64,000 nucleotides of DNA from Xanthomonas sp. (GTDB lineage Bacteria > Pseudomonadota > Gammaproteobacteria > Xanthomonadales > Xanthomonadaceae): the NCBI RefSeq assembly GCF_017163755.1, contig NZ_JAFIWC010000002.1, forward strand, positions 1 through 64,000, in the 5' to 3' direction. Each line of letters starts with the position of its first letter. Positions within the stretch are counted from its first letter, which is position 1. The notes below the pieces were generated by a model, which saw only the letters and a list, made by a program, of their open reading frames with translations, was not told where the DNA came from and did not search any database. Below, piece after piece: positions 1 through 64,000 of the stretch. The translations under genes were made by a program, and so were the position numbers.

Positions 1-340
1 TCTCCCGAGGGGAGAAGGAACACGCTCTAGCCCCTCTCCCCCCGGGAGAGGGGTTGGGGTGAGGGTACGGAACGCCAGGCGTCTTGGCCGAGCCAGTGCG
101 CGAAGCTCCGCCCGTACCCTCATCCGGCCCTTCGGGCCACCTTCTCCCGAGGGGAGAAGGAACACGCTCTAGCCCCTCTCCCCCCGGGAGAGGGGTTGGG
201 GTGAGGGTACGGAACGCCAAGCGTCTTGGCCGAGCCAGTGCGCGAAGCTCGCCCGTACCCTCATCAGGCCCTTCGGGCCACCTTCTCCCCAAAGGGGGCC
301 ATGGTCCCGGAGGGGAGAAGGAACAACCGCACGCTCTAGC
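1..340. repeat. About 2.5 copies of a ~142-bp hairpin-rich repeat
   Basis: The block beginning TCTCCCGAGGGGAGAAGG recurs at 143 and, with an insertion, near 283. Each unit contains several short palindromes (GGCCCTTCGGGCC-type, CTTCTCCC/GGGAGAAG and CCCCTCTCCC/GGGAGAGGGG) and ends in GGGGTGAGGGTAC. The same family, in inverted orientation, forms the array at 61391-62140, and a single piece lies near 29858-29903. No gene is seen in this stretch, although the repeats keep long frames open on both strands. They look like intergenic palindromic elements rather than coding DNA. Confidence 0.85.
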
Positions 341-428
341 CACTCTCCCCGGAGAGTGGTTGGAGCGAGACAAGAAAGTCGAACCTCTTTCATCCGCCCC
401 AACCGACCAGTCCATCCATGCATCGATA

Positions 429-450
429 GAAATGTTATTATATAACATTC
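429..450. promoter_or_regulatory. Probable Zur operator upstream of the MerC-like gene
   Basis: Positions 431-449 form the perfect palindrome AATGTTAT-TAT-ATAACATT, preceded by GA. This matches the proteobacterial Zur box (GAAATGTTATANTATAACATTTC) at nearly every position and is strikingly AT-rich for this genome. It ends 20 bp before the ATG at 471, so a bound repressor would block transcription or the RNA start of the MerC-like gene. Assignment to Zur rather than another Fur-family regulator is inferred from the match. Confidence 0.75.
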
Positions 451-470
451 TCGCCACCCCCCCAATCGCC

Positions 471-839
471 ATGAAGACCCTCCCCAACGCCCTGTTCGAC
501 GCTTCGGCCGTGCTGCTCTCCAGCCTGTGCCTGCTGCACTGCCTGGCGTTGCCGCTGCTGGCCTCGATGCTGCCGCTGCTGGGGGTGTGGGCGCAGGCCG
601 AATGGGTGCATGCGCTGTTCGTGGCGATCGCGCTGCCGCTGGCGGCGCTGGCGCTGTGGCGCGCACACCGGCGGCGGCCGTTGCCGTGGCCGCTGTGGAC
701 GATGGCGGCGCTGGGACTGGCCGGCCTGCTGGCCGGCGCGGCGGGTTTTCCCAGCGAACGCGCCGAGACCGGCGCCACCGTGGCCGGCAGCCTGTTGCTG
801 GCCGGCGCGCACCTGTGGAACTGGCGCAGGCATCGGTAG
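471..839 (+). CDS. MerC-domain membrane protein, probably Zur-regulated
   Basis: This 122-residue protein has four predicted hydrophobic segments and, in the first, a Cys-Leu-Leu-His-Cys pair in the position of the metal-binding cysteines of MerC-family inner-membrane transporters. MerC proteins were first known from mercury resistance, but no other mer gene is near. The frame is open upstream to 84 only because it runs through repeats; ATG 471 was chosen because it follows the operator and starts the hydrophobic domain. There is no convincing Shine-Dalgarno sequence. The adjoining Zur-type box suggests a role in zinc supply. Family confident, substrate inferred. Confidence 0.8.
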   Translation: MKTLPNALFDASAVLLSSLCLLHCLALPLLASMLPLLGVWAQAEWVHALFVAIALPLAALALWRAHRRRPLPWPLWTMAALGLAGLLAGAAGFPSERAETGATVAGSLLLAGAHLWNWRRHR

Positions 840-937
840 GTATTGGCCGGGATTGAGGATTGGGGATTTGCAACGGCGGGCGCTCGGGCGCTGATCATGA
901 CCGGCCTGCGCTTCTACGATTCCCGAATCCTGGCCCA

Positions 938-1180
938 CCAATCCCGACTCGGTAGCCGCGGACACTCAAGCCCAAGCAGCCGCAGCCCTTCGCTCCTGCG
1001 AATCGCCATCCCGATCAACCAATCCCGGCTCGGTAGCCGCGGGCACTCAAGCCCAAGCAGCCTCAGCCCTTCGCCCCTGCGAATCCCCATCCCGACCAAC
1101 CAATCCCGGCTCGGTAGCAGCGAGCACTCAAGCCCAAGCAGCCGCAGCCCTTCACTCCTGCGAATCCTCAATCCCCTGCT
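938..1180. repeat. Three tandem copies of an 81-bp repeat
   Basis: Units start at about 938, 1019 and 1100 with CCAATCCCGRCTCGGTAGC and differ at only a few positions. Because 81 is divisible by three, frames stay open on both strands across the array, but neither frame has codon use or a start context suggesting a gene. The whole 840-1180 interval holds only this array. It lies between the convergent ends of the MerC-like gene and the nuclease-family gene. Confidence 0.85.
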
Positions 1181-2896
1181 CTAAAGCTCAAAACCCAGCA
1201 GCAACGGATCGTGATCGGAGCTGCGCCACGGGCCCGGCAAGTTGCGTTCGCGGTAGCCGGCGTCGTCGGGCAGGTCGGCGTTGACGTGCCACTCGGCCGC
1301 GCCGCGCAGGCGCTGCGCCAGCGCCGGACTCAGCAAGGCGTGGTCGAGGCGGCCGCTGTAGCCGCGGTAGACGAAGCTGTACGGCCGCGCGCCCCTGGCC
1401 TGCGCCAAGGCGTCGCGCCAGCCGGCTTCGCGCAGCAGGCGCAGCGGGTCCTCCATCGCGTAGGCGTTGAAGTCGCCGAGCAGCACCGTCAACGCGCTGC
1501 CGCTACCGGTGGGGTCGCTGCGCAGCCAGGCGTCCAGCCGCCGCGCCGACTCCCGCCGGGTGGCGTTCCAGCAACCCTGGCCATCGCCGCGGTCGGCGTC
1601 GTCGCCGCGCGCCTCGCTGCAGCCCTTGGACTTGAAATGGTTGGCGACCACGACGAACGGCTGCCCGCCTACGCGCCGGAACGCCTGCGCCAGCGGCACC
1701 CGGCTGTGCTCGGCGAACGGGCCGCCCTCCAGCACCGCCGGCCGGCCGACCGGGCTGACCCGGTTGGCGCGATAGATCAGGCCGACGCGGATCGGGTTGT
1801 CGCCCGGGCCGCGGCCGGCGTCGACGTAGCGCCAGGGCCCGGCACCGTCGGCATTGAGCGCGGCGACCAGCGTGGCGACCGCCGATTCGGCACCGTAGCC
1901 GTCGTTCTCCAGTTCCATCAGCGCGGCGACGTCGGCCTGCAGCGGGCGGATCGTGGCGACCAGCTTGGCCAGCTGCGCCTGCAGCTCGGCCGGCGAACGC
2001 GCGCCGCGCGGAGTCGGGAAGCCGCCGCCGCGGCCGTCGCCGTTGAACAGGTTCTCCAGGTTGAACGCGGCCACGCGCAGCGTGCCGGCCACCTGCGGCG
2101 GCGCCGGGCGCGCGGCGGCGGGCAGGCGCAGCGCCTCAGTCAGATACAGCCGCGGCACGCCGGCGGCGACCTCGACGATGCCCTCCACGCCCTGCAGCGC
2201 CGTGCCCACGTTCGGCGCCTGGGCACCGGCAAGGTAGGCTGGCGCGGCTGCGGCAGGTGCACCGGGCGTGGCCAGGCGCAGCGCGCGGCGCGCGTTGTCG
2301 GCGACCACCGCGGCCTGCTCGGCGCTGCCCGGCGCGGCGACCTCGCTGGGTTGCCACAGGCGTCCGCCGAACGCCACGCCCAGCTCGCCGGACTTGGCCA
2401 GCGCATCGGTGGTGGTGACCGTCAACGGCGCATCGATGCGCACGCGCATGCCCTGCAGCGCGCGCCAGTCGGCCGGCGGCGCGGTGAGCACCTGCAGCGG
2501 CAGCGCCTGCCGCTGCGCCAGGCGCTGGGTGGACTCGGCCTCGATCACGTTGCGCGACCCAGCGGGCGCGCCGGCGTCGCGCGCGGACAGCGTGCCGCGC
2601 ACGCGTACCCGGTCGCCCGGCTGCAGGGCCGCCGCCTGCGCATCGGCGACGAAGATCGCGTCCGGCGTGGCGGCATCGCCATCGCCGCCGTCCTGGACGA
2701 AGAACCCGCCCTGGCTGGCGGCGAAGTTCGCGGTGACCACGCCTTCCAGCGTCGCCGTCCGCCCCGGTGGCAGCGCCTGCGCGTCGCGCCCGAGCAACTG
2801 GCCGATCGGCCGCGGCGCCGCGCCATCGGCGGCCGCCGGCAACGGCGACAGCGCGCACAGCGCGGCAAGCAGGGCGGCCAAGGGGGTAATGCGCAT
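1181..2896 (-). CDS. Secreted endonuclease/exonuclease/phosphatase-family protein
   Basis: The 571-residue product begins with a signal peptide (Ala/Leu-rich, cleavage expected after AAA near residue 20). An OB-like domain follows (about residues 25-270, with VVTANF and GFFVQD motifs typical of ExeM/NucH-type extracellular nucleases). The C-terminal half is the EEP domain, with FNLENLF, ANHFKSKG, GDFNAYAMEDP and a closing SSDHDPL motif that supply metal-binding and catalytic residues. A role in extracellular DNA degradation is likely. ATG 2896 was chosen because it directly precedes the signal sequence; the frame is open further upstream only into the cytochrome gene. The organism may use it for nutrient scavenging; that part is inference. 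Confidence 0.85.
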   Translation of the reverse strand: MRITPLAALLAALCALSPLPAAADGAAPRPIGQLLGRDAQALPPGRTATLEGVVTANFAASQGGFFVQDGGDGDAATPDAIFVADAQAAALQPGDRVRVRGTLSARDAGAPAGSRNVIEAESTQRLAQRQALPLQVLTAPPADWRALQGMRVRIDAPLTVTTTDALAKSGELGVAFGGRLWQPSEVAAPGSAEQAAVVADNARRALRLATPGAPAAAAPAYLAGAQAPNVGTALQGVEGIVEVAAGVPRLYLTEALRLPAAARPAPPQVAGTLRVAAFNLENLFNGDGRGGGFPTPRGARSPAELQAQLAKLVATIRPLQADVAALMELENDGYGAESAVATLVAALNADGAGPWRYVDAGRGPGDNPIRVGLIYRANRVSPVGRPAVLEGGPFAEHSRVPLAQAFRRVGGQPFVVVANHFKSKGCSEARGDDADRGDGQGCWNATRRESARRLDAWLRSDPTGSGSALTVLLGDFNAYAMEDPLRLLREAGWRDALAQARGARPYSFVYRGYSGRLDHALLSPALAQRLRGAAEWHVNADLPDDAGYRERNLPGPWRSSDHDPLLLGFEL

Positions 2897-2937
2897 CGGC
2901 GACGACTCCGGGTTCGCCCGGCGCGCCGGGCAGGGAA

Positions 2938-2964
2938 ACGAAAAACGCCGCCCGGGGGCGGCGT
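2938..2964 (-). terminator. Rho-independent terminator after the cytochrome c5 gene
   Basis: Read on the minus strand, an ACGCCGCC/GGGCGGCGT stem with a short C-rich loop is followed by a run of five T. It lies about 20 bp past the stop of the cytochrome gene and 40 bp before the start of the nuclease gene, so it should separate the two transcripts. Confidence 0.75.
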
Positions 2965-2985
2965 CGGACCTGCGCGGCGCGCAGC

Positions 2986-3504
2986 TTACTTCAGATTGGA
3001 CAGCATCCAGTCGACCGTGGCGTGCACCTGTTCCTCGCTCAACGCCGGATTGCCGCCCTTCGGCGGCATGATGCCGCCGTCCGGGCCGGTGTAGCCCTCG
3101 ATGGCGTGCTTGTACAGCGTCTCCTTGCCCTGCGCGATGCGCGCGTCCCAGTGCGCGCGGTCCAGCGTCGGCGCCTTGCCGACCCCGGTGGTATGGCAGG
3201 CGGTGCACAGGTTGTCGAAGATGGTCTTGCCGTCGGTGGTGCCGCCGTAGGCGACCTGCGAGGCGGCCTTGGCCGTCGCCGCCGCCTGCGCGGCGGCCTG
3301 CGCCGCGGCGCCGGTGCTGCCGGCATAGACCGCGCCGGACGGCGCGAGCCGCTCCTCGGTCCGCTTCTGCGCGACCGGCGAGACCTCCGGGGGGAGCGAT
3401 CGATGCAAATAGGCCGCGAACACGATCAGGCCCAGGGTGATGACGACCAACAGGCCGATCACCATCGAGAACCGCTTGAGAAATTCGAGGTCGTAATTCC
3501 GCAC
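2986..3504 (-). CDS. Membrane-anchored c5-type cytochrome
   Basis: The 172-residue protein has an N-terminal transmembrane anchor (about residues 12-35), an Ala-rich linker and a C-terminal cytochrome c domain. The domain has one haem-binding motif, CTACH, and a distal MPPKGG segment carrying the Met ligand, as in the cytochrome c5 family. It should carry electrons in the periplasm, probably to a terminal oxidase. GTG 3504 was preferred because AAGGGG lies about 7 bases upstream and the protein then begins VRNYDLEFL; an in-frame ATG six codons earlier (3522) is the alternative. A terminator follows the gene. Confidence 0.85.
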   Translation of the reverse strand: MRNYDLEFLKRFSMVIGLLVVITLGLIVFAAYLHRSLPPEVSPVAQKRTEERLAPSGAVYAGSTGAAAQAAAQAAATAKAASQVAYGGTTDGKTIFDNLCTACHTTGVGKAPTLDRAHWDARIAQGKETLYKHAIEGYTGPDGGIMPPKGGNPALSEEQVHATVDWMLSNLK

Positions 3505-3772
3505 ATCACACCCCTTTGGCACGTGGTACCGACCACCGCTACGCGGCCGAGTATAGCCAGCGATCGCCGCGCGCGGCAGCCCGCATCGCGCCCGGACCGA
3601 TCGGAAAAGCGTGCTGCGTTGCAGCAGCGGTGCCGCGCATCGCGACGGTTGGGCGTAGCCACGCCGCGCAAGTGCGTGCGCTTACCGTCGTGTCGTGCTG
3701 CGGCAGCGGACGAACATCCTCGCATCGGCCCGGCATTCGATGCGCTGGACGGGCGCGGGCCGGTCCCGGCTA

Positions 3773-4035
3773 GGGCCTGTTAACGCTATCGGGGTAGGCC
3801 ACGCCGTGCTTGGGCGCGTGCGGGGCAAGAAAGAGGGAGGGCGCTTATGCCGATAAGCGACCGAGCGATGACGCCGCACCGTGCGCGCCCGAGCGCGGCC
3901 CTTCGGGTTGCCCTTTCCGGCGCCCAGGCGGCCGCGCGCGGCTTGGACAGGCGGCCAGCCTGCCGCGGCGCCACGCACGGCCGCCTGGGCGCCGGACATG
4001 ACAACGTGGCCTATCCCGATAGCGTTAACAGGCCC
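3773..4035. mobile_element. MITE-like element with 31-bp terminal inverted repeats and TA duplication
   Basis: Both ends begin GGGCCTGTTAACGCTATCGG and continue to about 31 bp with one mismatch. The element is 263 bp, flanked by TA at 3771-3772 and 4036-4037, and has a second internal palindrome (CCGGCGCCCAGGCGGCC near 3918 and its complement near 3979). No transposase frame is present, so it looks like a non-autonomous element mobilised in trans. TA duplication is typical of IS630/Tc1 and some IS5-group families, but the parent was not identified. The right boundary supplies part of the TetR gene's stop codon. The flanking 3505-3770 holds no gene that I can support. Confidence 0.8.
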
Positions 4036-4652
4036 TATGGCGCCGGCGACGCGCCCACCGCGCGCAGGCAGAAGCTGCAGATCGATTCGACCAGGCGTTC
4101 GCTGTCGCGCGGTCCGTCGCGGCTGGGCGCGGTCGGCCCGACCAGCGCCTCGGTATAGGCGCCGACCAGGCACGCGGCGGCCGCATCCAGGTCCTGTGCC
4201 GGGAATTCGCCGGTGGCCACGCCGTCGGCGAGCAGGCCCTTGAACACCTCGCCGAACAGCCGCCGGCAGCGGATGCGCTCGGCGTCCACCTCCGGCTCCA
4301 CCGGCTCGGCGATGAACGCGTAGGCCAGCCCCGGCCCGGCCAGGGCGCGGCGCACGAACGAGGCGATCGCCCGGCGCAGGCGCTGCGCGGCCGGCGCCGG
4401 CTCGGCGGCGATGCCTTGCAGGATCCGGATCTCGTAGTCCACCGCGGCGGTCAGCACCTCGGCGAACAACTCGGCCTTGGACGGGAAGTGGCGGTAGATC
4501 AGCCCGGTGGACACCCCCGCTTCGGCCGCCACCGCGGTCACCGGCGCGCCGCGGAAGCCGCCGGCGGCGACCAGCCGCCGCGCTGCCAGCAGGATGCGCT
4601 GGCGGTTGCCGGCAAGGCGTTCTTCCATCAGCGCGGAGCGTTTGTAGGCCAT
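4035..4652 (-). CDS. TetR-family repressor, divergent from the leucine catabolism genes
   Basis: The 205-residue protein has an N-terminal TetR helix-turn-helix (about residues 14-60, with the signature VSTGLIYRHFPSKAELF) and a helical ligand-binding domain. It is transcribed away from the isovaleryl-CoA dehydrogenase gene across a 135-bp AT-rich gap, which suggests that it controls that operon, perhaps sensing an acyl-CoA; this is inference. The TAG stop is made from the TA target duplication plus the first G of the adjacent MITE, so the natural C-terminus may have been changed. ATG 4652 starts a normal TetR N-terminus. Confidence 0.88.
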   Translation of the reverse strand: MAYKRSALMEERLAGNRQRILLAARRLVAAGGFRGAPVTAVAAEAGVSTGLIYRHFPSKAELFAEVLTAAVDYEIRILQGIAAEPAPAAQRLRRAIASFVRRALAGPGLAYAFIAEPVEPEVDAERIRCRRLFGEVFKGLLADGVATGEFPAQDLDAAAACLVGAYTEALVGPTAPSRDGPRDSERLVESICSFCLRAVGASPAP

Positions 4653-4658
4653 GGACTG

Positions 4659-4749
4659 ATTCTAGGTTCAATTAATGAATTATTGTTCACTTCTTTCCGG
4701 TTCCCGGCTACGCTGCCGCCATCGCACCGGGCGCCGACTCGATTCTAGG
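4659..4749. promoter_or_regulatory. Divergent promoter/operator region of tetR and liuA
   Basis: An AT-rich stretch around 4660-4692 contains the imperfect palindrome TTCAATTAATGAA (4668-4680), the most likely site for the TetR protein. The nonamer GATTCTAGG occurs twice, at 4659-4667 and 4741-4749. No unambiguous -35/-10 pair was assigned. Operator identity is inferred from position and symmetry only. Confidence 0.4.
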
Positions 4750-4787
4750 CGCCCCATCCGCCCCGCACGCCGCTTCTGGAGCCCGCC

Positions 4788-5951
4788 ATGCTGATGCCTT
4801 CGCTGAATTTCGACCTGGGAGAGGACATCGACCTGCTGCGCGACACCGTGGCCGGCTTCGCCGCGCGCGAGATCGCGCCGCTGGCCGAACAGGCCGACCG
4901 CGACAACGCGTTTCCGACCCCGCTGTGGCGCAAGCTCGGCGAACAGGGCCTGCTCGGGCTGACCGTGGAGGACGCGTACGGCGGCAGCGGCATGGGCTAC
5001 CTGGCGCACGTGGTGGCGATGGAGGAGATCTCGCGCGCGTCCGGCGCGATCGGCCTGTCCTACGGCGCGCACTCGAACCTGTGCGTGAACCAGCTGCGCA
5101 AGAACGGCAGCGACGCGCAGAAGGCGCGCTACCTGCCCAGGCTGTGCAGCGGCGAGCACGTCGGCGCGCTGGCGATGAGCGAGCCCGGCGCCGGCTCGGA
5201 CGTGGTGTCGATGAAGCTGCGCGCCGAGCTGCGCGGCGACCGCTACGTGCTCAACGGCAACAAGATGTGGATCACCAACGGCCCGGACGCCGACGTGCTG
5301 GTGGTCTACGCCAAGACCGACCCGGCCGGCGGCGCGCGCGGCATCACCGCCTTCATCGTCGAGAAGGGCATGCCCGGCTTCAGCACCGCGCAGAAGCTGG
5401 ACAAGCTCGGCATGCGCGGCTCCAACACCTGCGAGCTGGTGTTCCAGGACTGCGAGGTGCCGGCCGAGAACGTGCTCGGCAGCGTCGGCGGCGGCGTGCG
5501 CGTGCTGATGTCGGGCCTGGACTACGAGCGCCTGGTGCTGTCCGGCGGCCCGCTGGGGCTGATGGCCGCGGCGATGGACGTGGTGATGCCGTACGTGCAC
5601 GAACGCCGCCAGTTCGGCGAGGCGATCGGCAGCTTCCAGCTGATCCAGGGCAAGCTGGCCGACATGTACGTGGGCCTGAACGCATGCCGCGCCTACGTCT
5701 ATGCCGTGGCGCGGGCCTGCGACGCCGGCCGCACCACGCGCCAGGACGCGGCCGGCGCGATCCTCTACGCCGCCGAGAAGGCGACCTGGCTCACCGGCCA
5801 GGCGATCCAGGTGCTCGGCGGCAACGGCTACATCAACGACTATCCGACCGGACGCCTGTGGCGCGACGCCAAGCTGTACGAGATCGGCGCCGGCACCTCG
5901 GAGATCCGGCGCATGCTGATCGGCCGCGAGCTGTTCGAGCGGACCAAGTGA
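4788..5951 (+). CDS. liuA: Isovaleryl-CoA dehydrogenase
   Basis: This 387-residue flavoprotein oxidises isovaleryl-CoA to 3-methylcrotonyl-CoA, the third step of leucine degradation, passing electrons to ETF. It has the complete acyl-CoA dehydrogenase fold ([12 protein letters not shown] and [10 protein letters not shown] early, and [14 protein letters not shown] and [16 protein letters not shown] at the C-terminus). The helix-G segment [15 protein letters not shown] places Glu247 where isovaleryl-CoA dehydrogenases, unlike most relatives, have the catalytic base. GGAG lies 7 bases before ATG 4788. The carboxylase subunit follows, so the two act in sequence. Confidence 0.93.
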
Positions 5952-5965
5952 TGCCATGCGCTTCG

Positions 5966-6032
5966 TGTAGGAGCGGCTTCAGCCGCGACACACGCTCCCG
6001 GTAAAGCGTCGCAGCTGAAGCTGCCCCTGCAC
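5966..6032. repeat. GTAG-type REP pair (SMAG-like)
   Basis: TGTAGGAGCGGCTTCAGCCGCGAC is followed by an inverted, degenerate partner (GTCGCAGCTGAAGCTGCCCCTGCA), giving a stem-loop between liuA and liuB. GTAG-starting palindromes are abundant in Stenotrophomonas (SMAG elements) and Xanthomonas. In a transcript it could protect or attenuate the upstream mRNA, which is speculative. Confidence 0.8.
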
Positions 6033-6065
6033 GGAATATCTTTTCCTCCTTTCGACGGCCCCGCC

Positions 6066-7676
6066 ATGAGCGTGATCCAGACCCAGTTGCACCCCGGCAG
6101 CAACGCCTTCGCCGCCAACGCCGCGGCGCTGCGCGCGGTGGTCGACGACCTGCGGCAGACCCAGGCGCGCATCGCCCAGGGCGGCAGCGAAGCGGCGCGC
6201 GCCAAGCACCAGGCGCGCGGCAAGCTGCTGGCGCGCGAGCGCATCGACGCATTGCTCGATCCCGGCAGCGCGTTCCTGGAGATCGCCCCGCTCGCCGCGC
6301 TGGGCATGTACGCCGACGAGGTGCCGTGCGCCGGCGTGGTCGCCGGCATCGGCCGCGTGTCGGGCGTGGAATGCGTGATCGTGGCCAACGACGCCACGGT
6401 CAAGGGCGGCACCTACTATCCGATGACGGTGAAGAAGCACCTGCGCGCGCAGGAGATCGCGCAGCAGAACCGGCTGCCGTGCATCTACCTGGTCGATTCC
6501 GGCGGCGCGTTCCTGCCGCTGCAGGACGAGGTGTTCCCCGACCGCGACCATTTCGGCCGCATCTTCTATAACCAGGCCAACCTATCGGCGCAGGGCATCG
6601 CGCAGATCGCCTGCGTGATGGGCTCGTGCACCGCCGGCGGCGCCTACGTGCCGGCGATGAGCGAGGAGACGGTGATCGTGCGCGAGCAGGGCACCATCTT
6701 CCTCGGCGGCCCGCCGCTGGTGAAGGCGGCCACCGGCGAGGAAGTCAGCGCCGAGGAGCTGGGCGGCGCCGACGTGCACACGCGCATTTCCGGCGTGGCC
6801 GACCATTTCGCCGACAACGACCTGCAGGCGCTGGCGCGGGTGCGCGCGATCGTGGCCCAGCTCAACTGGCGCAAGCCGCCGCCGGCGCTGGCGCTGCGCG
6901 AACCGGAGCCGCCGCTGTACCCGGCCGAGGAACTGTACGGCGTGATCCCGGCCGATCCGCGCAAGCCGTTCGACGTGCGCGAGGTGATCGCGCGGCTGGT
7001 GGACGGCTCGCGCCTGGACGAATTCAAGCCGCGCTACGGCGCCACCCTGGTCACCGGCTTCGCGCACCTGCATGGCTATCCGGTGGGCATCGTCGCCAAC
7101 AACGGCATCCTGTTCTCCGAGTCCGCGCTCAAGGGCGCGCACTTCATCGAGCTGTGCGCGCAGCGCGGCATTCCGCTGCTGTTCCTGCAGAACATCACCG
7201 GCTTCATGGTCGGGCGCAAGTACGAGCACGGCGGCATCGCCAAGGACGGCGCCAAGCTGGTGATGGCGGTGGCGTGCGCCAAGGTGCCCAAGTTCACGGT
7301 GGTGATCGGGGGCTCGTTCGGCGCCGGCAACTACGGCATGTGCGGCCGCGCCTATTCGCCCAATTTCCTGTGGATGTGGCCGAACGCGCGCATCGGGGTG
7401 ATGGGCGGTGAGCAGGCGGCGAGCGTGCTGGCGACGGTGCGCCGCGACGGCATCGAGGCCAAGGGTGGCGCCTGGTCGGCCGAGGAGGAACTCGCGTTCA
7501 AGACGCCGGTCCGCGAGCAGTTCGAGCGCCAGGGCCACCCGTACTACGCCAGCGCGCGGCTGTGGGACGACGGCATCATCGATCCGGCGCAGACGCGGCA
7601 GGTGCTGGCGCTGGCACTGTCGGCATCGCTGAACGCGCCGGCGGAACCGACCCGGTTCGGGGTGTTCCGGATGTGA
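6066..7676 (+). CDS. liuB: Methylcrotonyl-CoA carboxylase carboxyltransferase (beta) subunit
   Basis: The 536-residue carboxyltransferase moves CO2 from biotin to 3-methylcrotonyl-CoA, forming 3-methylglutaconyl-CoA. The N-terminal half carries the acyl-CoA-binding region ([35 protein letters not shown]). The C-terminal half has the glycine-rich carboxybiotin site ([51 protein letters not shown]). These are typical of MccB rather than propionyl-CoA carboxylase. It lies 114 bp after liuA and works with the biotin-bearing subunit at 8691. Start ATG 6066 has a weak ribosome binding site but fits the family N-terminus. Confidence 0.93.
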
Positions 7677-7779
7677 GCGGCACGATGCACCAGCACCGCT
7701 TCCGTACGCTCCACGCCGCACGCGCAACTGCCGGCGCCACTGCCGTTGCAGTCGCAGCTGCTGCTTCTGCTGGCTTCGC

Positions 7780-8400
7780 TATCGCTGCTTTTGCTTTTGC
7801 TTTTGCTTTTGCTGTTGCCGTTGCCGTGCTCTGGCTTTTGCTCTACAGGGTCCCATCCGCAGCGGCGGCTACGTCGGGGAAGAACCCCGCAGGGGCGGCG
7901 CACAGGGATGTGCGCCGTTCGCGGCAGGGGCAGGATGCCCCTTCCGCGAATCCCCGGTGTAGACGCGGACCTGGAGCGCGCAGCGCGGAAGGCGCGAGGA
8001 CGGGCGTGCTTTCTTTTGGTTACTTTTCTTTGCACGAGCAAAGAAAAGTAACCCGCGTTAGCGGAAGCTCTTGCTCTTGCTGTTGCTGTTGCTCCGCAAT
8101 ACCCACCAAAGCCAAGCCAAAGCACATGCAAAAGCAAAGCTTTCGCCTTGCGGCGAGTTACTTTTCTTTGCTTGTGCAAAGAAAAGTAACCAAAAGAAAG
8201 CACACCCTACTCCGCGCCCTCCGCGCTGCGCGCTCCGGGTCCGCGAATAGGCCGGGATTCGCGTACGGGGCATCCTGCCCCTTTCGCGAACGGCGCACAT
8301 CCATGTGCGCCGCCCCTTCGGGGTTTTTCCCGGCCTATTCGCCGCTGCGTAAGGGACCTAAAAAGTCAAAAGCAAGAGAAGCAACAGCAACAGCAACGGC
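7780..8400. repeat. Long imperfect inverted repeat between the two carboxylase genes
   Basis: The whole gap 7677-8690 lacks a convincing gene. Its core reads as an imperfect palindrome. GGTTACTTTTCTTTGC hairpins near 8018-8052 and 8157-8193 face each other. Outside them the GGCGCACA..ATGTGCGCC, GGGGCAGGATGCCCC and CCGCGAATCC blocks near 7895-7960 recur inverted near 8245-8320, and the outermost parts are TTTTGC-rich tracts on the left and GCAAAAG/AAGCAACAG tracts on the right. Open frames across it are low complexity. The hairpin family ...TACTTTTCTTTGC... is familiar from Xanthomonas intergenic DNA (general knowledge). Confidence 0.7.
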
Positions 8401-8690
8401 AATGGCAATGGCTACGGCGGCGCCATCAGACCTCAGAGTAGAAACGACAGCTCCAATGCCGCCTTCAACAACGGTCACCATGGGGAGCGCGCGGTTCAAT
8501 GCTTGGCCAACCGAGGCGGCTGTCACCACCACCGGCGCGATAGCAATCGCTGGACCGATGTCCCCGTTTCGATTGCGCTCGCAACGCCAGCGTAGCCTTC
8601 GCGGCCGCGCCCGACGTACGTCGAGATTTCCCAGCGGCCGATCCGGCGCCATGCACATTCCTCACCGCAGCACTTCCGCAGGCAACTGAC

Positions 8691-10694
<2,004 letters not shown>

Positions 10695-10982
10695 GGCACG
10701 TGCGCTGCGCGGCGGCGGCGCGATAGCGGCCTCCTGGTCAAGGAGCATCGCAACCCGCGCAACCGGCTGCCGGTCGCCAATGCGCGCCTGACCCGGCCGC
10801 GGACGCGGCGCTGGACAACGCGCAGCTGCACGCACCGCCGGCGCGACCGAACGCCGTGGCGTGGACGTGCGGCTGGCGCAAGCCGGCGGCCATGCAGCGG
10901 CACCGCCGCCGGCGTGCCGCCCTCTCCCCTCGCCGGCGCCGACGCGTCACACTCGGCGCACGCTTCCACCGATGCCACTGCG

Positions 10983-11753
10983 ATGAAACTCACCGCCCAC
11001 GTACTCGACGGCCACACCCTGGACGTGCGCCCCGCCCCGCGCGAGCGCCCGTGGATGGATCGCACCGAACAGCGTTACGCCTACCGCTGCCTGCCGCTGG
11101 ACATGGCCAACGCGCACGGCTGGGAACTGCTGTGCCAGAGCGCGTTCGAAGCCGAGTGGCACGGCGGCAACACGCTTGAGGACGTGCGCGTGGAGGCCGC
11201 GCCCGGCGCGCACCCGCCGGCGGTCAGCCACTTCGGCTACGGCATCCTCACCTTCCACGTGCCGTGCCTGTTCCGCACCGAGCCGGGCGTGGAGCTGTAC
11301 GTCACCGCGCCGATCAACCGGCCCAAGGACGGCATCGCCGGGCTCACCGGACTGATCGAGACCGACTGGAGCCCGTACGCGTTCACGATGAACTGGCAGT
11401 TCACCCGCCCCGGACGCGTGCGCTTCGAAGCCGGCGAGCCGTTCTGCCATTTCTTCCCGGTGCAGCGCCGGGTGCTGGCCGAGACCGAGCCGCGCTGGCA
11501 ACCGCTGTCGCAGACGCCGGCGCTGCAACGCGAGCACCACGCGTGGATGCACAGCCGCGGCCAGTTCCTGCGCGAGCTGGCCGATCCGGCCTCCACGGCG
11601 TCGCGCGAAGGCTGGCAGCGCAGCTACTTCCGCGGTCCGGCACCGGGGCAATGCCCGGCCGGCGCCGAACACCGGGTCAAGCTGCGCCTGCCGATGTTCA
11701 CCCGCGCGCAGCCCGACGATGCGCCGCCGGGCGATTCCGTACCGGAGGAGTAG
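10983..11753 (+). CDS. DUF6065-like hypothetical protein
   Basis: A 256-residue soluble protein without signal peptide. The segments DRTEQRYAYRCLPLDMANAHGWEL near the start (residues ~25-48) and CHFFPVQRRVL in the middle resemble the DUF6065 family as I remember it; function unknown. ATG 10983 was chosen over the longer frame starting at 10914 because homology-like sequence begins MKLTAHVLDG. The preceding 288 bp hold no recognisable gene. It may be cotranscribed with nothing, since the next gene is convergent. Confidence 0.65.
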   Translation: MKLTAHVLDGHTLDVRPAPRERPWMDRTEQRYAYRCLPLDMANAHGWELLCQSAFEAEWHGGNTLEDVRVEAAPGAHPPAVSHFGYGILTFHVPCLFRTEPGVELYVTAPINRPKDGIAGLTGLIETDWSPYAFTMNWQFTRPGRVRFEAGEPFCHFFPVQRRVLAETEPRWQPLSQTPALQREHHAWMHSRGQFLRELADPASTASREGWQRSYFRGPAPGQCPAGAEHRVKLRLPMFTRAQPDDAPPGDSVPEE

Positions 11754-11775
11754 CGCCACGCGCGGCGCACGCGGA

Positions 11776-12165
11776 TCAGCGCCGCGACGGCCCGTGCCGA
11801 TGCCGCGCCTGGGTGGAGATGCGGAACACGCCGAACGCCAGCACCAGGCCGAGCACCCCGGCGACGCCCTGCGCCCAGTCGAACACGCGCGGGGCCAGGC
11901 CGCCGGCTTCGTGGCCCCACAGGTTAAGTACCACCAATGCCACCGCCGCCACGACCAGGCCCACGCCGAACCACACGCGGTTGGCGCCGATGGCATAGAA
12001 CAGGAACGGCACGCCCAGGCCGGCCAGGAAATGCACCGGGAAGAAATACACCCCGCCGTACGGCCGCACCAGATACCAGATGATCGTGGCGAACACCGCG
12101 ACGAAAACGAAGAAACCCAGCGCCAGCGCGCGGGTCCTGTTCGGGGGAAGCGTGGATTCGGTCAT
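11776..12165 (-). CDS. Small four-helix membrane protein of unknown function
   Basis: The 129-residue protein has four evenly spaced hydrophobic stretches (about residues 14-33, 37-55, 60-80 and 90-112) and a basic C-terminal tail. No family was recognised. ATG 12165 is preceded by an AGGTG-like site and is favoured over the longer frame to 12201. It converges with the DUF6065-like gene, ending 22 bp from it. Confidence 0.65.
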   Translation of the reverse strand: MTESTLPPNRTRALALGFFVFVAVFATIIWYLVRPYGGVYFFPVHFLAGLGVPFLFYAIGANRVWFGVGLVVAAVALVVLNLWGHEAGGLAPRVFDWAQGVAGVLGLVLAFGVFRISTQARHRHGPSRR

Positions 12166-12481
12166 GGGGGCACCTGCAGACGGATCCCGGACCCTACCCA
12201 AGCGCAGGTCATGGTGCGGTCAAGGCGGCGTTGCCGTATCGGTGGCGACGTCGCGTTGCATCATCCGCATTGGGGACCCGCAGGGTTTCCATTGCCTCGG
12301 CAGCACAGCCGGGTGCGATCGACGATCCATCGCGCCGCGCTTTGCATCGCTTGCCTACGTCGCCTGAACCGGCAATGCCGGTCTTGATCAGCTGGCGATA
12401 CGCACGCAGTCGGGCCGTAGCGTTCGTCCATCCACTGCACGACCCAGCGGCAAGACGCGCGGCGCGTGCGCCGCATCCGCC
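12166..12481. other. Gap without a recognisable gene
   Basis: No open frame with gene-like composition, RNA gene or strong hairpin was seen. The GC content dips slightly compared with neighbouring genes. It may hold the promoter of the small membrane protein. Confidence 0.4.
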
Positions 12482-12979
12482 TCAAACGACGTCGAGCCGC
12501 TTGTCCATCAGCGCATAGCCGGGCCGTGCCGCATAGCCGCGACGCGCGTAGAAGCCCTGCGCCGCCGCGTTGTCGCGCGCCACCTGCAGCGCGACCTGGG
12601 TGTAGCCCCAGCGCCTGAAGTCGGCCTCGGCCGCGTGCAGCAGGCGTTCGCCGATACCGGCACCGCGCTGCGACGGCAGCACGAACAGCTCGTCGATCTC
12701 CGCGGTCAGCCCAAGGTACTCCAGGCTGAACACGCGCACCGCGAGCAGGTAGCCGACCGCTGCACCGGCATCGAAGGCGATCCAGCCGGCGCCGAGCGCC
12801 GGATCGGACAACAGCCGTACCAGCTGCACGCCGACGCGTTCGTGCGCGAACCCCTCGATCGCCTCGAAGGCCCAGTACGCCTGCACCAGCGGCAGCAGCG
12901 CCGGCACGTCGCCGGCGGCGGCCTGTCGCAACGTCCGCGCATCGTGCGCCTCGCCGCGCACCTGGCGGCTAGTCGGCAT
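12482..12979 (-). CDS. GNAT-family N-acetyltransferase
   Basis: The 165-residue protein matches the GNAT fold: a conserved acetyl-CoA pyrophosphate loop (LFVLPSQRGAGIGERLL, about residues 100-116) and the C-terminal motif-B segment VARDNAAAQGFYARRGY. The substrate is unknown. Its ATG at 12979 lies inside the end of the upstream gene (11-bp overlap), so the two are probably translationally coupled. Upstream in-frame sequence overlaps that gene further and is not used. Confidence 0.8.
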   Translation of the reverse strand: MPTSRQVRGEAHDARTLRQAAAGDVPALLPLVQAYWAFEAIEGFAHERVGVQLVRLLSDPALGAGWIAFDAGAAVGYLLAVRVFSLEYLGLTAEIDELFVLPSQRGAGIGERLLHAAEADFRRWGYTQVALQVARDNAAAQGFYARRGYAARPGYALMDKRLDVV

Positions 12980-13385
12980 GGGCGAACGCGAGCGTGCCGT
13001 GGCCATCGGGCCACCACACTTCGCCCCGCTCCGAACTGACGTTGAAGAAGCCCACGCCGTGCCTGCCGGCCAGCGCGAACGCGGTTGCGTACGCGCCTTG
13101 CGCCTGCGACCACGCGAACGCCGCAAAGATGAGCGTGCGGCCGATGCTGTAGTCGGTGGCGCGCATGGCGGCCTCGTCGACGTCGTCCGCGGCGAGCGGA
13201 CCGTTCATCGGCGCAAACGAAGCGGCGATGTCCAGGAACCACGCGCGCAGCGGCGCCGAGGTCACCGCCGGATCGTCGTAGTCGTGCGGCTCGCCCCACT
13301 CGGTCTGGGTCTCGTACCAGGCCAGGAACTGCGCCCGCTCGCGGGGTGCCGCATCCACGTCGAACACCATCAGGTCGTAGCTCAT
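12969..13385 (-). CDS. Conserved hypothetical protein
   Basis: A 138-residue soluble protein beginning MSYDLMVFDV, with conserved-looking segments FLAWYETQTEW, HDYDDPAVTSAPLRAWF and GVGFFNVSSERGEVWWPDG. Similar proteins are widespread in bacteria, but I cannot attach a function. ATG 13385 was chosen because the family starts with this motif; the frame is open to 13478. It is the first gene of a pair with the GNAT protein. Confidence 0.7.
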   Translation of the reverse strand: MSYDLMVFDVDAAPRERAQFLAWYETQTEWGEPHDYDDPAVTSAPLRAWFLDIAASFAPMNGPLAADDVDEAAMRATDYSIGRTLIFAAFAWSQAQGAYATAFALAGRHGVGFFNVSSERGEVWWPDGHGTLAFAHAD

Positions 13386-13514
13386 CCTGTCTTCCCTGTC
13401 GTGGCGAGTGCGTCCGTGGCGATTGTGTGGGCGCCCGCGCAGCCGCGTCAACGCCGCCGCATCCGCCGCGTGCTTCACCTCATGGCATGCGTACCGGGGT
13501 TCGCAGCGCGTGCG

Positions 13515-14039
13515 CTAGCGGCACCACTGGCGTTCGCAGGGCACGCCGTCGCGGTTGCCGTCCATCTGCGCGCCGGGACAGTGCGCAAGGAAATGGCGCG
13601 CCTCCGCGCACGACGTCATCTGCGTGCAACGGGTGCGGCCATCGCAACGGAAGCTTCGCCCGGCGGGCGCATCGGCCCTGACCGCGGCCGGCGGCGGCGC
13701 GGCGGGCGGGTGCGGTCGCAAGGCCAGGTACGCATACACGGCGATCGCCAGCACCAATGCCGACACCAGCAACAGCCGGGCCACACGCCGGCGCGGCGCC
13801 GTGGCCGCGTGCGCAAGGTCCGCGGCACGGCGCCCCGGACGCGCCACCCGCAACGCGCGCGGGGTGCCGTCGCCGTCGGCGACGATCTCGAACGAGAGCA
13901 GTTCTCCGATGCGCGGGCGCGGGCCATCGGCCGGAAACGCGTAGGCGTGCACGGCCACTTCCTCGCCGCCGGCGCTCGGGCGTATGCCGCCGCATCCATG
14001 TTCCTCGTTCCAGCTGACCAGCGTGCCGTGCGTTCGCAT
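13515..14039 (-). CDS. Cold-shock domain, membrane helix and excalibur domain protein
   Basis: The 174-residue protein has three parts. Residues 1-65 are a cold-shock-like OB fold (GTLVSWNEEHGCGGIRP). A transmembrane helix lies at about 85-107, followed by a Pro/Ala linker. Residues ~130-174 are a calcium-binding excalibur domain (CDGRTRCTQM, MDGNRDGVPCERQWC with the Dx-D-x-DG-x-PC motif). The architecture recurs in proteobacteria. The role is unknown; the excalibur part should lie in the periplasm. ATG 14039 gives the intact cold-shock N-terminus. Confidence 0.8.
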   Translation of the reverse strand: MRTHGTLVSWNEEHGCGGIRPSAGGEEVAVHAYAFPADGPRPRIGELLSFEIVADGDGTPRALRVARPGRRAADLAHAATAPRRRVARLLLVSALVLAIAVYAYLALRPHPPAAPPPAAVRADAPAGRSFRCDGRTRCTQMTSCAEARHFLAHCPGAQMDGNRDGVPCERQWCR

Positions 14040-14223
14040 TGGAAACCGGGGGCTGCGCGAGAGCCGCTCACGCTCGACTACAGCAACGCCGTATCGGCGG
14101 CGCAGCGGCCAGCGACGGCTGCACTGCGCCGTTGCGCGTGCGCCCGATGGATCGCATCGCGATCCGCTACTTCGCAGCTGCCGGACCGAAGCCGCGCGCC
14201 ACAGCGCGCTGCCGGCGCACCGC

Positions 14224-15471
14224 TCAGGCGGCCAGACCGCCGAGGTAGCGCAGGCCCAGCGTCGCCAGCACGCACCAGCACGCCGCCCACAGCGCAGGAC
14301 GGCGCAGCAGGCCCATCAGCGCCAGGCCCACGACCACGATCGCCACGTCGCCGGCCGAGCGCACGCCTTCGCGCCACAGCGGGTCGTACAGGACCGCCAC
14401 CAGCAGCCCCACCACCGCGGCGTTGACGCCGGCCATCGCCGAGGCGAAGCGCGGCCGCCGCGCCAACGCGCGCCAGGCCGGCAGCGCCGCGAGCAGGATC
14501 AGCATGCCCGGCGCGAACATCGCCAGCAGCGCCAGCGCCGACGCCCAGCCGGGCGCGATGCCCACGCCCGCGTCGGCCCCCAGGTACGCAGCCAGCGAGA
14601 ACATCGGTCCCGGCATCGCCTGCGCCGCGCCGTAGCCGGCGAGGAAGGTGTCGGCCCCGATCCAGCCGGTGGCGACCAGTTCGCGTTCCAGCAGCGGCAA
14701 CACCACGTGTCCGCCGCCGAACACCAGCGCACCGGCGCGATAGAACGCCGCGGCGAGCGTGGCGGGCGCGGCCGCGTCCGTCGCCGTCGCCGTCGCCCGC
14801 AGCGTCAGCAGCGCCGCCGCCAGCCCGACGGCGTACAGCGCCGCGCACAGCCACGCCACGCCAGGGCGGTAGCGCACCGGCATCGCCTGGTCGGGCGCCG
14901 GCGCCGGCGGTACGCACCACCATGCGCCCAGCGCGGCACCCAGCACGATCGCCAGCGGCTGGCTCCAGCCGCCTTCGACCATCCACACCCAGCCGCAGGC
15001 CGCGGCGGCGAGCACCGCGCGGCGCAGGTCCGGCACCAGCGCGCGCGCCATCGCGTACACGCCGTGCGCCACCACCACCAGCGCCAGCAGCTTGAGCGCG
15101 TGCAGCACCGCATCGCCCAACGGATGCCCCAGCCAGCGCGGCGCCGACAGCGCCAGCGCGAACATCGCCAGCGCCGACGGCAGGGTGAAGCCGAAGAACG
15201 CGGCCAGCGCCCCGCGCCAGCCGGCGCGCTGCAGGCCGATCGCGAAACCCAGCTGGCTGCTGGTGGGCCCCGGCAGCACCTGGCATATCGACAGCAACTG
15301 CGCGAACGCGGCATCGTCCAGCCATGCGCGGCGGCGCACGAACTCCTCGCGGAAATAGCCCACGTGCGCGAGCGGGCCGCCGAAGCTGCTCAGCCCCAGG
15401 CGCAGGAACACGCGCAACACCTCGCCACTGCGTCCGGGCGCGCGCAGCGGCGAGTCGTCGGAATCGGGCAC
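14224..15471 (-). CDS. chrA: Chromate transporter, two-domain ChrA type
   Basis: The 415-residue membrane protein is built from two homologous halves. The first carries LSSFGGPLAHVGYFREEFV and CQVLPGPTSSQLGF; the second carries LVFGGGHVVLPLLE and AQAMPGPMFSLAAYLG. This is the full-length CHR family, which exports chromate by proton antiport. There is no chrB regulator beside it, so induction by chromate is not shown. ATG 15471 follows no strong ribosome binding site. Family confident, physiological substrate inferred. Confidence 0.88.
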   Translation of the reverse strand: MPDSDDSPLRAPGRSGEVLRVFLRLGLSSFGGPLAHVGYFREEFVRRRAWLDDAAFAQLLSICQVLPGPTSSQLGFAIGLQRAGWRGALAAFFGFTLPSALAMFALALSAPRWLGHPLGDAVLHALKLLALVVVAHGVYAMARALVPDLRRAVLAAAACGWVWMVEGGWSQPLAIVLGAALGAWWCVPPAPAPDQAMPVRYRPGVAWLCAALYAVGLAAALLTLRATATATDAAAPATLAAAFYRAGALVFGGGHVVLPLLERELVATGWIGADTFLAGYGAAQAMPGPMFSLAAYLGADAGVGIAPGWASALALLAMFAPGMLILLAALPAWRALARRPRFASAMAGVNAAVVGLLVAVLYDPLWREGVRSAGDVAIVVVGLALMGLLRRPALWAACWCVLATLGLRYLGGLAA

Positions 15472-16200
15472 GTGGGGTTTCCTGCGGGCGAAGGGCGGCG
15501 CGCCGATTCTGCCAGGACCCGGCGACCGGCGTTACCGCGCCGCGCCGGCAGCGCTGCATAGGGCATGCGGGGCGAAACTGCGATGCGCATCCACGCAACC
15601 GTCACGCGCGCGCCGCGCGGCCGCACGCAGGTACGCCTGCAGGTGTATCCGCCGCAACTGTCTACTGCTTGCGCCGAGGCAATGAGCTAGAGTCGAACGC
15701 GTCGAGGCAACGCTTCCGGTGGCGCGACATCCGCGCACCGAAGCGACCGACGCACCACCGTGGCATGCGCGCAGCGCCGCAAGCGCCGCGCCGATCTGCA
15801 TCCGTCCCCCGATGCACCTCGCCACCCTGACGCGCCCCCCCTGCGCCCGACGTCACCTGCATCCATTCCCGCAGTTGCCTTCACCCGCCGGCCAGGAGAG
15901 CGACATGGACACCTCGAGCGCATAACCGCCCCGCCGTTTCACGGTGACGCGCCTTCCACGCACACACGACATGCGCTTGCGCGTGCGGTGCCGTGCGTCC
16001 GCTGCCAGCGTCCGCGCGGCCATGCCGCCGGCGACGACACGCGGTACCAATAAACATCTTCTGCCTCTGCGGCGCGCACCGTGCCGCAGGCGCGGTCGTG
16101 GCCGGTCCGGGGCCGGAGTCGTCCGGACGCCGCCGCACGCGGCGCTGCGCCGCGTGGATCGACGTATCCCACAGGACGTACCCAACACGGGGAGTAGACC
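15472..16200. other. Long gap without a recognisable gene
   Basis: Open frames here have no gene-like features and lie largely antisense or shadow to neighbours. The stretch presumably contains the promoters of the divergent chrA gene and the secreted CxxCH gene at 16201. No hairpin arrays or REP elements were found. Confidence 0.4.
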
Positions 16201-17535
16201 ATGCACCTGCCTCGCATCGGCACCATCGCCGCACTGGCGCTGGCCGCCGTCACCGCGCGCGCCGAGACCTTTCCGGACTACGGCTATGCGCCGCCGGACG
16301 GCTACACCGGCCCCACCTTCCAGCTCAGCCAGGACTATCCGCAGCGGCCGCCCAGCGGCACGCCGCCAGCGTTCTTCAAACTGCTGCCGAGCCGGCTGAG
16401 CAACGACTTCGAGACCTGGCGCGCCTACACCGACGCGGTGAAGGCCTATTGCCTGGAAGGCAACGTGGAGGCCGACTGGTACGTGCAGAACAACCGCGTC
16501 CGGCGCTGGTACCACGCGCCGTGGCAGCACTATGGCCCGTTCGGGCGCGAAGGCGTGCACGGCCTGACCAAGGAAGCGCAGATCCAGGTCAAGCAGCTGG
16601 CGCCGACCCAGCTCGCCTCCGGGCAGACCTTCGCGGTGGGCATCTACAACGACATCGGCGGCTATACCTTCGGCCAGGCCTGGAAGAACCCGCAGGATCC
16701 CGACCCATCGGTGACCTCCAAGCCGAACGGCTTCCGCGACGGCACCGTGGTGTGCAAGGCGCTGTTCGCCGACATCGACCGCAGCCAGGTGCCGTTCCTG
16801 CGCAACCCGGTGCTGTGGACCGCCTACCTCACCGACAGCTTCACCTCGGCCAACCGCAAGCTCAAGCAGGTCGCGCTGATCCAGATGGACTTCGCCGTGC
16901 GCGATAGCCGCGTGCCCGGTACCGGCTGGATCTTCGGCACCTTCCAGTACAACGGCACGGTCAGCCCCAGGCCCGGCTGGCAGAACCTGGTGCCGGTGGG
17001 CGTGATGTGGGGTAACGACCCGCAGAACACCGGCGACAGCTACACCAACAAGCAGCCGACGGTGACCCGCATCAACCCGCAGATCCTGCAGTCGGCGATC
17101 AACGCCAGGCCCGAGCTGCCGCCCACCCACCTGGGCTGGAACGGCCGCCTGAACGGACCGGTGGACAACCCGGTGAGCGCCTGCATGAGTTGCCACCTCA
17201 CCGCCGAATCGCCGCAGCTTTCCCCGCTCAATCCCACCTTCCAGGCCGCCGACAAGATCCCGCCGGTGGGCTCGAAGGAATGGATGCGCTGGTTCCAGAA
17301 CAGCGCGGCCGGCACGCCGTTCGATGCCGGCGCCAAGAGCACCGATTTCAGCCTGCAGCTGTCCGGCGGCATCGCCAACTTCTACGAGTGGAAGTGCACC
17401 CAGGACGGCGTGTTCGCCGGCGGCCGCAACCTGTGCCAGCAGAACGCGACGCAGCTGAAACTGCTGCGCTCCACCGCCGCGCCGCCGAAGGTGTATCCGG
17501 TCCAGCGCGACAAGGGCAAGGAACAGTTGGAGTAG
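16201..17535 (+). CDS. Secreted protein with one c-type haem motif, function unknown
   Basis: The 444-residue protein has a signal peptide (residues 1-21, ending ARA) and a single CMSCH haem-attachment motif at residues 328-332. Before it lies a large aromatic-rich domain containing VKAYCLEGNVEADWYVQNN and YHAPWQHYGPFGREGVHGL. It is therefore likely a periplasmic monohaem cytochrome-like protein, perhaps an oxidoreductase or electron carrier, but I do not recognise the family. GGAG lies 6 bases before ATG 16201. A strong hairpin follows the stop. It stands alone, with no obvious partner gene. Confidence 0.7.
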   Translation: MHLPRIGTIAALALAAVTARAETFPDYGYAPPDGYTGPTFQLSQDYPQRPPSGTPPAFFKLLPSRLSNDFETWRAYTDAVKAYCLEGNVEADWYVQNNRVRRWYHAPWQHYGPFGREGVHGLTKEAQIQVKQLAPTQLASGQTFAVGIYNDIGGYTFGQAWKNPQDPDPSVTSKPNGFRDGTVVCKALFADIDRSQVPFLRNPVLWTAYLTDSFTSANRKLKQVALIQMDFAVRDSRVPGTGWIFGTFQYNGTVSPRPGWQNLVPVGVMWGNDPQNTGDSYTNKQPTVTRINPQILQSAINARPELPPTHLGWNGRLNGPVDNPVSACMSCHLTAESPQLSPLNPTFQAADKIPPVGSKEWMRWFQNSAAGTPFDAGAKSTDFSLQLSGGIANFYEWKCTQDGVFAGGRNLCQQNATQLKLLRSTAAPPKVYPVQRDKGKEQLE

Positions 17536-17553
17536 CGCCAGGCGCGAAGGAAC

Positions 17554-17582
17554 GCGGGGCCGGAAGCGCGTTCCGGCCCCGC
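17554..17582 (+). terminator. Strong hairpin after the haem protein gene
   Basis: GCGGGGCCGGAA and TTCCGGCCCCGC form a perfect 12-bp stem with a 5-base loop, 18 bp after the stop codon. No T-tract follows, so it may act by pausing or RNA protection rather than as a classical intrinsic terminator. The rest of 17583-17880 shows no gene. Confidence 0.55.
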
Positions 17583-17880
17583 ATCTCCGCACGTCATCGC
17601 ATCGCGATCGGCACGATGCGGCGCAGGCGGCGCGCCGCGCCTCGGCCGTTGCTCCTCTCGCGCTACGGTGCCGATCGGCTTCTCTGCGGACCGATGCAGG
17701 CTTCGGACATCTTTGGATCCACCGCGCAACGGCCTGCGCATCGAACGCCCGATGGGCGCAGCGCAAGCGCACGATCGCAAGCGGCCCCGGTCGCGGTTCC
17801 GGTGCCGCGCGGTGCCGTACGCATTTGACGCAACGCCGCACCGCAGCGACTACGCTGGCACGGCGATGCCACCGGCCGCG

Positions 17881-18147
17881 TCAGTGCCTGGCCAGGATCG
17901 CCGAGCGCCGCTGCTGGTACTGCTCTTCGGTGATCGCGCCGTGCGCCTTCAACCGGTCCACTTCGGCAAGATCCGCCTGCCGTGCCGATCCGCCCACGCC
18001 TGGCACGGTACCGCCGAAGGCCACGCCCGCGTCTTCGCCGCTGCGGCTGCGCAGCGCCGCGCGCGTGATCAGAAACACCACCAATGCCACCGGCACCAGG
18101 AACACCAGCAGCACCACCAACCAGTGATAATTGCCTGTATCGCCCAT
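17881..18147 (-). CDS. Small SHOCT-domain membrane protein
   Basis: The 88-residue protein has one transmembrane helix (about residues 9-29), a Gly-rich linker and a C-terminal SHOCT domain (LKAHGAITEEQYQQRRSAIL). SHOCT is a short oligomerisation-type module found at the ends of many proteins; the function here is unknown. AGGAGG lies directly upstream of ATG 18147. The frame remains open to 18588, but that part lacks coding character. Confidence 0.78.
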   Translation of the reverse strand: MGDTGNYHWLVVLLVFLVPVALVVFLITRAALRSRSGEDAGVAFGGTVPGVGGSARQADLAEVDRLKAHGAITEEQYQQRRSAILARH

Positions 18148-18196
18148 CGCCCCTCCTCCTGCCTTCAGTCGACGCAGCGCGCCGGAACGGTCGGAT

Positions 18197-18700
18197 CTAC
18201 CGGCTTGCGTCCGAAGGTCCGGTCCGAAGCCAGGTCCCCGTATGCCAGGAAAGCGCCGCGCAGGCAAGGAGCGTGCGGACATGGCGGCCGGATGCCTGTA
18301 CATGCCCTCCGCCGCCGCGTTCACCGCGCTTGGCCGAACCCGCTGCGATAGGCGGCCAGGATTTATCGATACGCGCCGCGGCAAACGCCCCCATGCAGGC
18401 CGGGCATGCACCGTTCGCCAGCGCCGGCGCCTGCCGCGCGGCCGTCGTGTAGTCGCAGGACGCGGCGGCAAAATCGCGCCGGCATTGTTGCGCAGCGACA
18501 AGCGGTTGCGCAGCGTCCGGGGCGCGCACGTGCTCGAGCGTGCGCTGGAATTTCGTCGCCAGTTGCGCATCGGCTTGGTCGGCAACATGGCACAGCTGCG
18601 CCATGTTGCTGGCGCCGGCTTCGCAATCGCCGGCGTGCGCTGGCGATGCCGGAACCAGTGCGGGCAGCGCCGCGGCGCTCAAGACGAGCGCATCCTTCAA
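18197..18700 (-). pseudogene. Possible decayed LprI/DUF1311-like secreted protein
   Basis: Read from TTG 18700, the frame has a signal-peptide-like start (LVLSAAALPALVPASPAHA). A Cys-containing segment CEAGASNMAQLCHVADQ follows, then FQRTLEH..QCRRDFAAASC, vaguely like DUF1311/LprI lysozyme-inhibitor domains. The last ~65 residues look non-coding. No ribosome binding site was found and longer frames extend to 19012. It may be a real gene, a frameshifted remnant or chance; nothing else is seen in 18148-18836. Confidence 0.25.
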
Positions 18701-18836
18701 GCGCGATGCGCGCAATGTCTTCGGACCCTCTGGATTGCCGCATCGCGACGGTGAAGCACTGTCGGCAGCGAACACCCGACGCACAACCTGTGCCTCCGTG
18801 CATGGCCGCATTGCCAGCCGCATCGTCGGCAGAACG

Positions 18837-19382
18837 TCAGATCCCGGCCGTCGGGAACTGCTGCGCCAGCGCCTGCGCCCATTGCAGCGCCTCCGGGCGG
18901 ATCGCCTTGCACCCCAACGCCGCGCGCAGATGCCGACGGGCGATCGGCAACGAGCGGCGCACGCCGTGCCCGCCCAGATGCAGCCTGGCCAGTTCCACCG
19001 CCGCTTCGCCATCGCCCAGCGCCGCCGCGCGCCGGTACCACTCCACCATCAACCGCCTGTGGCCCCTGTCGCGGTAGATCAGGGCGATGTTGCATGCGGC
19101 CGCCGCATCGCCCTGGCGACAGGCAAGGCGGTACCAGTACAGCGCCTTGGCCTTGTCCACAGGCGTGCCGATGCCGGCGTCGTGGAAATAGCCCAGGTCC
19201 AGCTGGCACCCCGCCACGCCGGCGGACGCGCCTAGCTGGAACAGGTGGAACGCCCGCTGCAGCTGCCCCGCCCTCCACGCCGCGTGCGCGTCGCGCTCCA
19301 CGTCCGCGTGCGCGCGGGTCCACAGCCCGGACGGCGCCGCGCTGGTGGAGGGCCTGCGCACCGGGAACGGCGGCTCGCTCAT
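18837..19382 (-). CDS. Sel1-like repeat protein
   Basis: The 181-residue protein contains three to four degenerate Sel1/TPR-type helical repeats (LDLGYFHDAGIGTPVDKAKALYWYRLA, CNIALIYRDRGHRRLMVEWYRRAAALGDGEAAVELARLHLGG). Such proteins serve as protein-protein interaction scaffolds; the partner is unknown. ATG 19382 has AGG 5 bases upstream and begins 13 bp after the previous gene's stop; ATG 19403, overlapping that gene, is the alternative. No signal peptide is evident. Confidence 0.75.
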   Translation of the reverse strand: MSEPPFPVRRPSTSAAPSGLWTRAHADVERDAHAAWRAGQLQRAFHLFQLGASAGVAGCQLDLGYFHDAGIGTPVDKAKALYWYRLACRQGDAAAACNIALIYRDRGHRRLMVEWYRRAAALGDGEAAVELARLHLGGHGVRRSLPIARRHLRAALGCKAIRPEALQWAQALAQQFPTAGI

Positions 19383-19395
19383 CGCGCCTGCGGCA

Positions 19396-19674
19396 TCACG
19401 CATCGCCGTCCTGCGGATGCGCCGCGAACCAGCGCTCGGAATGGACCTGCTCGCCCGCGGCATCCAACGCCGCGCGCAACGCCTGCAGCGGGATCTGCAC
19501 CGGCGTGGCGCCGGCCTGCAGCTGTACCCACAGCGACTCGTCGCGCGCGTCGGCCAGGATCGTCAGCAACGGCTGCGCACGGCCATCGATGTCCGCCGAC
19601 AGCTCCAGCTGCATGCCGCCCTCGGCGCCGGACGACCATTGCCTGCTCAGCGCGGGACGTGCGACGGCGTCCAT
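19396..19674 (-). CDS. Hypothetical protein upstream of the Sel1 gene
   Basis: A 92-residue acidic protein without signal or membrane segments, starting MDAVARPALSRQW. Its tight spacing to the Sel1-repeat gene and normal amino-acid composition support it as a real gene, but no family was recognised. The frame extends upstream to 20226 with coding-unlike composition, so ATG 19674 was chosen. The 19675-19964 gap holds nothing identifiable. Confidence 0.6.
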   Translation of the reverse strand: MDAVARPALSRQWSSGAEGGMQLELSADIDGRAQPLLTILADARDESLWVQLQAGATPVQIPLQALRAALDAAGEQVHSERWFAAHPQDGDA

Positions 19675-19964
19675 ACAAGACCTTAATTGCGTGCGGATGA
19701 AGCGCGCATCGTAGCTTGGGCAGAAGGCGCAGCGTACCTGCGTCCTGCGGTTTTCCGTTGGTAACGCACCGATGAAAGCCGCTGCGTAGACCCTCCACGC
19801 TTCTCTATCCGTTCCAATACGGCGGATTCCTGTACGTGAGTTATGCCGCATGGCGAGGCGGCCAGGCTTCAACGCGTGCTGCGTGCCATCGCCCGACCGG
19901 CGCGCCGCGGGATTGAAGCGCGCAAGAGCACGGACGCCAAACAGCCGCCGCATCGCGGGCGCCA

Positions 19965-20252
19965 CTATTTGGCCCGGAGTACCACGGCCACATAGGACAC
20001 CAAGCAGCCCGCCAGCCCAGCCAGCATCCGGAACTCCCATCCGGGCGGCCCCCCGCGTGTCCAGAGCGCATAACCGAACACCGCAACACCGAATGTCAAC
20101 GCGACCCTGTTGGCCTCTTGCAATAGATCCGCAGGCGAAGCGTGGCCGAGATTCTCGGAAAACAGTCCCAGATAGCGCGGACTGGCCACGGTTCCCAGAT
20201 AACCGACTGCCGCGATGAGCGCCCAACTTATCAATTCAGCCAGCTGTGTCAC
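19965..20252 (-). CDS. Small three-helix membrane protein
   Basis: The 95-residue protein has three hydrophobic segments (about residues 8-25, 47-63 and 74-91) and starts MTQLAELISWALIAAVGYLG. No family recognised. Its codon use is somewhat less GC-rich than that of its neighbours. Start ATG 20252 is the only candidate giving all three helices. Confidence 0.55.
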   Translation of the reverse strand: MTQLAELISWALIAAVGYLGTVASPRYLGLFSENLGHASPADLLQEANRVALTFGVAVFGYALWTRGGPPGWEFRMLAGLAGCLVSYVAVVLRAK

Positions 20253-20387
20253 GGCGACCTATTCCCCCATAAGCCATGCCATCAAGTCACGTCGGTTTGG
20301 CCGACGCCAGCCGCCGCTGCGACTGCAAGCGCCACGCCTCCAGCGCGAAGCTTAGCTCGCTCCGCCAGAAGGAAAGCGCGCTGCGCC

Positions 20388-23084
20388 TCACCCCTTCCCC
20401 ACCGGCAACACCACGTCCATCAACGTCGCGTCTTCCGGGTCGGGCGTCACCTTGAACCCCAGGTGTTCGCACATCGCCAGCATGGTGCGGTTCTCGCGCA
20501 GCACCTGGCCTTCGATGACGTTCAGGCCCAGCCAGCCGGCGTACTCGATCATGATCCGCATCAGCTGCCAGCCGATGCCGTGGCCCTTGAGGTCGGAGCG
20601 GATCAGGATGCCGTACTCGCCGCGGTCGTAGTCGGCGTCGGCGTGCAGGCGCACCGCGCCGAGCATGTCGCCGCTCTTCGGCTCGATCGCCACCAGCGCG
20701 ATCGAGCGGGCGTAGTCGAGCTGGGTCAGGCGGGCGATGAACTCGTGGCTGAAGTGCTTCACCGACTGGAAGAAACGCAGGCGCAGGTCCTCGTCGGTGA
20801 CGCGGGCGAAGAAGCTGCGGAACAGCGCGTCGTCCTCCGGGCGCACCGGGCGCACCAGCGCGGTGGCGCCGTCGCTGAGGGCGATCTGCCGCTCCCATTC
20901 CTTCGGATACGGAAAGATCGCAAAACGCGGGTGGCCGCGGCCCTTGTGCAGGCGCCGCGGCGGGGCCACCGCCACGCGCGCGTCCACCGCGATCACCCCG
21001 TCGCGGTCGGCCAGCAGCGGGTTGATGTCCAGCTCGCGGATCTCCGGCAGGTCGGCGGCCAGCTGCGCCAGCTTGACCAGCACCATCGCCACCGCGCGTT
21101 CGTCGGCCGCCGGCACGTCGCGGTAGGCCTTGAGGATGCGGCTGACGCGGGTGCGGCCGATCAGTTCGTGGGCCAGGCGCAGGTCCAGCGGCGGCAGCGC
21201 CAGCGCCTTGTCGTCGATCACCTCCACCGCGGTGCCGCCGCGGCCGAACACGATCACCGGGCCGAAGGTGGGGTCGTCGGCGATGCCGGCGATCAATTCG
21301 CGCGCCTTCGGCCGCAGCAGCGTCGGCTGCACCAGCACGCCATCAATGCGCGCGTCCGGGCGCGCGGCGCGGGCGCGGGCGAGGATGCCCGCGGCGGCGT
21401 CGCGCACCGCCGTGGCGCTGACCAGGTTCAGGCGCACGCCGTCGACGTCGGACTTGTGCGGGATGTCCGGCGACAGGATCTTCACCGCCACCGCCGAGCC
21501 TTCGGCCAGCATCGGCGCGGCCGCGCGCGCGGCTTCGTCGGCGTCGGCGGCGTGCACCACCGGCGCGGTGGGAATGCCGTAGGCGGCGAGCAGGCGGGTG
21601 GTGGCCAGCGGATCGAGCCAGCGCTGGCGGCTGGCCAGCGCCTGGTCGACAATGGTGCGCGCGGTGGCGGCATCGAACACGAAATCGTCGGGCAGGCTGG
21701 GCGGGGTCTCCATCAGCGCGGCCTGCGCTTCGCGGTAGCGCACCAGGTGCATGAAGCCGCGCACCGCGTCCGCTTCGGTGGCGTAGGTGGGGATGTGCGC
21801 GGCGTTGAGGGTGGCGGTGGCGCGGTCGTCGTTGCCCAGCCACACCGCGAACACCGGTTTTTCGCGGTGGTGGCGCGGGCGCAGGCCCAGGGTGCGGGTC
21901 AGCGCCTGCGCCGCGTCGGCCGAGGAGGTGAACGCGGTGGGCACGTTGACCACCAGCACCGCATCGTTCTCCGGGTCGGCCAGCAGCGCCTCGGCGGCGG
22001 CGGCGTAGCGCTCGCCGTCGGCGTCGACCACGATGTCCACCGGGTTGGCGTGCGACCACTCCTGCGGCAGCGCCTGCTCCAGCCGCTGCAGGGTCTGCGG
22101 CGACAGCGTGGCCAGGGTGCCGCCGAGGTCGGCGAGCTTGTCCACCGCCAGGCGGCCGACGCCGCCGCCGTTGCTGAGGATGGCCAGGCGACGGCCGGGG
22201 AAGGTGCTGAGCCGGCCGAGGGTCTCGGCGGCGGCGAACAGTTCGTCCAGCGCGCGCACCCGCAGCAGGCCGGCGCGGTTGAACGCGGCGCCGTAGACGG
22301 CGTCGGAACTGGCCAGCGCCTGGGCGTGGGTCTCGGCGTTGGGATCGATGCGCAGCTGGCGGCCCGACTTCACCACCACCACCGGCTTGGCGCGCGCGGC
22401 GGCGCGCGCGGCGGACATGAACTTGCGCGCGTCGCGGATGTGCTCGACGTACAGCAGGATCGCGCGGGTGCGGTAGTCGGTGGCGAAGTAGTCGAGCAGG
22501 TCGCCGAAGTCCACGTCCAGCGCGTCGCCCAGCGACACCACCGCGGAGAACCCCACCGAGCGCGCCACGCCCCATTCCACCAGCGCCGCGGCGATGGCGC
22601 TGGACTCGGAGATCAGCGCCAGGTCGCCCGGCTGCGGGCAGTGCGCGGCGATGCTGGCGTTGAGCTTGGCGTGCGGGGCGATCACGCCCAGGCAGTGCGG
22701 GCCGAGGATGCGCAGGCCCTTGGGCCGCGCGGCCGCCTCCACCTGCGCCGCCAGCGAGCCGGGGCCTTCGCCGAGCCCGGCGGTGAGGATGATCGCCGCC
22801 GGCACGCCGCGCTCGGCCGCCGCGGCGACCACCTGCGGCACGATCGGCGCCGGCGCGGTGATCACCACCAGGTCCGGCACCCAGGCCAGGTCCTTGAGCT
22901 TGCGCACGGTGCGCAGGCCGTCGATCTCGTTGTAGCGCGGGTTGATCCAGGCGATCTGGCCGGGGAAGCCGGCCGCGCGCAGGTTGCGCACCACCGCGCG
23001 CCCGGCCGAGCGCTCGCGCGGACTGCCGCCGACGATGGCGACCGAGGCGGGGCGGAACACGGACTGCAGGTGGTAGGTGCTCAT
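20388..23084 (-). CDS. Acetyl-CoA synthetase (ADP-forming)-like / GNAT fusion, Pat-type lysine acetyltransferase
   Basis: The 898-residue protein joins a CoA-binding/succinyl-CoA-ligase-like half (residues ~5-460), an ATP-grasp domain (~490-700: VAVKILSPDIPHKSDVDGVRLNL) and a C-terminal GNAT domain (~735-890: acetyl-CoA loop IRSDLKGHGIGWQLM). This order and length match Pat/PatZ (YfiQ) protein acetyltransferases, which silence acetyl-CoA synthetase and other enzymes. The ETHAQALASSDAVY segment keeps a His aligned with the phospho-His of ADP-forming synthetases. ATG 23084 was chosen over 23129. Target proteins are not shown by the sequence. Confidence 0.85.
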   Translation of the reverse strand: MSTYHLQSVFRPASVAIVGGSPRERSAGRAVVRNLRAAGFPGQIAWINPRYNEIDGLRTVRKLKDLAWVPDLVVITAPAPIVPQVVAAAAERGVPAAIILTAGLGEGPGSLAAQVEAAARPKGLRILGPHCLGVIAPHAKLNASIAAHCPQPGDLALISESSAIAAALVEWGVARSVGFSAVVSLGDALDVDFGDLLDYFATDYRTRAILLYVEHIRDARKFMSAARAAARAKPVVVVKSGRQLRIDPNAETHAQALASSDAVYGAAFNRAGLLRVRALDELFAAAETLGRLSTFPGRRLAILSNGGGVGRLAVDKLADLGGTLATLSPQTLQRLEQALPQEWSHANPVDIVVDADGERYAAAAEALLADPENDAVLVVNVPTAFTSSADAAQALTRTLGLRPRHHREKPVFAVWLGNDDRATATLNAAHIPTYATEADAVRGFMHLVRYREAQAALMETPPSLPDDFVFDAATARTIVDQALASRQRWLDPLATTRLLAAYGIPTAPVVHAADADEAARAAAPMLAEGSAVAVKILSPDIPHKSDVDGVRLNLVSATAVRDAAAGILARARAARPDARIDGVLVQPTLLRPKARELIAGIADDPTFGPVIVFGRGGTAVEVIDDKALALPPLDLRLAHELIGRTRVSRILKAYRDVPAADERAVAMVLVKLAQLAADLPEIRELDINPLLADRDGVIAVDARVAVAPPRRLHKGRGHPRFAIFPYPKEWERQIALSDGATALVRPVRPEDDALFRSFFARVTDEDLRLRFFQSVKHFSHEFIARLTQLDYARSIALVAIEPKSGDMLGAVRLHADADYDRGEYGILIRSDLKGHGIGWQLMRIMIEYAGWLGLNVIEGQVLRENRTMLAMCEHLGFKVTPDPEDATLMDVVLPVGKG

Positions 23085-23224
23085 GGCGGGCGTGGCGACG
23101 GCAGGGCAAGCGGTGCGGTAACGGTACACGGCCGACGCTGGCGCGGGGATGATCCGCGCGCGCGGCCGATCCGCGGCCAGCTATGCGGCAGCCGCTTGGC
23201 GCGGACGTAGGTCGCTACTGCGCA

Positions 23225-23430
23225 GGTCGGGGCTGAAGCCCCTCCTACAGTGCACCAGCCGACCGTCCGTGAGTTCCCTGTAGGAGCGGCTTCAGCCGCG
23301 ACGAACGAAGCCGCGCAGATCGCGCAACCGGTCTGGGTCGGGGCTGAAGCCCCTCCTGCAGTGCACCCAGCCAGCCATCCGCAGTTTCCCTGTGGGAGCG
23401 ACTTCAGTCGCGACGAGCAAAGCCGCGAAT
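23225..23430. repeat. Cluster of four GTAG-type REP elements
   Basis: Alternating orientations: GGTCGGGGCTGAAGCCCCTCC near 23226 and 23337, TGTAGGAGCGGCTTCAGCCG near 23279, and a variant TGTGGGAGCGACTTCAGTCG near 23392. They fill most of the 23085-23589 gap between the acetyltransferase and antiporter genes, in which no gene is seen. Confidence 0.85.
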
Positions 23431-23589
23431 GCCGACGCCCTCTGCCAGGCTCCCATGGGACGCACCGGCGCCGCCCAGCGCACCAGCGCACCAGCGCCGC
23501 CGTGAACCCACGGATGCCTGCGCCTTCCCCCAATCCGGGTAAGCGGGCCGTCGCGCGGCGGCCGCATAATGGCGGGATGGAGACGACTC

Positions 23590-25422
23590 ATGCATAGCGG
23601 CGGCCTGGAGCTGGCGCTGGTCCTGCTGCTGGCCGCGGTGATCGCGGTGCCGGTGTTCAAGCGCCTGGGCCTGGGCGCGGTGCTGGCCTACCTGGCCGCC
23701 GGCGTGGTGCTGGGCCCGGACGGACTGGGCTTCGTGCAGAACACCGAGCGCATCCTCAATGCCGCCGAGATCGGCGTGGTGATGCTGCTGTTCCTGATCG
23801 GGCTGGAGCTGTCGCCGGCGCGGCTGAAACTGATGCGGCACTCGGTGTTCGGCGCCGGCACCGCGCAGGTGGTGCTGACCGCGCTGCCGCTCGGCGTGCT
23901 GCTGCTGTTCCTGGACATGGGCTGGAAGAGCGCGCTGGTGGTCGGCATCGCGCTGGCGCTGTCGTCCACCGCGGTGGGGCTGCAGCTGCTGGCCGAACGC
24001 AAGGCGCTCAACAGCGACTACGGGCGGCTGGGCTTCGCCATCCTGCTGTTCCAGGACCTGATCGCGATCCCGCTGCTGGCGGCGATCCCGCTGCTGGGCG
24101 GGGCCAAGAACGACACCCTGGCCTGGCCGGACGTGGCGCGCGCGCTCGGCGCGCTGGCGGTGGTGCTGCTGTTCGGAAGTTTCGTGCTGCGGCGGCTGTT
24201 CGGCGTGGTGGCGCGCACGCGCATGCCCGAGGTGTTCACCGCCAGCGCGCTACTGGTGGTGCTGGGCACCGCGTGGTTCATGCAACAGGCCGGGCTGAGC
24301 CCCAGCCTGGGCGCGTTCCTGGCCGGCGTGCTGCTGGCCGATTCGGAATTCCGCCACGAACTGGAGGCGCAGATCGAGCCGTTCCAGGGCCTGCTGCTGG
24401 GCGTGTTCTTCATCGCGGTGGGCATGGGCATCGACCTGGACCGGATCATCGCCGAGCCGTGGCTGGTCGCCGGCGGCGTGGCCACGCTGCTGCTGGTGAA
24501 GTTCAGCCTGCTGGTCGGCATCGCGCGGGTGGCGAAGCTGCCGTGGCGCAGCGCGCTGATGCTGGGCGGGCTGCTGTGGCTGGGCGGCGAGTTCGCGTTC
24601 GTGGTGTTCACCGAGGCGCAGCGCGTGCGGCTGCTCGACGATGCCAACCACGACCGGCTGGTGGCCATCGTCGGCGTGTCGATGGCGCTGACCCCGCTGC
24701 TGCTGATCGGCATCCAGCGCCTGCTCGACGGCAACGCGGACAAGGCCGGGCGCGCGCCGCCGAAACCCAGCGCCGCCTACGACACCGTCGACGAGCAGCG
24801 CCCGCAGGTGCTGATCGCCGGCATGGGCCGCTTCGGCCAGATCGTCGCGCGCATGCTCACCGCGCAACGCATCCCGTTCGTCGCGCTGGAGCACAACCCG
24901 GACACGGTGGAGGACCTGCGCCGCTTCGGCAACAAGCTGTACTACGGCGATCCCAGCCGCCCGGAGCTGCTGCGCGCGGCCGGCAGCGACGACATCCGCG
25001 TGTTCGTGGTGGCGATGGACGACCCGGACACCAACATCAAGACCACCCGGCTGATCCGGCGCCTGTATCCCAAGGCGCAGGTGTTCGCGCGCGCGCGCAA
25101 CCGCCAGCACGCATGGCGGCTGATGGACCTGGGCGCCGAACCGTTCCGCGAGGTGTTCGCCTCCAGCCTGGAGCTGAGCGAGCGGGTGCTGGTGAGCCTG
25201 GGCCTGCCGCCAGACACCGCGCGCGACCGCATCGCGCGCTTCCGCGACCACGACCGGCAGCTGCTGCGCGCGCAGCACCTGGTCTACGACGACGACGCGG
25301 CGGTGATTCAGACCTCGCGCGATGCGCGCACCGACCTGATGAAGCTGTTCGAGGCCGACGCCAGCGAGGCGCCCGGCGAAGGTACCGGCGATGCGTCGCC
25401 GAGGGCGAAGCGCGAGTCGTAG
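23590..25422 (+). CDS. CPA2-family cation:proton antiporter with TrkA-N domain (KefB/KefC type)
   Basis: The 610-residue protein has a 12-13 helix Na+/H+ exchanger domain (residues ~5-380, with LFLIGLELSPARLKL and LALSSTAVGLQLL). A Rossmann TrkA-N domain follows (~403-520, VLIAGMGRFGQIVARML nucleotide-binding loop). This matches glutathione-gated K+ efflux antiporters such as KefC and YbaL. It would sit in the inner membrane and exchange K+ for H+. GGAG lies 7 bases before ATG 23590. There is no separate KefF/KefG ancillary gene nearby, so gating by glutathione adducts is uncertain. Confidence 0.88.
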   Translation: MHSGGLELALVLLLAAVIAVPVFKRLGLGAVLAYLAAGVVLGPDGLGFVQNTERILNAAEIGVVMLLFLIGLELSPARLKLMRHSVFGAGTAQVVLTALPLGVLLLFLDMGWKSALVVGIALALSSTAVGLQLLAERKALNSDYGRLGFAILLFQDLIAIPLLAAIPLLGGAKNDTLAWPDVARALGALAVVLLFGSFVLRRLFGVVARTRMPEVFTASALLVVLGTAWFMQQAGLSPSLGAFLAGVLLADSEFRHELEAQIEPFQGLLLGVFFIAVGMGIDLDRIIAEPWLVAGGVATLLLVKFSLLVGIARVAKLPWRSALMLGGLLWLGGEFAFVVFTEAQRVRLLDDANHDRLVAIVGVSMALTPLLLIGIQRLLDGNADKAGRAPPKPSAAYDTVDEQRPQVLIAGMGRFGQIVARMLTAQRIPFVALEHNPDTVEDLRRFGNKLYYGDPSRPELLRAAGSDDIRVFVVAMDDPDTNIKTTRLIRRLYPKAQVFARARNRQHAWRLMDLGAEPFREVFASSLELSERVLVSLGLPPDTARDRIARFRDHDRQLLRAQHLVYDDDAAVIQTSRDARTDLMKLFEADASEAPGEGTGDASPRAKRES

Positions 25423-25585
25423 GGCGTGGTGGCGGTGCGGATACGGGGTCCGCTGGCCCACTTCGTCGCTTCGTTCAGCGCGACCGATGGCCCGATGCCA
25501 TCCGCAGGCGTGCCTGCAAGGGCCTGGCGAACTGCCGGCTGGAGCATTGCAGGAGGGCGTCGGCTGTGCCGGGAGCCGGAAGGTC

Positions 25586-25790
25586 TACCGCTTCGTTCGT
25601 CGCGGTTGAAACCGCTCCTACAGGAGCCTGCGGCGAGTCTGCTGGGGCACTGTAGGAGGGGCTTCAGCCCCGACTGTGACCGGAGCTGGGAAGTCCGCCG
25701 CTTCGTTCGTCGCGGTTGAAACCGCTCCTACAGGGACCTGCGGCAAGTCTGCTGGGGCACTGTAGGAGGGGCTGCAGCCCCGACCGGGGG
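25586..25790. repeat. Tandemly duplicated REP module downstream of zwf
   Basis: The segment CGTCGCGGTTGAAACCGCTCCTACAG ... CTGGGGCACTGTAGGAGGGGC is present twice about 117 bp apart (from ~25595 and ~25712). Each copy carries two oppositely oriented GTAG-type palindromes. It occupies much of the 25423-25898 gap, which has no gene. Confidence 0.82.
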
Positions 25791-25898
25791 CCGAAGCCTG
25801 CCATCGCGCCGCTTCGCCTGTCGCGACTGGAATCGCTGCTGCAAAGCGCCGCGACGCACTGCCGGCACCGTACCGCTGCCGGAGCGCCGCGCTACGGG

Positions 25899-27740
25899 CT
25901 AGCGCGCGGCCGGGCGCCGCTTGGCCGGGGCAGCGGACGGTTTTTTCGCCGCGCGCTTGCTCGCCTTCGCGGGCGCGGACTTCGCGGCCCGCTTGGGCTT
26001 TGCGGCACCGTCCGCCGCAGCCTTCCTGGTTGCGGCCGGCTTGGACGCGGCGGTGCTCCTCGGCGCGGCGGACCTGGAAGCCGGACCCTTCTTCGACGCC
26101 ACCGACTTGGAAGCCGCCGCCTTCCCGGATGCGGCGGGCGCGGCCGCGGCGCGCTTCGCCAGCGCCGGCGGCCGGGCGTCCGCGCCGTCGCTCGCGCGCC
26201 GCGGCGGCGGGCGGCGGCCTGCGGTCAGGGTGCGCCAGCTGTGGCCGCCGTTGAGCGCCAGCAGCGCGTCGGCCGTCGCCGGGCCGGCGCTGCCGGCCGG
26301 GTACTGCGCCACCTCGTCGGCCGAGCCTTTCCAGGCATCGAGGATCGGTTGCACGATGCGCCAGGCCGCCTCGACCATCGTCGCGTCCTGGAACAGCCCC
26401 GCCTCGCCGTTCATGCAGTCCTGCAGCAGGCGCTCGTAGCCGACCGTGTATTCCTTGGGGAACCAGTCGCGGTAGCGGAAGTCCATCCGCACCGGCGCCA
26501 GGCTCACCTGCGCGCCCGGGCGCTTGACGTCGAACTGCAGCGAGATGCCTTCGTCCGGCTGGATGTGCAGCACCAGCCAGTCGGGGCCGTAGCCGCCGAT
26601 CTCGGCGCTGCGCAGCGGCGCCAGCGGCGCGGGCTTGAAGCGGATCGCGATCTCGGTGGTGCGCTCGCGCAGGCGCTTGCCGGTGCGCAGGTAGAACGGC
26701 ACCCCGGCCCAGCGCCAGGTGTCCACCGCCAGCTTCATCGCCACGTAGGTCTCGGTGTTGGAATCGGCCGGCACCGTGTCTTCCTCGCGGTAGCCGGGCA
26801 CCGCGTTGCGGCCGATCGCGCCGGCCGCGTACTGGCCGCGCACCACGTCGCCGGGGGCCAGCGGCCGCACCGCCTCGATCACCTCGGCGCGGCGGCGCAG
26901 CATCGCCGCGGTGGTGAACGCCGCCGGCGGTTCCATCGCGATCATCGCCAGCAGCTGGAACAGGTGGTTGGGCACCATGTCGCGCAGGCAGCCGGTGGGG
27001 TCGTAGAAACGCCCGCGGCCTTCCACGCCGATGGTCTCGGCGGCGGTGATCTGCACGTGGTCGATGCGGTCGCGGTTCCACACCGGCTCGAACAGGCCGT
27101 TGGCAAAGCGGAAGGCGAGGATGTTCTGCACCGTCTCCTTGCCCAGGAAGTGGTCGATGCGGAACACCTGGTCCTCGTCGAGCACGCGGCCGACGATGGC
27201 GTTGAGCTCCTTGGCGCTGCGCAGATCGTGGCCGAACGGCTTCTCCACGATCACCCGGCGCCAACCGCCGTCGGCGCGCTGCTCGACCAGCCCGGCGGCG
27301 CCCAGCTGCTCGATCGCCGGGCCGAAGAAGCGCGCCGCGGTGGCCAGGTAGAACAGCACGTTGCCGCCGCTGCCGTACTGCGCGTCGTACTTGGCGATCA
27401 CCTCGCCCAGCGCGCGGTAGGTGGCCGGATCGGCGAAGTCGCCGCGCAGGTAGTGCAGGCGCGCGCGCAGCCAGTTCCACACGTCCTCGTCCATGCCGTC
27501 GGCCTTGAACTCGGCGTCGCGGTCGGCCATCAGCCCGCGCAAGGCGTTGCCGAGCATGCGCCGCCAGCTGAGCTCGGTGATGTCGCCGTGGTCCACGCCG
27601 ATCACCGCGAACTCCTCCGGCAAGGCGCCGCTGCGGCGCAGGTTGTACAGCGCCGGCAGCACCAGCCGGCGGGTCAGGTCGCCGCGTGCGCCGAATACCA
27701 CGATCAGGCAGGGAGGGGTTCTTACCGTCGCGTCGCTCAT
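25899..27740 (-). CDS. zwf: Glucose-6-phosphate 1-dehydrogenase with a histone H1-like C-terminal tail
   Basis: The enzyme oxidises glucose 6-phosphate with NADP+, opening the pentose phosphate and Entner-Doudoroff routes. Residues 1-~505 are a complete G6PDH: coenzyme loop VFGARGDLTRR, EKPFG, and the active-site signature RIDHFLGKE. The usual family ends near residue 490-500, but this protein runs on for about 108 residues rich in Ala, Lys, Arg, Pro and Ser (KRAAAAPAASGKAAASK, KPKRAAKSAPAKASKRAAKK), like bacterial histone H1/AlgP-type tails. ATG 27740 overlaps the stop of the GH15 gene (ATGA), so the two are cotranscribed. Confidence 0.9.
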   Translation of the reverse strand: MSDATVRTPPCLIVVFGARGDLTRRLVLPALYNLRRSGALPEEFAVIGVDHGDITELSWRRMLGNALRGLMADRDAEFKADGMDEDVWNWLRARLHYLRGDFADPATYRALGEVIAKYDAQYGSGGNVLFYLATAARFFGPAIEQLGAAGLVEQRADGGWRRVIVEKPFGHDLRSAKELNAIVGRVLDEDQVFRIDHFLGKETVQNILAFRFANGLFEPVWNRDRIDHVQITAAETIGVEGRGRFYDPTGCLRDMVPNHLFQLLAMIAMEPPAAFTTAAMLRRRAEVIEAVRPLAPGDVVRGQYAAGAIGRNAVPGYREEDTVPADSNTETYVAMKLAVDTWRWAGVPFYLRTGKRLRERTTEIAIRFKPAPLAPLRSAEIGGYGPDWLVLHIQPDEGISLQFDVKRPGAQVSLAPVRMDFRYRDWFPKEYTVGYERLLQDCMNGEAGLFQDATMVEAAWRIVQPILDAWKGSADEVAQYPAGSAGPATADALLALNGGHSWRTLTAGRRPPPRRASDGADARPPALAKRAAAAPAASGKAAASKSVASKKGPASRSAAPRSTAASKPAATRKAAADGAAKPKRAAKSAPAKASKRAAKKPSAAPAKRRPAAR

Positions 27741-29527
27741 GGATGGGTTTCCTGTTCGCCGATTAGACCGTGCAGGCGCAATGCGGCGTGGACCAGCGCC
27801 ACGTGCGAATAGCCCTGCGGGAAGTTGCCGAGCATGCGTTGGCTGCGCGGATCGTATTCTTCGGCCAGCAGGCCGACGTCGTTGCACAACCCGAGCAGGC
27901 GCTCGAACAGTTCGCGCGCCTGCGCGGTGCGGCCGAGCAGCGCGTAGTTCTCCACCAGCCAGAAGCTGCAGGCGATGAAGGTGCCCTCGCCCGGCGGCAG
28001 GCCGTCGCCGCTGGCCTCGTCGGCGCGGTAGCGCTCGACCAGTCCGCCGGTGCTCAGCCGTTGCGCGATCGCATCGGCGGTGGCGGCCACGCGCGGATCG
28101 TCCGCCGGCAGGAAGCCGATCAGCGGGATCAGCAGCGTCGCCGCGTCCAGCCGCTCGCTGCCGTAGCTCTGCACGAAATAGCCGTCGCGGTGCACGCCCT
28201 GCTCCAGCACCTGCGCGCGGACCTCGTCGGCCAACGCGCGCCAGCGCGCACGCTGCGCGGCGTCGCCATCGGTGACGCCGTCGCGCGCGCCGCAGTCGAA
28301 CGCCAGCCACGCCATCACCTTCGAATGGACGAAGTGGCGGCGCTGGTCGCGGATCTCCCAGATGCCCTCGTCCGGCTCGCGCCAGCACTGCTCCAGCACC
28401 TCCAGCAGCTGCCGCGCCAGCGAGCGCCCGTGTACCGCGCTGGGCATGCCCTGCTGGTGGGCGCGATGGAACGCGGCGATCACCTCGCCGTACACGTCGA
28501 GCTGGAACTGCGCGGCCGCGGCATTGCCCACGCGCACCGGCCGCGCGCCCTCGTAGCCGGGCAGCCAGTCCACTTCCCATTCGGGCATGCGCCGTTCGCC
28601 GCCGATGCCGTACAGCGCCTGCAACTGGTCCGGCGACCCGGCCACGGTGCGCTGCAGCCAGGTGTGGAAGGCGCCGGCTTCGTCGGAATAGCCGGCTGCG
28701 CGCAGCGCGGTCAGGGTGAACACCGCATCGCGCAGCCAGCAGAAGCGGTAGTCCCAGTTGCGCTCGCCGCCGAGCCGTTCCGGCAGCGAGGTGGTCGGCG
28801 AGGCGACGATCGCGCCGGTGGGCAGGTAGCTCAGTCCCTTGAGCACCACCAGCGAGCGCTTGACCGCCTCGGTCCATGGACCGGCGTCGATGCAGCGCCG
28901 CGACCAGCCGCGCCAGAACGCCTCGGTCTGCGCCAGCGCGTCCTGCGGCGCCAGCGGTGGCGGCAGCGCGTGGTGCGAGACGCCGTGGCTGAGCACGAAC
29001 CAGGTGCTCTCGCCTTCGCCCAGGGTGAACTCGGCGTCGGTGGTGAAGCCGTGGCCCTGCAGCTGCTGCGGGGTGCGCAGCGCGATCTGGTCGGGCCCGG
29101 CGATCGCCTGCAGCCCGCCGTCGATCTGTGAGACCCAGGGGATGGTGCGGCCGTAGTTGAAACGCAGCTGCAGTTCCATGCGCATCGGCACGCGCCCGCG
29201 CACGCCGCGCACGATCCGCACCACATGGTTGTGCACGTCGTCGTCGAGGCTGGCGACCATGAAGTCCACCACCGCCACCGCGCCGTCCGCGGTATGGAAC
29301 TCGGTCTCCAGCACCAGGCTGCCGTCGCGATAGTGGCGGCGGCTGCTGAACTCGGCGATGGGCGCGATCGACCAGCGCCCGTTGTCCGGCGTGCCCAGCA
29401 GCGCAGCGAACATGGCATCGGAATCGAAGCGCGGCAGGCACAGCCAGTCGATCGAGCCGCGGATATCCACCAGCGCCGCGCTGCGGCAGTTGCCGAGCAT
29501 GGCGTAGTCCTCGATGCGCGCCACCAT
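27737..29527 (-). CDS. Glycoside hydrolase family 15 protein (glucoamylase/trehalase-like)
   Basis: The 596-residue cytoplasmic protein has the N-terminal beta-domain (IEDYAMLGNCRSAALVDIRGSIDWLCLPRFD) and the (alpha/alpha)6 catalytic barrel of GH15. NWDYRFCWLRDAVFTL and EGTFIACSFWLVENYAL carry the region of the catalytic acids. Relatives hydrolyse alpha-glucans or trehalose to glucose, and coupling to zwf by an ATGA overlap suggests that the released glucose feeds glucose 6-phosphate oxidation; that link is inference. Start ATG 29527 fits the family N-terminus exactly. Confidence 0.88.
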   Translation of the reverse strand: MVARIEDYAMLGNCRSAALVDIRGSIDWLCLPRFDSDAMFAALLGTPDNGRWSIAPIAEFSSRRHYRDGSLVLETEFHTADGAVAVVDFMVASLDDDVHNHVVRIVRGVRGRVPMRMELQLRFNYGRTIPWVSQIDGGLQAIAGPDQIALRTPQQLQGHGFTTDAEFTLGEGESTWFVLSHGVSHHALPPPLAPQDALAQTEAFWRGWSRRCIDAGPWTEAVKRSLVVLKGLSYLPTGAIVASPTTSLPERLGGERNWDYRFCWLRDAVFTLTALRAAGYSDEAGAFHTWLQRTVAGSPDQLQALYGIGGERRMPEWEVDWLPGYEGARPVRVGNAAAAQFQLDVYGEVIAAFHRAHQQGMPSAVHGRSLARQLLEVLEQCWREPDEGIWEIRDQRRHFVHSKVMAWLAFDCGARDGVTDGDAAQRARWRALADEVRAQVLEQGVHRDGYFVQSYGSERLDAATLLIPLIGFLPADDPRVAATADAIAQRLSTGGLVERYRADEASGDGLPPGEGTFIACSFWLVENYALLGRTAQARELFERLLGLCNDVGLLAEEYDPRSQRMLGNFPQGYSHVALVHAALRLHGLIGEQETHP

Positions 29528-29993
29528 CGTGCCGCTCTCCTCAGCTTGCCGGTGCGTTGCCGCACGAAGCGATCAGTCTCCCATGGCGAATGTTTGCAAA
29601 AGCTGATGGCGGGTTTTGCGCTGATGGGATGAAGAATTCCAGCGCCGGCCTTGGGCTCCGCGCGGCGGCCGTGCCGGAGCTTGCGCCATTGGCCGCGCCG
29701 CGCTCATCGCACTGGATGGGTGAGCTTGAACTCGGCAACGAATCCGGGCTGCCGGAATCGCTTGGCGCGTTGCGAGGGATGGGGTCGGCGCGAGCTCGGG
29801 GTTCTAGGCTCGGATTTTGGAGAGCCCTGGGCGTTTGGCTTTGCCGCTTCGTTCGTACCCTCACCCCAACCCCTCTCCCGGAGGGAGAGGGGCTTTGGTA
29901 CGGCGGCTTTCGGGCAGGAACCGGCCATCGGCGACGTACCGGCACAGCCGGCTGGAGCTGCCCGGCCATGCCGGCCGGGAGAGGCACTTCGGT
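29528..29993. other. Gap with one hairpin-repeat fragment
   Basis: The stretch holds no gene that I can support. At about 29858-29903 it contains CCCTCACCCCAACCCCTCTC...GGGAGAGGGG, a single copy of the hairpin repeat found at both ends of the window. The rest presumably includes the promoter of the GH15-zwf operon near 29530-29600. Confidence 0.5.
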
Positions 29994-32900
29994 TCAGCGG
30001 CTTTCGCGCAGGAACCGGGCCATCGACGACACGCCCGGCACCGCCGGCTGGAACTGGCCGGCCACGTCGACGAAGCCGCGCATCACCGCGATCTCGCGCG
30101 GGGTGCGGTTGAGGGTGTCGCGCAGGTCGGGATCGGCGCCGGCGCGCAGCAGGCGCTGCACCAGCAGCGGCAGGCCGTGCAGCGCGGCCAGGTGCAGCGG
30201 CCCGAACCCGCGCGGGTCCTGCACGTCCAGGCTCACGTCTTCGTCGAGCAGGCGCTCCACGCCGGCCAGCACCACCGGTTCCTCGCAGGCGGTGCCCGGC
30301 TCGGCGCGGGCGCCGAGCAGCAGCAGCAGCGGGGTCACCGCGCCGGCGGCGCTGCGGTCGGCTTCGGCGCCGGCCAGCAGCAGCGTATCCAGCAGCGCCA
30401 GCAGCCGCGCCTTGTCGCGCGCGGTGAAACCGTACAGCGCGGCGCAGTGCAGCGGCGCCAGCTCCTGCGCGTCGCCGGCGTGCACGTCGGCGCCGGCGGC
30501 CAGCAGCCGCGCGGCGATGTCCGGCAGGCCCAGCGCGCAGGCCAGCATCAGCACGGTGACGCCGCCGGGCAGGCGGTGTTCGATCTGCGCGCCGGCGGCC
30601 AGCAGCGCGGCGACGATCTCGGTCTGGCGCATGCTCACCGCTGCCGACAACGGCGTGGCACCGCTGTTGGCGGCGTGCTGCAGGTCGGCGCCGCGCGCCA
30701 GCAGCAGGTCCACCGCCGCGGCATGGCCGCCGCCGGCGGCGCGCAGCAGCGCGGTGCAGCCCTGCGCGTCGACCGCATCCACCGGCAGCCCCAGGTCGAT
30801 CAGGCGGCGGATCGCATCGGCGTCGCCGAGCATCGCGGCGGCCGGCACGTCGGCCTCGCGCAGCGGGCGCCGCGGCAGCGGCCACACCCGCCAGTCCAGC
30901 CAGTCGGCCAGATCGCGGCGGCCGCTGGACAGAGCCACGCCGAGCGGGGTCTGGCCGTCGGCGGCGCGCGCTTCCGGCGAGGCGCCCTGCTGGATCAGCA
31001 GCTTCAGCGAGGCCTCGCGGCCGAGCGCGGCGGCCAGGTGCAGCGCGGTCATGCCGTGGCTGTCGCGCGCCTCGCGGTCGGCGCCGCGCTCGAGCAGCTG
31101 CAGCTGCAGGCGCAGCCAGCCCAGGCGCACCGCCAGCGACAGCGGCGGGTCGCCGGCCGGCGACGGCGCGAACGGATCGGCGCCGCGTTCGAGCAGTTCC
31201 AGCGCGAACTGTTCCAGCCCGCGCGAGGCGTGGTCGTGCTGCGCGCAGGCGGCCAGCAGCCGGGTCAGGCCGCCGCGTCCGGCCGGCGACACGCCGTGGC
31301 GCAGCAGCGCCTGCAGGCTAGGCACCGCTTCCACGCCGCGCGAGAGCAGCGCGAACATCGGCGTGTCGCCGCAGGCGTCGTGCACCTCCGCGGCGGCGCC
31401 GTGCGCCAGCAGCCAGTCCACCGCGGTCGGGTTCAGCGCCAGGTGCGGGTCGTGCAGCAGCGCGCCCAGTTCCTCGCCCGCGCACAGCCGCGCCAGCGCC
31501 GCCAGGCCGTCGCGCTGGCCCAGCTGCAGGCCTTCGCGCAGCAGTTCCAGCGGCGGCCGGTCGGGCAGGCCGGCGCTGCCGACCTCGCCCTGGCCATCGC
31601 TGACCGCCGCCGGCAGCGGGTAATCGGGATCCAGCGCGGAGACGATCGCCCAGCGCCCGGCCTCGGCGGCCAGGTCGACCGCGCGGCGTCCGCCCTGGTC
31701 CGGCTGCGCGGCCGACACGCCCAGCTCCAGCAGGCGCCGGATCAATCCCGGCGAGACCTGGTCGGCGGTGCAGGCCAGCAGCACCGCGTTGCGGCCTTCG
31801 CCATCGACGGCGGTCAGGTCGGGCTTGTGCGGCAGCAGGTGTTCGAGCACCGCGACGCGGCCATGCCGCGCGGCCTCCAGCCACGGCGTGCGGCCCAGCG
31901 CATCGCGCGCCTCCAGGTTGGCGCCGGCGCCGAGCAGCGCGTCGACGATCTCCACGTGGCCGGCCTGCGCCGCCTCGTGCAGCGCGCTGCGGCGCTGGCG
32001 GTCGCGCGCATCGACCCGCGCCTTGTGCTTGAGCAGCAGCTGCACGCCGGCCGGATCGTCTTCTTCGGTACCGGCCGCGGCCAGCAGCACCGGGCTGCCG
32101 TCGGCCGGTTCGGGCTTGGCGCCGCGCTCGAGCAGGAACTTGCCCAGGCGCCAGTTGCCGACGTGGCAGGCCACCGCCAGCGGGGTCAGGCCGTCGCGGT
32201 TCAGCGCGTCCAATTCGGCGGCGGCATCGCGCAGCAGCGCGGCCACGCCCGGATCGGAACTGCGCGCGGCGTGGTGCAGCGGGGTGTTGCCGTCGGTGTC
32301 GCTGGCGCGCGGGTCGGCGCCGTTGGCGAGCAGGGTCATCACCGCCTCGGGACGGCCGTGCCAGCTGTCGCGGGTGGCGGCCAGCAGCGGGGTCATGCCC
32401 AGGTGCGGCTGGTTGACGTCCACGCCGCGCACGATCAGCTCGCGCAGCAGGCGCAGGTCCGGCAGCACCGCCGCCAGCACCGGCAGGCTGCGCTGGTCGC
32501 GCCATTCCGGCGCCGGCAGCGCGTGCGGGTCGGCGCCGGCCTGCAGCAGCTGCAGCGCGCGGTCCACGCGCCCGCCGCGCGCCGCGTCGTACAGCGCCGC
32601 GTGCAGTTCGTCGTGCGGCGGCGGCGGTTCGTCGCCGTCGTGCGCGGCGCTGGCCGCCAGCTCGGCGAACAGGTCCGCCGACACCGTCGGCGCGACCAGC
32701 GCCTGCGGCGCGGCGACGCGCTGCAGCAGGCCGTGCAGCAGCGGCGACAGCAGCGCGTAGGCCAGCGCCAGCGGCCAGCGCGCCGCCTCCGGCAGCAGCC
32801 CCGGCCAGGCCAGGATCACCCCGGCGCCGGCCAGCGCCAGCACCAGTGCCGCCACCGCCAGGCCGCGCCAGGCCTGCACGTCCTGCGCCGCCAACGCGTG

Positions 32901-33308
32901 CCAGCGTGTGCCCAGCCTGCCGCCCTCGCGCTCGATCTCGTGCCACAGCGGCCAGGTCCGCCACAGGCCGAGCAGCGCCGCGCTGGCGGCCACGCTCAGC
33001 GCCAGCGCCGCGGCCAGGCTGCCGCTGTCGTGCAGCGCGGCCAGCGGCCAGGCCACCAGCAACGCGACCAGGCCCAGGCCGCCGGCCCACAGCGCCAGCA
33101 GCGCCGGCAGCTCGTGGCGCAGCGCGCCGGCAGTGGCCGGACGCGGGCGGCTGCCGCGGTGCCAGGAGACCGCCAGCGCGAACGCCGGCTGCGCCAGCCA
33201 GGCGCCCAGCGCCGCGGCCACCGGGCCCAGGCCGCCGGCCAGCGCCAGCAGCGCGCCCAGTGCGGCGGCGATCAACGGCGCGCGCTGGCGGAACGGGGAA
33301 TCAGTCAT
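29994..33308 (-). CDS. Large membrane-anchored ankyrin-repeat protein
   Basis: The 1104-residue protein begins with three or four hydrophobic segments (residues ~10-210). About twenty ankyrin repeats then run to the C-terminus, with typical units such as [53 protein letters not shown] and [40 protein letters not shown]. The repeats should bind other proteins from the cytoplasmic face of the inner membrane. The ATG at 33308 overlaps the YcgL gene's end by 8 bp, indicating translational coupling. The target is unknown. Confidence 0.88.
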
Positions 33309-33561
33309 CGCGTCGATCGATCCGGCCGTCGGGAGGCGGCGGCAATTGCAGATAGAAGCCGCCGGCGGCCAGCTGCGCGCGCACCTTGGCCGCATCGGCG
33401 CGGGCCAGCCTGCGTTCCGGGGTCAACGCCACTTCCAGCGCGAACACCAGCGGCTGCAGCGATGCCAGCAGCGCCGGCGGCACGACGCTGAAATCGTCGC
33501 GCGCGGCGAGGTAGACGTAGGCGTCCGGCTTGCGTTGGCTTTTGTAGACGTAGGCTTGCAT
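33301..33561 (-). CDS. YcgL-domain protein
   Basis: The 86-residue protein starts with the YcgL signature [19 protein letters not shown] and ends [20 protein letters not shown]. YcgL is a small gammaproteobacterial family without an established biochemical role. ATG 33561 starts exactly at the family N-terminus, while the frame stays open to 33654. It precedes and overlaps the ankyrin gene, so both are probably in one transcript. Confidence 0.9.
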
Positions 33562-33712
33562 GCCCGTGGGGCGCGCCCGGCGTGGAAGGCCAGGGATTGT
33601 GGAGGAAATGCGCCAGCGGCGAAAGCGCGGGCCATTTATAAACGCGGGCCGCATGCCGGTTCGCGTTCATTCTCGTGCGAAGGGCGTTTTACGGTTTCAC
33701 GACCCGCCTAGA

Positions 33713-33718
33713 TATACT
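33713..33718 (+). promoter_or_regulatory. Candidate -10 box of the xanthomonadin ketosynthase operon
   Basis: TATACT lies 29 bp before the GTG start of the first plus-strand cluster gene. A TTTTAC sequence 18-20 bases upstream is a poor and too-distant -35 element. The assignment rests on the -10 match alone. Confidence 0.35.
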
Positions 33719-33746
33719 CGGGCAATTCATTTCCACGGAAGACCGC

Positions 33747-34973
33747 GTGACCGCAGCGCCCTCGTCGCCCCGCATCGCACCCATCGCCATCCGTGCGTAT
33801 ACCGCGACCACCGCGCTGGGCGCCGGCCTGCAGGCCCAGGCCGAAGCGCTGCGCGAGCGTCGCAGCGGCCTGCGCCGCAACGATTTCGGCGCGCAGCCGC
33901 TGCCGTGCTGGATCGGCCGGGTCGACGCGCTGGAGACGCAGCCGCTGCCGCCGGCGCTGGCGCCGTGGGAGTGCCGCAACAACCGCCTGGCGTGGATGGC
34001 GCTGCAGCACGACGGGCTGCCCGAGGCGGTCGCCGCGGCCGCACAGCGCTACGGCGCCGAGCGCGTGGCGGTGGTGATGGGCACGTCCACCTCCAGCATC
34101 GGCGCCAGCGAGGAGGCCTATACCCGGCTCGACCACGACGCCGCCGGCGCGCGCTTCGCCGACGACCTGGACCGGCCGATCGTGCACACGCCGCACTCGC
34201 TGGGCGATTTCGTGCAGCACGCCACCGGCCTGCGCGGCCCCAGCGTCACCGTGGCCACCGCCTGCTCGTCCAGCGCCAAGGTGTTCGCGCAGGCGGCGCG
34301 GCTGATCGCCGCCGGCGTGGTCGACGCGGCGCTGGTCGGCGGCGTGGACACGCTGTGCGGCAGCGTGCTGTTCGGCTTCAACGCGCTGCAGCTGGTGTCG
34401 CCCGAGCCGTGCCGTCCGTTCGACGTGCGCCGGGTCGGGCTGACCCTGGGCGAAGCCGGCGGCTACGCGCTGCTGGAACGCGCCGACGCGACCGCCGCGC
34501 CGGCGGCGCTGCTGCTGGGCTACGGCGAATCCAGCGATGCGCACCACATGTCCGCGCCGCACCCGCAGGGCCTGGGCGCGCGGCTGGCGATGCGCGAGGC
34601 GCTGGACCGCGCCGGCGTGGACGCCGCGCAGGTCGGCTACCTGAACCTGCACGGCACCGCCACCCCGGCCAACGACAGCATCGAGGCCGCCGCGGTCGCC
34701 GCGCTGTTCCCGGCCACCTTGCACGCCAGCTCGACCAAGGCCTGGACCGGGCATACCCTGGGCGCGGCGGGCATCGTCGAGTCGGTGTTCGCGCTGCTGG
34801 CGCTGCGCGACGGCCTGCTGCCGGGCACCCTCAACAGCGAAATCCCCGATCCGGAGTGCGGCCCGCAGATCCGCTTCGACAACGCCTACGCGCAGGTCCG
34901 CTACGCCATGAACAATTCCTTCGGTTTCGGCGGCAACAACTGCTCGCTGCTGTTCGGGCGCGCGGACGCATGA
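33747..34973 (+). CDS. Beta-ketoacyl-ACP synthase of the xanthomonadin (aryl polyene) pathway
   Basis: The 408-residue KAS II-type enzyme condenses malonyl units onto the aryl starter chain. The catalytic triad is present: Cys173 (VATACSSS), His302 (LHGTATPAND) and His336 (STKAWTGHTLG), plus the glycine-rich NNSFGFGGNN end. GTG 33747 follows a GGAAGA site; the frame opens at 33675. Its stop overlaps the next gene by ATGA. In aryl polyene systems this enzyme pairs with a chain-length-factor-like partner, here the next gene. Confidence 0.88.
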   Translation: MTAAPSSPRIAPIAIRAYTATTALGAGLQAQAEALRERRSGLRRNDFGAQPLPCWIGRVDALETQPLPPALAPWECRNNRLAWMALQHDGLPEAVAAAAQRYGAERVAVVMGTSTSSIGASEEAYTRLDHDAAGARFADDLDRPIVHTPHSLGDFVQHATGLRGPSVTVATACSSSAKVFAQAARLIAAGVVDAALVGGVDTLCGSVLFGFNALQLVSPEPCRPFDVRRVGLTLGEAGGYALLERADATAAPAALLLGYGESSDAHHMSAPHPQGLGARLAMREALDRAGVDAAQVGYLNLHGTATPANDSIEAAAVAALFPATLHASSTKAWTGHTLGAAGIVESVFALLALRDGLLPGTLNSEIPDPECGPQIRFDNAYAQVRYAMNNSFGFGGNNCSLLFGRADA

Positions 34974-35752
34974 CGCGGCTGTCGGCCAGCGTCGAGGGCA
35001 TCGGTTTCTGGAGCCCGGGGCTGCCGTCGTGGACGGCCGCGCGCGCCTTCGCCGACGGCAGCGGCGCGCTGCTCGACACCCCGCCGCGCCCGGCGCCGCA
35101 GCTGCTGGCGGCGAACGAGCGGCGGCGCGCGCCGGACACGGTGGCGGTGTCGCTGGAAGCGGCGCTGGCCGCGTGCCAGGACGCCGGCCGCGATCCGGCC
35201 ACGCTGCCGTCGGTGTTCACCTCCACCCATGGCGACCTGGCCATCACCGACTACATGTGCGCGACGCTGGCCAGCGATCCGCTGGCGATCTCGCCGACCA
35301 AGTTCCACAACTCGGTGCACAACGCCGCCGCCGGCTACTGGACCATCGGCGCCGGCGCCACCGCCGCGGCGACCGCGATCAGCGCGCACCAGGCCAGCTT
35401 CGCGCAAGGCCTGCTGGAGGCGCTGGCGCAGCTGGCGGCCGGCGCCGAGGCGGTGCTGCTGGTCGGCTACGACAGCCGTTCGGTCGGCCCGCTGGGCCGG
35501 GTGTCGCGCAGCGAAGGCCTGTGCGGCGGCGCGCTGGTGCTGGCCGCGGCGGCCGCGCCGGACAAGCCGCGGCTGAGCGTGCAGCTGCTCGACGGCGAGC
35601 CGGAGGTGGCCGGCGGCGCGTTGTCGCGCCACGCCGCGGGCAACGCGATGGCGCCGATGCTGGCGCTGTTCGACGCGCTGGCCGCCGGCGGCGACGGCTG
35701 CACGCTGCGCGCCGGCCCGGGACGCTGCCTGCGCGTGGAGCTGACGGCATGA
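34970..35752 (+). CDS. Ketosynthase-like chain-length factor of the xanthomonadin pathway
   Basis: The 260-residue protein belongs to the short ketoacyl-synthase-like family (PF13723-type) found in aryl polyene clusters. In place of the catalytic Cys motif it has TSTHGDLAITDYM and SPTKFHNSVHNAAAGYW, so it is probably a non-condensing partner forming a heterodimer with the upstream synthase. It overlaps both neighbours by 4 bp (ATGA), which fits co-production. The exact role in setting chain length is inferred from the family. Confidence 0.82.
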   Translation: MTRLSASVEGIGFWSPGLPSWTAARAFADGSGALLDTPPRPAPQLLAANERRRAPDTVAVSLEAALAACQDAGRDPATLPSVFTSTHGDLAITDYMCATLASDPLAISPTKFHNSVHNAAAGYWTIGAGATAAATAISAHQASFAQGLLEALAQLAAGAEAVLLVGYDSRSVGPLGRVSRSEGLCGGALVLAAAAAPDKPRLSVQLLDGEPEVAGGALSRHAAGNAMAPMLALFDALAAGGDGCTLRAGPGRCLRVELTA

Positions 35753-36573
35753 CCCGTACCCCGCTCAGCGCCGCCGACGCGGCGATCCTGATCCCCGCAC
35801 TCAACGAATCGCTGCGCATCCGCGAAGTGGTGGGCGATGCGCTGGCGCACTGCCCGCGGGTGATCGTGGTCGACGACGGCTCCGACGACGGCACCGCCGA
35901 CTGCATCGCCGACCTGCCGGTCACGCTGATCCGCCATCCGCAGCGCCGCGGCAAGGGCGCCGCGCTGCGCAGCGGTTTCGCCGAGGCGCAGCGCCAGGGC
36001 GCGCGCGCGGTGATGACGATGGACGGCGACGGCCAGCACAGCGCCGCCGACTTCCCGCGGCTGCTGGCCGCGGCCAACCGCCACCCCGGCTGCGTGATCG
36101 TCGGCGCGCGGCTGCGCAAGCGCGCCAGCCAGCCGACCATCCGCCGCATCGGCAACGATTTCGGCGACTGGGGCATCGCCTGGGGCTGCGGCTTCCAGCT
36201 GGTCGACAGCCAGAGCGGCCAGCGCCTGTACCCGCAGTCGGTGTTCACCTTGCCCGACGTGCCCGGCGAAGGCTTCGTGTTCGAGGCGCAGATGCTGATC
36301 TCCGCCGCGCGCCAGGCCGGCGCGCGCGTGGTGGCGGTGCCGATCGAGACCCGCTACGCCGGCCACGCGCCCGGCACCTTCCGCAAGAGCCATTTCCGGC
36401 TGGTGCGCGACCTGTGGAAGATCACCTCGCACGTGGTCCTGCAGGTCCTGCGCCACGGCCACCTGCTGCGCACCTACCGGCGCGTGCGCGCCAGCCCGGT
36501 GCTGATCGACGATCCGGGCGGCGAATTTGCTACGGTGGCCAGGGCCGCTTCGGCCACGGAAGAGACCACATGA
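35749..36573 (+). CDS. Family 2 glycosyltransferase of the xanthomonadin cluster
   Basis: The 274-residue GT-A enzyme has the nucleotide-sugar loop ILIPALNESLRI and VVDDGSDDGTADCI, and the metal-binding MDGDGQH (DxD-like). A C-terminal basic/hydrophobic segment (HFRLVRDLWKITSHVVLQVL) may attach it to the membrane. It resembles dolichol-phosphate-mannose-synthase-type enzymes found in aryl polyene clusters. It likely adds a sugar or head group in pigment assembly; donor and acceptor are unknown. Coupled by ATGA overlaps on both sides. Confidence 0.85.
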   Translation: MTRTPLSAADAAILIPALNESLRIREVVGDALAHCPRVIVVDDGSDDGTADCIADLPVTLIRHPQRRGKGAALRSGFAEAQRQGARAVMTMDGDGQHSAADFPRLLAAANRHPGCVIVGARLRKRASQPTIRRIGNDFGDWGIAWGCGFQLVDSQSGQRLYPQSVFTLPDVPGEGFVFEAQMLISAARQAGARVVAVPIETRYAGHAPGTFRKSHFRLVRDLWKITSHVVLQVLRHGHLLRTYRRVRASPVLIDDPGGEFATVARAASATEETT

Positions 36574-38195
36574 CCTCCACGCGCGCAGATGTGGCCATCG
36601 CCGGCGGCGGGCTGGCCGGACTGACCCTGGCCCTGCAACTGCGCCAGCGCGATCCGCAGCTGCGCATCAGCGTGCTGGAACGGCGCGCCCATCCGGTGCG
36701 CGAGGCCGCGTTCAAGGTCGGCGAATCGTCGGTGGAGATCGGCGCGCACTACTTCGCCAACGTGCTCGGCCTGCGCGATCACCTGGATACCGAGCAGATC
36801 CGCAAGTTCGGTTTCCGCTTCTTCTTCTCCGACGGCCGCGAGGACATCGACCGCTGCACCGAGCTGGGCGTCAGCCAGCTGATGCCGACCCCGTCGTGGC
36901 AGATCGACCGTGGCCGCTTCGAGAACTTCCTCGGCGAACGCGCGCGCGCGCTGGGCGTGGAATTCATCGACGGCTGCACGGTGCGCGGCATCGACCTGGC
37001 CGACGACGCTGCAGACCACCGGCTGCGCTACGAGCGCGACGGCCAGGCCGGCACCGTGCATGCGCGCTGGGTGGTGGACGCCAGCGGCCGCGCCGGCCTG
37101 CTCAAGCGCAAGCTCGGCCTGGCCCAGGACAACGCGCACAACGCCAACGCGGTGTGGTGGCGGGTGGACGGATTGGTGGATCCCAACGCCTGGTCGCAGG
37201 ACAGCGGCTGGTTGCAGCGCTGCACGCCGCCGGACCGCTGGCGCTCGACCAACCACATGTGCGGCCCGGGCTACTGGTTCTGGCTGATCCCGCTGTCCTC
37301 CGGCGCGCACTCGCTGGGCATCGTCTGCGACGCGGCGATGCATCCGCTGGAGACGATGAACACCCACGACAAGGCGATGGCGTGGCTGCGCGAGCACCAG
37401 CCGCAGGTCGCGCGCACGCTGCAGCGCAGCGAGCACGCGCTGCAGGATTTCCTGTTCCTGCGCGATTTCTCCTACGGCTGCAAGCAGGTGTTCTCGGCGC
37501 GGCGCTGGGCGCTGACCGGCGAGGCCGGCGTGTTCCTGGACCCGTTCTATTCGCCGGGCAGCGACTTCATCGCCATCTCCAACACCTACATCTGCGAACT
37601 GATCGGACGCGACCGCGCCGGCGGCGATTTCGCCCAGTACGCCGAGCTGTACCAGCAGATGTACTTCTCGTTCTACGAGAACACCCTGACCCTGTACCAA
37701 GGCCAGTACGCGCTGTTCGGCGACGCCCAGGTGATGCCGGTCAAGGTGATCTGGGACTACACCTACTACTGGTCGCTGCTGGCGCCGCTGTATTTCTCCG
37801 GGCGCATCGCCCATCTCGCCGTGCTCGGCCGGCTCAGGCGCGACTTCCAGCGCGCCGGCGCGCTGAACCTGGGCATGCAGGCGCTGCTGCGCGACTGGGG
37901 CCGGCACAACGAGGCGCAGCGCCCGCCGCTGGCCGATGGCCGGCTGCTGGACCAGTACCTGATCGGCTGGTTCCACGGGCTCAACGCGGCGCTGGGCGAA
38001 GCCCTGGACGACGAGGCCTTCGTCGCGCGGCTGCGCGGCAACGTCGCGCGCATGGGCTGGCTGGCGCGCGAAGTGCTCGGCCAGGCGCGCGCGCAGCATC
38101 CGGCCATCGGCGACCACGGCCTGGACGCGTTGCTGGCCGACGCGCCGGCCGGCGAAAGCTCGCTGGCCGACGACTGGTACGCGCGCGCGGCGTGA
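36570..38195 (+). CDS. FAD-dependent halogenase-like oxidoreductase of the xanthomonadin cluster
   Basis: The 541-residue flavoprotein has the FAD loop IAGGGLAGLTLAL, KVGESSVEIGAHYF, a Lys in IRKFGFRFF at the place of the halogenase lysine, and YWFWLIP, the WxWxIP signature of flavin-dependent halogenases. GEAGVFLDPFYSPGSDF is the second flavin motif. Because xanthomonadins are brominated aryl polyenes, a halogenase or desaturase/oxidase role is plausible; activity is not proven. It ends the four-gene plus-strand operon. A GCGCCGT/ACGGCGC hairpin lies at 38203-38222 after the stop. Confidence 0.85.
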   Translation: MTSTRADVAIAGGGLAGLTLALQLRQRDPQLRISVLERRAHPVREAAFKVGESSVEIGAHYFANVLGLRDHLDTEQIRKFGFRFFFSDGREDIDRCTELGVSQLMPTPSWQIDRGRFENFLGERARALGVEFIDGCTVRGIDLADDAADHRLRYERDGQAGTVHARWVVDASGRAGLLKRKLGLAQDNAHNANAVWWRVDGLVDPNAWSQDSGWLQRCTPPDRWRSTNHMCGPGYWFWLIPLSSGAHSLGIVCDAAMHPLETMNTHDKAMAWLREHQPQVARTLQRSEHALQDFLFLRDFSYGCKQVFSARRWALTGEAGVFLDPFYSPGSDFIAISNTYICELIGRDRAGGDFAQYAELYQQMYFSFYENTLTLYQGQYALFGDAQVMPVKVIWDYTYYWSLLAPLYFSGRIAHLAVLGRLRRDFQRAGALNLGMQALLRDWGRHNEAQRPPLADGRLLDQYLIGWFHGLNAALGEALDDEAFVARLRGNVARMGWLAREVLGQARAQHPAIGDHGLDALLADAPAGESSLADDWYARAA

Positions 38196-38324
38196 GGTCC
38201 GCGCGCCGTGCCGGAACGGCGCAGGGTCCGGCGCGATCGGGATCTGCGACCCGCCGCGTGGAGCGCTACGGCGTTTGTCTTCGCTAGTGGCATTCGCCGC
38301 GTTCGCGCGCGGCGACATGTGCGC

Positions 38325-39257
38325 TCACTCCGCGTCGGCGGCGCGCGGGCGCGGCGCTTGCGGGGTAGCGTCCGGATCCGGTTCGCCCTGCTCCGCCTCC
38401 GCCGGTTCGCTGCCGAAGCGATCGAACACGTCCGGATCGAACAGGCTGGCATTGGCGATGTCGCCGGTGGAGATCACCTTCGCCGCCGGCAGCTCGGAAC
38501 CTGAGAAGATGTCCTCGGAGTAGTTCTCGGTCACCACCACCCGCAACGTCTGCGCATCGCGGTAGCCGCTCCACACCGGGATCAGGCGCAGGTACGGCGA
38601 GGCATCGGCGCGCAGCGGCGGGATCCATTCCAGCCAGCCGGCATAGACCTTGCGATCCTTCAGCGACAGCAGCACCGGCACCGGCGCGAGCAGGCCGTCG
38701 CTGGTCTCCAGCGCGTCCAGGCGGTCGGCCGGGTGCGCATCCGCCCCGGCCTGGTCCGACGCCGCGCGCGGCGCCAGCAGGCGCGACAGCCAGCGGCCCA
38801 GGCGCAACGGCGGATGCCACAGCATGCGGATCGCCAGTTCGGCGACGAAGCCGCGGGTGCGGACCTGTTCCACGCGCAGCACGCTGAGGAAGAACAGCCG
38901 CTCCAGGCTGTTGTAGGTGCCGGTCCCGTACAGCCACAGCGCCGCTTCGTCGCGCGGCCAGAACCAGTTGATCCATACCCGCAGCGACAGGCAGATCGCG
39001 AACGCCAGCAAGGCGGTGCCGATGCCCGGATACGGCGCGACCAGATGCAGCAGCTGCCAGGCCTCGCGGCCCCACGCCGTGGCCATCAACAGCACCGCCA
39101 GCACCCGCGCCGCCGCCAGCGCGAGGATCCCCACGAGCGCCGAGGCCATCAGCAACTGCTCCTTGCCCTGGCGCGAGGCCCAGTAGGAGGTGATGAAGGT
39201 GAAGTTGACGAACAGATAGCCGCCGATCAGCGGCAACAGCAATTGGTTGAAAGGCAT
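38325..39257 (-). CDS. Membrane protein of unknown function (DUF6338-like)
   Basis: The 310-residue protein has an N-terminal helix, two further hydrophobic segments (about 36-60 and 78-100) and a soluble C-terminal half. The half contains LSLKDRKVYAGWLEWIPPL and YLRLIPVWSGYRD, reminiscent of the DUF6338 family as I remember it; the tail is acidic and disordered. It converges with the halogenase-like gene. Whether it belongs to the pigment pathway is unclear. Confidence 0.65.
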   Translation of the reverse strand: MPFNQLLLPLIGGYLFVNFTFITSYWASRQGKEQLLMASALVGILALAAARVLAVLLMATAWGREAWQLLHLVAPYPGIGTALLAFAICLSLRVWINWFWPRDEAALWLYGTGTYNSLERLFFLSVLRVEQVRTRGFVAELAIRMLWHPPLRLGRWLSRLLAPRAASDQAGADAHPADRLDALETSDGLLAPVPVLLSLKDRKVYAGWLEWIPPLRADASPYLRLIPVWSGYRDAQTLRVVVTENYSEDIFSGSELPAAKVISTGDIANASLFDPDVFDRFGSEPAEAEQGEPDPDATPQAPRPRAADAE

Positions 39258-39273
39258 TCCCTGCCCCTGCGGC

Positions 39274-39492
39274 CTATTTGGGCCGCTTCGCCTCGACGTG
39301 GCCCCTGACCGTGCGCGCCATCTTACTCACCGCCTGGCGCCCGGATTCGCTGCTGAAGAACGCCTGCAGGTCGACGCGCACGCCGGACCCGGTGAACACG
39401 GCGTAGGTCCGGTCCTTGAGCTCGGACACGGTCGCAACCGTCCCGCCCGGGACCCGGCTGGGACGCTTCTTGGGGGCAGGAAGGGCGGACAT
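39274..39492 (-). CDS. Small hypothetical protein
   Basis: A 72-residue basic protein beginning MSALPAPKKRPSRVPGG, with a possible small folded core TYAVFTGSGVRVDLQAFF. No family recognised. ATG 39492 was preferred over the longer frame to 39561, which would overlap the end of the reductase gene. It lies between the reductase and the membrane protein on the same strand, 16 bp from the latter. Confidence 0.55.
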   Translation of the reverse strand: MSALPAPKKRPSRVPGGTVATVSELKDRTYAVFTGSGVRVDLQAFFSSESGRQAVSKMARTVRGHVEAKRPK

Positions 39493-39544
39493 GGCCCGAC
39501 TATAGTCCCCGCCCGGCCGCATTCCAAGTGCCGCGCCCGGGCCG

Positions 39545-40282
39545 TCAGCCCATGCCGCCATTGACCCCGATCACCTGGCCGTTGACGTAGCCGGCCGCGT
39601 CCGAGCACAGGAACGCGACCAGCGCGGCCACCTCGTCCGGCGTGCCGGCACGGCCGGCCGGCACCAGCTGCTTGATCGCGTCCGGCGCGAACGTGTCCCC
39701 GACCATCGCGCCTTCGATGACGCCCGGGGCGACCACGTTGACGCTGATGCCGCGGCTGGCCATCTCGCGCGCCAGCGACTTGCTGGCGCCGTGCAACGCG
39801 GCCTTGGCCGCGGCGTAGTTGGTCTGCCCGCGGTTGCCGAGCACCGCCGCCACCGACGATACGCTGACGATGCGGCCCCAGCGCCTGCGCGCCATCGGCA
39901 GCAGCAGCGGCTGGGTGACGTTGAAGAACCCGTGCAGCGACACGTCGATGACCCGATGCCATTGCGCCGCGCTCATCCCGGCCATCGGCGCGTCGTCGTG
40001 GATGCCGGCGTTGTTGACCACGACCTGGATCGGCCCGGCCTCCAGCAGCGCGGCCAGCGCGGCGGCGCTGGCGTCGGCATCGGCCACGTCGAAGGCCACC
40101 GCCTCGGCGCTGCCGCCGGACGCCACCACGGCATCGACCAGCGCCTGCGCGCGCGCCACATTGCTATTGGCATGGACGATCACGTGCAGGCCGTCCGCGG
40201 CCAGGCGCCGGCAGATCGCCCCGCCCAGATCGCCGCTGCCGCCGGTGACCAAGGCGCGGCGTTTCGTCGAAGGCTCGGTCAT
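39545..40282 (-). CDS. 3-oxoacyl-ACP reductase (FabG type) of the xanthomonadin cluster
   Basis: The 245-residue short-chain dehydrogenase has TGGSGDLGGAICR (NADP loop), VVNNAG and the catalytic Ser/Tyr-x-x-x-Lys (VSVSSVAA...TNYAAAK). It reduces the beta-keto group after each condensation. GGAG lies 7 bases before ATG 40282. In other aryl polyene clusters the reductase adjoins the dehydratase directly, but here a TPR gene and an Imm26-like gene separate them. FabG-family membership is certain; pathway role comes from context. Confidence 0.87.
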   Translation of the reverse strand: MTEPSTKRRALVTGGSGDLGGAICRRLAADGLHVIVHANSNVARAQALVDAVVASGGSAEAVAFDVADADASAAALAALLEAGPIQVVVNNAGIHDDAPMAGMSAAQWHRVIDVSLHGFFNVTQPLLLPMARRRWGRIVSVSSVAAVLGNRGQTNYAAAKAALHGASKSLAREMASRGISVNVVAPGVIEGAMVGDTFAPDAIKQLVPAGRAGTPDEVAALVAFLCSDAAGYVNGQVIGVNGGMG

Positions 40283-40712
40283 GCAGGTTCTCCGTGGGGC
40301 GTTGGCGGCGGATGGCCCGCCATCGTAGAACACGGCGACAGGCCGATGCAGCCACGGGCAGCGCCGGGCACGCGGCCGCACCGCCGCGTCTTTGCCAGGG
40401 GCTGGCGGCGGACGTAGCATGCGGGCCGGATCTTCGTGCGCCGGCGCTGGCCGCCGCCTTTTGCGATCGGCGCGCGCACTCACGGAACTACGGAATGTAC
40501 GAATCGCACTTCTGGCACGCCATCGGCAGGCGCGGCTGCGACAGGGATGGCAAGCCGCTCCCAGCGCATGGCGCATGCCGCCTGCGCCGGACGCCGTCCG
40601 CGCAGCAGCGGGGACGGCCGGGCAGTGGCCGGGTCGCGCACGCGCATCGCATCGGCTTGCGGCGCATGGCGGCCGGCCGCGCCGCCGCGCGTCCGGTGGC
40701 GTGCGCGTGGCG
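40283..40712. other. Gap between the reductase and the TPR gene
   Basis: The frame of the reductase stays open to 40576, but without gene-like composition. No gene, RNA or repeat was recognised. The stretch should carry divergent promoters for the reductase and the TPR gene. Confidence 0.4.
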
Positions 40713-41081
40713 ATGAACGCGCTCGCCCGCGCGCGGTCGCTGACGCAGGCGATCTACCGGGATCCGCAGCGCTGGGACGCCAATCTCGCCGAGGCCGAAG
40801 CGCTGCTGCGCGAGGCGGTGCGTGCGCAACCGCACGATCCCGAGCTGCTGACCGGGCTGGGTACGGTGCTGTGCGACCTGGGCCGCTACGCCGAGGCGGC
40901 GGCGACGCTGCGGCAGGCGCTCGCGCGCGGCTCGCGCGACCGCAACACCTGCTTCAACCTTGGCGTGGCCCTGCGCAACGGCGCCGGGCGCAGGCACGCG
41001 CCGCTGTATTTCGCCAAGGCCCGGGCGCTGCAGGCCTCGCCATGCTCCTGGGAGGCGTACTTCGATCCGCAGGCGCAGTGA
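40713..41081 (+). CDS. Small TPR-repeat protein inside the xanthomonadin cluster
   Basis: A 122-residue protein with two clear TPR units (LAEAEALLREAVRAQPHDPELLTGLGTVLCDLGRYAEAAATLRQAL, residues ~25-75, and CFNLGVALRNG). It probably mediates protein contacts. It is on the plus strand, opposite to the surrounding pigment genes, and so is likely an insertion rather than part of the operon. ATG 40713 lacks a good ribosome binding site; the frame extends to 40392. Function unknown. Confidence 0.65.
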   Translation: MNALARARSLTQAIYRDPQRWDANLAEAEALLREAVRAQPHDPELLTGLGTVLCDLGRYAEAAATLRQALARGSRDRNTCFNLGVALRNGAGRRHAPLYFAKARALQASPCSWEAYFDPQAQ

Positions 41082-41123
41082 GCGGCCAACTCCAGCCGCG
41101 CGGCGCCGGCGTCGGAGGTTCGC

Positions 41124-41693
41124 TCATTCGCCGCCGAGCAGCGTCTGCATGCCGTGCGCGGCTTTCCTTACCCGTTCGCGCGCAACCTCGCTATCGACCC
41201 GCAAGTCGTCCGGCAGGGCGAAGTGCTCCATGCATGCGTTCTCGGCGATGGCCCCGCGCAGGTGCGCGATGACGCGGAACATCACATGGTCCATCCGCCA
41301 GCAGACGGACGGTTCGACGCCTGCCAGGCGGTCCGCGGTCGCCGGATGGCTGGCCCCTCCGATCCACAGGTCCGTATCGAAGGCGAATTGGATCCGGTCG
41401 TAACCGGAGTCGGATCTTGCGTAGGCGGGATCGCTGAACAGGATCTTCCAGCGCGGCATGCCCGGGAAGCGCAGGCTGCACAAGATCGGCCTGAACAGCC
41501 GCCGCGACGTGTCCACCTGGGCCATGGATGCCGGGATATGCGTATGGAAATCGGCGAAGACCTCGATCAGGTGACCGAGCGCAGGCGGTATGAGCTCGAT
41601 GTAGCGTGCGATCACGAAGCCGGGCGCATCGGTGGCATCGACGGCGGGGACATAGAACAGATCGCCCGGCCTGGGTGCCCTGAGCGCCTTCAT
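41124..41693 (-). CDS. Immunity protein 26 (HocA)-like protein inside the xanthomonadin cluster
   Basis: A 189-residue soluble protein. The N-terminal segment RPGDLFYVPAVDATDAPGFVIARYIELI resembles the Imm26/phosphotriesterase-HocA family, which occurs in polymorphic toxin immunity loci; the match is from memory and tentative. No toxin gene is adjacent. ATG 41693 begins the domain, whereas the frame continues to 42278 through the dehydratase on a different frame. It lies between dehydratase and reductase genes. Confidence 0.5.
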   Translation of the reverse strand: MKALRAPRPGDLFYVPAVDATDAPGFVIARYIELIPPALGHLIEVFADFHTHIPASMAQVDTSRRLFRPILCSLRFPGMPRWKILFSDPAYARSDSGYDRIQFAFDTDLWIGGASHPATADRLAGVEPSVCWRMDHVMFRVIAHLRGAIAENACMEHFALPDDLRVDSEVARERVRKAAHGMQTLLGGE

Positions 41694-41731
41694 GAGCCGT
41701 GGCCTGCGCGCACGATGCAGCGACGCATGCG

Positions 41732-42172
41732 CTACGCCGCGCCGAGCATCACCGAGGCGCGCCCCTCGGCCAGCAGCACGCCGGCATGCTCGATGCGGAA
41801 CGCGTACTGCTGGCTGTCCTCGCCCTGCAGCAGCACTTCGGCCTGGCCCTGGAGCGCGCCGGGCAGGTCGTCCAGATAGGCCACCTGCAGCTGCACCGCG
41901 CGCAGCGCCACCAGCACGCCGGGGCGCACCGGCTGGCCGCTGGCGCGACCGAGCAGGCCGCCGTGCACCGCCATCGCCTGCGCGCCGTACTCGCACAGGT
42001 GCAGCGCGCGCAGGCGGCCGCCGCTGCGCAGCGGATGCCCGGCCGCGCGGTGCGCATGGCTGCGCAGCACGATGCGCTGCGCGTCCCATTCGAGCACCTC
42101 CTCCCACAGGCACATCAGGCCCTGGTGCGGCACCAGCGCCGCGATCGCCTCGCGTCCGCGCACCCCGGTCAT
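41732..42172 (-). CDS. Hotdog-fold 3-hydroxyacyl-ACP dehydratase of the xanthomonadin cluster
   Basis: The 146-residue protein belongs to the ApeP-like hotdog dehydratases of aryl polyene clusters, with ALVPHQGLMCLWEEVLEW (active-site His) and the central helix LHLCEYGAQAMAVHGG. It should remove water from the 3-hydroxyacyl intermediate, creating the conjugated double bonds. Its ATG overlaps the stop of the MMPL gene by 4 bp. A second dehydratase is at 46396; the two may form one heteromeric enzyme, as proposed for other aryl polyene systems. Confidence 0.8.
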   Translation of the reverse strand: MTGVRGREAIAALVPHQGLMCLWEEVLEWDAQRIVLRSHAHRAAGHPLRSGGRLRALHLCEYGAQAMAVHGGLLGRASGQPVRPGVLVALRAVQLQVAYLDDLPGALQGQAEVLLQGEDSQQYAFRIEHAGVLLAEGRASVMLGAA

Positions 42173-44544
42173 CGCGGCCCCTGCCGCGCGGCATGCGATG
42201 CAGGCGCCGGCGCGTCGCGCGCGGTCTGCCGCGATACCAGCAGCGCCAGCACGAAATTGAACAGCACGCCCAGGGCAACGGTGCTGCCGATCGCGCGCAG
42301 CACCGGGATGCTGGAAGCGGCCAGCAACGCGAACACCAGCAGCGTCATCAGGCTGCACACGATCAGCGCGTGCAGCGTGCGCAGCTGGTCGGCGCGGTCG
42401 TCGCCGGCATGGTCGAAGAACAGTGCGTAGTCCAGGCCCAGGCCGGCGGCCAGGATCAACGCGATCAGGTGGAACAGGTTCAGCTCCACGCCGGCGGCGC
42501 GCAGGATCGCCAGCACCAGCAGCGTGGTCAGCGCCATCGGCAGCAGCACGCGCGCGATGCGCCGCGGCGTGCGCAGCGCGATCGCCACGGTCAGCGCCAG
42601 CAGCAGCGCGGCGATGCCGAGCGCGGCGAGCACCCGGCCGCGATAGGCGGCGACCAGCGATTCGGAGGCGTCCTTCAGGTCCAGCAGCTGCGCGCCGCTG
42701 CCGCGCAGCGCGCCGGCCAGCGGCGCCGGATCGCGCAGCCCGACCAGCGACACCAGCGCGGTGGCGTGGCCGTCGCCGAGCAGCAGCAGGCCGTCGACGC
42801 TGGCGGCCAGCGGCGTGCCGCGCAGGTCGCGTGGCGCCAGCGGCGCGGCGCGGCGCGCCTGCTCCAGGTCGGCCAGGAACGGGGCGAAGACCTCGCGCCG
42901 GAACGGCGTATCGGCCACCGCCGCATCGGTCAGCGCGCGCGCCGCGTCCGCGTCCGGCAGCGCCGCCTGGCGCCGTTGCTGGGTCGCGACGCTGGGCAGG
43001 TAGCGCGCGGCCATGTCGTAGCCGGCCAGCGCGCCGTCGGCGACCAGCGCGTCCAGGCGCGGGCGCAGCCGTTCGGAAGCGGCCAGCGCGGCCTCGGCCG
43101 AGGCCGCCGGCAGCGCCAGCACGTAGCGCACGTCGGGCGCGCCCAGCTCCTGGCGCAGGCGCGCGTCCTGGGCCAGGCCCTCGGCCGGCACCGGGGTCAG
43201 CTTGGACAGGTCGTTCTGCCAGAACGGACCCGGCGCGAACGCCAGCACCGCGGCCGCGGCCAGCGCCACCGCCAGCAGCGACCATTTCGGCCGCGGCAGT
43301 CGCGCGATGCCCCGCCACAGCCGCGCCAGCGCCGGCGAATCGGCATGGTCGCGCGGCGACGGGTCGATCAGCGCCGGCAACAGCAGGCGCGTGGTCGCCG
43401 CCGCGGTCGCCAGCCCGGCGATGGTGAACACCGCCAGCTGGCGCAGGCCGTCGACGCCGGAAAACAGGAAGGTGACGTAGGCGATGCAGGTGGCGACCAC
43501 GCCGGTGGCCAGGGTCGGCCACAGCGCGCGCGCGTTGGCGCGCGGGTCGATGCCCGGACGCTGGTGGCTGAACAGATGGATTGGATAGTCCTGCACCACG
43601 CCGATCAGGGTGAAGCCGAACGCCACGGTGATGCCGTGCACCCCGTCGAACAGCAGCGCGACCGCGCCCAGCCCGGCCAGCCCGGCGCTGGCCAGCGGCA
43701 GCACGCCGAGCACCGGGATCTTCCAGCTGCGGTAGGCGACCAGCAGCAGCAGCACCAGCCCGACCGTATCGAGCATGCCGATCCACTGCGCCTCGCGCTG
43801 GGTGCGCCCGCCGATCTCCACCGAGAACGCGCCGGGGCCGGTCAGGGTCAATCGGCTGCGGCTGCCGGCGCTGGCCTGGGCGAAGGCGGCGTGGATCGCG
43901 TCCACCGCGCGTTGCTGGCCGGTGGGGTCGAAGCCGGCGGCGCGGGTCTGCGCGACCAGCAGCGCGTCGCGGCCGGCGCGGTCGAACCACACGCCTTCGC
44001 GCGGCTGCGGGCCGCCGGCCGGCTGCAGGCTCTCGGCCAGGTGCAGGATTTCCAGGGTCGGGTCGCGCGGCAGCAGCGGCTCCACCGCCGCCGCCGCGGG
44101 CGAGCCCAGATCCTGCACCCGCGCCTGCAGCGCGTCGGCCAGGGCCGCCGCGTCCAGCGGCCGGGCGTCGAAGCTGTCGCTGAGCAGGTAGCGGTACGCC
44201 AGCAGGCGATCGGGAATCGCGTCCAGGCCGGCGTCGGCGCCGTTGGCGACCAGTTCGAAGGTATCGCGCTGCGCCGCCAGCTGCGCGCGCATCTGTTGCG
44301 ATTGCCGCGCCAGCGTCGCGGCATCGGCGCCGGAGAGCGACATCAGCAGCAGCCGCGAACCGGGACCTTCGCCGAGTTCGTCCAGCAGCAGTTTCTGCGC
44401 AGGGGTCTGGGCTTCGGGCATGAACTTGCGCAAATCCCCGGACACCTGCAGCACCGCGCCCAACCACCAGCCGCCGCCAGCCAGCAGCGCCAGCCACAGC
44501 AGCGCCAAGGAAATGCGTGCCTTCGAACCCAATCCAGGATTCAT
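42169..44544 (-). CDS. MMPL/RND-type membrane exporter of the xanthomonadin cluster
   Basis: The 791-residue protein has the two-fold RND arrangement. An N-terminal helix is followed by a large periplasmic domain (~residues 35-235) and helices 2-6 (LVLLLLVAYRSWKIPVLGVLPLASA, GFTLIGVVQDYPIHLFSH). A second periplasmic loop and helices 8-12 (LNLFHLIALILAAGLGLDYALFF) complete the pattern. It probably moves the finished pigment or its lipid conjugate toward the outer membrane together with the LolA-like protein. ATG 44544 (MNPGLGSKAR) is favoured; a GTG at 44568 is in frame. The 5' end is tandemly duplicated upstream. Confidence 0.88.
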   Translation of the reverse strand: MNPGLGSKARISLALLWLALLAGGGWWLGAVLQVSGDLRKFMPEAQTPAQKLLLDELGEGPGSRLLLMSLSGADAATLARQSQQMRAQLAAQRDTFELVANGADAGLDAIPDRLLAYRYLLSDSFDARPLDAAALADALQARVQDLGSPAAAAVEPLLPRDPTLEILHLAESLQPAGGPQPREGVWFDRAGRDALLVAQTRAAGFDPTGQQRAVDAIHAAFAQASAGSRSRLTLTGPGAFSVEIGGRTQREAQWIGMLDTVGLVLLLLVAYRSWKIPVLGVLPLASAGLAGLGAVALLFDGVHGITVAFGFTLIGVVQDYPIHLFSHQRPGIDPRANARALWPTLATGVVATCIAYVTFLFSGVDGLRQLAVFTIAGLATAAATTRLLLPALIDPSPRDHADSPALARLWRGIARLPRPKWSLLAVALAAAAVLAFAPGPFWQNDLSKLTPVPAEGLAQDARLRQELGAPDVRYVLALPAASAEAALAASERLRPRLDALVADGALAGYDMAARYLPSVATQQRRQAALPDADAARALTDAAVADTPFRREVFAPFLADLEQARRAAPLAPRDLRGTPLAASVDGLLLLGDGHATALVSLVGLRDPAPLAGALRGSGAQLLDLKDASESLVAAYRGRVLAALGIAALLLALTVAIALRTPRRIARVLLPMALTTLLVLAILRAAGVELNLFHLIALILAAGLGLDYALFFDHAGDDRADQLRTLHALIVCSLMTLLVFALLAASSIPVLRAIGSTVALGVLFNFVLALLVSRQTARDAPAPASHAARQGPR

Positions 44545-44853
44545 CGAGTCGATCCGGCCAAGGCCCACGCGTCCGGATCCGGAGCCGCGGGCGCGGCCTC
44601 GGACGTGGCGAACCGCCTTCTGTTACCGCGGGCCGGCATGAACTTGCGCAAATCCCCGGACACCTGCAGCACGTTGCCCAGCCACCAGCCGCCGCCAGCC
44701 AGCAGCGCCAGCCACAGCAGCGCCAAGGAAATGCGTGCCCTCGAACCCAATCCAGGTTTCATCGATTCGATCCGGCCAAAGCCCGCATATCCGGATCCGG
44801 GGCCGCGGGCGCAGCTTGGGCGTGGCGAACCGCCCTGCTACCGCGGGCCGGCA
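44418..44853. repeat. 218-bp imperfect tandem duplication covering the 5' end of the MMPL gene
   Basis: The block 44418-44635 (GCATGAACTTGCGCAAATCC onwards) is repeated at 44636-44853 with roughly 8-10 percent differences. A third start, GCATCAGCGCGCG, follows. Each copy contains the first ~42 MMPL codons and about 85 bp of upstream DNA. The differences imply an old duplication. Confidence 0.85.
44541..44762 (-). pseudogene. Duplicated 5' fragment of the MMPL gene, still an open 73-codon frame
   Basis: The frame begins MKPGLGSRARISLALLWLAL and follows the MMPL N-terminus through FMP (residue ~43). It then switches at the duplication join to an unrelated 29-residue tail ending in STR. It keeps the signal-anchor helix, and its TGA overlaps the MMPL ATG (ATGA). 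It could be translated and couple translation to the exporter, or be a silent relic. No independent function is known. Confidence 0.7.
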
Positions 44854-45501
44854 TCAGCGCGCGTCGCCGTGGCACAGCGCGGTCAGCGCGGCGGCCGCGT
44901 CGATGCGCGCGGCGTCGCGCGCGGCGCCGGCCAGCAGCGTGCGCTGCACCTCGCCCTTGGCCGGCGTGGTCTCGATGCAGCGCAGCTCCGCGCCGCGGCC
45001 GTACAGGCGCAGCTCGCGCACCTGCGCGGCCAGCGCCGCGTCCCTGGGCTGCAGTTGCAGCTGCCAGCGCTCGCGCGTGCCTTCGCTGCGCAGCGCGTAG
45101 TGCTGCTGCAGCCGGGCCAGGTCGCCGGACAGCAGCGCGCCGAAACCGTTCTGCAGGCCGGCCAGCTCCGGCGCGCGCGCCAGCGAGAAGCGCCGCGGCG
45201 GCTTGCCGTCGCGCTGCAGCGTGGCCTGGCCGTCCTTCAGCGTGGTGGTCTCGCGGTACGGCGAGGTGACTTCGCGCACCAGCGTGTCGTTGTCGGGGCG
45301 GCGGTACTGGCCCTGCACGCGCAGCGGCGCCTTGAGCAGCGCCGAGCCGCGCAGTTCGATGAAGTCGGTGCTGACCGGCGCCGGCCGCGCCAGCTTCTGC
45401 AGGATCCAGCCGGGGTCCGGCGCCTCAGGCGGTGCGGCGCAAAGCGGTGCGGCGCTGCACAGCAGTATCAGCATCCACGGCAAGGTGCGACGCGTCGGCA
45501 T
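44854..45501 (-). CDS. LolA-like periplasmic carrier of the xanthomonadin cluster
   Basis: The 215-residue protein has a signal peptide (WMLILLCSAAPLCA) and the LolA-type fold, with FIELRGSALLKAPLRVQGQYRRPDNDTLVREVTSPYRETTTLKDGQ. Such proteins accompany the RND exporter in aryl polyene clusters and probably ferry the lipid-like pigment across the periplasm. ATG 45501 overlaps the upstream acyltransferase by 77 bp; an internal ATG (MLILL, 45474) is an alternative that shortens the overlap. The duplicated MMPL start lies 91 bp downstream. Confidence 0.8.
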   Translation of the reverse strand: MPTRRTLPWMLILLCSAAPLCAAPPEAPDPGWILQKLARPAPVSTDFIELRGSALLKAPLRVQGQYRRPDNDTLVREVTSPYRETTTLKDGQATLQRDGKPPRRFSLARAPELAGLQNGFGALLSGDLARLQQHYALRSEGTRERWQLQLQPRDAALAAQVRELRLYGRGAELRCIETTPAKGEVQRTLLAGAARDAARIDAAAALTALCHGDAR

Positions 45502-46399
45502 GGCGGTTGTTCCAGAAATCGTAGAAGTTGAACCAGTTGTACGGGGCCGAGCGCGTGTAATGCTCCAGCCTGGCGGCGTAATCGCGGATGAGCGCGGCCA
45601 GCACCGGCGCGCGCTGCCGCCGCGGCAGGTCCAGGCCTTCGCTGAAGGTCTCGAACACCAGCTGGTAGCGGTTGCCGCCGCGGTACAGGCCGAACGCCAG
45701 CACCACCGGCACCTTCAGCACCGCGGCGATCAGCCACGGCGAGGTCGGGAACATCGCGCCCTGGCCGATGAACGCGGCCGGCAGCGCCGGGTCTTCCGGG
45801 CGCGGGCGGTCGACCAGCAGCGCCACCAGCGCGCCTTCGTCGGTGGCCTGCTTGATCGCCATGACGATCGAGGTGCTGTCCATGCCGGCGTCGATGATGT
45901 TGGCCGCCAGCTGCGGGTTCAGCGCGCCGAGCAGCTCGGTCATCGCCGGGTTGTGCGCCTTGTCCAGCACCACCTTGACCTGCACGTCCGGGCGCTCGGT
46001 GGCCAGCACGCGCAGCGCGTCGAAGCTGCCCAGGTGCGAGCCGAAGATCAGCACGCCGCGGCCGCGGTCCATCTGCCGGTGCAGCTGCTCCAGGCCCTGG
46101 ATGTCGACCCGGAAGCGCTGCATCTGCCCGCACAGCATGAACACGCGGTCGAGGATGGTCGAGGCGAAGGTGTGGATGTGCCGGGCCACGTCCAGCAGCG
46201 TGGCCGGGCGGCCGAACACCCGGCTCAGGTAGTCGCGCGAGTCGCGCCGCTCCGGGCCGCGCACCAGCAGGAAGTACAGCGTGATCGGGTACAGCAGCAG
46301 GCGGCCGACGGTACGGCCGCCGTAGCGGGCGATGCTGCGGATCAGCCACAGCGCGAAGCGGCCGCCGCCTTCCGGGCGGTGTTTCCAGCTGGCGCTCAT
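45425..46399 (-). CDS. LpxL/HtrB-type acyltransferase of the xanthomonadin cluster
   Basis: The 324-residue protein resembles lipid A lauroyl acyltransferases. It has a hydrophobic N-terminal anchor (GRLLLYPITLYFLLVRG) and the block FGSHLGSFDALR, where the usual catalytic HxxxxD is matched as HLGSFD. It also has VDRPRPEDPALPAAFIGQGAMFPTSPWLIA. It would transfer an acyl or polyene chain to a lipid acceptor in the inner membrane. It overlaps the dehydratase gene upstream by ATGA and the LolA-like gene downstream by 77 bp. Confidence 0.83.
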   Translation of the reverse strand: MSASWKHRPEGGGRFALWLIRSIARYGGRTVGRLLLYPITLYFLLVRGPERRDSRDYLSRVFGRPATLLDVARHIHTFASTILDRVFMLCGQMQRFRVDIQGLEQLHRQMDRGRGVLIFGSHLGSFDALRVLATERPDVQVKVVLDKAHNPAMTELLGALNPQLAANIIDAGMDSTSIVMAIKQATDEGALVALLVDRPRPEDPALPAAFIGQGAMFPTSPWLIAAVLKVPVVLAFGLYRGGNRYQLVFETFSEGLDLPRRQRAPVLAALIRDYAARLEHYTRSAPYNWFNFYDFWNNRHADASHLAVDADTAVQRRTALRRTA

Positions 46400-46683
46400 G
46401 GCGCCGCCTCCGCGACCACGTCGCCGCTGACCAGCAGGTCCTCGCCGCGGCGCACGCGGAAGCGCCAGCGCGGCGCCTGCCCGTCCAGCTCGATATGCGC
46501 CGGCTGGCCCGGCAGCAGCGGCTGCAGGAACTTCACCTGCGGCAGGCGCAACCCGGCGCGCGCGCCATGCGCGGCCTCGATCGCCTGCAGGACGTGGTCC
46601 AGCACCACCACGCCGGGCACGAGCGGCCGGCCGGGAAAGTGCCCCGGCAGGCAGGGATGATCGGGCGGTACGACGAAATGCAT
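46396..46683 (-). CDS. FabZ-like 3-hydroxyacyl-ACP dehydratase of the xanthomonadin cluster
   Basis: The short 95-residue hotdog protein carries the FabZ/FabA active-site segment PCLPGHFPGRPLVPGVVVLD, with its catalytic His in GHFPG. The usual family length is near 145, so this is a compact variant like ApeI of aryl polyene clusters. It likely works with the second hotdog protein at 41732. ATG 46683 was chosen because the family motif begins ten residues later; the frame continues to 46722. Confidence 0.82.
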   Translation of the reverse strand: MHFVVPPDHPCLPGHFPGRPLVPGVVVLDHVLQAIEAAHGARAGLRLPQVKFLQPLLPGQPAHIELDGQAPRWRFRVRRGEDLLVSGDVVAEAAP

Positions 46684-46696
46684 AAGCCTTGGCAAC

Positions 46697-47473
46697 TCAG
46701 ATCCTGGGTTCGAGCATGGCACGGACGGCGTGGTGCGCGCGCTGGGTCAGCTGTTGCCGGTCCAGCGGCCCATCGGGGCCGTTCACGTTGATCGGCGCGC
46801 CGATCCGCACCCGGATCACCCCGGGCCGCACCCGGAACAGGCTGGTCGGCGGCAGGACCTTGCCCGCCCCGTCCAGCGCCACCGGCACCACGTCCACGCC
46901 AGCATCTATAGCGGCCTGCAGCAGCCCGGCCTTGAATTCGGCCAATTCCCCGGTGCGGCTGCGGGTGCCTTCCGGGAACAGGCACAGGTCCTGGCCCTGG
47001 CGCAGCAGCGCCGCGGCCTGGCGCCGCACCATCGCCCCGGCGCGGCGGCTGTCGCGGTCCAGGAACAGCATGCCGGTATAGCGCGCGTACCAGTTCACGA
47101 ACGGCACCTGCAGCATCTCGTCCTTGAGCAGGAAGCGCAGCGGCACCGGCAGCGCCATGAACAGCGCGCAGATGTCGATGATCGACTGGTGGTTGCTGAC
47201 GAACAGGTGGTTGCGCGACCAGTCCACCCGCTCCTGGCCCTCGACCTGCAGCCGCGCCCCGGCGCCGAACAGCAGCACCGGCGCCCAGAACCGCGCGCCC
47301 ATGCGCAGCGGCAGGCGCGGCCCGCCCAGCGGCAGCAACAGCAGCGCCACCACGATGCCGGCCCCGGTGAAGGACAGGGTGAACAGCAGCTGCAACGTAT
47401 TCCACACGGCCCACGCCATGCGCGACGGCATCCCTGCCTGCGGCATCTTCAGTTTGTCCTTGATGATCTGCAC
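46697..47473 (-). CDS. PlsC-type 1-acylglycerol-3-phosphate acyltransferase-like protein of the xanthomonadin cluster
   Basis: The 258-residue protein has an N-terminal membrane helix and the PlsC motifs in order: NHQSIID (NHxxxxD), LLKDEMLQVPFVNW, FPEGTRSR and VVPVALDG. Within an aryl polyene cluster it probably esterifies the polyene to a glycerol-type acceptor. ATG 47473 has no strong ribosome binding site. It lies between the dehydratase (13 bp away) and the membrane protein (30 bp), and all appear cotranscribed. Confidence 0.87.
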   Translation of the reverse strand: MQIIKDKLKMPQAGMPSRMAWAVWNTLQLLFTLSFTGAGIVVALLLLPLGGPRLPLRMGARFWAPVLLFGAGARLQVEGQERVDWSRNHLFVSNHQSIIDICALFMALPVPLRFLLKDEMLQVPFVNWYARYTGMLFLDRDSRRAGAMVRRQAAALLRQGQDLCLFPEGTRSRTGELAEFKAGLLQAAIDAGVDVVPVALDGAGKVLPPTSLFRVRPGVIRVRIGAPINVNGPDGPLDRQQLTQRAHHAVRAMLEPRI

Positions 47474-47503
47474 GAAACCTCTGCAACCCCCGCGATACGC
47501 GCG

Positions 47504-48247
47504 TCAGCGCAACAGATCGCGCCAAAAGACCGGCCCCAGCCGCGCCAGCTGATGCAGGAAATCGGGCAGATTACGGTAGGGACGCTGCGGAAACCAGCGC
47601 CCGCGCAGCAGGTACTCGCCGACGAAGAAGCCGCCGATCACCCCGTAGCCCAGCAGATTGGCGATCAGCGAGGCGCGCGCGTCGCCGATCGGCAGCGGCG
47701 AGCGGTAGCCCAGCTGGGCCAGCACGCCGCTGGGCTGCGCGCACAGCGCCAGCACCAGGTTCAGCAAGGTCAAGGCGGCCAGCAGCAGCGACCAGGCCAG
47801 GGTCAGGCGCCGGGTGTAGCGGTACTGCTCGGCGCTGATCGCCATGCCCGCCTGCAGGTACAGGGCCTGGACGATGCGCGAGATCAGCGGGGTGCGCCCG
47901 GCGCGCAGGCTGCGGCCGAAGAACCAGGCCACCCAGCCGGTGAACACCACCGGCGGCGCCGCCAGCAGCAGCAGGGCGCGCGGCGAGTCCCACAGCGGCA
48001 GCAGCGCGCCCAGGCACAGCAGCGCCAGCAGCCACGCCCAGCCGCGGCGCCGCGCCAGCGGCTCCACCAGCACCATCAGCACCAGCGCCATGCCGGCCAG
48101 CACCGCCAGTTCGGGACGGTGCGAGGCATTGGCCCAGTGCGCCAGCGGCGAATACGCCAGCGCCAGCAGCAGGCCCAGCGCCAGCGCCCACGGCGCGTCG
48201 GCGGGCGCGGCGAGCGCCGGGTCAGCTGGTCTTGTTGGCTTCGACAT
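47504..48247 (-). CDS. Integral membrane protein of the xanthomonadin cluster (COG4648-like)
   Basis: The 247-residue protein has about six hydrophobic helices spread over its length (for example LALGLLLALAYSPLAHW, ELAVLAGMALVLMVLV and SLIANLLGYGVIGGFF) and a basic C-terminal segment. A protein of this kind next to the acyl carrier protein is usual in aryl polyene clusters, where its role is not established. ATG 48247 lies 26 bp inside the end of the carrier protein gene. Confidence 0.75.
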   Translation of the reverse strand: MSKPTRPADPALAAPADAPWALALGLLLALAYSPLAHWANASHRPELAVLAGMALVLMVLVEPLARRRGWAWLLALLCLGALLPLWDSPRALLLLAAPPVVFTGWVAWFFGRSLRAGRTPLISRIVQALYLQAGMAISAEQYRYTRRLTLAWSLLLAALTLLNLVLALCAQPSGVLAQLGYRSPLPIGDARASLIANLLGYGVIGGFFVGEYLLRGRWFPQRPYRNLPDFLHQLARLGPVFWRDLLR

Positions 48248-48491
48248 GCGCCGACAATGCGCGCAGCGAGGCGAAGATGCGGCGGTTCTCGTCGTTGTCC
48301 GAACGCAGCTGGAAGCCGTAGCGCTTGCTGATCGCCAACGCCAGTTCCAGCGCGTCGATCGAGTCCAGGCCCAGGCCGGTGTTGAACAGCGGCGCCTCCG
48401 GGTCGATGTCGCCGGGCTGCACGTCCTCCAGGTTCAGGCTCTCGACCAGCAGCTCGGCCAGTTCACGTTCGGCGGCGGTTTGCGAAGACAT
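48222..48491 (-). CDS. xanC: Acyl carrier protein of the xanthomonadin pathway
   Basis: The 89-residue protein has the phosphopantetheine site LGLDSIDALEL, with Ser44 as the modified residue, and helix I NLEDVQPGDIDPEAPLF. XanC is the carrier that holds 3-hydroxybenzoate and the growing polyene. ATG 48491 begins MSSQTAAERE; the frame continues to 48656. It starts the leftward operon (carrier, membrane protein, acyltransferase, dehydratase, acyltransferase, LolA-like, exporter, dehydratase), diverging from the halogenase-like gene. Confidence 0.88.
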   Translation of the reverse strand: MSSQTAAERELAELLVESLNLEDVQPGDIDPEAPLFNTGLGLDSIDALELALAISKRYGFQLRSDNDENRRIFASLRALSAHVEANKTS

Positions 48492-48616
48492 CCAAGGGCT
48501 TCCGGCTAGAGGACAAAGGTGCGACAAGATGGTGCATCGGGCGCAGCGGCGCAACTGCCCGACACCGGCGGGCAAGCTATCATGCCGTCTCTTCACGCAT
48601 GCCCGTAGGTTCCAGG

Positions 48617-49981
48617 ATGAACGCCACCGCCGTTGCCCCCGTCCCCGCCGCCGCACCGCCCGCGACGGCGGCCACCGCGACGGAGACGCCCGACGTGCTG
48701 GTGATCGGCGGCGGCCCGGCCGGTTGCGCGGCGGCGATCCTGCTGGCGCGGCAGGGCTGGCGGGTCACCCTGCTGGAAAAGGACCGCCACCCGCGCTTCC
48801 ACATCGGCGAATCGCTGCTGCCGATGAACATCCCAATACTGCAGCGGCTGGGCGTGCTCGAGCAGGTCCGCGCGATCGGGGTGCTGAAGCTGGGCGCGGA
48901 CTTTCCCAACGACGCCGGCGGCTACAACACCTTCCGCTTCGAGCGCGCGCTCCACGCCAAGGCCGACTACGCGTTCCAGGTGCCGCGCGCCGAGTTCGAC
49001 CGGGTGCTGTTCGCGCAGGCGCGCGCCGAAGGCGCCGACCTGCGCGAGGGCACCAAGGTGGAGGCGGTGCGGCTGGACGGCGAACAGCCGCTGGTGCAGG
49101 CGCGCGGCGCCGACGGGGTGCGCAGCTTCCGCCCGCGCTACCTGATCGACGCCAGCGGGCGCGACACCGTCCTGGGCAACAAGCTCAAGCTCAAGCGCGC
49201 CAACCGGCGGCACCAGTCCGCGGCGCTGTTCAGCCATTTCCGCGGCGTGGCGCGGCGCCCGGGCGAGGACGCCGGCAACATCAGCATCTACCGCCATGCG
49301 CACGGCTGGATGTGGCTGATCCCGCTGCCCGACGACGTGATGAGCGTCGGCGCGGTGTGCTACCCCGAATACATGAAGACCCGCAAGGGCGACAGCGAGG
49401 CGTTCCTGCTGCGCACCCTGGCGCTGCACCCGGACGTGGCCGCGCGCATGGCCGGCGCGCAGCGCGTGGCGCCGGTGCACGCCACCGGCAACTACGCCTA
49501 CGAATGCACGCGCATGAGCGGCCCGCGCTGGCTGATGCTCGGCGACGCCTACGCCTTCGTCGACCCGATGTTCTCCTCCGGCGTGTACCTGGCCATGCAC
49601 AGCGCCGAGCGCGGCGCGGCGGTGGTCGACGCGGCGCTGCGCGACCCGGCGCGCGAAGCGCGGCTGCAGCGCGCGCTGGAGAAGCATCTGCGCGCCGGCC
49701 TGAACGAGTTCAAGTGGTTCATCTACCGCTTCACCTCGCCGACCATGCGCGAGCTGTTCGCGCAGCCGCGCAACGTGCTGCAGGTGGAGCAGGCGGTGGT
49801 GGCGATGCTGGCCGGCGACGTGTTCGACAACCGCGCGGTGCTGCGCCGGCTGCGCGTGTTCCGCGCGATCTACACCATCGCCGCCGCGTCGATGCTGCCG
49901 CGCGCGTTGCGCGCCTGGCGCCACCGCCGCCGCCAGGCGCGCGAGCATTTCCACGGCGACACCCTGCACGGAGACCATTGA
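48617..49981 (+). CDS. xanB1: FAD-dependent halogenase-like oxidoreductase (XanB1-like)
   Basis: The 454-residue flavoprotein shows the features of flavin-dependent halogenases: VIGGGPAGCAAAILLA, RFHIGESLLPMNIP, a Lys in VLKLGADFP, GWMWLIP (WxWxIP) and LGDAYAFVDPMFSSGV. As xanthomonadins carry bromine, halogenation of the aryl head group is plausible. In X. campestris the gene directly before xanB2 is called xanB1, and the symbol here rests on that position. ATG 48617 was chosen over 48599; both are close. Its stop overlaps the xanB2 start by one base. Confidence 0.82.
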   Translation: MNATAVAPVPAAAPPATAATATETPDVLVIGGGPAGCAAAILLARQGWRVTLLEKDRHPRFHIGESLLPMNIPILQRLGVLEQVRAIGVLKLGADFPNDAGGYNTFRFERALHAKADYAFQVPRAEFDRVLFAQARAEGADLREGTKVEAVRLDGEQPLVQARGADGVRSFRPRYLIDASGRDTVLGNKLKLKRANRRHQSAALFSHFRGVARRPGEDAGNISIYRHAHGWMWLIPLPDDVMSVGAVCYPEYMKTRKGDSEAFLLRTLALHPDVAARMAGAQRVAPVHATGNYAYECTRMSGPRWLMLGDAYAFVDPMFSSGVYLAMHSAERGAAVVDAALRDPAREARLQRALEKHLRAGLNEFKWFIYRFTSPTMRELFAQPRNVLQVEQAVVAMLAGDVFDNRAVLRRLRVFRAIYTIAAASMLPRALRAWRHRRRQAREHFHGDTLHGDH

Positions 49982-50991
49982 TGAGCCGGCCGCACCCGCT
50001 TCCCCCGCACACCGAGCAGCGCCACCCGCAGCTGCAGGTGGACTACGTCGCCGAAACCGAGCTGGACGCGCTGCTGCGCGACGCGCAGGTGCTGGCGGTG
50101 TTCGGCTTCGGCGACGACGCCCCGCGGCTGGACGACCCGCGCTACCTGCGCGTGCCGCTGCAGCCGCACGGGCCGCGCGTGCTGGAGGTGTGGCGCACCG
50201 ATGCGCCGGTGCGCAGCGGCCGCGACGGCGACATCGCCTGGGCCAGCGACGGGCGCCTGCAGTTCGGCGTGATCGAGATCGACGAGCAGGCGCTGGACAT
50301 CGAAGCGGCCTCGGCGCTGGCCTACGCGCAGCTGACCGCGTTCGTCGGCGCCAGCGCCACGCCGCGCCTGCTGCGCATCTGGAACTACCTGGACGCGATC
50401 ACCCTGGGCAGCGGCGACCGCGAACGCTACCGCCAGTTCTGCGTCGGCCGCGCGCGCGGCCTGGGCCGGTTCGACGCCAGCCAGCTGCCGGCGGCCACCG
50501 CGGTGGGCCGCTGCGACGCGGCGCGGGTGATCCAGATCTACTGGCTGGCCGCCGCGCAATCCGGCACGCCGCTGGAGAACCCGCGCCAGGTCAGCGCGTA
50601 CCGCTACCCGCGCCAGTACGGCCCGCAGCCGCCGAGCTTCGCCCGCGCGATGCTGCCGCCGGCCGGCAGCGACATGCCGCTGCTGCTGTCGGGCACCGCC
50701 AGCGTGGTCGGCCATGCGTCGATGCACAGCGGCCAGCTGCTGGCGCAGCTGGAGGAGACCTTCGCCAACTTCGACGCGCTGCTCGCCGCCGCGCGTGCGC
50801 ACGCGCCGGAACTGCCGGCGCAGTTCGGCGACGGCACTCGGCTGAAGGTCTACGTGCGCGAGCAGGCCGACCTGCCGCTGGTGGCCGCGGCGCTGGACGC
50901 GCGCTTCGGCGACCGCGTCCCGCGGCTGCTGCTGCATGCGGTGATCTGCCGCGACGAACTGGCGGTGGAGATCGACGGCGTGCACGGCTGA
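49981..50991 (+). CDS. xanB2: Chorismatase making 3-hydroxybenzoate for xanthomonadin (XanB2)
   Basis: The 336-residue protein belongs to the FkbO/Hyg5-type chorismatase family. XanB2 hydrolyses chorismate to 3-hydroxybenzoate (pigment starter) and 4-hydroxybenzoate (also used for ubiquinone). Recognisable segments are LRIWNYLDAITLGSGDRERYRQFCVGRARGL, QIYWLAAAQSGTPLENPRQVSAYRYPRQYGP and PLLLSGTASVVGHASMHSG. ATG 49981 follows the xanB1 stop immediately, so both are translated together. Ends 180 bp before the convergent ligase gene, with a REP pair between them. Confidence 0.92.
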   Translation: MSRPHPLPPHTEQRHPQLQVDYVAETELDALLRDAQVLAVFGFGDDAPRLDDPRYLRVPLQPHGPRVLEVWRTDAPVRSGRDGDIAWASDGRLQFGVIEIDEQALDIEAASALAYAQLTAFVGASATPRLLRIWNYLDAITLGSGDRERYRQFCVGRARGLGRFDASQLPAATAVGRCDAARVIQIYWLAAAQSGTPLENPRQVSAYRYPRQYGPQPPSFARAMLPPAGSDMPLLLSGTASVVGHASMHSGQLLAQLEETFANFDALLAAARAHAPELPAQFGDGTRLKVYVREQADLPLVAAALDARFGDRVPRLLLHAVICRDELAVEIDGVHG

Positions 50992-51049
50992 GCCGCGGCC
51001 GCGGCTCAGCCTCCAAAAAAGCGCTTCCAGCCGCTTCGGCATGACTACA

Positions 51050-51166
51050 TTGTGGGAGGGGCTTCAGCCCCGACGCGCTACCGGTAAGGCGTCGGGGCTG
51101 AAGCCCCTCCTGCAATGCAGTGCACTCGCTAAAGTCCCGAGTCCCGAGTCCCGAGTCCCGAGTCCC
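51050..51166. repeat. REP pair followed by an 8-bp microsatellite
   Basis: GTGGGAGGGGCTTCAGCCCCGAC and its inverted partner GTCGGGGCTGAAGCCCCTCC form a long hairpin (51053-51114) between the convergent xanB2 and xanA2 genes. At 51132-51165 the unit GTCCCGAG is repeated four to five times in tandem. The same 8-mer recurs at 55151-55234 and near 55435. Confidence 0.85.
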
Positions 51167-51170
51167 CGCC

Positions 51171-52529
51171 TCAACGCGCCGCGGCCGCCAGCAACGCCAG
51201 CAGCCGGTCGCGCGGCAGCTTGCCGGTCTCGTTGCGCGGCAGCGCGTCGAGCTTGCGCAGCCGGCGCGGCAGGAACACCGGGTCCAGTTCGCGGCGAAGA
51301 GCAGCCAGGATCGCCGCTTCGTCCAGCGTCGGCGCCACCACCACCGCGGCGATGCGCCCCACCGTCTGCCCGGGCTCCGGCTCCAGCTGCAGCATCGCGC
51401 CGTCGACCACGCCCGGCACCGCCAGCAGGCGGCGGGTCAGGTCGGCCAGCGAGGCGCGCTTGCCGGCGATCTCCAGCAGGTCGGCCTGGCGGCCGCGCAC
51501 CTGGAAGCGGCCGTCGGCGTCCACGTCCATCAGGTCGGCCAGCAGCACCGGCTGCGCCAGGTGCGGCGCGTGCACCAGCGTGCCATCCGGCTGCGGCGCC
51601 ACGCGCACCCCCGGCAACGGCGTCCACAGCGCCTCGCAGGCGGTCCGCCGGCTGGCGAACACGCAGGTCTCGGTGGAACCGAACATCTCGCGCACCTGGC
51701 CGCCGAAGCGCGCCTCGGCGGCGGCGGCCAGCTCGGCAGCCAGCGGCGCGGTGGCCGAGACGATGCCGGCCAACGGCGGCAGCGCGACGCCGGATTCGAC
51801 CAGCGCGCGCAGGTGCACCGGCGTGGTCACCAGCAACCGCGGCGCCGGCACCTGCGCCAGCGCGCGCGCCACGTCCTGCGGAAAGAACGGCCGCCCCGCA
51901 TGCACCGCCAGCGGCGTCACCAGCGGCAGCAGCACCGACAGCTCCATCCCGTACATGTGCTGCGGCGGCACCGTGGCGACCACGTGCGGCACCGCGCCGC
52001 CGTCCCACAGGCCCTGCAGCGCCAGCAGGTCCTGGCGGGTGCTGGTCAGGAAGCTGCCCCAGGTCTTGCGGTTGGGCGTGGGCGCGCCGGTGCTGCCGGA
52101 GGTGAAGCCGATCGCGACCAGGGCGTCGTCGGCGAGCATCGGCATCTCGCCGTCGGCGCTGGGCAGGGTCTCGGGCAGCCGCCAGTAGCGCGGCGGCGGC
52201 TCGGCCAGCGCGGTATCGCCCAGGCAGTAGCTGTCGGCGTGGCTGCGCTGCACCTCGGCCACCACCGCCGGCGCGCGCGAGGACGGCAGCAGCGAGGTCT
52301 GCCCGCGCAGCGCCACCGCGCAGAACGCGACCATGAAACGGTAGCGGTCCTCGCACAGGTTCAGCGCATGGCGCCCGTCCGGCAGCGCCGCGGCCAGGCC
52401 GCGCACGTGGCCGAGGAACGTGGCCAGATCCACATGCCGGCCGTCGGCGTAGGCCAGGGGACGGTGCGCATCGCCGACGGCGAGCGGATGCGACGACGGG
52501 GCGGGAACGGCAGAGGAAACGGCAGGCAT
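51171..52529 (-). CDS. xanA2: AMP-dependent ligase activating 3-hydroxybenzoate for the carrier protein (XanA2-like)
   Basis: The 452-residue adenylate-forming enzyme carries the P-loop-like GFTSGSTGAPTPNRKTW, the core motif MFGSTETCVFASRR, RGRQADLLEIAGKRASL and the C-terminal NETGKLPRDRL, whose Lys completes catalysis. XanA2 is described as the ATP-dependent 3-hydroxybenzoate:carrier-protein ligase. ATG 52529 (MPAVSSAVP) was chosen; the frame extends to 52610. It is convergent with xanB2, across the REP. Confidence 0.85.
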   Translation of the reverse strand: MPAVSSAVPAPSSHPLAVGDAHRPLAYADGRHVDLATFLGHVRGLAAALPDGRHALNLCEDRYRFMVAFCAVALRGQTSLLPSSRAPAVVAEVQRSHADSYCLGDTALAEPPPRYWRLPETLPSADGEMPMLADDALVAIGFTSGSTGAPTPNRKTWGSFLTSTRQDLLALQGLWDGGAVPHVVATVPPQHMYGMELSVLLPLVTPLAVHAGRPFFPQDVARALAQVPAPRLLVTTPVHLRALVESGVALPPLAGIVSATAPLAAELAAAAEARFGGQVREMFGSTETCVFASRRTACEALWTPLPGVRVAPQPDGTLVHAPHLAQPVLLADLMDVDADGRFQVRGRQADLLEIAGKRASLADLTRRLLAVPGVVDGAMLQLEPEPGQTVGRIAAVVVAPTLDEAAILAALRRELDPVFLPRRLRKLDALPRNETGKLPRDRLLALLAAAAR

Positions 52530-52653
52530 GCGTGGCGGCGGCTCGGGCGGGCAATGACCCGCAACGCGCGCGGGAAACGCTAGCTTGGCCGCCGCTGCCG
52601 CCGCTGGCAAGCCGGCCCGGCGCGGCGGCGGGACGCCAGCGGCGGCCGCGCCC

Positions 52654-53670
52654 TCAGTGGTGGTAGCCGCTGTCGGCGGTGATCTTGCCGCGGAACACGC
52701 GATACGACCATGCGGTGTAGCCCAGGATCACCGGCAGCAGCACCGCCAGCCCGACCAGCACGAAGCCCTGCGACGACGGCGGCGAGGCCGCCTCCCAGAT
52801 GGTCAGCCCCGGCGGCACGATGTTCGGCCAGATGCCCAGCACCAGGCCGAAGAAGCCCAGCGCGAAGAAGCACAGGGTCAGCACGAACGGACGCGCGTCG
52901 CGGCCCTGCGCCATCGCCGCGCGCCACAGCGCGAAGGCGTTGACCAGCACCAGCAGCGGCACCGGCGACAGCCACCAGAAGTTCCCGTCGTGGAACCAGC
53001 GCGCCATGATCCGCGAATCCAGGAACGGCAGCCATGCGCTGACCAGGCCCATGAACACCACCACCACCAGCACCAGCGGCCGGGTCAGCGAACGCGCGAT
53101 GCGCTGCATCGTCCCTTCGGTCTTCAGGATCAGCCAGCTGCCGCCGAGCAGCGCGTAGCCGAACACCACCGCCGCGCCGGTCAGCATCGAGAACGGGCTG
53201 AACCAGCCCAGCACGCCGCCCAGGTACTTGCCGCCCTGCAGCGGCATGCCCTCCACCAGCGCGCCCAGGATCACCCCCTGCCAGAACGCCGCGCACAGCG
53301 AACCGGCCGCGAACGCCCAGCCCCACAGGTACTTGGAGGTATGCGCCTTGAACCGGAACTCGAACGCCACGCCGCGGAACACCAGCGCGATCAGCATCAT
53401 CAGCACCGGCAGGTACAGCGCCGACAGCACCACCGCGTACGCCTTCGGGAACGCGGCCAGCAGCCCGGCGCCGCCGAGCACCAGCCAGGTCTCGTTGCCG
53501 TCCCAGATCGGCGCGGCGGTGTTCATCATCAGGTCGAGCTGCTCTTCGTCCTCGGCGAACGGCGCCAGGATGCCCAGGCCGAGCACGAAGCCGTCCAGCA
53601 GCACGTACATCAGCACGCCGAACCCGATCACCCCGAACCAGATCACCGGCAACACGGTCGCCATGTCCAT
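52654..53670 (-). CDS. cydB: Cytochrome bd-type ubiquinol oxidase subunit II
   Basis: The 338-residue membrane protein is CydB/CioB, with FVLGLGILAPF, DGNETWLVLGGAGLLAAFPKAYAV and KTEGTMQRIARS. With CydA it reduces oxygen to water using quinol, without pumping protons, at high affinity. ATG 53670 overlaps the cydA stop (TGATG). No cydX-like small gene or cydDC transporter genes lie beside it. Confidence 0.92.
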   Translation of the reverse strand: MDMATVLPVIWFGVIGFGVLMYVLLDGFVLGLGILAPFAEDEEQLDLMMNTAAPIWDGNETWLVLGGAGLLAAFPKAYAVVLSALYLPVLMMLIALVFRGVAFEFRFKAHTSKYLWGWAFAAGSLCAAFWQGVILGALVEGMPLQGGKYLGGVLGWFSPFSMLTGAAVVFGYALLGGSWLILKTEGTMQRIARSLTRPLVLVVVVFMGLVSAWLPFLDSRIMARWFHDGNFWWLSPVPLLVLVNAFALWRAAMAQGRDARPFVLTLCFFALGFFGLVLGIWPNIVPPGLTIWEAASPPSSQGFVLVGLAVLLPVILGYTAWSYRVFRGKITADSGYHH

Positions 53671-55070
53671 CAGCGTGTCTCCTCGATGTAGTCGTCGGCC
53701 GCGGAGATCGGCCGCGCAGGGGTCTTGTCGCCTTCCTGCACGCGCGGCTCCGGCTCGTGCGGCAGCGGCCCGTTGCGCAGCATCTTCAGGATGTACCAGC
53801 TGCCGAAGCCGAACACCACCGCATAGGCCGCCACGTAGACGCCCAGCGATACCCACACCATCGCCGGCGTGAGTTCGCTCACCGCATCGCGCGTGTGCAG
53901 CAGCCCGTAGACCACGTACGGCTGGCGGCCGATCTCGGTGACGAACCAGCCGGCGACCAGGGCGATGAAGCCGGCGGGCAGCATCGCGTTCCACGCCAGG
54001 TGCAGCCCGCGCCGGCGCAGCAGCGTGCCGCGCCACCAGAAGAACAGCGACACGAACGCCAGCAGGAGCATTGCCATGCCCAATCCGACCATCACCCGGA
54101 ACGCGTAGAACACCGGCTTCACCGGCGGCCGCTCGTCCTTGGGCACCGTGGTCAGCGGCGCGATCTGCCCGTCCAGCGTATGGGTCAGGATCACGCTGCC
54201 CAGGCGCGGGACCTTCACCTCGTAGTCGTTGCGCTCGGCGTCCTCGTTGGGCACCGCGAACAGCACCAGCGGCACGCCTTCGCCCGGCGCCTCGTTGTGC
54301 CAGTGCGCCTCCATCGCCGCCACCTTCATCGGCTGGTGCTCGAGCGTGTTCAGCCCGTGCGCATCGCCGGCGGCGATCTGCAGCGGCACCGCGATCGCGG
54401 CGAACGCCACCGCCAGCTTCAGCATGCGCGCGGCCGCATCCAGGTGCTCGCCGCGGCGCAGGTACCAGCCGCTGACCCCGCCGATCACGAAGCAGGTGGT
54501 GATGAAGGCGGCCAGCACCATGTGCGTGAGCCGGTACGGGAACGACGGATTGAAGATCACCTCGCGCCAGCTGGCCGGATGGAACACGCCGTCGACGATC
54601 GTGTAGCCGGCCGGCGTCTGCAGCCAGCTGTTGGCCGACAGGATCCAGAACGTGGAGATCAGCGTGCCCAGCGCAACCAGGCAGGTGGACAGGAAGTGCA
54701 GCTTCTCCGGCACCTTGCGCCAGCCGAACAGCATCACCCCCAGGAACGAGGCCTCCAGGAAGAACGCGGTCAGCACTTCGTAGCTGAGCAGCGGGCCGAG
54801 GATGTTGCCGGCGCGTTCGCTGAGCACCGACCAGTTGGTGCCGAACTGGAAGCTCATCACGATGCCGCTGACCACGCCCATGCCGAAGGACACCGCGAAG
54901 ATCTTCAGCCAGAAGAAGTACAGGTCGCGCCAGACCGTGTCGCGGGTGCGCAGCCAGCGCCATTCCAGGAACGCCAGCCAGCTCGACAGGCCGATGGTGA
55001 AGGCCGGAAACAGCACATGGAAGCTGATGACGAAGCCGAACTGGATGCGCGAAAGCAGCAATGCGTCCAT
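53670..55070 (-). CDS. cydA: Cytochrome bd-type ubiquinol oxidase subunit I, cyanide-insensitive type
   Basis: The 466-residue subunit carries the haems b558, b595 and d. It has LLLSRIQFGFVISFHVLFPAFTIG at the N-terminus, EASFLGVMLFGW, GDAHGLNTLEHQPMKVAAMEAHW (haem and quinol-loop ligands) and GRQPYVVYGLLHTRDAVS. The short Q-loop and the GRQPY motif point to the CioA rather than the long-loop E. coli type. ATG 55070 has AGGAAG 6 bases upstream. An 8-bp microsatellite array lies 80-165 bp upstream, in the likely promoter. Confidence 0.92.
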   Translation of the reverse strand: MDALLLSRIQFGFVISFHVLFPAFTIGLSSWLAFLEWRWLRTRDTVWRDLYFFWLKIFAVSFGMGVVSGIVMSFQFGTNWSVLSERAGNILGPLLSYEVLTAFFLEASFLGVMLFGWRKVPEKLHFLSTCLVALGTLISTFWILSANSWLQTPAGYTIVDGVFHPASWREVIFNPSFPYRLTHMVLAAFITTCFVIGGVSGWYLRRGEHLDAAARMLKLAVAFAAIAVPLQIAAGDAHGLNTLEHQPMKVAAMEAHWHNEAPGEGVPLVLFAVPNEDAERNDYEVKVPRLGSVILTHTLDGQIAPLTTVPKDERPPVKPVFYAFRVMVGLGMAMLLLAFVSLFFWWRGTLLRRRGLHLAWNAMLPAGFIALVAGWFVTEIGRQPYVVYGLLHTRDAVSELTPAMVWVSLGVYVAAYAVVFGFGSWYILKMLRNGPLPHEPEPRVQEGDKTPARPISAADDYIEETR

Positions 55071-55150
55071 GGCATCTTCCTGAGACTCGAACCGAGGCAC
55101 ATTGTTAGGCCACGGCCGTGAAATTGCCCGTGACGGGATGTCGCAGGGGC

Positions 55151-55234
55151 GGGGACTCGGGACTCGGGACTCGGGACTCGGGACTCGGGACTCGGGACTC
55201 GGGACTCGGGACTCGGGACTCGGGACTCGGGACG
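55151..55234. repeat. About ten tandem copies of an 8-bp unit upstream of cydA
   Basis: The unit GACTCGGG repeats without interruption over about 83 bp. It lies 80-165 bp upstream of the cydA start and on the other side faces the S9 peptidase gene. Eight is not a multiple of three, and copy number could vary by slippage. Confidence 0.9.
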
Positions 55235-55339
55235 GCAGGATGCTGTCCCGGGGCAAATCGCTGTCAAGCGATTTGATGAAAAAAGTGCAGATTTTTCTTA
55301 GAAAAAGCGGCTTTTTTGCGGCTCCAGCCAAGCCGCTTT

Positions 55340-55460
55340 CTGTAGGAGAGATTTAGCCCCGACGCCTTGCCGGTAGAGCGTCGGGGCTGAAGCCCCTCCT
55401 ACAGAAAAGCAGCAATGCCGCGAACTTGCGAAAATCCCGAGTCCCGAGTCCCGAGTCCCG
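55340..55460. repeat. REP pair plus short CCCGAGTC tract
   Basis: TGTAGGAGAGATTTAGCCCCGAC and the inverted partner GTCGGGGCTGAAGCCCCTCC form a stem-loop at about 55340-55402. A short AGTCCCG tandem tract follows at 55436-55460. They lie between the divergent cydA and S9 peptidase genes, and parts may be transcribed. Confidence 0.8.
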
Positions 55461-55540
55461 GCTCCCCCATGACCAACGGCGCACTCGCCGCCGCCGCGCC
55501 GGCTGCTACGCTCGCGGTTTGCCCGTTGCCCGGAATCCCG

Positions 55541-57919
55541 ATGCGTCGTCTGTGCCTGCCCGCGTTTCTGCTGTCCCTGTCCTGCCTGCCGTCGCTGGCC
55601 ACCGCGCAGGACGCCGCCCCGCTGACCATCGAACAGGCGATGGCCGATCCGGACTGGATCGGGCCGCCGGTGGAGAATGCGTGGTGGGCCTGGGACGGCC
55701 GCCAGGTGCAGTACGAGCTCAAGCGCCGTGCCAGCCCGGTGCGCGACACTTTCCGCCAGCCGGTCGCCGGCGGCGTCGCGCAGCAGGTCGAGGATGCCCA
55801 GCGCAGCACCCTGGACGCGGCCAACCCGGTCTACGACGCGCAGCGCCAGCGCATGCTGTTCGTGCGCAACGGCGACATCTTCCTGCGCGACCTGCGCAGC
55901 GGCGCGCTGACCCAGCTGACCCGCAGCGTCGATGCCGAGTCGCGCCCGCAGTTCACCACCGACGGCGGCGCGCTGTGGCGTGCCGGCAACGACTGGTACC
56001 GCTGGACGCCCGGCGGCGGCGTGATGCAGGCCGCGGTGCTGAAGGCCGAGCGCGATCCCGACGCCACGCCCAAGCCCGACGCGCTGCGCGAGCAGCAGCT
56101 GCGCACCCTGGCCACGCTGGCGCGCGACCGCGAGCAGCGCGAGCTGGCGCGCAAGCAGGACCAGGCCTGGCGCCGCGCCGACAGCAGCCGCGCGCCGGCG
56201 CCGGTGTACCTGGGCGAGGACGTGGCCATCGACGACAGCGCGCTGTCGCCGGACGGCCGCTACCTGCTGGTGGCGACCCACGCCAAGGGCGGCGACGAAG
56301 GCCGCGGCGGCAAGATGCCCAAGTACGTGACCGAATCGGGCTACGAGGAATTCCAGGAAACCCGCACCCGCGTCGGCCACAACGCGCCGCTGGCGCAGAC
56401 CCTGTGGCTGGTGGACGTGCATGCCGGCAGCGTGCGCAAGCTCGACTTCGACACCCTGCCCGGCATCGACCAGGATCCGCTGGCCAAGCTGCGCAAGGCG
56501 GCCAAGCGCGAGCCGCTGAAGGGCCCGCGCGCGCTGCGCGTGGAGACCGACGGCGACGGCAGCGGCCCGGCGATCCACTGGAGCGACGACGGCCGCAACG
56601 CCGCGGTGCTGCTGCGCGCAGTCGACAACAAGGACCGCTGGATCGCCAGCGTCGACCTGGACCGCGCGGCGCTGCAGACCCGCCACCGCCTCACCGATGC
56701 GGCCTGGATCGGCTGGAGCTTCAACGATTTCGGCTGGCTGCCGGACAACCAGACGCTGTGGCTGCTGTCCGAGCAGTCCGGCTATTCGCACCTGTACACC
56801 CAGCGCGGCACCGACAAGCCGCGCCAGCGCACCCGCGGCGACTGGGAAGTGTCCGAACCGGTGCTCAGCGCCGACGGCCGCGGCTTCTACTTCCTGTGCA
56901 ACCGCACGTGGCCGGGCGACTACGAGGTGTGCAAGCTGGACCTGGACAGCGATACGGTCAGCGAACTGACCGCGCTCGACGGGGTGGAGGACTTCGCGCT
57001 GTCGCCGGACGGCCAGCAGCTGCTGGTGCGCTACTCCGGCAGCTACCTGCCGCCGCAGCTGGCGGTGCTGCCGGCCGCCGGCGGCCAGGCGCGCGTGCTC
57101 ACCGACACCCGCAGCGCCGAATTCAAGGCGCGCCCGTGGATCCAGCCGCAGTACGTGCAGGTGCCGTCCAAGCACGGCGCCGGCACCATCTGGGGCAAGT
57201 ACTACGGCCCGCAGCAGCCCGAGCCGGGCAAACGCTACCCGATCGTGATGTTCGTGCACGGCGCCGGCTACCTGCAGAACGTCTCGGCGCGCTACACGCC
57301 GTACTTCCGCGAGCAGATGTTCCACAACCTGCTGGTGCAGAAGGGCTACGTGGTGCTGGACCTGGACTACCGCGCCAGCGCCGGCTACGGCCGCGACTGG
57401 CGCACCGCGATCTACCGCAACATGGGCCATCCGGAGCTGGACGACTACCTGGACGGGCTGGACTGGCTGGTCGCGCAGAAGCAGGGCGACCGCGACCGCG
57501 CCGGCATCTATGGCGGCTCCTACGGCGGCTTCATGACCTACATGGCGCTGTTCCGCAAGCCCGGCACGTTCAAGGCCGGCGCCGCGTTGCGCCCGGTCGG
57601 CGACTGGACCCAGTACAACCACGAGTACACCGCCAACATCCTCAACACCCCGGAGCTTGACCCGGAGGCGTACCGGGTGTCCTCGCCGATCGAGTACGCC
57701 GACGGCCTGCGCGACCACCTGCTGATCGCCCACGGCATGATCGACGACAACGTGTTCTTCCGCGATTCGGTGAGCATGAGCCAGAAACTGATCGAGCTGC
57801 GCAAGGACAACTGGGAGCTCGCCCCGTACCCGCTGGAGCGGCACGGCTTCACCCGCGCCGACTCGTGGCTGGACGAATACAAGCGCGTGCTGAAGCTGTT
57901 CGAGCAGCAGTTGAAATAG
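55541..57919 (+). CDS. Secreted S9-family prolyl oligopeptidase (DPP IV-like)
   Basis: The 792-residue protein has a signal peptide (LCLPAFLLSLSCLPSLATA), a beta-propeller domain (~residues 60-560) and an alpha/beta-hydrolase domain. The catalytic triad is Ser660 (YGGSYGGFM), Asp735 (HGMIDDNV) and His768 (ERHGFT). Such enzymes release dipeptides after proline in the periplasm. ATG 55541 was chosen because it starts the signal peptide; the frame continues to 55415. The ribosome binding site is weak. Confidence 0.9.
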   Translation: MRRLCLPAFLLSLSCLPSLATAQDAAPLTIEQAMADPDWIGPPVENAWWAWDGRQVQYELKRRASPVRDTFRQPVAGGVAQQVEDAQRSTLDAANPVYDAQRQRMLFVRNGDIFLRDLRSGALTQLTRSVDAESRPQFTTDGGALWRAGNDWYRWTPGGGVMQAAVLKAERDPDATPKPDALREQQLRTLATLARDREQRELARKQDQAWRRADSSRAPAPVYLGEDVAIDDSALSPDGRYLLVATHAKGGDEGRGGKMPKYVTESGYEEFQETRTRVGHNAPLAQTLWLVDVHAGSVRKLDFDTLPGIDQDPLAKLRKAAKREPLKGPRALRVETDGDGSGPAIHWSDDGRNAAVLLRAVDNKDRWIASVDLDRAALQTRHRLTDAAWIGWSFNDFGWLPDNQTLWLLSEQSGYSHLYTQRGTDKPRQRTRGDWEVSEPVLSADGRGFYFLCNRTWPGDYEVCKLDLDSDTVSELTALDGVEDFALSPDGQQLLVRYSGSYLPPQLAVLPAAGGQARVLTDTRSAEFKARPWIQPQYVQVPSKHGAGTIWGKYYGPQQPEPGKRYPIVMFVHGAGYLQNVSARYTPYFREQMFHNLLVQKGYVVLDLDYRASAGYGRDWRTAIYRNMGHPELDDYLDGLDWLVAQKQGDRDRAGIYGGSYGGFMTYMALFRKPGTFKAGAALRPVGDWTQYNHEYTANILNTPELDPEAYRVSSPIEYADGLRDHLLIAHGMIDDNVFFRDSVSMSQKLIELRKDNWELAPYPLERHGFTRADSWLDEYKRVLKLFEQQLK

Positions 57920-57984
57920 CACGCGCCGGGGAAGCGGCAGATGGCTCCAGGCCATCCTCCGCGACGAGCCACGGGAAGGCTGCG

Positions 57985-58190
57985 CCTGTGGCAGCGGCTT
58001 CGGTCGCGACGAGCGAAGCGGCGGACCTGCCGGCTATGGACAGTGTCGGGGCTGAAGCCCCGCCTACAGTGCACCCGGCCGGCTCCCCGCAAGCCCCTGT
58101 AGGAGCGGCTTCAGCCGCGACAAGCGAAGTGGCGGACCTGTCGGCTGCGCACAGCGTCGGGGCTGAAGCCCCGCCTACAGTGCACCGGCC
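57985..58190. repeat. Four REP elements in alternating orientation
   Basis: Variants lie near 57986, 58045, 58099 and 58157 (TGTAGGAGCGGCTTCAGCCGCGAC and GTCGGGGCTGAAGCCCCGCC forms), with a degenerate one near 58262-58320. They account for most of the 57920-58469 gap after the peptidase gene. No gene is seen there. Confidence 0.82.
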
Positions 58191-58469
58191 GGTTCGATCA
58201 CTGTTCGCGCTCCTACGACCGTGCCTTCAACGCCATCTTCCACCGCAGCGATTTCTCACTCTTGTAGAAGCGACTCTGCCTAGCCCCGGGCCATTCGTCG
58301 CGACAAGCGAAGCCGCGCAACTCCCCGGTGCCGCACACCAACCGCGCCAAGCCCCCTCCCACCACCATCGCCACCCTTGCCGCTTGCGTCGCCCGCCCAG
58401 CCCTCTATCCTTGCGGATCGTTCGCGGCGCCGGCGCACCGGCCGACCGCCCCTCCAGCAAGGACCGCCG

Positions 58470-59033
58470 ATGCCGCCACCGCCCCTGCCCGTCGCCCGCA
58501 GTTCGATGATCACGTCGATGGCGAAGATCTCGCTGCTGGTCGGCGCGGCATGGCTGCTGTACGCGCTGGGCCAGGCCGGGCTGGTGGCGCTGCTGCCCGA
58601 CGGGACGATCGAGCGGACCCTGCTGCGCATCGGCGTGCTGCTGCCGCCGCTGCTGCAATGGTGCGTGGACCACCTGCTCGCGCTGTCGGTGCTGTCGGCG
58701 GTGCTGGCGCTGCTGTTCTGCGTCGTCGCCTGGGGACTGCTGCAGCGTCGCGAATGGGCGCGACTGGGTTTCGTGGCCTTCCTGGTCGTCACCGGCCTGG
58801 GCAACTTCGCCAGCCTGCCGTTGCTGTGGCAGTTCTTCGAGACGATGAACGGGCTGCTGCCCGAGGCCATCCGGCAGACCGCCGAAGGCGCGCAGCTGCA
58901 GGCCGAACTGCAGATGGGGCGCGTGGTCAGCCTGGCCACCGGCGCGGCCACCGCACTGGTCTTCGCCGCCTTGCACGGCTGGATCGTGTACCAGCTGTAC
59001 CGGCCGGCGATCCGCGCCGAGTTCCGCGCCTGA
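58470..59033 (+). CDS. Membrane protein of unknown function
   Basis: The 187-residue protein has four hydrophobic helices (about residues 18-40, 63-87, 97-122 and 152-174) and no recognised domain. A GGA lies 7 bases before ATG 58470. It precedes the cysteine-rich secreted protein gene by 43 bp, so they may be cotranscribed. The frame is open to 58377, through REP-derived sequence. Confidence 0.65.
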   Translation: MPPPPLPVARSSMITSMAKISLLVGAAWLLYALGQAGLVALLPDGTIERTLLRIGVLLPPLLQWCVDHLLALSVLSAVLALLFCVVAWGLLQRREWARLGFVAFLVVTGLGNFASLPLLWQFFETMNGLLPEAIRQTAEGAQLQAELQMGRVVSLATGAATALVFAALHGWIVYQLYRPAIRAEFRA

Positions 59034-59076
59034 CCTTCTCCCCCGGCGCGTCGCGCCAGCCGACAAAGGATTCTCG

Positions 59077-61377
<2,301 letters not shown>

Positions 61378-61390
61378 CGTGGCGGTGGCC

Positions 61391-62140
61391 GTACCCTCAC
61401 CCCAACCCCTCTCCCGGTGGGAGAGGGGCTAAGGCAGGCTGCGGCTTCTCCCTTCTCCCACCGGAGAAGGTGGCCCGAAGGGCCGGATGAGGGTGCGGGC
61501 GAAGCCTGGTGCACCTAGTCCGGCTGGGCGCTGGCCGCCGTACCCTCACCCCAACCCCTCTCCCGGTGGGAGAGGGGCTAAGGCAGGCTGCGGCCTCTTC
61601 CTTCTCCCCGGCGGGAGAAGGTGGCCCGAAGGGCCGGATGAGGGTGCGGGCGGAGCCTGGTGCACCTAGTCCGGCTGGGGCCTGGCCGCCGTACCCTCAC
61701 CCCAACCCCTCTCCCGGTGGGAGAGGGACTAAAGCGGGCTGCGGCTTCTCCCTTCTCCCACCGGGAGAAGGTGGCCCGAAGGGCCGGATGGGGGTGCGGG
61801 CGAAGCCTGGTGCACCTAGTCCGGCTGGGGCCTGGCCGCCGGACCCTCACCCCAACCCCTCTCCCGGTGGGAGAGGGGCTAAAGCGGGCCGCGGCTTCTC
61901 CCTTCTCCCACCGGGAGAAGGTGGCCCGAAGGGCCGGATGAGGGTGCGGGCGGAGCCTGGTGCACCTAGTCCGGCTGGGCGCTGGCCGCCGTACCCTCAC
62001 CCCAACCCTCTCCCGGTGGGAGAGGGGCTAAAGCGGGCTGCGGCTGCTCCCTTCTCCCACCGGGAGAAGGTGGCCCGCAGGGCCGGATGAGGGTACGGGC
62101 GGAGCCTCGCGCATCCGGCCGACCCGGCGGCTGGTCCCGT
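61391..62140. repeat. Five tandem copies of a ~150-bp hairpin-rich repeat
   Basis: Units start with GTACCCTCACCCCAACCCC (GGACC in copy four) at about 61391, 61540, 61691, 61841 and 61991. Each carries a CCCTCTCCC/GGGAGAGGG hairpin, a CTTCTCCCACCGGGAGAAG hairpin and a GGCCCGAAGGGCC palindrome. The 150-bp period keeps reading frames open on both strands, but they show no gene features. It fills the gap between the DUF2164 and YetF-like genes. Confidence 0.92.
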
Positions 62141-62161
62141 GCCGCCCATTGCCTCCCCCGC

Positions 62162-62641
62162 TCAGCCGTCCCTGCTGGTCGAGATGGTGATGTGGCCGTT
62201 GGTCTCCAGCAGCGCCAGGCGCACGTTGTCGATGCCGGGGCAGCCCTGCTGGCGCATCGCGGCCTCGAAGTCGGCGCGGCTGACCAGCTCGCGGCGGAGC
62301 ACGTCGCGGAACACGTGGCCATCGCGCGCCAGCACGATCGGCTCGCCCTCGATCAGGCGCTCCAGGCGCTCGCTGCGCGAGGTCAGCAGGCCGACGGCGA
62401 AGTTCAGCGCGATCAGCGTGGCCGCCAGCAGCAGGCCGCCGCCCAGCGAGGTGTCCTCGCCGAGCAGCGCGTTCTGCACCGCGTTGCCGAGCAGCACGAT
62501 CAGCAGCATGTCGAACGGCGTCAGCTGGCCCATCGCGCGCTTGCCCGAGACCCGCACCATCGTCAGCACCATCACGTACACCACCACCGCGCGCAGGACG
62601 AACTCCCACCACGGCATCGACAGATGGAACAGGTCGGACAT
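62162..62641 (-). CDS. YetF/DUF421-family membrane protein
   Basis: The 159-residue protein has three N-terminal membrane helices (VLRAVVVYVMVLTMVRV, TPFDMLLIVLLGNAVQ, LLLAATLIALNFAVGLLTSR). A small cytoplasmic domain follows with GEPIVLARDGHVFRDVLRRELVSRADFEAAMRQQG, typical of DUF421. The role is not established. ATG 62641 (MSDLFHL) starts the family; the frame opens at 62740. The repeat array ends about 20 bp after its stop. Confidence 0.88.
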   Translation of the reverse strand: MSDLFHLSMPWWEFVLRAVVVYVMVLTMVRVSGKRAMGQLTPFDMLLIVLLGNAVQNALLGEDTSLGGGLLLAATLIALNFAVGLLTSRSERLERLIEGEPIVLARDGHVFRDVLRRELVSRADFEAAMRQQGCPGIDNVRLALLETNGHITISTSRDG

Positions 62642-62784
62642 GTCCTGCACTCGTTTAGTTTGGTGAATCGGCGCACTGTAATGCGTCGCCGCAGCGTCCG
62701 CGCATCGACGTTGCGTCTGCGTTGGGGTGGAACGCCGCATCCGGGAATGGCGGCGTGCATGCGGCCGTATGTTTCAGGCGCGGA

Positions 62785-62913
62785 AAATAAAAAGCCCCGC
62801 GGACCAGGGGGAGGTCGGCGGGGCCAGGGAACGGAGACTTGGGGAGGAGTCGCCGTTCCTAGATCTACTCCAGGGGATGGGAGGAGATCCGCGACAGGTA
62901 TTGCGCCTGTCGC
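62785..62913 (-). ncRNA. sX13: sX13-type small regulatory RNA
   Basis: The minus strand folds into successive stem-loops: GCGACAGG/CCTGTCGC (62891-62913), a GATCT/AGATC stem (62861-62889), GGAACGG/CCGTTCC (62828-62859) and a terminator GCCCCGC/GCGGGGC (62794-62824) followed by TTTTT. Their loops are C-rich (CTCCCATCCCC, ACTCCTCCCC, CCTCCCCC). These features and the place downstream of polA match sX13, the Hfq-independent Xanthomonas RNA whose C-rich loops pair with G-rich ribosome binding sites to control virulence genes. The 5' end is uncertain; CATATAG near 62917-62923 may be the -10 box. Confidence 0.75.
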
Positions 62914-63440
62914 GAGCTATATGACCACTTCCCACCTTGCTAGTTCGTGAAGATTTCGGTTAAAAATTTGTCGGATTAAGGACGGATTCATTCCCGAAAC
63001 TCGATGCAACGCAAGGTTCCAAAAATCAGTGCTTTATTGCTGGCTTTTCTGTGCACCGAACAACGATTTATCGGGATCCGCCGCAGCAACGTCCAGTGAC
63101 CGGCCTATCCATTGGCGATGCGCTCGCGGGATGTAGCGCACTTTTCGTCTGAAACGATTCGCCGCTGACGCCCGGCGCCGTGTTCGCGCTTCGCATCCTG
63201 CCACGCCAGCATGAATGGATTAACGCTCGGCCTCTCATCGGGATGAACGCGCCTAGCGATCCAGCCGAACGTTGCAGTTCAGCTCGACACGGACCTCCCG
63301 CTTGGCGCTCCGCCAGCCACGCGCGCTCCTGAGCGAGCCAGCAGGAGATCGCGTGCACGCCTGCACGCACTAGAGCCTAGAACGGCAAGGGAACCAGCGC
63401 TTCCCCATTCCCATTCCCGGCGTCCCATTCCCACTCCGGG
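62914..63440. other. Unusually AT-rich gap between the sX13-like gene and polA
   Basis: About 62940-63070 is much more AT-rich than the rest of the window (for example TTAAAAATTTGTCGGATTAAGG) and probably includes the sX13 promoter. Frames of up to 100 codons (63068-63370, minus) have no homology features that I recognise. A short ATTCCCATTCCC repeat lies before the polA stop. Confidence 0.45.
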
Positions 63441-64000
63441 CTAATGCGCCTCGTCCCAGTTGTCGCCGACGCCGCTGTCCACCACCAGCGGCACCTTCAG
63501 TTCGGCGGCGCCGGCCATCAGCCGGGTCACCTCGGGCAGCAGCGTGTCGACGAAGTCGGCGTCGGCCTCGAACACCAGTTCGTCGTGCACCTGCAGGATC
63601 ATCAGCGCGCGCGCGCGGTGCGGCTCCAGCCAGGCGTCCACGGTGACCATCGCGCGCTTGATGATGTCCGCGGCGGTGCCCTGCATCGGCGCGTTGATCG
63701 CCGCGCGCTCGGCGCCGGCGCGCAGCCCTTGCTGCTTGGCGTTGATGTCGTTCAGGTACAGCCGGCGGCCGAACAGGGTTTCCACGTAGCCCTGGGTGCG
63801 CGCCTGCTCGCGCATGCGCTCCATGAAGTCGCGCACGCCCGGGTAGCGGCTGAAGTACAGCGCCACGTAGTCCTGCGCCTCGCCGCGGCCGATGCCCAGG
63901 TTGCGGGCCAGGCCGAACGCGCTCATGCCGTACATCAGGCCGAAGTTGATCGCCTTGGCGGCCCGGCGCTCGTTCGGCGTGACCTCCTCCAGCTTGCGCC
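63441..64000 (-). CDS. polA: DNA polymerase I, C-terminal part (runs off the window)
   Basis: The last 185 or so codons of the polymerase domain are present and continue beyond position 64000. They include the end of the O-helix region ([21 protein letters not shown]), [35 protein letters not shown] and the palm motif [10 protein letters not shown] with its catalytic Asp. This is family A DNA polymerase, used in repair and Okazaki fragment processing. The stop is at 63441. Confidence 0.95.

Follow-up and report, generated by a model that had tools for sequence, protein, structure and literature searches.

A basic, apparently charge-selected C-terminal tail on a second glucose-6-phosphate dehydrogenase of Xanthomonas and its relatives

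Introduction

HU proteins of the HupB type carry a low-complexity basic tail on a folded domain. Lys-rich regions of topoisomerases and Ku are described, in the part cited of a review, as means of nonspecific DNA binding (PMC6821194). The closest described tails are those of AlgP and PhaF of Pseudomonas, which are Ala/Lys/Pro-rich, bind DNA, and organise polyphosphate (polyP) or PHA granules, as stated in the sections cited of PMC9239181. According to the same sections, AlgP seems to join the nucleoid at large in the absence of polyP kinases, and the number of its repeats (25 perfect KPAA repeats) differs among isolates (PMC9239181).

Here we describe a tail of comparable make-up on the second glucose-6-phosphate dehydrogenase (G6PDH; gene zwf2) of a Xanthomonas sp., encoded in the window, i.e., the whole 64,000-nucleotide stretch of DNA that was analysed. 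Like the tails of AlgP and PhaF, it is cationic, Ala/Lys/Pro-rich, C-terminal, and predicted to be disordered, and its variation in length echoes the variable repeat number of AlgP. However, it is borne by a metabolic enzyme, we infer its binding from this likeness, and it lacks a tandem KPAA array, as KPAA occurs once (by eye), whereas AlgP has 25 perfect repeats. A basic low-complexity tail appended to a folded domain is also found in topoisomerase I, Ku, and HupB-type HU, but their folded domains already act on DNA, whereas that of zwf2 is an oxidoreductase. The zwf2 tail probably works like an AlgP/PhaF-type tail and, lacking the KPAA array, is not a member of that group. Its novelty lies in the pairing, since a tail of familiar type sits on an enzyme where none was expected, and no description of it was found in the open-licence text of PubMed Central, which does not include subscription papers.

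The zwf2 gene, its catalytic core and its tail

The gene and its parts are as follows.

25899..27740, minus strand: zwf2, encoding the second glucose-6-phosphate dehydrogenase of 613 aa, from an ATG start to a TAG stop (open reading frame and family matches)
26226..27740, minus strand: G6PDH catalytic core, residues 1-505, with RIDHFLGKE at 194-202 (Pfam/NCBIfam, phmmer, AlphaFold2, Foldseek)
26196..26225, minus strand: proximal tail, residues 506-515, TAGRRPPPRR, a near-invariant basic Pro-rich linker (comparison of 42 tails)
25902..26195, minus strand: distal tail, residues 516-613, a drifting Ala/Lys/Arg/Pro/Ser low-complexity polycation (composition, pLDDT)

That a complete G6PDH domain precedes the tail, as the original prediction had it, is borne out by two complete Pfam domains, G6PD_N (residues 14-206) and G6PD_C (208-503, 296 of 296 positions covered), and by a nearly full-length match to TIGR00871 (residues 10-503, profile positions 2-484 of 486), which at 563.7 bits lies above the cut-off of 400.6; the match to NF009492 falls slightly under its own (427.6 vs. 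428). The closest solved relative by sequence is PDB 9emm, the Synechocystis G6PDH with OpcA (phmmer E 2.4e-133, residues 7-505), whose aligned chain stops at zwf2 residue 505. The AlphaFold2 model (mean pLDDT 76), for which the input was an alignment of 34 window and locus proteins, groups with G6PDHs in Foldseek (9emm_B, E 3e-52, 44% identity). Among the first 50 ten-residue blocks of this model, 36 average a pLDDT of at least 80, with lower values near residues 201-220 and 371-440. The RIDHFLGKE stretch conforms to RIDHxLGKE, which we take to be the substrate site of G6PDH, and its residues R194, I195, D196, H197, L199, G200, and K201 are invariant in the 34 aligned sequences. The protein therefore matches bacterial G6PDH (zwf; TIGR00871, 9emm) over the full length of the core; the difference is the tail, found in none of 35 homologous loci outside Lysobacterales among the best 80 of 112 relatives, in which at most 11 residues follow the core.

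The tail comprises 108 residues (506-613) in frame with the core (25899-26225 on the minus strand, 324 coding nucleotides plus the stop codon). It consists of 40 Ala, 15 Lys, 14 Arg, 14 Pro, 12 Ser, 5 Gly, 3 Thr, 3 Asp, 1 Leu, and 1 Val (37% Ala, 14% Lys, 13% Arg, 13% Pro), has a net charge of +26, and, with pLDDT below 50 at residues 509-600 and 602-610, is predicted to be disordered. Composition and model thus agree with the in-frame, Ala/Lys/Arg/Pro-rich, disordered tail of ~108 residues originally proposed; the accompanying claim that it is H1-like stands for composition only, as the isolated tail matched no Pfam or NCBIfam family at E up to 1, including Histone H1, Hc1, and Hc2 in Pfam, in searches that handle low-complexity sequence poorly. 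The core motif of AT-hooks is RGRP; by eye it is absent from the zwf2 tail, in which GRRPPPRR is present. A sub-threshold match to a valine--tRNA ligase tail (E 0.039) was put down to composition. In the proximal tail the consensus is T[AP]GR[KR]PPPRR, with T506, G508, R509, P512, and P513 in all 42 tails compared and R515 in 41; a further congener with a 35-aa tail (L149) deviates from it (APGRRPPYRR). Lys makes up 17.4% of the tails and 2.6% of the cores (means of 42 genes); the base frequencies of the tails, taken position by position, would give 4.4%. Since Lys is about four times commoner than base composition predicts, the composition is not a high-G+C accident, and G+C bias is ruled out as the source of the basic run.

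A sequencing frameshift after residue ~505, which had been named as an observation that would speak against the tail, is excluded: a tail of the same kind, with the same first residue, is intact in 42 genes (41 from named genomes and our own, from the best 80 of 112 relatives), and with further members of the genus added there are 56 distinct intact tails, all open and basic. These 56 tails, together with the third-position excess of changes given below, lead us to reject a frameshift or lost-stop artefact. An antisense open reading frame (25921-26439, plus strand) was set aside, as the spacing of the changes is that of a gene read in the sense frame.

Paralogues and gene neighbourhood

The product of zwf2 is a second, non-canonical G6PDH paralogue. 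The other zwf of the genome is 33% identical to it, has no tail, and adjoins genes that read, from their translations, as glucokinase (glk)- and 6-phosphogluconolactonase (pgl)-like; canonical zwf likewise lacks a tail in all 11 congener loci read. In X. oryzae pv. oryzicola, a zwf gene is reported to influence polysaccharide, motility, and virulence (Guo, 2015, cited in PMC7018688), and a Tn-seq study of X. hortorum on lettuce includes a zwf among its tabulated genes (PMC9040725); in both cases the text cited leaves unstated which paralogue is meant.

Two neighbours of zwf2 were identified.

27737..29527, minus strand: GH15 trehalase/glucoamylase-like gene (Pfam Glyco_hydro_15 and TREH_N)
23569..25422, plus strand: cation/H+ antiporter-like gene (Pfam Na_H_Exchanger and TrkA_N), a convergent flanking landmark outside the unit

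The TGA of the GH15 gene overlaps the ATG of zwf2 by 4 nt (ATGA), and the GH15 gene is likely its co-translated partner. Upstream GH15 genes occur at 40 of 43 tailed loci found among the best 80 of 112 relatives. Two of the three remaining loci (L013, L031) have less than 900 bases of upstream DNA to examine; at the third, zwf2 of X. albilineans (L038), the 3 kb before the gene gave no match to GH15, in contrast to every other tailed locus with upstream DNA of that length. In one outside locus, that of an alphaproteobacterial relative (L042), the G6PDH gene is preceded by a 6-phosphogluconate dehydrogenase-like gene and followed by 6-phosphogluconolactonase and GH15 genes, which suggests that a pentose-phosphate gene setting may be ancestral; the remaining 34 outside loci (among the best 80 of 112 relatives) showed no GH15 gene within 3 kb. 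Downstream of zwf2, the window contains a REP-like repeat of 110 nt, with inverted arms, in two tandem copies (89% alike) at 25561-25780 and a third such piece of 37 nt at 25807-25843.

Distribution and origin of the tail

The scan of genome contigs gave 77 loci from the best 80 of 112 relatives; one of its six patterns lies inside the tail, so that it leans slightly toward tailed genes. Within these limits, the tail occurs in all 43 Lysobacterales loci including our own (42 intact, 1 frame-broken), among them a MAG and '[Pseudomonas] boreopolis', which the tree puts inside the group. The frame-broken zwf2 is that of X. phaseoli ATCC 49119 (L056), whose core loses its frame at about residue 278 and whose downstream piece retains the tail. 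Whole-genome searches, in line with the proposal that tail length be compared across the genus, found zwf2 in 19 of 20 own-genus genomes and a tail of 35-118 aa in all 19. The remaining genome, a 3.5 Mb congener (G023, L152), has canonical zwf alone and gave no zwf2 match, so zwf2 is dispensable there; a small 3.7 Mb genome (G012, L150) keeps zwf2 with a tail of 74 aa and net +14. The tail is thus a real and clade-wide feature.

Of 60 genomes drawn evenly from the family, 8 gave zwf2-grade matches, all 8 tailed, and the 20 other G6PDH matches read (L168-L187) were all tailless. Of nine other G6PDH matches from an earlier draw of 12, eight (L125-L131, L133) lack a tail of this kind. The ninth, a canonical-type zwf fragment of another genus (L132), terminates in the short basic stretch RRRGRSGGGA, perhaps an independent small basic end. 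Some family genera hold a third, tailless G6PDH type (L125-L128), which scores about equally to both paralogues of our genome; L168-L187, scored against zwf2 only, perhaps belong to it as well.

In an IQ-TREE phylogeny of 75 cores (42 tailed, 33 tailless), the tailed genes occupy one side of one branch (support 100/100), which is recovered in 100% of 200 bootstrap trees. This arrangement fits one gain and is consistent with a single origin of the tail. Left out of the 75-row tree were L072 (coordinate artefact) and L063 (stop inside coordinates), and out of both tree and tail statistics L056 (frame-broken) and L002 (canonical paralogue). In the midpoint-rooted core tree the tailed clade sits among alphaproteobacterial and acidobacterial genes, a position that makes acquisition of zwf2 by transfer plausible.

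Charge and sequence in tail evolution

The 56 distinct tails range from 27 to 118 aa at a net charge per residue of 0.268 +/- 0.026, and length and net charge correlate at r = 0.95. Tail divergence was followed in 16 independent sister pairs (32 of the 42 genes), which lie within few genera and are a small sample of history. Between sisters, core identity is 87-100% and tail identity 46-95% (tails differ by 5-54% of residues), and dN/dS is 0.18-0.74 in the tail vs. 0-0.21 in the core. Changes at the first, second, and third codon positions number 383, 310, and 674 in the tail and 180, 112, and 1220 in the core. Because intact proteins were aligned, whole-codon length differences between tails provide no independent test.

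These tails were compared with a drift simulation in which each started from its sister and received the observed number of changes, stops being forbidden; the 16 pairs were run in both directions, so that the resulting 32 comparisons count each pair twice. Acidic residues (D+E) numbered 63 observed vs. 212 simulated and basic ones (K+R) 891 vs. 680. The observed net charge was reached by at most 5% of drift runs in 28 of the 32 directed comparisons, although such a null is also exceeded under ordinary residue-level constraint; three of the four comparisons that were not unusual involve the most similar tails. Turnover of K/R is balanced, with 66 vs. 69 positions basic on one side only, 378 shared, and 3 charge reversals, in alignments that are uncertain for tails and in which aligners pair like with like. 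As both K+R and D+E lie far from the drift expectation, selection seems to hold the charge of the tail rather than its sequence.

Synonymous divergence of the tail exceeds that of the core in 14 of 16 pairs. For X. euroxanthea and X. arboricola it amounts to 0.67 in the tail vs. 0.19 in the core, and in three pairs (L005/L008, L011/L053, L021/L022) it is 3-4 times higher in the tail. The excess could come from recombination, relaxed codon use, or misalignment.

Possible function of the tail

We propose, with a probability of roughly 0.6, that the tail is an electrostatic tether holding the second G6PDH on a polyanion, nucleic acid in the first place and polyphosphate in the second. It is read in this way because the tails of AlgP and PhaF, which are of such make-up, bind DNA or granules. 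G6PDHs are dimers or tetramers, and each particle would thus carry about +50 to +100 of flexible charge. The linker T[AP]GRxPPPRR, stiff, basic, and Pro-rich, would keep the polycation away from the core; alternatively, this near-invariant stretch may itself touch the core or some fixed partner. The distal polycation would attach to a large polyanion irrespective of sequence, most likely nucleic acid (nucleoid DNA or RNA), with polyphosphate granules next. The enzyme, a presumed second source of NADPH (or NADH) produced together with the GH15 sugar hydrolase, would then be concentrated at the nucleoid or granule instead of being free in the cytosol, and canonical tailless zwf would serve the Entner-Doudoroff pathway. 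Against the tether, composition alone cannot separate DNA from RNA, polyP, acidic proteins, or membrane, some species have tails of only 27-35 aa, so that 100 residues are not needed everywhere, and the 3.5 Mb congener does without zwf2.

It is rather unlikely that polyP, and not nucleic acid, is the main partner, in which case the tail would dock G6PDH on granules of polyP in the manner of the AlgP tail. AlgP, with its K/P/A-rich tail, is described in the text cited as joining these granules and as notable there for its net charge (PMC9239181), and the zwf2 tail falls in the same composition class. However, the identified neighbours of zwf2 are GH15 and antiporter genes and not polyP genes, and the word 'dehydrogenase' is absent from the main text of PMC9239181. 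Moreover, AlgP is reported in the part cited to bind DNA as well (PMC9239181), so this reading and that of a nucleic-acid partner overlap.

Still less likely, in our view, is a nonspecific entropic bristle or an aid to solubility or desiccation tolerance, whose charge keeps the enzyme soluble with nothing bound. It would account for the weak residue constraint evident from dN/dS, for the drifting length, and for a distal part without a fixed motif. Yet for such a role charge of either sign, or mixed charge, would do, whereas acidic residues are avoided and K+R maintained, and the canonical zwf copies read do without a tail.

A link to PHA, in which tailed G6PDH and similarly tailed PhaE meet at carbonosome or nucleoid sites of NADPH use, appears very improbable. 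It draws on the PHA-synthase III subunit PhaE of the same genome (L095), which bears an Ala/Lys/Pro tail, and on PhaF, whose tails are thought, in the text cited, to tie PHA granules to DNA (PMC9239181). The 4-mers shared with the PhaE tail show a slight excess (171 vs. 134.7 shuffled, top shuffle 166), but 5-mers (28 vs. 26.4) and 6-mers (3 vs. 4.0) do not. The last alternative, a nonfunctional run-on that lost its stop codon and drifts unselected, suits the fast divergence and the raised synonymous divergence of the tail but is already contradicted by 56 of 56 distinct intact tails being open and basic, by the third-position excess of changes, and by charge kept against drift, and we give it hardly any weight.

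Taking up the tether again together with the history of the gene, we suggest tentatively, at somewhat less than even odds, that this lineage made its second G6PDH nucleoid-bound (or polyP-bound) by means of a once-evolved tail on a possibly acquired gene. If so, the first step of the oxidative pentose-phosphate pathway would be anchored on DNA or on a DNA/polyP condensate, reducing power would be supplied locally, e.g., for DNA protection or deoxynucleotide supply, and the state of the nucleoid would perhaps tune flux. To our knowledge, the enzyme would then be without precedent among central-carbon dehydrogenases in having a chromatin-type anchor that is dedicated and selected. Whether bacterial cells position the enzymes of central metabolism deliberately is an open question, and its usual subjects have no visible targeting part. 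In zwf2 the putative targeting part is visible and can be removed with the catalytic core untouched, and its presence on one of two paralogues per cell is a built-in control. The length of the tail varies naturally (27-118 aa), and its charge appears to be under selection. All this opens tethering, and what it would mean for metabolism, to direct test.

Other basic tails in the same genome

H1-like proteins were sought by a scan of composition, as bias-corrected scoring is poor on such sequence. The scan covered one sixth of the genome (864 kb out of 5.07 Mb), made up of the window, chosen for the finding, and 40 stretches of 20 kb each, two of them chosen for weak matches, and it filtered for basic low-complexity 40-mers in closed open reading frames of at least 90 codons. 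Four proteins pass: the zwf2 G6PDH, an H-NS-family protein, RNase R (an N-terminal segment), and PhaE; when a stricter 50-mer filter was applied to the first 464 kb, G6PDH and PhaE were left. Going by family, the H-NS-family protein and RNase R act on nucleic acids and PhaE on PHA granules. No other enzyme of central metabolism stands beside G6PDH among the four in these 864 kb of one genome, which agrees with the earlier view that such tails are rare on metabolic enzymes. Two weak tail-similarity matches elsewhere in the genome were rejected, one with stops inside (L081) and one apparently spurious, in a wrong-frame open reading frame (L082).

PhaE (L095:10670-11836, minus strand), a class III PHA synthase subunit (Pfam PHA_synth_III_E, with a Phasin match barely below the cut-off), ends in an Ala/Lys/Pro-rich H1-like tail that recalls PhaF. 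The RNase R segment shares 4- and 5-mers with the G6PDH tails above shuffled expectation, and 6-mers not. The H-NS-family protein (L083:16765-17268, plus strand) has a Lys/Ala C-terminal tail whose segment AAPAKKTAKKAGKKTAKKASK is in the style of the G6PDH tails; it differs in having an H-NS C-terminal domain (Pfam Histone_HNS), which G6PDH does not. Words such as KKTAKKA are common to it and some G6PDH tails, and it shares 33 6-mers with the 42 tails, which are mutually related and not independent, against 3.0 +/- 2.1 after shuffling.
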